From: a virus
Virus record (IMG/VR): IMGVR_UViG_3300005577_000109
Coordinates: 1 to 20,022 of that record
Length of the DNA: 20,022 nt
Strand: one strand, 5' to 3'
Made by a program: the position numbers and the translations under genes. Below are positions 1 through 20,022 of the stretch, one piece after another. Within the stretch, counting starts at the first letter, position 1. Each line of letters starts with the position of its first letter. The notes below the pieces were generated by a model that saw only the letters and a program-made list of their open reading frames with translations, was not told the origin of the DNA and made no database searches.

Positions 1-791
1 GTGAGTTAGCCTTCGCTGACTGGAACCCCACCAGTGACTTTTATATGTATGAGGATTATGGACTGGAAGATGAATCCACAGCATCAACCACACACCCTGA
101 CACAGAATTTATCATCTTAACTTATAAAGACAACGAAAGCCTAGAAGAGGCGATTGTTAGGGAGATTGAAAGCCGCCGCTTAAATAAAAGCTGGTGGCGG
201 GTTTACGGCGAGGGCCGACGCGGTGAAGTCGAGGGTAAGATTTATCGGGGCTGGCAGATTATTGATGACGTACCGCACGAAGCCAGGATAGTCAGCCGAG
301 GCCTGGACTTCGGTTATGCACACGATCCAGCGGTCTTGGTCGATGTTTACTACTATAACGGCGGTTATATCTGCGATGAGCAATTCTATCGGACCGGCAT
401 GAAGAATAACGATATCGCTAATTACATAAACAACTTGCCAGAACCCCAAACACTAGTCACAGCCGACGCTGCCGAGCCAAAGAGTATTGATGAGCTTAGG
501 ATGCACGGCGTAGGGGTAATTGAATCAATCAAAGGTCAGGGCTCACGACACAGGCGGATTGACTACGTCCAGCAACAGAGGATCAGCCTGACTAAATCTA
601 GCACCAACCTTATCAAGAGTTACCGCAACTATATGTGGAAAACCGACAAGGACGGAAAAATCCTAAACGAACCCGACCACTTCTGGTCTGACGGCATGGA
701 CGCGCTTGGTTACGGGATTGAGAGCCAGCGCCCCAAGATTCAGAAACCCCAAAAGAAATCCGGTAACCTAACCAGCTTATGGCACAACTAA
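1..791 (+). CDS. terL: Phage terminase large subunit, C-terminal part (5' partial)
   Basis: The reading frame is open from base 3 to the TAA at 789-791, so the gene enters from the left edge; the ATG at 45 is internal, not the start. The visible 262 residues are the end of the ATPase domain plus the RNase H-like nuclease domain that cuts concatemeric DNA during packaging. The nuclease acidic residues fit the family: the GLDFGY strand (about 303-320), the TADAAEPKSIDEL segment (about 459-497) and the C-terminal FWSDGMDALGYG motif (about 681-716). The line 'ADWNPTSDFYMYED' at the left edge also resembles PBSX-family terminases, in which a similar segment ends the ATPase domain. Family assignment is from motif recognition. 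The Walker A/B half lies outside the window. A small gene follows 9 bases later with a good AAGGAG site. Confidence 0.93.
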   Translation, partial: ELAFADWNPTSDFYMYEDYGLEDESTASTTHPDTEFIILTYKDNESLEEAIVREIESRRLNKSWWRVYGEGRRGEVEGKIYRGWQIIDDVPHEARIVSRGLDFGYAHDPAVLVDVYYYNGGYICDEQFYRTGMKNNDIANYINNLPEPQTLVTADAAEPKSIDELRMHGVGVIESIKGQGSRHRRIDYVQQQRISLTKSSTNLIKSYRNYMWKTDKDGKILNEPDHFWSDGMDALGYGIESQRPKIQKPQKKSGNLTSLWHN

Positions 792-800
792 AGGAGAATC

Positions 801-1103
801 ATGAAACCGAAGAACGGCGTCCATAAAACCACCCAACTACTTGATGATTTAGGCTCTACTGTAGCGGTTGAGCGCACGTACCACACTGACGGTATCTTGT
901 CCCGGCCGATTAGACATTACTACGAAATCAATTATAAAGTCTCCTCGCCGACCGAAGAACATGCTGCTTATCTGAGGTTCTCTGACGACATCCACGCCGA
1001 TAAGTCTAAGTTAGACCCAGCCTGGCGGATTGAACACAGCAAAAAGGGCGATGAGCGCGGTTATTACATCTGCGTGGCTTCATATACGGTGTTGGAATAC
1101 TAA
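801..1103 (+). CDS. Hypothetical phage protein, 100 aa
   Basis: I do not recognise a family. The gene starts at ATG 801, preceded by AAGGAGAATC, a strong ribosome-binding site, and ends at TAA 1103. The product is soluble-looking, without a signal peptide or membrane segment, with alternating aromatic/polar stretches (YYEINYKV, GYYICVASY) that suggest a small alpha/beta or beta-rich fold, and several His and Asp/Glu residues. It lies between the terminase and the portal genes, a slot that often holds small packaging-associated or non-essential genes, but nothing in the sequence assigns a role. The next small ORF begins directly after its stop codon. Confidence 0.75.
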   Translation: MKPKNGVHKTTQLLDDLGSTVAVERTYHTDGILSRPIRHYYEINYKVSSPTEEHAAYLRFSDDIHADKSKLDPAWRIEHSKKGDERGYYICVASYTVLEY

Positions 1104-1205
1104 ATGAGTGAAGAAGAGATATTGGCCGGCGCACTAGACGATATCATTGCAAGTATTACATCATCGGATAATCTCATAAAAGCCCTCAGAGAGTTTATAA
1201 TATAA
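1104..1205 (+). CDS. Small ORF, 33 aa, unknown
   Basis: This tiny ORF begins with the ATG immediately after the TAA of the preceding gene (TAAATG) and ends at TAA 1203-1205. It encodes an acidic, probably helical peptide starting MSEEEILAGALDDIIASI. A weak GGAA (about 1094-1097) could serve as ribosome-binding site, and tight stop-start packing suggests translational coupling. It is short enough to be fortuitous, but the helical amphipathic character and the spacing favour a real microprotein. It ends right where the structured non-coding stretch begins, and its last codons contain a TATAAT. Confidence 0.45.
   Translation: MSEEEILAGALDDIIASITSSDNLIKALREFII
1196..1201 (+). promoter_or_regulatory. 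Possible -10 element before the structured RNA
   Basis: A perfect TATAAT lies at 1196-1201 in the last codons of the 33-aa ORF, placing a transcription start near 1208, the left edge of the complementary-arm region. There is no convincing -35 and no TG extension, so this may be chance; several other TATAAT hexamers occur inside coding sequence in this window. Confidence 0.25.
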
Positions 1206-1346
1206 GGGAGCAACCCGGATTGCCGGGGCTACTGATTCTGCGTTTCTCCTGGTACCGGGTTTTGCGCAGTTGACGTGGCTTCTCGTAACCCGCTTTAGTT
1301 CCCTGAGGTCGCAAGACTGAAGCAGACTGAGGCGGGTTGCGTCATT
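1206..1346 (+). ncRNA. Candidate structured RNA / RNA switch upstream of portal gene
   Basis: This gene-free stretch holds an unusual density of complementary GC-rich arms. AACCCGG (1212-1218) can pair with CCGGGTT (1255-1261), and its CCCGG can instead pair locally with CCGGG (1223-1227). CTGCG (1238-1242) can pair with CGCAG (1265-1269), which with the first long-range stem makes an H-type pseudoknot. CGTAACCCGC (1284-1293) pairs with GCGGGTTGCG (1332-1341) over 10 bp, one of them G-U, and encloses a short GTC-GCAA-GAC hairpin with a GNRA loop (1308-1317). I do not recognise a known RNA family, and it is not a tRNA. It may be a non-coding RNA, a switch, or structured UTR. Confidence 0.45.
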
Positions 1347-1370
1347 TAAGGGTTATTTTCTCTAAAAAGC

Positions 1371-1379
1371 TGTTATAAT
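1371..1379 (+). promoter_or_regulatory. Extended -10 promoter (TGTTATAAT) upstream of portal gene
   Basis: TG at 1371-1372 and TATAAT at 1374-1379 form an extended -10 element in non-coding DNA. No good -35 is seen at the usual distance, which is common for extended -10 promoters. The predicted start is near 1386, giving a leader of about 55 bases before the portal TTG. The leader contains a terminator-like hairpin. The arrangement closely matches the one at 19499-19595. Confidence 0.55.
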
Positions 1380-1406
1380 TATAACCAAAGCATAAGCCAC
1401 CCAACT

Positions 1407-1442
1407 AAGTACGGAACTTTTGCCAGAAAGACCGTACTTTTT
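1407..1442 (+). terminator. Terminator-like hairpin directly before portal start
   Basis: AAGTACGG (1407-1414) pairs perfectly with CCGTACTT (1432-1439). An inner CTTT/AAAG stem (1417-1420 with 1427-1430) extends it, and the 3' arm runs into five T residues (1438-1442). This is the form of an intrinsic terminator. It ends only two bases before the TTG start of the portal gene and 30-60 bases after a promoter, so it may act as an attenuator, a small-RNA terminator or an mRNA 5'-end structure rather than as a simple end of operon. Confidence 0.6.
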
Positions 1443-1444
1443 CA

Positions 1445-3724
1445 TTGGCATTCTCTTATTTAACACCGCAAAACATTTATCGGCACTACGAAAGTGCCAA
1501 ACAATACACGCTTGAGCTCACCCAGCCCTTCTGGGAGTTTGAGCGGATTGCTAGGAACCGCCCGCATGACGGTATCGACCCGGCATATCCTAAGACCACT
1601 GACGGTACGGCCGCCTCAATCGTCCAAAAGACCCCAAAGCGGGTAGTCCAGCAACTGCCGACCGGCAAGATCAAGAGCGACCAGGGCAACGAGTGGCTCG
1701 ACATAGTCGCCCAGTTTATCTTTACCAATAAAATCCTTCCTTACGCCAATGAGGACTATGGGCTGTTTGAGAAATCCCACCTGATGATCGAGGGCGGCCT
1801 AACTTACGGCTTCTCAGCTTCCTACACACCGTTTTTAAACCATGACGGGTACTTTTGTCCCGATATGACCATCCCCTACTGGGGAGATATTTTTATTCAA
1901 AAAGGCAAGAAGAGCGGTTATTCCTGCTCTTATGTATTTCTTAGAAGTTGGTGGCAAAAAGCTGATTTAGAGGCTCTAATTGATTCCGAAACCAAACTGT
2001 CTAAGGATAAGGATTATGAGTCAACCTGGGACCTAGACGCCCTTAAAGACGTGCTTAAGGCCGAATCAGCCAAAGACCCCCAAGCCACCACGCCGCATGA
2101 GCGAGAGCGCTCGGCCGAAACGACTGGGATTGAGCTGGTAACAGGCTTCCAAAAAGGCGTTAAATCCAAGTTCTACACCTTCAATGTCGCTACGCGCAAG
2201 ATTGTGCGAACCAAGATAAATAAAGACCCTAGAGGCAAGTTACCGATTGATTGGCTTTATGGCGATATAGACGGGGCCAACCCTCTTGGACGGGGGATTA
2301 TCGAGCTTATCGGTGGCCTGCAGAACCTGATTGACTCTCAGCAGCAGATGTTTGAGTTCAACCGGGCGTTAGCACTGGCTCCTCCCGTAATTAAATATGG
2401 CAATATCGGTGACTTCTCATATTCACCTAATGCAGTTATAGAGGCTACCAACCCCGCCACGGATAAGGTCGAGCCACTGGTCATCGATACGACCGCGATC
2501 GCTAACTACCCGCAACTTTATCAGCTTCACCAATCACAGATGTTTAATCTGGTAGCCCCCCAAAGTACTCAAATCGCCGCGGGAGAAGGAGCTATTACCC
2601 AAAGCAAAACCTCGGCCGGGGTCAACCAGCAAAACGCGGCCCTTTCCGTAGATGATAACGCTATTCGCAAGCGCTTTGAGTCCTGGTTCAGGAACTGGGC
2701 GGAAACCGCTGTCAACTTGTATTTCGGCGAACGTACCGGCAAGGAAGAACTACAGCTGGATAAGGAAACTGCCCAGCGGCTCCGTGAACTGCCTGATTTT
2801 GACCAATCCCTGCTTTCCCCAGACAACAAGATACTAATTGATTACGACAGCGCCACGCCAGTCCTAAACTTCCACGTTGACCCCAACACTACCTCAGTAG
2901 CCGATAAGGCTCAGCAGGTCCAAGACGCCGTCCAGATACTCGATATCGTCATGAAATACCCAATGCTAAACGCCAGCTTCGGCGGTCCGATTGACGTTGA
3001 TGTTCTGGCCCGAAGATTAGTTGTTAACTCCGGCATTGACGATCCGGAACAGGTTGCGCCCGAACCTACTGAAGCCCAGAAGAAATCCAAAGAACTGCAA
3101 AAACAACAGGTCAATCCGTTCTCACCAATGTTTGACAAACCATCTATTAGGATCGACTACGGAGACGTTGAAGATCCTCAGAGCCGGGCCAAATTACTTG
3201 AGTTGGCTGGCGCACCTCCTGCCGCTCCGTTGGCCCCAATGTCACCGCGCGTAGCCGAAAGCGCGGCTAAGGGCGTGGCAGCGATCGAACCCGAAGAAGC
3301 CGGCCAATCATCCCAACCAACCGAAGCCCCGATTGATCTGGGCGATATCTACAAGGGTACAACCGACCCAATGGTTAAGGCCGAAATCGAAGGTATGGCC
3401 GGACTCCATCCCCGCCCAGCTCATGTCGCCGGTGAAGTTGTATCAAATACAACTGAACACGCGGCCAACGTCCTGAACAACTTAGGCCAAGCCAACCAGG
3501 TGCTTAATCCTCCGCAACCACCGGCCCCAGAACCAGTTGAGGGCCAGCCAGCCCCTCCCCCGGCACCCCCAGCTCCACCGCGGCACAATCCCATAGATGA
3601 AAAGATGCGCGAAGTCTTAAAACGACTTGGCTTGTCTGATAACGCCATTGAACAAGCGATTGCCCAGCTGGATTCCGGCGCGTCACCGCAGCAAGTTCTA
3701 CAAGGACTAGGAGTTAACCAATGA
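1445..3724 (+). CDS. Phage portal protein
   Basis: The 759-aa product is the dodecameric channel at the capsid vertex through which DNA enters and leaves; it docks the terminase and the tail adaptor. Recognition rests on the central helical stem/wing signature around residues 274-316 (GDIDGANPLGRGI, then a run ending in FNRALALAPPVI), on the Gln/Asn-rich helix after LVAPQSTQIAAGEG, and on its position between terminase and scaffold. The length is like P22-type portals (about 725 aa) rather than the usual 400-500 aa. A Pro/Ala-rich tail (about 688-716) and a final UBA-like helical segment of about 45 residues follow the core. The only possible start in frame is TTG 1445, since TAA at 1406 closes the frame and no ATG/GTG intervenes; it has no Shine-Dalgarno sequence. 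The stop TGA overlaps the next start (ATGA). Confidence 0.85.
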   Translation: MAFSYLTPQNIYRHYESAKQYTLELTQPFWEFERIARNRPHDGIDPAYPKTTDGTAASIVQKTPKRVVQQLPTGKIKSDQGNEWLDIVAQFIFTNKILPYANEDYGLFEKSHLMIEGGLTYGFSASYTPFLNHDGYFCPDMTIPYWGDIFIQKGKKSGYSCSYVFLRSWWQKADLEALIDSETKLSKDKDYESTWDLDALKDVLKAESAKDPQATTPHERERSAETTGIELVTGFQKGVKSKFYTFNVATRKIVRTKINKDPRGKLPIDWLYGDIDGANPLGRGIIELIGGLQNLIDSQQQMFEFNRALALAPPVIKYGNIGDFSYSPNAVIEATNPATDKVEPLVIDTTAIANYPQLYQLHQSQMFNLVAPQSTQIAAGEGAITQSKTSAGVNQQNAALSVDDNAIRKRFESWFRNWAETAVNLYFGERTGKEELQLDKETAQRLRELPDFDQSLLSPDNKILIDYDSATPVLNFHVDPNTTSVADKAQQVQDAVQILDIVMKYPMLNASFGGPIDVDVLARRLVVNSGIDDPEQVAPEPTEAQKKSKELQKQQVNPFSPMFDKPSIRIDYGDVEDPQSRAKLLELAGAPPAAPLAPMSPRVAESAAKGVAAIEPEEAGQSSQPTEAPIDLGDIYKGTTDPMVKAEIEGMAGLHPRPAHVAGEVVSNTTEHAANVLNNLGQANQVLNPPQPPAPEPVEGQPAPPPAPPAPPRHNPIDEKMREVLKRLGLSDNAIEQAIAQLDSGASPQQVLQGLGVNQ

Positions 3725-4026
3725 ATGACAACATTTATCCGCTAAGCGGCCAGCCCTTTGCCCTGCGGCCGCCCCAAAAACAGATAGAAGAGCGCAAAGA
3801 AGAGATCGCCAAGACCCTAGACCAGCTTCCGCTAATTAAAGAGGTTATTAGTCGGCTTGACACCAAATTAGCCGCCACCGACTCAGTCAAAAAAGCCCTG
3901 GAAGTATCCGATAAGTATCAAATCAGCCGGGAAAATGCCCTGATTGTGCTGGATATCGTCAACCAACAGCTAGCTACGGAGAGGAGTTTTCTTCAGACCA
4001 AAGTTGAACAAGTCTCCCAGAGATAG
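3721..4026 (+). CDS. Small coiled-coil protein after portal, 101 aa
   Basis: The start ATG overlaps the portal stop (ATGA at 3721-3724), so translation is very probably coupled. The product has a Pro-rich N-terminus followed by long charged helices (QKQIEERKEEIAKTLDQL and later a Leu/Val heptad-like region) that look coiled-coil forming. I do not recognise a family. The position between portal and scaffold is compatible with a small portal-associated, scaffold-like or head-assembly factor, but that is inference from location only. No signal peptide or membrane segment is visible. Confidence 0.75.
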   Translation: MNDNIYPLSGQPFALRPPQKQIEERKEEIAKTLDQLPLIKEVISRLDTKLAATDSVKKALEVSDKYQISRENALIVLDIVNQQLATERSFLQTKVEQVSQR

Positions 4027-4030
4027 GTTG

Positions 4031-4063
4031 CTTGCTGGGCATCCAAAATAGGTGCCTGGCAAG
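4031..4063 (+). promoter_or_regulatory. Stem-loop in the leader of the scaffold gene
   Basis: CTTGCTGGGCA (4031-4041) can pair with TGCCTGGCAAG (4053-4063) over 11 bp including two G-U pairs, with an 11-base loop. There is no T-tract, so it is not a classical terminator. It sits in the otherwise empty 98-base gap between the coiled-coil gene and the scaffold gene and could set mRNA stability or expression ratio before the highly expressed capsid genes. Confidence 0.45.
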
Positions 4064-4124
4064 GAGTCCAGCTCACAGATTCCCGCCCCTCCAGCGCATG
4101 GAAGTAACTAATTAAGGAGACGCT

Positions 4125-5042
4125 ATGGCTAAAGTAGCCGACGCTGTAAAAGAGGACGAACAGGTCGCCCCCGCTGAATCAGCACCAGTGAACACAAAAG
4201 TAAATGAACCTGTTGATGGCGATAATTCGCAAGTATCTGAGGATAAGGACATCATGGAAGCCACGCTCGACGAGCTGGAAGAAGATGCTCCTGAAACAGA
4301 AGGCGAAGCCGAGGAAGAAGCACCAGCCGAAACCGAAGCCGCCGTAGAAACGACTCAGCCGCAAGGTGAAACAAAACCCCAAGAACCTACACAAACAGAG
4401 GAAAAACTAGCCCCTAAAAGCGAAAATCGGTTCCAGATTCTTGCTAACAAGAATAAAGACCTTGAGCAAAAGCTATCCGATCCGTCCTTTTTGCAACAGC
4501 AACTGGAACGCTTAAAACTGCAGGAATCTCAGCTCGCATCTGAACAGGAGCTATTAAACGAAGTTAATCCCGAAACCGGCGAGTATTACACCCCGCAAGA
4601 GGTGGAACGGCTCGCCTTCGCCCAGTCACGGGAACAAAGAGCCCAAGTTGTCGCTCTGGAACGCTACCAACTCGAAGTTCAACAGAACCAAGAGCTAATA
4701 GCTAACGAAGCCACCAAAGCTATCGAGGACTTCGCTATCTTCAACGACAAAAGCCCAGAGTTCAAACCCGAACTCGCTGCCCAGCTCAATGACTTGATAG
4801 ATAAAAGCCTTATCCGCGAAGAAGGAACTGGGACAATCATCGGGGCACACCTTTCACCCTACCAATTAGCAAAAACCATCGCTGACGCTACTCAAGTGAA
4901 CGCCGCCAAAATGCAAGCCGAAGCCCAAAAAGCAAATGCAAAGATGCTGGCAAACGCTGACGTCCCGGCTGGCGCAAGCAACGCCTCTAAAGCGAAAGTC
5001 GACCCAGATTTGGCCGCTTTCGATGAAGAGGCGGGACTGTAG
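4125..5042 (+). CDS. Putative capsid scaffold protein
   Basis: The 305-aa product starts at ATG 4125 after AAGGAGACGCT. Residues 1 to about 105 are extremely acidic and Pro/Thr/Gln rich (long Glu runs), which suggests disorder. From about 105 onward it is helical and Gln/Leu/Glu rich with clear coiled-coil character (for example FLQQQLERLKLQESQLASEQ), and the C-terminus is Ala/Lys rich. Scaffold proteins are typically acidic, helical and encoded directly before the major capsid protein, as here (30 bases upstream). No protease motif is visible, so capsid maturation proteolysis is not indicated. The function is inferred from composition and position rather than from a conserved domain. Confidence 0.75.
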   Translation: MAKVADAVKEDEQVAPAESAPVNTKVNEPVDGDNSQVSEDKDIMEATLDELEEDAPETEGEAEEEAPAETEAAVETTQPQGETKPQEPTQTEEKLAPKSENRFQILANKNKDLEQKLSDPSFLQQQLERLKLQESQLASEQELLNEVNPETGEYYTPQEVERLAFAQSREQRAQVVALERYQLEVQQNQELIANEATKAIEDFAIFNDKSPEFKPELAAQLNDLIDKSLIREEGTGTIIGAHLSPYQLAKTIADATQVNAAKMQAEAQKANAKMLANADVPAGASNASKAKVDPDLAAFDEEAGL

Positions 5043-5071
5043 CTTCAGTCTAACGAAAGGAAGATACAAAC

Positions 5072-5908
5072 ATGGCTGTTAACTTAGCCTCAAAGTTTGC
5101 AAAAAAGACTTCTGATCTGATGGTGTTGTCCGCAAAGACCAGTGGCATAGTCAACCAGAACTGGGATTGGGACGGTGTAAACGCGATTAACGTGTACACC
5201 CTGTCTGATCCTACAATCAACGACTACGTCGCTAACGGTGCAAACCGCTACGGCAACCCCTCAGAAGTCCAAGACACCAAACAAACCTTCACCCTGTCGC
5301 GTGACCGATCTTTCTCAGTCACTATCGACAACCTAAACCTTCAGGACACCATGATGGTCCGCCAGCCCGGTAAATACCTGGCCCAGGTCATCAAAAACAA
5401 AATGGTCCCTGAAATCGACACCTACCGCATAGGTGTTTTGTTCGCCGCCGGCGCTACTAACGGCTCTCGCGACGACATCGTAGCCGATGCTGCTACAACT
5501 TCAAGCAACGCTTGGAGCAACTTCACGGCTATCAACGCCGACATATCCGACCACGAAGCTCCTGAGAGCGGTCGCGTCGCTTTGATGACCGCCCAGTACT
5601 ACAACTTCCTGCTTCTTTCAGGCTTCGTCCTGGCTTCCAACGCTGGTCAAAGCAAGAACGAGAGCGGCGATTTGGGTACTGTTGACGGCGTAAAAGTCGT
5701 AGTAGTCCCTTCTGGCCGTATGCCCAGCAACAACGACCTGATAATCACTCACCCGAGTGTCCTGGTCGCCCCCGAGAAACTTCGTGACTATACCATTCAC
5801 AAGAATCCTCCTGGCATCAACGGTTACCAGATCGACTACCGACATCGCTATGACGCTTTTGTGGACACCAACCGCTTGAACGCGACTGGCTTCCACATGA
5901 CCGCTTAG
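5072..5908 (+). CDS. Major capsid protein
   Basis: The 278-aa product is the main shell subunit. Features typical of a large HK97-fold capsid family in siphophages and podophages are visible. Residues 75-86 (LSRDRSFSVTID) form the strand that precedes the spine helix, and the segment from about residue 91 to 108 (QDTMMVRQPGKYL onward) begins that helix. The motif VPEIDTYRI follows at 112-120. The N-terminus lacks the long delta domain, consistent with a separate scaffold. The start ATG 5072 follows GAAAGGAAG. The codon use is rich in C-ending codons, as expected for a highly expressed structural gene. The order portal, scaffold, this gene, decoration proteins supports the call. Confidence 0.9.
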   Translation: MAVNLASKFAKKTSDLMVLSAKTSGIVNQNWDWDGVNAINVYTLSDPTINDYVANGANRYGNPSEVQDTKQTFTLSRDRSFSVTIDNLNLQDTMMVRQPGKYLAQVIKNKMVPEIDTYRIGVLFAAGATNGSRDDIVADAATTSSNAWSNFTAINADISDHEAPESGRVALMTAQYYNFLLLSGFVLASNAGQSKNESGDLGTVDGVKVVVVPSGRMPSNNDLIITHPSVLVAPEKLRDYTIHKNPPGINGYQIDYRHRYDAFVDTNRLNATGFHMTA

Positions 5909-5938
5909 TTCTGAACTAACAAATTTTAAGGAGTAATA

Positions 5939-6148
5939 ATGGCAAATCTAACTTGGCAAGAAAAGCTTGAAAAGGGTTTACCCCTAAACGAGCTGGAACG
6001 AGTCAAAGAGGCCGCTGAACGTATCACACTGCGCCGCATCCGCGATGCAGAAGAAGACGCTAAGCGTGCCGCCGAGCGTGCTGGCGCATCCGTCAATTCG
6101 CTTGAACCAAAAGAAACATCGCCAAAAGACTCAAAGAAAGGTAACTAG
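5939..6148 (+). CDS. Small charged helical protein, 69 aa
   Basis: ATG 5939 follows AAGGAGTAATA. The product is very rich in Glu, Lys, Arg and Ala and predicted helical (KEAAERITLRRIRDAEEDAK), with a Ser/Pro/Lys-rich tail. I do not recognise a family; by position after the capsid gene it may be a small head component. Its stop TAG (6146-6148) is directly followed, in the same frame, by the TTG start of the HNH gene, so readthrough would give a fusion. A 12-base sequence at its end (6133-6144) is repeated at 6435-6446; removing one repeat unit would join this gene in frame to the decoration-like gene at 6454. Confidence 0.75.
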   Translation: MANLTWQEKLEKGLPLNELERVKEAAERITLRRIRDAEEDAKRAAERAGASVNSLEPKETSPKDSKKGN

Positions 6149-6446
6149 TTGGAAGGAAACATAACACGCCAACGTAGATACGCCCTCAAGAAAAGGGCCG
6201 AAGTGCTAGAAGCACTCGGAAATCAATGCGTTGTTTGTGGGATAACCGACCCCCGTGTTCTGCAAATAGATCACGTTAATGGCGGAGGTACCCAAGAACA
6301 TCGAAAGATTAAATCAAGAACCATCTTTTTAAGAAAAGTTCTCGATGACCAAGAAGGACTCTACCAACTGTTATGCGCAAATTGTAATTGGATCAAAAGA
6401 TTTGAGAACAATGAAAACCCGACCAGGAAACTTTAAAGAAAGGTAA
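6133..6446 (+). repeat. 12-bp direct repeats flanking the HNH gene
   Basis: AAAGAAAGGTAA occurs at 6133-6144 and again at 6435-6446, bracketing the HNH gene with a 302-base period. Each copy also serves as ribosome-binding site for the gene that follows it (TTG 6149; ATG 6454). This looks like the footprint of an insertion or duplication, although purine-rich ribosome-binding sites can resemble one another by chance. Confidence 0.6.
6149..6436 (+). CDS. HNH endonuclease, free-standing
   Basis: The 95-aa product has the compact HNH fold signature. There is a basic N-terminal helix, CVVC at 27-30, IDHVNGGG with D41-H42, and LLCANCNWIKRFEN at 74-87 with the second zinc Cys pair C76/C79. The usual His after the second Cys pair is Asn80, a variant seen in some HNH families. 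Such proteins are metal-dependent DNA nickases/endonucleases and in phages are often mobile homing enzymes. The start is taken as TTG 6149, seven bases after AAAGG (6137-6141); the frame upstream is closed only by the TAG at 6146. It interrupts a run of structural genes and lies between 12-base direct repeats, which suggests insertion. Confidence 0.85.
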   Translation: MEGNITRQRRYALKKRAEVLEALGNQCVVCGITDPRVLQIDHVNGGGTQEHRKIKSRTIFLRKVLDDQEGLYQLLCANCNWIKRFENNENPTRKL

Positions 6447-6453
6447 ACAACAT

Positions 6454-6819
6454 ATGGCTAATGCAGATGTTAACCTCAGTGGCTTCGGCTACAACCAGGT
6501 TACCGCAGTAACCGGCAACAAAACGCTGGCCGCAACTGACTGTGGAGTTGTCCAAAACGTGACTGCTACCTGTACTGTAACCCTTCCTGCCACCGCTGTC
6601 GGCGATGTACACATCGTCCGCGTCGGTGCAGAAGGCATCACCGTAACTGTAGCTCCTAACGCCGTAGACAACATTCGCGGCAACGGCTTTACCGCTGCTG
6701 ACAACAAAGCCGCTATCGCTACCTCCCTGCCCGCCGGCTCATTCATCAAGCTCGTCGCTGATGGTGCTGCTGGCTGGACGGTTGACAGCGTCCGCGGAGT
6801 TTGGACTCGCCAAGCTTAA
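6454..6819 (+). CDS. Probable head decoration/structural protein, 121 aa
   Basis: The product is Ala/Thr/Val rich with short alternating hydrophobic strands and no charged helices (for example TCTVTLPATAVGDVHIVRVG), as in small all-beta capsid decoration or fibre proteins. The segment VTLPATAVGDVHIVRVGAEG resembles beta-sandwich domains found in many phage structural proteins. The ATG at 6454 follows AAAGG and lies in NDE-like CATATG. Position after the capsid gene (interrupted only by the HNH gene) supports a virion role. Decoration versus neck or fibre role cannot be resolved from sequence alone. Confidence 0.7.
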   Translation: MANADVNLSGFGYNQVTAVTGNKTLAATDCGVVQNVTATCTVTLPATAVGDVHIVRVGAEGITVTVAPNAVDNIRGNGFTAADNKAAIATSLPAGSFIKLVADGAAGWTVDSVRGVWTRQA

Positions 6820-6829
6820 CAACTAATTA

Positions 6830-6888
6830 GGGGTGGTTTAATCCACGATTAGCTTAATCGTTGAGGCTAACGGAATAAAAACCGCCCC
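6830..6888 (+). promoter_or_regulatory. Nested inverted-repeat RNA element between structural genes
   Basis: GGGGTGGTTT (6830-6839) pairs with AAACCGCCCC (6879-6888) over 10 bp with one G-U. Inside it, ACGATTA (6845-6851) and TAATCGT (6855-6861) form a perfect 7-bp hairpin with a 3-base loop. It fills the 84-base gap before the gene at 6904 and ends 9 bases before AAGG. No T-tract follows, so an mRNA-stability or processing element is as likely as a terminator. Confidence 0.55.
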
Positions 6889-6903
6889 CTCCAAGGAAAT
6901 CAA

Positions 6904-7170
6904 ATGACAAGAGTATATACACCACAAAACATCACAACGGCCACCACTACCACCGTTAAGAGCGGTGCCGGGATACTCGGAAAAATCGTGGTCAACGCTA
7001 CGGCTGCCGGCTCTATCACGGTCTATGACAGCCTGACCGCTTCGGGAACCAAGATCGCCACCATGAAAGCATCTATCGGAGAGGGTTCTTACTCATTCGA
7101 TGCCGCTTTCGCCACTGGGCTAACTGTCGTAACAGCCGCCGCTTCGGACATAACTGTCTGCTACAACTAG
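6904..7170 (+). CDS. Small beta-rich structural protein, 88 aa
   Basis: The product is Thr/Ala/Ser/Gly rich with a beta-strand pattern (GILGKIVVNATAAGSITVYDS, then KIATMKASI). This pattern is common in small phage capsid-associated proteins with a compact beta-sandwich that occur after the major capsid protein. The start ATG 6904 follows AAGGAAATCAA. No catalytic motif, signal or membrane segment is visible. It probably is a decoration or minor head protein. The evidence is composition and context; no specific family name can be justified. Confidence 0.7.
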   Translation: MTRVYTPQNITTATTTTVKSGAGILGKIVVNATAAGSITVYDSLTASGTKIATMKASIGEGSYSFDAAFATGLTVVTAAASDITVCYN

Positions 7171-7180
7171 GAGTCATTTA

Positions 7181-7366
7181 ATGGCATACATTGAACCTCC
7201 TATCAAGATAAAGCCCTCTCATAGAGGCAAGTTTACCGCTTGGGCTAAAGCCCACGGTTTTTCAAGCGTCCAAGCCGCCGCTTCGGCAGTTTTAGCTAAC
7301 AAATCGGCTTATTCGCCAGAAGTGGTCAAGATGGCTAATTTCGCTAGAAACTTCGGAGGCAAGTAA
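7181..7366 (+). CDS. Small basic conserved-type phage protein, 61 aa
   Basis: The product is short, basic and helical. The pattern KIKPSHRGKFTAWAKAHG, then SVQAAASAVLANKSAYSPEVVKMANFARN, is one I recognise as recurring in small proteins of many phage head-gene clusters. Its function is not established to my knowledge. The start ATG 7181 follows TAGGAGTCATTTA and the stop overlaps the next start by one base (TAATG), indicating tight coupling. The constant pairing with capsid genes suggests a virion or assembly component. Confidence 0.75.
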   Translation: MAYIEPPIKIKPSHRGKFTAWAKAHGFSSVQAAASAVLANKSAYSPEVVKMANFARNFGGK

Positions 7367-7716
7367 TGGCACTAAAGATCAAAGATTTAGTCAGAGGCAC
7401 CACCCGTGCTATCAACCTGACATTCACAGCCGAGGACGGCACTCCGCACGATCTGACCGGCGGGACCGTGTTCTTCGTAGCCACATCTGACGCTAATCCC
7501 TCCAGTGACAGTGATGCGGCCATCGATATAACGCCTGTTACGAGCCATACGGCCCCAACACTAGGACAGACAAGGATTGTTCTGAGCGCGGCACAAACGC
7601 GAATCGCCCCAGGAACCTATAATTTCGGCGCACAAGCTGTCTTGGCTGATGGGACGGTAATCGAACAGACCGGTAAGTTCAAAGTTCTGGCAGATTACGC
7701 GGTAAGCACCAGTTAA
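7366..7716 (+). CDS. Ig-like phage structural protein (BppU N-terminal-like)
   Basis: The 116-aa product has the signature of the immunoglobulin-like domain found in phage baseplate upper proteins and many small virion proteins. It reads as a GTTRAINLTF opening strand, then DLTGGTVFFVAT, a variable loop, RIVLSAAQTRIAPGTYNF and a last strand ending in TGKFKVL. As a stand-alone domain next to head genes it may serve as decoration, as an attachment for fibre proteins, or as a tail component. The start ATG overlaps the previous stop by one base; the ribosome-binding site GGAGG lies about 7-11 bases upstream. Family resemblance is from memory of the pattern. Confidence 0.7.
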   Translation: MALKIKDLVRGTTRAINLTFTAEDGTPHDLTGGTVFFVATSDANPSSDSDAAIDITPVTSHTAPTLGQTRIVLSAAQTRIAPGTYNFGAQAVLADGTVIEQTGKFKVLADYAVSTS

Positions 7717-7724
7717 GGAGGAAT

Positions 7725-7913
7725 ATGGAAACAATCAAAATCGAAGGCAAGCACTATGAAGTCACCGGATACGCCGAGGACGGCTTGCCAATCATCAAGG
7801 GAGAAGCCGTATCGACCCAGGACGGGTTCGATGAGGTCGGCAACCCTAAAGTAAGTGTAAATATAACAGTTCCCTCGGTTCCAATCGGGGTAACACCAGG
7901 AAAGATAGAATAA
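7725..7913 (+). CDS. Hypothetical protein, 62 aa
   Basis: ATG 7725 follows TAAGGAGGAAT, an excellent ribosome-binding site. The product begins METIKIEGKHYEVTGYAEDGLPIIKGEA, a short beta-rich opening, and ends in a Val/Pro-rich stretch. It has no recognisable domain, signal peptide or membrane segment. It is packed between two probable virion protein genes (8 bases after the previous stop, 1 base before the next start) and is presumably a minor structural or linker protein. Confidence 0.7.
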   Translation: METIKIEGKHYEVTGYAEDGLPIIKGEAVSTQDGFDEVGNPKVSVNITVPSVPIGVTPGKIE

Positions 7914-7914
7914 T

Positions 7915-8367
7915 ATGGCAGTAGTAACTAAAATTTATCCCAACTACCTCAACGATATGCTGACGGCAACGGCGGGGTGGACAACCCAGACGGTCAACTG
8001 CGCCCTTTTCAGCGCATCGACCTTCACTACCACCGACACCGCTTACACGACCAGCGGTACAGAGGTAGCTAACGCCAACGGCTACACGACCGGTGGTTTA
8101 GCGGTAGGCACAAGGACTCTAAGCACGGCAACCACGACTATCCAGCTCGCCAAGATAACCGGCGCGGCCGGCGGCGGTTCGGCTGGCACGACCACTTGGA
8201 CAGCTACCGGAGCTGGTTTCTCAGCCGTAGCCGCCAAGCTCTACGTTGTCGCAGGACACCCAATCGCCCACATCGATTTCGGCGGAACTCAGACTGCATC
8301 AGGTGGCGGTACTTTCGTAATCACATGGGACGCAACCAACGGCGTATTTAACTTAGCCTCAAGTTAG
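7915..8367 (+). CDS. Phage structural protein, beta-rich, 150 aa
   Basis: The product is rich in Thr, Ala and Gly with a strong beta pattern and ends HPIAHIDFGGTQTASGG followed by TFVITWDATNGVFNL. That ending is very like the C-terminus of a recurring small structural/fibre-associated protein in phages, with a final 'FGG...GG-TF-I-W' strand pair. The N-terminus (KIYPNYLNDML) also fits that group. The role is probably a head fibre, decoration or tail appendage component. ATG 7915 follows AGGAAAG and lies one base after the previous stop (TAATATG). Confidence 0.7.
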   Translation: MAVVTKIYPNYLNDMLTATAGWTTQTVNCALFSASTFTTTDTAYTTSGTEVANANGYTTGGLAVGTRTLSTATTTIQLAKITGAAGGGSAGTTTWTATGAGFSAVAAKLYVVAGHPIAHIDFGGTQTASGGGTFVITWDATNGVFNLASS

Positions 8368-8384
8368 TCTAGGAGGGGGACGAT

Positions 8385-9407
8385 GTGTTCGACTCATCCT
8401 ACTATGACAAGATATGGGGCACAGTTCACCGGCACGACTATTGTAAGACGCTAGCCGATAACCTGATTGCTAAATATAATCCACGATCCGTGCTTGATAT
8501 CGGCACGGGTTGTGGCTATTTAGTCAAAATCTTAAGAGATAAAGGGGTAAAAGCTTATGGGTTGGAGATATCAGAGTATGCAGTTGCTAATTCGCACGGA
8601 AATATCTTGGTTGGAGATGTCCGTGACCTACCATTTTCCGATAAATCCTTTGACGTTGTCTGCTCGCAGGGGCTATGGGAATATATACCCGAATCAGATA
8701 TAGCCAAAGCCTGGAGCGAATGCTTAAGGGTAGGCAAAAACCAGGAACATAATATTGATACTACTAACGACCAGTCAGACTGGAGTAAGGAGTTTGTGAC
8801 TCATAAACCGGCTGAATGGTGGGCGGAAAAGCTGAGACAGCCCAAAGTCCTAGTTGCTTGTCCGAACCACATCGTCAAAGAGTATTCATTCCAGCGATGG
8901 ATAGATAACGTCAAGAACTTAACCTTCCCGAACTACGACATCCTGGTAGTAGATAACTCTCCTAACGGCGAGCTGATTGAGAAATACGGCGACCAAGTGC
9001 CGATAATCAAACTGCCGACTGAGGGAATAGAGCACCTATCGGTAACACGCATGAACCGCTCAATGGAGTTGATTAGACAGAAGTTCTTAGAGGGCGGTTA
9101 TGCACACTGGATGGACATTGAATCGGATGTCATCCCCGAATCAAGCGTTATAGAGAAGCTCATGAAGCTTAAAGTTGACTGGGCTTCTCACGCCTATCCC
9201 GCGAGAGGAACAACAGACGGTTCTGTCCAGCAGGGTATCGGCTGTTCTTTATTATCCCGACATTTGCTGGAGAACTTTGACTGGAAGGACGCCGAAGATA
9301 ACACCACACCTGACGGCTGGCTGTGGGAACGAGTTAGGCCGAGAGTTTATGAATTTCCTACCCATGAGATGTACGGCATCATTAAAATGGAGCATCTAGC
9401 GAGTTAA
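8385..9407 (+). CDS. Fusion: class I SAM methyltransferase + GT-A-like glycosyltransferase
   Basis: The start is GTG 8385, eight bases after AGGAGG; an overlapping ATG at 8383 gives only a 23-codon frame. Residues 1 to about 150 are a small SAM-dependent methyltransferase: LDIGTGCGYL (37-46, motif I), acidic E61 in GLEIS, GDVRDLPF (77-84), VVCSQGLWEY (91-100) and a C-terminal HNID...EWWAEKL piece. Residues 154-340 resemble a GT-A glycosyltransferase: VLVACP (155-160), DILVVDNSPNG (185-195) and MDIESDVI (243-250), the last in the place of a metal-binding DxD. The gene lies between structural genes and directly before the fibre, so modification of a virion protein or its glycan is plausible. 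DNA or host-glycan modification are alternatives. Both activities are inferred from motifs. Confidence 0.75.
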   Translation: MFDSSYYDKIWGTVHRHDYCKTLADNLIAKYNPRSVLDIGTGCGYLVKILRDKGVKAYGLEISEYAVANSHGNILVGDVRDLPFSDKSFDVVCSQGLWEYIPESDIAKAWSECLRVGKNQEHNIDTTNDQSDWSKEFVTHKPAEWWAEKLRQPKVLVACPNHIVKEYSFQRWIDNVKNLTFPNYDILVVDNSPNGELIEKYGDQVPIIKLPTEGIEHLSVTRMNRSMELIRQKFLEGGYAHWMDIESDVIPESSVIEKLMKLKVDWASHAYPARGTTDGSVQQGIGCSLLSRHLLENFDWKDAEDNTTPDGWLWERVRPRVYEFPTHEMYGIIKMEHLAS

Positions 9408-9408
9408 T

Positions 9409-11655
9409 ATGCCTACTATTCGACAAGAAATAAATATTCTCACACATAAACTTACGGGAAGTACCGTTGATTCTAGCGAAATAGTCCAGCTTGATACCGC
9501 CCAGTATGTCAACCCGACTTACTATTTTGAGGTAGTAGCCCAAAATGTTTTGGGCGGCGAGACAATCGCTCTAAGGAGAAAGGGAACTACAACCGACGAC
9601 GTGACCATTACTCCCTCGACAGTCTCCTCTTATACTCGGTTTAGGTCATCATCTTTTACGCCGCCAGCGGGTCAAACAGAATATATTATCCATGCGGTAC
9701 AGGTTGGGAGCGGGGTGGATGTTAAGTCTGCAAAAATCATTATAATAGACAACCCCACCACCCTAACCTCTTCCGAAACCCAAATAGAAATCGGCATGAT
9801 CAAGACGGGGCTGACCTCTACCGCCGCCACCAAAGTAGTACCGGATTCTACCTTAACTAAATACTGGAAATATACGGCCGCTAACTGGGACGGCACAACT
9901 ACATTCTATGCTGAAGTAACTTACTTAATGGCTTCCAGTAAATCCGGTGGCACGTTTGTATTACAAGAAGATAATGGTTCATTCGCTAGCTGGACGGATA
10001 AGGTAACCATCGTCAGTGCCGGAGTCGCTACGGCGGCTACCAGAGTCCGTTCGGCTTCATTCACTCCGACAGATGGCAGGAATTATAGGATTGCCTATTT
10101 TGTAGCTTCAAGTAAGTCGGCCGCCTCTATCTTTAACGCTAAGGTTATTGTAGACCAAATCTATACAGATATAGATAGTTATTCAGAAGCTAATTCGAGC
10201 AATGCTCGTCAGGATTATTCTGGACTATCTAATGGTCAATCATTCACTGGTAATGGGTCTGCGATAGTTGCAGCTATTGTACAGCTCAAAAAGGGCGGTT
10301 CTCCTGCGGGTAATATGTTTGCGAAAATATATGCTCATTCTGGTGTATATGGGACTTCTAGCGTACCGACTGGGGCTGCTCTTGCTACTTCAGACGCTTT
10401 TGATGTTTCTACCCTAACAACTTCCTTTATTATGCAGCCATTCATTTTTAGTGGTGCAAATCAAATTACTCCGACTAATGGTACGAATTATGTATTGACT
10501 CTCGAAACCTCTGGTGGCGATGCGAGTAATGCCGCCCAATGGGGTTCTGATACTAATTCACCCACCGCTTCTGGGAATCGTTCATTTAATACTGGCTCCG
10601 GTTGGACGGCAGCGGCTACGGAAGATATGATATTCCATATAGTATCGGCCTTCCCCGCCCTCCTAGAACCCCAATACCTACTACTTAATACAGCCGATAG
10701 TAATGCTACGGGGGTGCAAGGTTATCAGACCCTTTGGGATTCAACCGAGTGGTCTGGCGTTACAAACACTTATAAACACGCAATAGATTCAGATAATGCA
10801 TCTAATTCGGCTAAATTAAGAGATATAACTGGCTCGGCTGATGTTACCAGCTCGACTGTCACGGGTGCTAACCAGCAGATAAGTTCTGCGCTTACGATGC
10901 CGACAACCGGCGATGAAATAGATACTTGGATTCTAAACACTACCGGCGTGGTGGGAGCAAGCAGGATATTAGTCCAAAGTACGGTCAGTAGTTCTACGAG
11001 CGCATCAATAACCCAAGTCGCCGCCACTATCACTGCCTCTGGCGGGACGCAGAGTGTCTCGGCAATCTCAACATCTAGCGTCTCAATTACCCAAGTGGCG
11101 GCTACTGTTACTGCGACCGGTGGAATTCAGACAGCTAAATCTAACGCCTCCCTCGCGCAATCAGCGGCCAATGTCACGGCTTCGGGCGGCACACAAACTG
11201 CTGTTGGAACAGTACTAAATCTATCCTTCAAACAATCTACTACTGGTGGAAGTACGACCGGATCGCCGGCCGTATCCAGTGCTTTTGGTTCGCCAGTCAC
11301 TGCCGGGAACCTGATTGTTGTGACGACAGCGGATAATTCAGGCACGACAACCGGGGTGACTGCCGTATCCGATACCGGCGGCAATACCTATAGCCAGATT
11401 CTTGATACTCACGGCACTAACGGTTTCCAAATGTGGTATGCGGTTATAACGACAGGTGGTTCGTCATTTACAGTCTCGGTCACTTGGAGCACAGGGTTCA
11501 CTTCACAAGTGCAGTTCGTGGCTCAGGAGTTTCAGGGGTTCACCGGAACGCCAGCCCTAGACAAATCTGCCTTCAGCCCCTCTACCGGGGTACGACCAGC
11601 CAGAATCCAACATCAGGGGCTACTGCAACGACAACTCATCCCCAAGAGATTGTAG
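9409..11655 (+). CDS. Fibre/adhesin-like modular structural protein, N-terminal part (frameshifted)
   Basis: This is the first part of what is clearly one gene running to 12884. Residues 1-245 contain two related beta-sandwich units, each with an 'R-R-S-SFTP' strand (RFRSSSFTP, RVRSASFTP). Residues about 255-415 form a distinct module (GQSFTGNG, then KIYAHSGVYGTSSVPTG, then TNGTNYVLTLE), a domain I know from secreted and phage-associated proteins. About 420-530 is another beta domain. Three repeats with 'Q-AA-ITASGGTQ' follow (about 532-600), and then a domain starting SPVTAGNLIVVTTADN. After the GGGG run at 11587-11590 the frame is wrong: the last 20 residues (RPARIQHQGLLQ and so on) are out-of-frame sequence. 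ATG 9409 follows the previous stop by one base; no strong ribosome-binding site, so translation is probably coupled. Confidence 0.75.
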   Translation: MPTIRQEINILTHKLTGSTVDSSEIVQLDTAQYVNPTYYFEVVAQNVLGGETIALRRKGTTTDDVTITPSTVSSYTRFRSSSFTPPAGQTEYIIHAVQVGSGVDVKSAKIIIIDNPTTLTSSETQIEIGMIKTGLTSTAATKVVPDSTLTKYWKYTAANWDGTTTFYAEVTYLMASSKSGGTFVLQEDNGSFASWTDKVTIVSAGVATAATRVRSASFTPTDGRNYRIAYFVASSKSAASIFNAKVIVDQIYTDIDSYSEANSSNARQDYSGLSNGQSFTGNGSAIVAAIVQLKKGGSPAGNMFAKIYAHSGVYGTSSVPTGAALATSDAFDVSTLTTSFIMQPFIFSGANQITPTNGTNYVLTLETSGGDASNAAQWGSDTNSPTASGNRSFNTGSGWTAAATEDMIFHIVSAFPALLEPQYLLLNTADSNATGVQGYQTLWDSTEWSGVTNTYKHAIDSDNASNSAKLRDITGSADVTSSTVTGANQQISSALTMPTTGDEIDTWILNTTGVVGASRILVQSTVSSSTSASITQVAATITASGGTQSVSAISTSSVSITQVAATVTATGGIQTAKSNASLAQSAANVTASGGTQTAVGTVLNLSFKQSTTGGSTTGSPAVSSAFGSPVTAGNLIVVTTADNSGTTTGVTAVSDTGGNTYSQILDTHGTNGFQMWYAVITTGGSSFTVSVTWSTGFTSQVQFVAQEFQGFTGTPALDKSAFSPSTGVRPARIQHQGLLQRQLIPKRL

Positions 11656-12648
11656 TCGGAGGAGTGCAGCACTCCGGTACCGCTTCTGCTTTCTCTCTCG
11701 GCAGCGGCTATACGAATCTGGGGACAGTAAATGCCACGGGGGTGGCAGTTGCCCAGGAATCTATGGGCGTAGCAACTACCGGAGCGCAGACGGCTACCTT
11801 TTCGATAGCCGCCTCCAGTGAGTGGGTCGCCGGCGTCGCGACATTTTATGACAATACCTCCAGTGCATCGGCGAATATCACGCAACTAGCGGCAACGGTC
11901 ATAGCTACTGGGGGCGTCCCGTCGGTCGCGGCCCAGATCAGCGCGAATGTCTCTCAATCGGGGGGAACCATCTCGGCTGCCGGTGGTATCCAAACGATTA
12001 CTACTGTTAGGATAGTATCTATAGCTCAGTCGGCCGGGGTTATTACGGCATCTGGCGGCACTCAGAGCATAACTACTACACAATTCGTATCGATTACCCA
12101 GCTGGCAGGAACCGTAACGGCAACCGGGGGCACGCAAGTCGCAAAGACAAATGCGGCCATTTCTCAATCAGCGGCCAGTGTAACAGCCGCAGGTGGCACG
12201 CAGTCTATTGCCACAGTTCAGAATGTATCAATCACACAGCTAGCCGCAACTATCACCGCGGCTGGCGGTGCGCAGAGCGTCGGCAATGTCCAAAGCGTCA
12301 CGATTGCACAGACGGCGGCCAATATCACGGCTACCGGAGGCACTCAGACAGCAGCGAGTGTGCAAAAAGTGGCAACTTCCCAGCTAGCCGCAACTATCAC
12401 CGCCACCGGTGGCACACAAACGATAAATGCCGTAAGGAACGTAGCGATTTCTCATGTGGCGGCAACCGTCACCGCTGCCGGTGGAACTCAGAGCGTTGTT
12501 GCCAAACAGCTAGTGAATATAGCCCAGATTGCGGCGAATATCACAGCAAGTGGAGGGACACAAGCATTATCTATTGTACTGAGTGCGGCGATCTCTCAGC
12601 TCGCCGCCACTATCACTGCTTTCGGCGGAACTCAGACTGTCTCTGCCG
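11002..12648 (+). repeat. Fourteen coding tandem repeats of the fibre shaft, split by a domain
   Basis: About 66-78-base units encode repeats with the core pattern 'Q-AA-(I/V)TA-GGTQ'. Three lie at 11002-11211 and eleven at 11865-12648, separated by a roughly 215-residue domain. The repeats vary in DNA sequence while keeping the protein core, so they are old rather than a recent expansion. They are coding, not a CRISPR array. Confidence 0.85.
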
Positions 12649-12884
12649 CCGATTTCAGCCTGCCGTTCGATGACCTGACAATCGTTTCCTATACCGACTA
12701 TCTCATAATTACCAGCTACGAAGACACCATCCGGCTAACCTCCCGAGCCGATGATTCCCTTACCATTAAGAGCTTCACCGATTCGCTGATAATCAAGCAA
12801 AATGCAGATGATTTGACCGACAAATCAACCAGCGATGATTTAACAGTCCACTCTTACGAAGATAACCTCATAATATCTTCTTAA
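11589..12884 (+). CDS. Fibre/adhesin-like protein, C-terminal part after the frameshift
   Basis: The frame from about 11589 to the TAA at 12882-12884 continues the fibre protein: GTTSQNPTSGATATTTHPQE and then EWVAGVATFYDN complete the domain begun upstream. One inserted G in the GGGG run would join the two parts into a product of about 1158 aa. Next come eleven tandem repeats of about 22-26 residues around the core 'VSITQLAATITAAGGTQS' (11865-12648), then a C-terminal array of about eight 9-10-residue units such as DDLTIVSYTD, LIITSYED and DSLTIKSFTD. Such repeats build long beta-solenoid or stacked shafts. An open frame begins as early as 11433, but its first 50 residues are out-of-frame sequence. 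No receptor-binding or enzymatic tip domain is recognised. Confidence 0.7.
   Translation, partial: GTTSQNPTSGATATTTHPQEIVVGGVQHSGTASAFSLGSGYTNLGTVNATGVAVAQESMGVATTGAQTATFSIAASSEWVAGVATFYDNTSSASANITQLAATVIATGGVPSVAAQISANVSQSGGTISAAGGIQTITTVRIVSIAQSAGVITASGGTQSITTTQFVSITQLAGTVTATGGTQVAKTNAAISQSAASVTAAGGTQSIATVQNVSITQLAATITAAGGAQSVGNVQSVTIAQTAANITATGGTQTAASVQKVATSQLAATITATGGTQTINAVRNVAISHVAATVTAAGGTQSVVAKQLVNIAQIAANITASGGTQALSIVLSAAISQLAATITAFGGTQTVSAADFSLPFDDLTIVSYTDYLIITSYEDTIRLTSRADDSLTIKSFTDSLIIKQNADDLTDKSTSDDLTVHSYEDNLIISS
12661..12884 (+). repeat. C-terminal 9-10-residue solenoid-like repeats
   Basis: The end of the fibre gene encodes about eight short units with the pattern 'DDLTI-S(Y/F)(T/E)D' (DDLTIVSYTD, YLIITSYED, TIRLTSRAD, DSLTIKSFTD, SLIIKQNAD, DLTDKSTSD, DLTVHSYED, NLIISS). 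Alternating Leu/Ile and Asp in a 9-10 residue period suggests a beta-solenoid or stacked hairpin cap. Confidence 0.75.
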
Positions 12885-12887
12885 CAG

Positions 12888-12896
12888 TGGTATAAT
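12888..12896 (+). promoter_or_regulatory. Extended -10 promoter TGGTATAAT
   Basis: TGGTATAAT lies 4 bases after the fibre stop codon. No clear -35 is seen. A transcript from about 12903 would pass through two direct repeats and a hairpin (12945-12997) before the second promoter at 13008-13036, so it may make a short RNA of about 100 bases or contribute to the CAP gene. Confidence 0.55.
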
Positions 12897-12944
12897 ATAG
12901 TCAAGCACAGGCGATGACCGATAAGGGGTCAAGCTGAAAACCAA

Positions 12945-12997
12945 AATAAGTAAGGAGTGCCAGGTACGCGAATAAGTAAGCGGCCGAACATTACTTA
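12945..12997 (+). promoter_or_regulatory. Direct repeats with a shared complementary arm in the intergenic leader
   Basis: AATAAGTAAG occurs at 12945-12954 and 12971-12980. Either copy can pair through TAAGTAA with the single TTACTTA at 12991-12997, giving two mutually exclusive hairpins. A small TGACC/GGTCA hairpin (12915-12919 with 12927-12931) precedes them. The T-tract after the 3' arm is weak (CCTTTAAAA), so a terminator is not certain. Confidence 0.4.
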
Positions 12998-13007
12998 CCT
13001 TTAAAAC

Positions 13008-13036
13008 TTGAGATTCAGATATAAAAGTGGTATAAT
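13008..13036 (+). promoter_or_regulatory. Sigma70-type promoter, TTGAGA-N17-TATAAT with TGG extension
   Basis: TTGAGA (13008-13013) and TATAAT (13031-13036) are 17 bases apart, and TGG (13028-13030) extends the -10. The expected start point, about 7 bases after the -10, falls on or next to the GTG start codon at 13043, so the transcript should be leaderless. It is the best promoter in the window. Confidence 0.85.
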
Positions 13037-13042
13037 CACCTC

Positions 13043-13681
13043 GTGAAAAGGATAATTGTCCTTATTGTGGTGGTGATTTTAGCCCTGTCAGGCGGTGTAC
13101 TGGCTTTAAGACATACCAATACGTCTAAACCTACCGAAAACACCTCCCAAACGGCTCAAAATGCCCACACACCGCTAACAGCAGATGATATCTTCAGCCT
13201 AGTCAACCAGCAACGGGTAAATAGCGGCCTTCAACCCTATATCGCAGCAGCAGAACTGGCAAAATCCTCTTTGGATAAGTGCCTGGATATGGTCAAGGGC
13301 AACTATTACGCCCACATCAACCCGACAACGGGAATGCAGGGTTACGAGTACATCAAACAAGAGCTACCATCAGCCAAGGACCTGAGTGAGAATATCGAAA
13401 AGATTGCCTCAGACGATCCTCAGCTGATAGTTGATAGATGGATGGCAAGCCCGGAACATAAAGCCGCAATTCTAAGTACCGATTTCACGGTAAGCGGCCT
13501 ATCAATCTGCCGTGACCCTAACGATATTTACCAACAAAACTTCATCGTTGAGCACTTCGCTAGCCTACAGTCCCAAACCACTTATGTCGCGCCCCAATCT
13601 ATCGGAACCTTGTGTCAAGATGGTTGGATAAGTTCTTCTACTGGCAGCGGAAGCTGCTCTTGGCACGGCGGCGAATTATAA
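13043..13681 (+). CDS. Secreted/membrane-anchored CAP (SCP/PR1) domain protein
   Basis: GTG 13043 begins MKRIIVLIVVVILALSGGVL, a positively charged N-terminus plus hydrophobic segment (4-22) that acts as signal anchor or signal peptide. A Thr/Ser/Asn/Gln-rich linker (24-44) leads to a CAP domain (about 46-175): IFSLVNQQRVNSGLQP, YYAHINP (H91), LSENI (E116), WMASPEHKAAIL (E138, H139), and QNFIVEHFA (E170/H171), which line the usual CAP cavity. The C-terminus (190-212, CQDGW...SCSWHGGEL) resembles the short Cys-rich DUF3761-type motif. CAP proteins bind lipids or act as secreted effectors or proteases; the role here is unknown. With its own promoter amid virion genes it looks like a 'moron' expressed independently, perhaps altering the host surface. 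A virion part is less likely. Confidence 0.85.
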   Translation: MKRIIVLIVVVILALSGGVLALRHTNTSKPTENTSQTAQNAHTPLTADDIFSLVNQQRVNSGLQPYIAAAELAKSSLDKCLDMVKGNYYAHINPTTGMQGYEYIKQELPSAKDLSENIEKIASDDPQLIVDRWMASPEHKAAILSTDFTVSGLSICRDPNDIYQQNFIVEHFASLQSQTTYVAPQSIGTLCQDGWISSSTGSGSCSWHGGEL

Positions 13682-13686
13682 TCTGA

Positions 13687-13704
13687 GTCTCCTCATCAGG
13701 AGAC
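13687..13704 (+). promoter_or_regulatory. Hairpin sequestering the ribosome-binding site
   Basis: GTCTCCT (13687-13693) and AGGAGAC (13698-13704) form a perfect 7-bp hairpin with a CATC loop. The 3' arm contains the AGGAG ribosome-binding site of the gene starting at 13709. The hairpin begins 6 bases after the stop of the CAP gene, so a ribosome finishing that gene could open it: a translational-coupling or repressor-binding switch. Confidence 0.65.
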
Positions 13705-13708
13705 ACCA

Positions 13709-14728
13709 ATGGATTTACAAGGCTCTTCGAGTCTTTTGCAGGGCGGCACTACTATCGCTCCCGTTACCACCAGCCCTCAAATCTCAACCTATCAAACTCA
13801 ACCAGCCACCAATGTATTAAATTACAGCGGCTCAACCCCCACGTATCCCGTATATAATGCGACTACTTACGACACCACAGCGACAGCACCAGCACAGCCG
13901 ACCTATTACTACGACTCGGCCGGTAACGCTTACACCGATCAAGCTTCAGCTACCCAAGCTGACCAGAATTTAGCAGCCATACAGCTCGCCCAAGCAGCCC
14001 TAAATCGCATCCCCAATCAGCTAGCTATCGCTGACCAGAACATCGGAACCCAGTATGATCAGAGCAAACAGAGCCTAGATACAGACGCGGCCAACGCCCT
14101 CAGCTCTTTCAATACCAGCTCTACCCAAAACCAGCAGGACTACCGGACGGGACAGAACACCGTCAATTCCCAAGCTTCCCAGGATAACCAAAGCTTACTC
14201 CGAATCCTCGCCGGGCTTGGTGCCGGCGGCGGTTCGGAAGCTAAGTACTTAATCCCCAGTCTAGTCGGTAATGTCGCCAGCAAAGGCTTAAGCGCCGCTG
14301 CCCAGACCTTCGGCCAGAACGCTCAAGGGCTGAACACCGCCTACGGTAACTTCCAAAACCAAGACAAGACCGAGCGAGCTAACTTAGAGAACTGGCTAAG
14401 CTCTCAAAACAATTCCGCCCAGTCTACGGCCGACCAGAACAAGATTAGTCTGCTCCAAACTATCGCCGGACTGCAGACTAATCTCTCGGCCGCCTCTCCC
14501 TACCTTTCTCAGATAAATGACTTGTCTTCAGCGGTTGATAATCTGGCTAAGATCAATCCGCAATACGCGGGCAGCCTACCACAATACGTTGCTCCATCAC
14601 TTTCGACCTTTGTTCCCCAGGGCAACCAGCCTATCGCTATCGCCCAGCAAGCCACCCAGCCTGGTACACCTTCCTATCTGAGCTTGCTATCTGGACTTAA
14701 AGACAAAACCAGCCCATTAACAGCTTAA
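13709..14728 (+). CDS. Internal virion/ejection-type protein, 339 aa
   Basis: The product is strongly enriched in Gln, Ala, Ser and Asn, with a low-complexity Thr/Pro/Tyr N-terminus (1 to about 75) followed by long helices (about 80-290; for example AAIQLAQAALNRIPNQLAIA) and a disordered C-terminus. A small Gly-rich turn (LAGLGAGGGSEAKYL) sits in the middle. Such composition, and the position before a giant protein carrying a peptidoglycan hydrolase, fits podovirus core/ejection proteins (as T7 gp14/gp15 and P22 gp7/gp20 in role, not in demonstrated homology). No signal peptide or catalytic motif is visible. Its ribosome-binding site lies in a hairpin; the next gene begins 10 bases after its stop. 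Confidence 0.6.
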   Translation: MDLQGSSSLLQGGTTIAPVTTSPQISTYQTQPATNVLNYSGSTPTYPVYNATTYDTTATAPAQPTYYYDSAGNAYTDQASATQADQNLAAIQLAQAALNRIPNQLAIADQNIGTQYDQSKQSLDTDAANALSSFNTSSTQNQQDYRTGQNTVNSQASQDNQSLLRILAGLGAGGGSEAKYLIPSLVGNVASKGLSAAAQTFGQNAQGLNTAYGNFQNQDKTERANLENWLSSQNNSAQSTADQNKISLLQTIAGLQTNLSAASPYLSQINDLSSAVDNLAKINPQYAGSLPQYVAPSLSTFVPQGNQPIAIAQQATQPGTPSYLSLLSGLKDKTSPLTA

Positions 14729-14738
14729 GGAATCTACT

Positions 14739-17700
14739 TTGGCCACTTTGCTCAAAGTCAATAACGACTACAACCTACCTAATATAGGTATAAGCAGCGG
14801 ACAAGCTCCGCCGCCAGCGCCGCTAATCAACATCCAAAACGCCCAAGGGGCATATGTTCCGCAGACTTACGTTCCGCCGCCAGCACCGACTCCCCAGACA
14901 CCGACTTGGGGAGTTACTCCGATACGCCCTTCACCTCTACAGAGTGTGCTTAGGGTGTTAAGCGGCTTAGCCAGCCCGGCTACGGCCGCTGGTAAATTAG
15001 CCGGTAATGATGCCAGTTTGATCGCCGCTAGATTGACCGGTAACCAAAAAGCTAGGCAAAATGCCAGATTGGCCGGGCAAAACAACCTTAATAAGCTGGT
15101 CGATACCACCAGACAGTTCACTACCCGCCCGGCGGTTGAGTTAATCAGCTCGGTCATACCCAAGCAAAAGACTTTCACGCCCAACGGCGGGGTAGAAAAA
15201 GCTCTATTAGGCTCAACCCCGATCCAAAATATCGAGAAGAAAGTCGCCAATAACTACGCTACCCATCCAAACCTAAGCCCAGCCGCCAGAGTCGCCCTAG
15301 CTGCTGGAGAAGGACTTGGTAGTTTAGCTCAGGATGTGCCGATTGTCGGCGGTGAAGCCAAGCTGGCTGGAAAAGCCCTTAAGGCAGTCAAAGTCCCAGA
15401 AGCAGTCAACGCTATTAATGCTATTCCTAAGAACGAAATAGGCGCAGTCGGCAAAAACGTAAACCCCGAAGCATCGCCAAGACCCAGAGAACAGATAATC
15501 TCAGACATCCAAGCCAATATAAAAGCCGCCAAAGCCGCTACCGGCCACGAACCCGGTGAGTTCAGAAGCATCAAAGGCTCCAAAACCGGAGCCAAGAGCA
15601 ATATGACCGCATCGATGAAACCTTATTGGCAGAAACATGAGCAATTAAGAGAAGAGTTGAACCAGTCTAAGCCTAATGTACCGGATGAAAATTTAGCTAA
15701 GCGTTATCAAGAGATGGGGCAACAAATAGCTAATGATAATCGTAACGCACTCTTTGAGGTTGCTCAAAAAAAAGGTTTTAAGGCTGAGTTTACCCCTACA
15801 AATACTTATCGATACACCTTGACCAGCCCAGAGGGTAAAACTATTAGAGCCGAATCCTTAAGCGATGCTTATAGGCTTATAGGCACCAATCATTTAAAAG
15901 AATTTGAGGATTCATATAAAGTCACCCAACCCACACCTATACCGGAAGTACCGAAGGCATTACAGTCGTATATTATAGGACATACGGACATTCCGCCGGA
16001 AATTAAAACTAACATAGCTAGCGGAAACGATATTGTTACCTTATATCACGCTACTAATAACCCAGAGGCTATCCTTAAAAGTGGCAAACTCCAGCCGGAA
16101 GGTGCGAGACTGTCTATAGAAGATAGAAAGTTTAGCGAAAACCCCGACCATATTTTTCTGACACCTAACCCAGAAAGAGCGAAAGAATTTGGAGATAAAT
16201 TGGTTCAGGTTAAACTGCGCTCCGGTGACCCAAATCTCACTAATATTGATTCCCTTGATTATAAATACAGAGGTGAATTACCTGTAAAACCAGTCACCCA
16301 GCCCACACAAGGGGCTAAACAAACTTCCTCATATTTGCCCGCGCCTCAGACTGCGGCAAAGGAGGCGAAGGCAGCGAGCGGTCCTGTTGCTGAAACCGCC
16401 GTTTCCGCCGCCAAGCCAAAATTGGAATCCAAAGCACCAACAAAACCAGCGGCACCACCCCAAAAATCAGTAGTAGCCACACCCAAATCGTTACTATCTC
16501 CATTGTCTAAGACTACCACACCACTTACTAATGAGGAAATCAAGATTGGACATGCCCTTGGCCTGGATAAGCGACAAATGGCGGCGGCTAAGAGCCAAAA
16601 CGCCCTTGATAAAGCCTTTCAAACCTCAATGGCCGATATCCGGGCTGGCAAAAACCCCAAAGTCTCACCAGATGACCTGGCCTCCATGAGCGGCCCGGAA
16701 CAGATGAGGGTATCTAACTACCTAAATTCTCTGACCGCACCGAAACGCGAGTTACCAAAGTCCCCCAATGGCGTAGCCGAGCTACCCAAGCGCCAGCCCG
16801 TCCCAACCGCTAAGTACTTATTCTCGACTAAAGTTAACGCTATCCGCTCAATTGGCGGCAAAGACGCTAACGACTTGGCTGATAGGATCGTAAATACCGA
16901 TAGGGAAGCCCGCGACTTACGGGCTAATTGGATGAACCAGTCTAAAACGGTTATGAGCCTAAGCAAGAAAGAGTTTGAAGAGGCCGTAGACGTTAAAGAA
17001 GGCAAGCTACCGGCCTCCGCCGTAGGCAGTCGGGTCAACAAGGCTGTAGCCGAGATGAGCAAAGTCTTTCCCGACGTCCACTCTCAGGGCTTTGGCGAAG
17101 GCTTAATAATTGGTGATCGGGGAGCGACCTATTTCCCCCATTCCTATCCGAACCTAAACAAGCTCAAAGGCTCCAAGTTAGATAACGACCTGCAGTACCT
17201 AATGGACACCGAACAAGTTGACCACCGCACCGCTACGGAATTGTTCAACCAGATGGCGAAAGAGGGTAAATACCCTAACCGCTTTGGTAACTTCGCCAAT
17301 GCCCGGCTGACTGAAATGCCCGGCTACTATAAAGACAAGCAAGCCTATACCTCCTACCTCCAATCGGCCGCCCAGAACATAGCCGAAGCTCGCCATTTTG
17401 GCACCGACAATGAAATAGCTAATAAGCTAATCGACAACATCAGGATTAACGGTGGCGATAACGAAGCCGCTCAGAAGGCTCTGGAGAATTACCTGCGCGA
17501 AGCCGACAGAGGCCGCTTGTCTAAACCGCTACAAGCCGTTCGCGGCACTTACGGCGCGTTAACCCTGGGTAAAGCGGCAATCTCCCACGCCGGCCAGACC
17601 TCCAATACCGCAGTTGAAGCTGGAATAGCCCGGACACTTAAGGGCTGGGGTGAATATATAAGCCAAAACAAAGAGGGCAGGTCATTTATTGACAAAACCG

Positions 17701-19496
17701 GCGTTACTAACCCACAAGAGCTTCACAGCTACCGCGAACAGCTAACGTCATTTAAGGGAATCAAGGGCAAGTTAACCGCACCTGGTCTAAATAAGATTAT
17801 GAAGATTAACCGCTCGGTAACCGCACTAGCTGGCCGGGCTTATGGTAACCATCTGGCCGAAACCGGCAACGTAGCTAAGTTGCGTGAACTCGGTGTTACT
17901 GGCGATATTGGTGAGAAACTCACCGAAAGCCAGCAGATCGAAGCGGCCAGGGGCTTAGTCGACCATACTATGTTCAGTGGCTCGCGCTCTACCACGCCAA
18001 TCCTGGCCGAAACCGCTGCCGGTAAGACAATCGGCCAGTTTAGGACTGCCTATGCTTATAAACAGACCGGCTTTATCTATAACCAAGTAGTTAAAGAAGC
18101 CCGGAAGGGCAATCTTGCGCCCCTGGCTCGCTATCTAACTGTTTCAGCCGCTATTGGTGCGGGGACAGTAGCCATAAAAAACAAGATTTCTGGTCGAAAA
18201 GAAGGTCCTGGCGGCATCGCTATGGACGCCGCAGCCGCTTTGGGTGGCTTACCCGGTGAGGCCGCCTCCGAATTGATCCGCTACGGTATTGGACACCATA
18301 ACCTTACCGGCGCGGTTGCTGGTGAGCTTGCTCCCCTGGCCGGAGAAGGCTTAAATACGCTTGAAGCAATCGACAAAGGCGGAAAATCAGCCGAGCGTTA
18401 TGCACTTAAGAAAATCCCCTACGTTGGTAACCGGGTGGCTCAAAAGGTTACCCCGCCAGCCCCGGCACCGACCAAAACCCAGGTCGCTCAAGGCGCTAAA
18501 CAGCCGCAAAAGGGAATTTACCAAGTCAAAGCTAAGGATGGCTCGACTAAATACGCCACGCTCCAGGGCAAGAACCTCAAGACCTTCTCAACCCTAAAAG
18601 ACGCCCAGGCCGCCCAGGCTAAGAATGAATTTAAGTACTCCAGTAATAAGGTAACTAATATTAACGGACAAGTTTACCATAAATCCTCATCCGGCACCGT
18701 GGTCAAAGGCACTCCGCCGGCTCCCTCAACCAGCTCCAGCAACCTAAAAACGGTTTATGACCCTAAATCCAACACTTGGACCCGCACCAATGTCCAGACC
18801 GGACGGACGGTAAAGATTGCCTCCGATGGGTCACAGACTGTCTTAGATGAAGGACTGGGTAGGATAACCAACGCCAGGAGCGATTTTGTGTCCAATATAA
18901 CCGCCACCGCCCAAAAATACGGCGTAGAACCGCGCTCTGCTCTGGCTGTCGCGGCTATGGAAGGCTTATCCGGGGCGGTCGGAGATAATGGCACCTCCTT
19001 CGGGCCATTTCAATTACATATCGGCGGTGCGCTTCCTGCCGGTAAAGACCAGGCTTGGGCCGAATCCCCTGCCGGCATAGACTACGCCATACAGCAGATC
19101 GCCAAAGTCGCCAAAGGCAAGACCGGGGCTGATGCGATTAACGCTATAGTCTCCTCATTCGAGCGCCCGGCCAATCCCCAGAACGAAATCGCCGGGGCGC
19201 TGAGTGTCTACAACGGCCGGAACGTCAGCTTGAATAGTTCAAGTGCCAGAACTTATAAGCTCAGTGGCTCCAAGTCCTCCGGCTCATCCAGCTCAAGTGG
19301 CGTTAAAGCCGCCAAAGCTACTCTCTCAGCGGTTATCAAAGCCCAGAAATCGGCTTCCGCTGCCATCAAACCGCCTAAAGCCCCGGCCGCGCCGAAGCTC
19401 AAGACCTCGTTCAAATCACCCGGCCTTAAGAAACAATCAGGCGCAGTCAGCGGATTCTCACAGGGCAGCCGAATATCAGTTAAAAAGAACGCCTAA
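14739..19496 (+). CDS. Giant ejection/internal virion protein with ART-like and lytic transglycosylase-like domains
   Basis: TTG 14739 follows AAGGA by 7 bases. The 1585-aa product is multi-domain. It opens with a Pro-rich N-terminus (about 22-60) and helical basic segments. Residues about 415-505 are a probable ADP-ribosyltransferase-like domain: IVTLYHATNNPEAILKSG (Y436-H437), HIFLTPNPERAKEFGDK and LVQVKLRSG. A large helical region (about 690-1200) resembles phage polyvalent/ejection proteins and includes a possible membrane-inserting stretch near 1125-1150 (LARYLTVSAAIGAG). A Pro-rich linker near 1237 follows. Residues about 1385-1490 form a lysozyme-like domain: AQKYGVEPRSALAVAAMEG with E1408 as likely catalytic acid, then GTSFGPFQLHIGGAL and the helix ending GALSVYNG. 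The tail is Ser/Lys/Pro rich. T7 gp16 likewise couples a transglycosylase to a huge ejected protein, but homology is not shown. The ART-like part is AT-richer than its flanks. Confidence 0.8.
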   Translation: MATLLKVNNDYNLPNIGISSGQAPPPAPLINIQNAQGAYVPQTYVPPPAPTPQTPTWGVTPIRPSPLQSVLRVLSGLASPATAAGKLAGNDASLIAARLTGNQKARQNARLAGQNNLNKLVDTTRQFTTRPAVELISSVIPKQKTFTPNGGVEKALLGSTPIQNIEKKVANNYATHPNLSPAARVALAAGEGLGSLAQDVPIVGGEAKLAGKALKAVKVPEAVNAINAIPKNEIGAVGKNVNPEASPRPREQIISDIQANIKAAKAATGHEPGEFRSIKGSKTGAKSNMTASMKPYWQKHEQLREELNQSKPNVPDENLAKRYQEMGQQIANDNRNALFEVAQKKGFKAEFTPTNTYRYTLTSPEGKTIRAESLSDAYRLIGTNHLKEFEDSYKVTQPTPIPEVPKALQSYIIGHTDIPPEIKTNIASGNDIVTLYHATNNPEAILKSGKLQPEGARLSIEDRKFSENPDHIFLTPNPERAKEFGDKLVQVKLRSGDPNLTNIDSLDYKYRGELPVKPVTQPTQGAKQTSSYLPAPQTAAKEAKAASGPVAETAVSAAKPKLESKAPTKPAAPPQKSVVATPKSLLSPLSKTTTPLTNEEIKIGHALGLDKRQMAAAKSQNALDKAFQTSMADIRAGKNPKVSPDDLASMSGPEQMRVSNYLNSLTAPKRELPKSPNGVAELPKRQPVPTAKYLFSTKVNAIRSIGGKDANDLADRIVNTDREARDLRANWMNQSKTVMSLSKKEFEEAVDVKEGKLPASAVGSRVNKAVAEMSKVFPDVHSQGFGEGLIIGDRGATYFPHSYPNLNKLKGSKLDNDLQYLMDTEQVDHRTATELFNQMAKEGKYPNRFGNFANARLTEMPGYYKDKQAYTSYLQSAAQNIAEARHFGTDNEIANKLIDNIRINGGDNEAAQKALENYLREADRGRLSKPLQAVRGTYGALTLGKAAISHAGQTSNTAVEAGIARTLKGWGEYISQNKEGRSFIDKTGVTNPQELHSYREQLTSFKGIKGKLTAPGLNKIMKINRSVTALAGRAYGNHLAETGNVAKLRELGVTGDIGEKLTESQQIEAARGLVDHTMFSGSRSTTPILAETAAGKTIGQFRTAYAYKQTGFIYNQVVKEARKGNLAPLARYLTVSAAIGAGTVAIKNKISGRKEGPGGIAMDAAAALGGLPGEAASELIRYGIGHHNLTGAVAGELAPLAGEGLNTLEAIDKGGKSAERYALKKIPYVGNRVAQKVTPPAPAPTKTQVAQGAKQPQKGIYQVKAKDGSTKYATLQGKNLKTFSTLKDAQAAQAKNEFKYSSNKVTNINGQVYHKSSSGTVVKGTPPAPSTSSSNLKTVYDPKSNTWTRTNVQTGRTVKIASDGSQTVLDEGLGRITNARSDFVSNITATAQKYGVEPRSALAVAAMEGLSGAVGDNGTSFGPFQLHIGGALPAGKDQAWAESPAGIDYAIQQIAKVAKGKTGADAINAIVSSFERPANPQNEIAGALSVYNGRNVSLNSSSARTYKLSGSKSSGSSSSSGVKAAKATLSAVIKAQKSASAAIKPPKAPAAPKLKTSFKSPGLKKQSGAVSGFSQGSRISVKKNA
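15600..16310 (+). other. AT-richer module carrying the ART-like domain within the ejection protein
   Basis: From about 15600 to 16310 the base use differs visibly from both flanks, with many A/T-ending codons and runs such as AAAAAAAA near 15768. The sample 15721-15780 has 20 G/C of 60, against 34 of 60 in 14221-14280 of the neighbouring gene. The segment corresponds to residues about 288-524 and includes the ART-like domain, suggesting that this module was acquired separately. The boundaries are by eye. Confidence 0.5.
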
Positions 19497-19498
19497 TC

Positions 19499-19507
19499 TG
19501 GTATAAT
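19499..19507 (+). promoter_or_regulatory. Extended -10 promoter TGGTATAAT before the gp4-like gene
   Basis: TGG (19499-19501) and TATAAT (19502-19507) begin three bases after the stop of the giant gene. A weak -35 (TTAAAA, 19480-19485) lies 16 bases upstream. The spacing from here to the following hairpin (32-33 bases) equals that in the portal leader. Confidence 0.6.
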
Positions 19508-19535
19508 AATAGGTAACACGCGGCCACCTATATAA

Positions 19536-19579
19536 GCACGGAACCGTGAGCATTTAACAAGCTCAGATTCCGTGTTTTT
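19536..19579 (+). terminator. Terminator-like hairpin before the gp4-like gene
   Basis: CACGGAA (19537-19543) pairs with TTCCGTG (19568-19574), with an inner TGAGC/GCTCA stem (19547-19551 with 19561-19565), followed by five T (19575-19579). It has intrinsic-terminator form but lies between a promoter and the gene it should serve. Its opening AAGCACGGAAC matches AAGTACGGAAC of the portal-leader hairpin at all but one base. Confidence 0.6.
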
Positions 19580-19594
19580 GTTAGGCTCTCAACC

Positions 19595-20022
19595 TTGACC
19601 GCAGCAGAATACGTCGCCAATATGTTGCTCACCGCAACTGGCGAGAACTCCACAGCCGTTTCGGGAGACGATGACTGGACCAAAGCCCTCTCCATCGGCA
19701 ACTTATTAATCGACCAGTGGGCTAAGGAAACCGACTGGGTATCTTTATATTCGATAGTTCCAATCGGTACTGTCACCGCTACCGACTCCTTTGATTTAGA
19801 CGATTCTATCCGAGAAATCTCTAGCCAAGATGGTGACTATATCCGTATTAATCACACCGATGGCACTAATTACACCGATTACACTCTAGTTCACCCTAAT
19901 CGCTTGAAGTTTTATGCTACCGGTCCCTATGTGGCCCAAATAGGTGACCAGCTGGTCTTCAATAAGGCTTTCGTATCAACCGACCAACAATTCGGCGGGA
20001 CGATAAATGTACCCTCCTATCT
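19595..20022 (+). CDS. Packaged-DNA stabilisation / tail adaptor protein, gp4-like (3' partial)
   Basis: The frame is open from 19550 (after TGA 19547) to the right edge; the first usable start is TTG 19595, giving an opening TAAEYVANMLLTATGENSTA. The helical N-terminus followed by DDDWTKALSIGNLLIDQWAKE is typical of P22 gp4-like (packaged DNA stabilisation) and related head-completion adaptors, in which two helices with 'GE...D...LN-LID-W' lead into a beta region. Here that region is IVPIGTVTATDSFDLDDSIRE and onward. These proteins bind under the portal ring and carry the tail nozzle. At least 142 residues are visible and the rest lies outside the window. It has no strong ribosome-binding site. 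The call is from motif and context. Confidence 0.7.
   Translation, partial: MTAAEYVANMLLTATGENSTAVSGDDDWTKALSIGNLLIDQWAKETDWVSLYSIVPIGTVTATDSFDLDDSIREISSQDGDYIRINHTDGTNYTDYTLVHPNRLKFYATGPYVAQIGDQLVFNKAFVSTDQQFGGTINVPSY

What the first reader, a model, noticed from the sequence alone, without database searches (positions are those of the whole stretch)
15960..16275. Probable ADP-ribosyltransferase-like domain embedded in an ejected virion protein
LYHATNNPEAILKSG, then HIFLTPNPERAKEFGDK, then VQVKL follow the ART pattern: a first strand with His binding NAD, a strand with F-T/S, and a late strand. Being in an AT-rich module within a protein that also carries the cell-wall hydrolase, it would be delivered into the host with the DNA, as T4 Alt is delivered, but with a different architecture. 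An injected effector of this kind in a podovirus-like core protein would be noteworthy.
Basis: partly seen in the sequence, partly recalled or inferred. Interest (0 to 1): 0.75.

Follow-up and report, generated by a model that had tools for sequence, protein, structure and literature searches.

The report
Phage-carried ADP-ribosyltransferase domain
A large virion-type protein of a small temperate phage carries a compact NAD-using enzyme domain of the ADP-ribosyltransferase kind, probably delivered into the bacterium at infection; it is a new, very short example of a strategy already described in other phages.

Summary
Residues 427-516 of the 1585-aa ORF 14739-19496 (window 16017-16286) form a compact ADP-ribosyltransferase (ART) domain. 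No Pfam model hits it, but PHROG phrog_6170 does (E=2.9e-6), and phrog_6170 also hits a viral domain that passes the Pfam ART-PolyVal cut-off. A profile of 67 viral relatives built without the window finds this ORF at E=6.8e-10. The 68-row profile finds only ARTs among solved structures (Tpt1/KptA, cholix, diphtheria, PARP, DarT). AlphaFold2 gives the ART layout (pLDDT 79, pTM 0.70); structure searches return mostly ARTs, none below E=0.001. Active-site positions: H437 (68/68), F473 (Y 45/F 22) and most likely D504 on strand 4, as in Arr: H-[Y/F]-D, not the R-S-E of T4 Alt. The protein also has a goose-lysozyme-like domain near its C-terminus, conserved in five related phages that show no ART. 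The ART lies in an AT-rich block. Virion-delivered HY-[EDQ] ARTs, with lysozyme as a partner domain, were described in 2017-2022, so this is a new member of a known kind.

The parts
14739..19496 (+). Large virion/ejection-type protein, 1585 aa, that carries the ART domain
   Evidence: ORF. C-terminus and downstream tail-type gene conserved in five related viral contigs. Segment aa 1048-1153 is shared with a 2551-aa phage polyvalent-type protein.
15600..16290 (+). AT-rich module (aa about 288-517): an uncharacterised segment followed by the ART domain
   Evidence: GC 0.40 against about 0.53; 0 of 2000 codon shuffles.
16017..16286 (+). ADP-ribosyltransferase-superfamily domain, aa 427-516
   Evidence: phrog_6170 E=2.9e-6; HMM without window E=6.8e-10; AF2 pLDDT 79, pTM 0.70; closest solved structures Tpt1 and other ARTs.
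16047..16049 (+). H437, first active-site position (strand 1, LYHAT)
   Evidence: H in 68 of 68 aligned domains.
16155..16157 (+). F473, second active-site position (strand 2, HIFLT)
   Evidence: Column is Y in 45, F in 22, H in 1 of 68.
16248..16250 (+). D504, likely third active-site position (end of strand 4, NLTNID)
   Evidence: Column is D in 52 of 68; residue 78 of the model ends the fourth strand. D497 and D507 cannot be excluded.
18849..19263 (+). Goose-lysozyme/transglycosylase-like domain, aa 1371-1508; likely catalytic Glu is E1408
   Evidence: 56-60% identical in related contigs; four-sequence profile matches lysozyme g at E=0.008.
13709..14728 (+). Partner protein upstream (339 aa), conserved neighbour
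   Evidence: 25-26% identical to the gene at the same place in L004 and L006.

Best explanation
The domain is a compact ART of the HY-[EDQ] class embedded in a large phage protein that is carried in the virion and ejected with the DNA. The lysozyme-like domain near the C-terminus opens the cell wall. The ART domain, once inside, uses NAD+ (H437 and F473 hold it, D504 assists cleavage) to attach ADP-ribose to a host macromolecule, most likely a protein, in favour of the phage. Shown: homology, predicted fold, active-site columns, fusion with a lysozyme-like domain, conserved neighbourhood, no ART in the fetched sequence of relatives. Inferred: packaging and ejection, catalytic activity, the target.
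For: phrog_6170 match to the window and to an ART-PolyVal domain above the Pfam cut-off. HMM without the window finds the ORF at 6.8e-10. The 68-row profile finds only ARTs in the PDB at E<=1, best 7.9e-7. AF2 model with ART layout; Foldseek top hits are Tpt1, Rhs toxins TreX and TreTu, ExoS, tankyrase and CtxA in the PDB, and phage G proteins plus an annotated mycobacteriophage ADP-ribosyltransferase in BFVD. H 68/68, Y/F 67/68, D 52/68. Lysozyme-like domain and conserved neighbourhood. Segment shared with a 2551-aa polyvalent-type protein that has its own ART-like domain. Published precedent for H-Y-D ARTs in virion-type phage proteins (PMC5512222).
Against: No Pfam family hits the domain directly. 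No Foldseek hit has E<=0.001. The second position is F rather than the commoner Y, and the D-E-D motif common in relatives is reduced to N-I-D, so activity may be weak or lost. The model was made from an ART alignment, so it is not independent of the homology. Nothing measured shows packaging or ejection. Five relatives show no ART.
Confidence: 0.62

Rival explanations
1. A degenerate ART: the fold remains but catalysis is lost, and the domain serves as a binding or structural module in the ejection protein.
For: Second position is F, the near-invariant first D of the D-E-D motif has no exact counterpart (gap in A4), and the domain is unusually short (about 90 aa).
Against: F occurs at that column in 22 of 68 domains, H437 and a D on strand 4 are kept, and Arr uses an Asp on the fourth strand (PMC7827354).
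Confidence: 0.2
2. An active ART whose substrate is a nucleic acid or a small molecule rather than a protein, as in DarT, Tpt1/KptA or Arr.
For: Profile and fold matches are led by Tpt1; H-Y-D with Asp on strand 4 is the Arr arrangement (PMC7827354).
Against: [quoted passage not shown] PF12120 (Arr) does not match the window. The authors of the polyvalent survey favour protein targets.
Confidence: 0.15
3. An active ART that works in the producing cell or on the phage itself, for example in assembly or against a host defence, and is not delivered at the next infection.
For: PMC9503650 raises protection of packaging components as an alternative reading of such contexts.
Against: Fusion to a wall-opening domain beside tail-type genes fits entry better.
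Confidence: 0.1
4. No ART: a chance motif in a linker.
For: No Pfam hit even at E=10; the first AF2 run on 16 rows was poor.
Against: phrog_6170 E=2.9e-6, HMM E=6.8e-10, masked control, second AF2 run pLDDT 79.
Confidence: 0.03

Closest known systems
ART domains of phage polyvalent proteins (Pfam PF18760 ART-PolyVal; H-Y-D; Tox-ART-HYD2 clade), prototype Roseovarius Plymouth podovirus 1 vRNAP protein
   Same: HY-[EDQ]-type ART inside a large, virion-type phage protein; lysozyme is a known partner domain of the class; Asp as third residue (PMC5512222).
   Different: Not detected by PF18760; about 90 aa, without the long C-terminal part seen in PF18760 members such as L052; F instead of Y; no HExxH peptidase and no recognisable RNA polymerase in this protein.
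Phage T4 Alt
   Same: Proposed role: ART delivered from the virion to modify the host early.
   Different: Alt is of the R-S-E clade; the window domain has H at the first position and sits in a lysozyme-bearing protein.
Arr (rifamycin ADP-ribosyltransferase, PF12120)
   Same: Third residue is an Asp on the fourth strand (PMC7827354).
   Different: PF12120 does not match the window; different context and presumed target.
Tpt1/KptA
   Same: Best profile and fold match among solved structures.
   Different: No Tpt1 model hits the window protein; no RNA lobe recognised.
T7-type internal core/ejection proteins with a transglycosylase domain
   Same: Lysozyme-like domain in a giant protein next to a smaller partner and tail-type genes.
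   Different: The lysozyme-like domain is near the C-terminus; no PHROG ejection family matched.

Membership tests
ART superfamily | Split-beta core with NAD cleft | tested here: met
   AF2 model b-a-b-a-b-b-b, pLDDT 79, pTM 0.70; closest PDB folds mostly ARTs, best E=0.034, prob 0.97. The pocket itself was not computed.
ART superfamily, HY-[EDQ] class | His in strand 1 | tested here: met
   H437, 68/68; strand 6-13 of the model
ART superfamily, HY-[EDQ] class | Tyr in strand 2 | tested here: inconclusive
   F473; column Y 45, F 22, H 1
ART superfamily, HY-[EDQ] class | Third residue E, D or Q on strand 4 or 5 | tested here: inconclusive
   D504 favoured; D497 and D507 not excluded
ART superfamily | NAD+-dependent transferase activity | not testable with these tools
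   Needs an assay
Pfam PF18760 ART-PolyVal | Match to the curated model | tested here: not met
   No match in Pfam scans to E=10 nor in the genome search to E=1
Polyvalent proteins | Large multidomain protein combining unlike enzymatic domains | tested here: met
   ART plus lysozyme-like domain in 1585 aa
Polyvalent proteins | Zincin-like peptidase (common, not universal) | tested here: not met
   No HExxH in the protein
Polyvalent proteins | Presence in the virion and injection | not testable with these tools
   Inferred from gene position and domain fusion only
T4 Alt family | R-S-E active site | tested here: not met
   H at the first position
Arr, PF12120 | Match to the curated model | tested here: not met
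   No match in G000 or G001 at E<=10, while two other viruses match
Tpt1/KptA | Arg-His-Arg-Arg tetrad and RNA lobe | not tested
   Not aligned residue by residue; no Tpt1 Pfam hit for the protein
Goose-type lysozyme fold (C-terminal domain) | Profile match with conserved Glu | tested here: inconclusive
   E=0.008; E1408 invariant in four sequences

The most novel reading that the evidence does not exclude
A minimal, separately evolving H-F-D ART lineage that a small temperate podovirus-like phage has grafted onto its wall-opening ejection protein, so that one polypeptide both breaches the wall and modifies a host target at entry.
Probability: 0.2. Interest if true: 0.6.

Novelty: new member of a known kind. 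Interest (0 to 1): 0.42.

Why it matters
It extends virion-type ARTs to a small temperate phage lineage with no relative of this protein in the searched phage records; a published survey found ARTs in only about 3% of podoviruses. It gives a short, self-contained domain that could be tested biochemically, and it shows that the effector part of an ejection-type protein can vary while the lysozyme part stays. It also shows that current family models miss such domains: Pfam gives nothing and PHROGs lists the family as unknown.

Tried and rejected
Direct searches with the domain or the whole protein found no relatives in phage records and only unconvincing plasmid hits; phmmer against the PDB gave nothing meaningful. 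Protein scans of viral and genome contigs returned only the same virus for the ART. phrog_6170 was sought in 398 genomes of one phylum and not found. Two attempts to set a genome centre failed. The integrase gave only a 30% hit, so the host stays unknown. The first AlphaFold run with 16 rows was poor (pLDDT 54) and was not used; the second with 68 rows was used. PF18857 (LPD38) was tried for the segment shared with L070 and matched nowhere, controls included. A literature search for ARTs in podovirus internal virion proteins found no paper. The chance-motif reading was rejected. An Arr membership was tested and not met.

Full report
What is there. ORF 14739-19496 encodes 1585 aa. The window lies in the same virus as the 40.8-kb contig IMGVR_UViG_3300005563_000018. 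That contig has a terminase, an integrase, a CHAP protein and a tail-type gene, and the window a portal-like protein and a major head protein, so it is a temperate tailed phage; a podovirus-like shape is likely but not proven. The host is unknown.

Check of the observation. The quoted peptides are present at aa 435-493. Pfam and NCBIfam are silent; PHROGs gives phrog_6170 at E=2.9e-6 over aa 428-497.

Finding relatives. Homology searches with the single sequence failed, so degenerate DNA patterns for YH[AG]T and I[FY][LF]T were run over the viral contigs. They returned the window's own virus as a positive control (L142) and 118 candidate domains, several in very large phage ORFs of 900-4200 aa. 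Because these were selected on the motif, two controls matter. First, with the motif residues masked, a profile of an earlier subset still scores the window 13.8 bits against at most 8.8 in 5000 shuffles. Second, phrog_6170, a model made independently of this work, links the window to L052/G405, which passes the Pfam ART-PolyVal cut-off, and to a 1853-aa open frame of G416 (L119), which carries four Arr-type domains above the Pfam cut-off.

Family and fold. A 68-row alignment, A4, finds only ARTs in the PDB: all 54 hits at E<=1 are Tpt1/KptA, cholix, diphtheria, PARP, DarT and exotoxin-A-like chains. An HMM without the window picks this ORF out of 620 ORFs at E=6.8e-10 and no other gene of this virus or its relatives. 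AlphaFold2 on A4 gives pLDDT 79 and pTM 0.70 with strands at model residues 6-13, 45-49, 61-68, 74-78 and 81-85. Foldseek ranks Tpt1, TreX, ExoS, tankyrase and CtxA highly in the PDB and phage G proteins and an annotated mycobacteriophage ADP-ribosyltransferase in BFVD; none is below E=0.001. One BFVD match, weak, is a structural protein of a Flavobacterium podophage (rank 19). A first AlphaFold run on 16 rows was poor.

Active site. H437 is invariant (68/68); position 473 is Y or F (67/68), here F; D504 falls in a column with D in 52/68 and ends strand 4 of the model. PMC7827354 notes that Arr has its Asp on the fourth strand, and PMC5512222 gives H-Y-D for the ARTs of polyvalent proteins. 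The alignment around residue 500 is gapped and differs between aligners, so D497 or D507 remain possible.

Context. Aa 1371-1508 resemble goose lysozyme (E=0.008 with a four-sequence profile) and are about 60% identical in five viral contigs. In all five a tail-type gene related to the one of this virus follows; in L004 and L006, where the upstream side is held, the 339-aa partner is conserved too. These relatives show no ART in the fetched sequence; the giant gene is cut at its 5' end in L005, L007 and L008, so absence there is less certain, while L004 and L006 hold it whole. The ART lies in an AT-rich block at aa 288-517, which fits acquisition of a module. A further segment, aa 1048-1153, matches a 2551-aa phage protein that itself has an ART-like domain and two HExxH motifs (E=4e-9 as a pair; 2.6e-6 among 340 long ORFs; sequence), tying the protein to the polyvalent class.

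Mechanism. Most likely the lysozyme-like domain opens the wall, the protein enters with the DNA, and the ART modifies a host target, probably a protein. Packaging, entry, activity and target are inferred, not shown; delivery rests on gene position and domain fusion alone.

Novelty. ARTs in virion-type phage proteins, including with lysozyme in the same class and in a podovirus, were reported in PMC5512222; PMC9503650 found about 44% of phage ARTs in contexts that suggest packaging, and ARTs in about 3% of podoviruses. This is therefore a new member of a known kind, of interest for its small size, the F at position two and its particular fusion.

Noticed in passing
window 13043-13681: A CAP-domain (SCP/PR1-like) protein, PF00188 E=4.5e-8 and phrog_16914 E=4.7e-14, lies within the structural gene cluster.
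   Followed up: no
window 8385-9407: A SAM-dependent methyltransferase gene (PF08241 E=4.9e-15) sits among the virion genes.
   Followed up: no
window 15600-16000 (aa 285-430): The AT-rich block also holds a segment with no relative among the fetched loci; it may be a second acquired domain.
   Followed up: partly
L119 6094-11637 (G416): A 1847-aa ORF of another virus carries several ARTs, four of them Arr-type above the PF12120 cut-off.
   Followed up: partly
L070 6117-13769: A 2551-aa polyvalent-type protein with two HExxH motifs and an ART-like domain shares a segment with the window protein.
   Followed up: partly
L013 2783-3850: A C1q-domain protein (PF00386 E=2.9e-8) follows the tail-type gene, perhaps a receptor-binding protein.
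   Followed up: no
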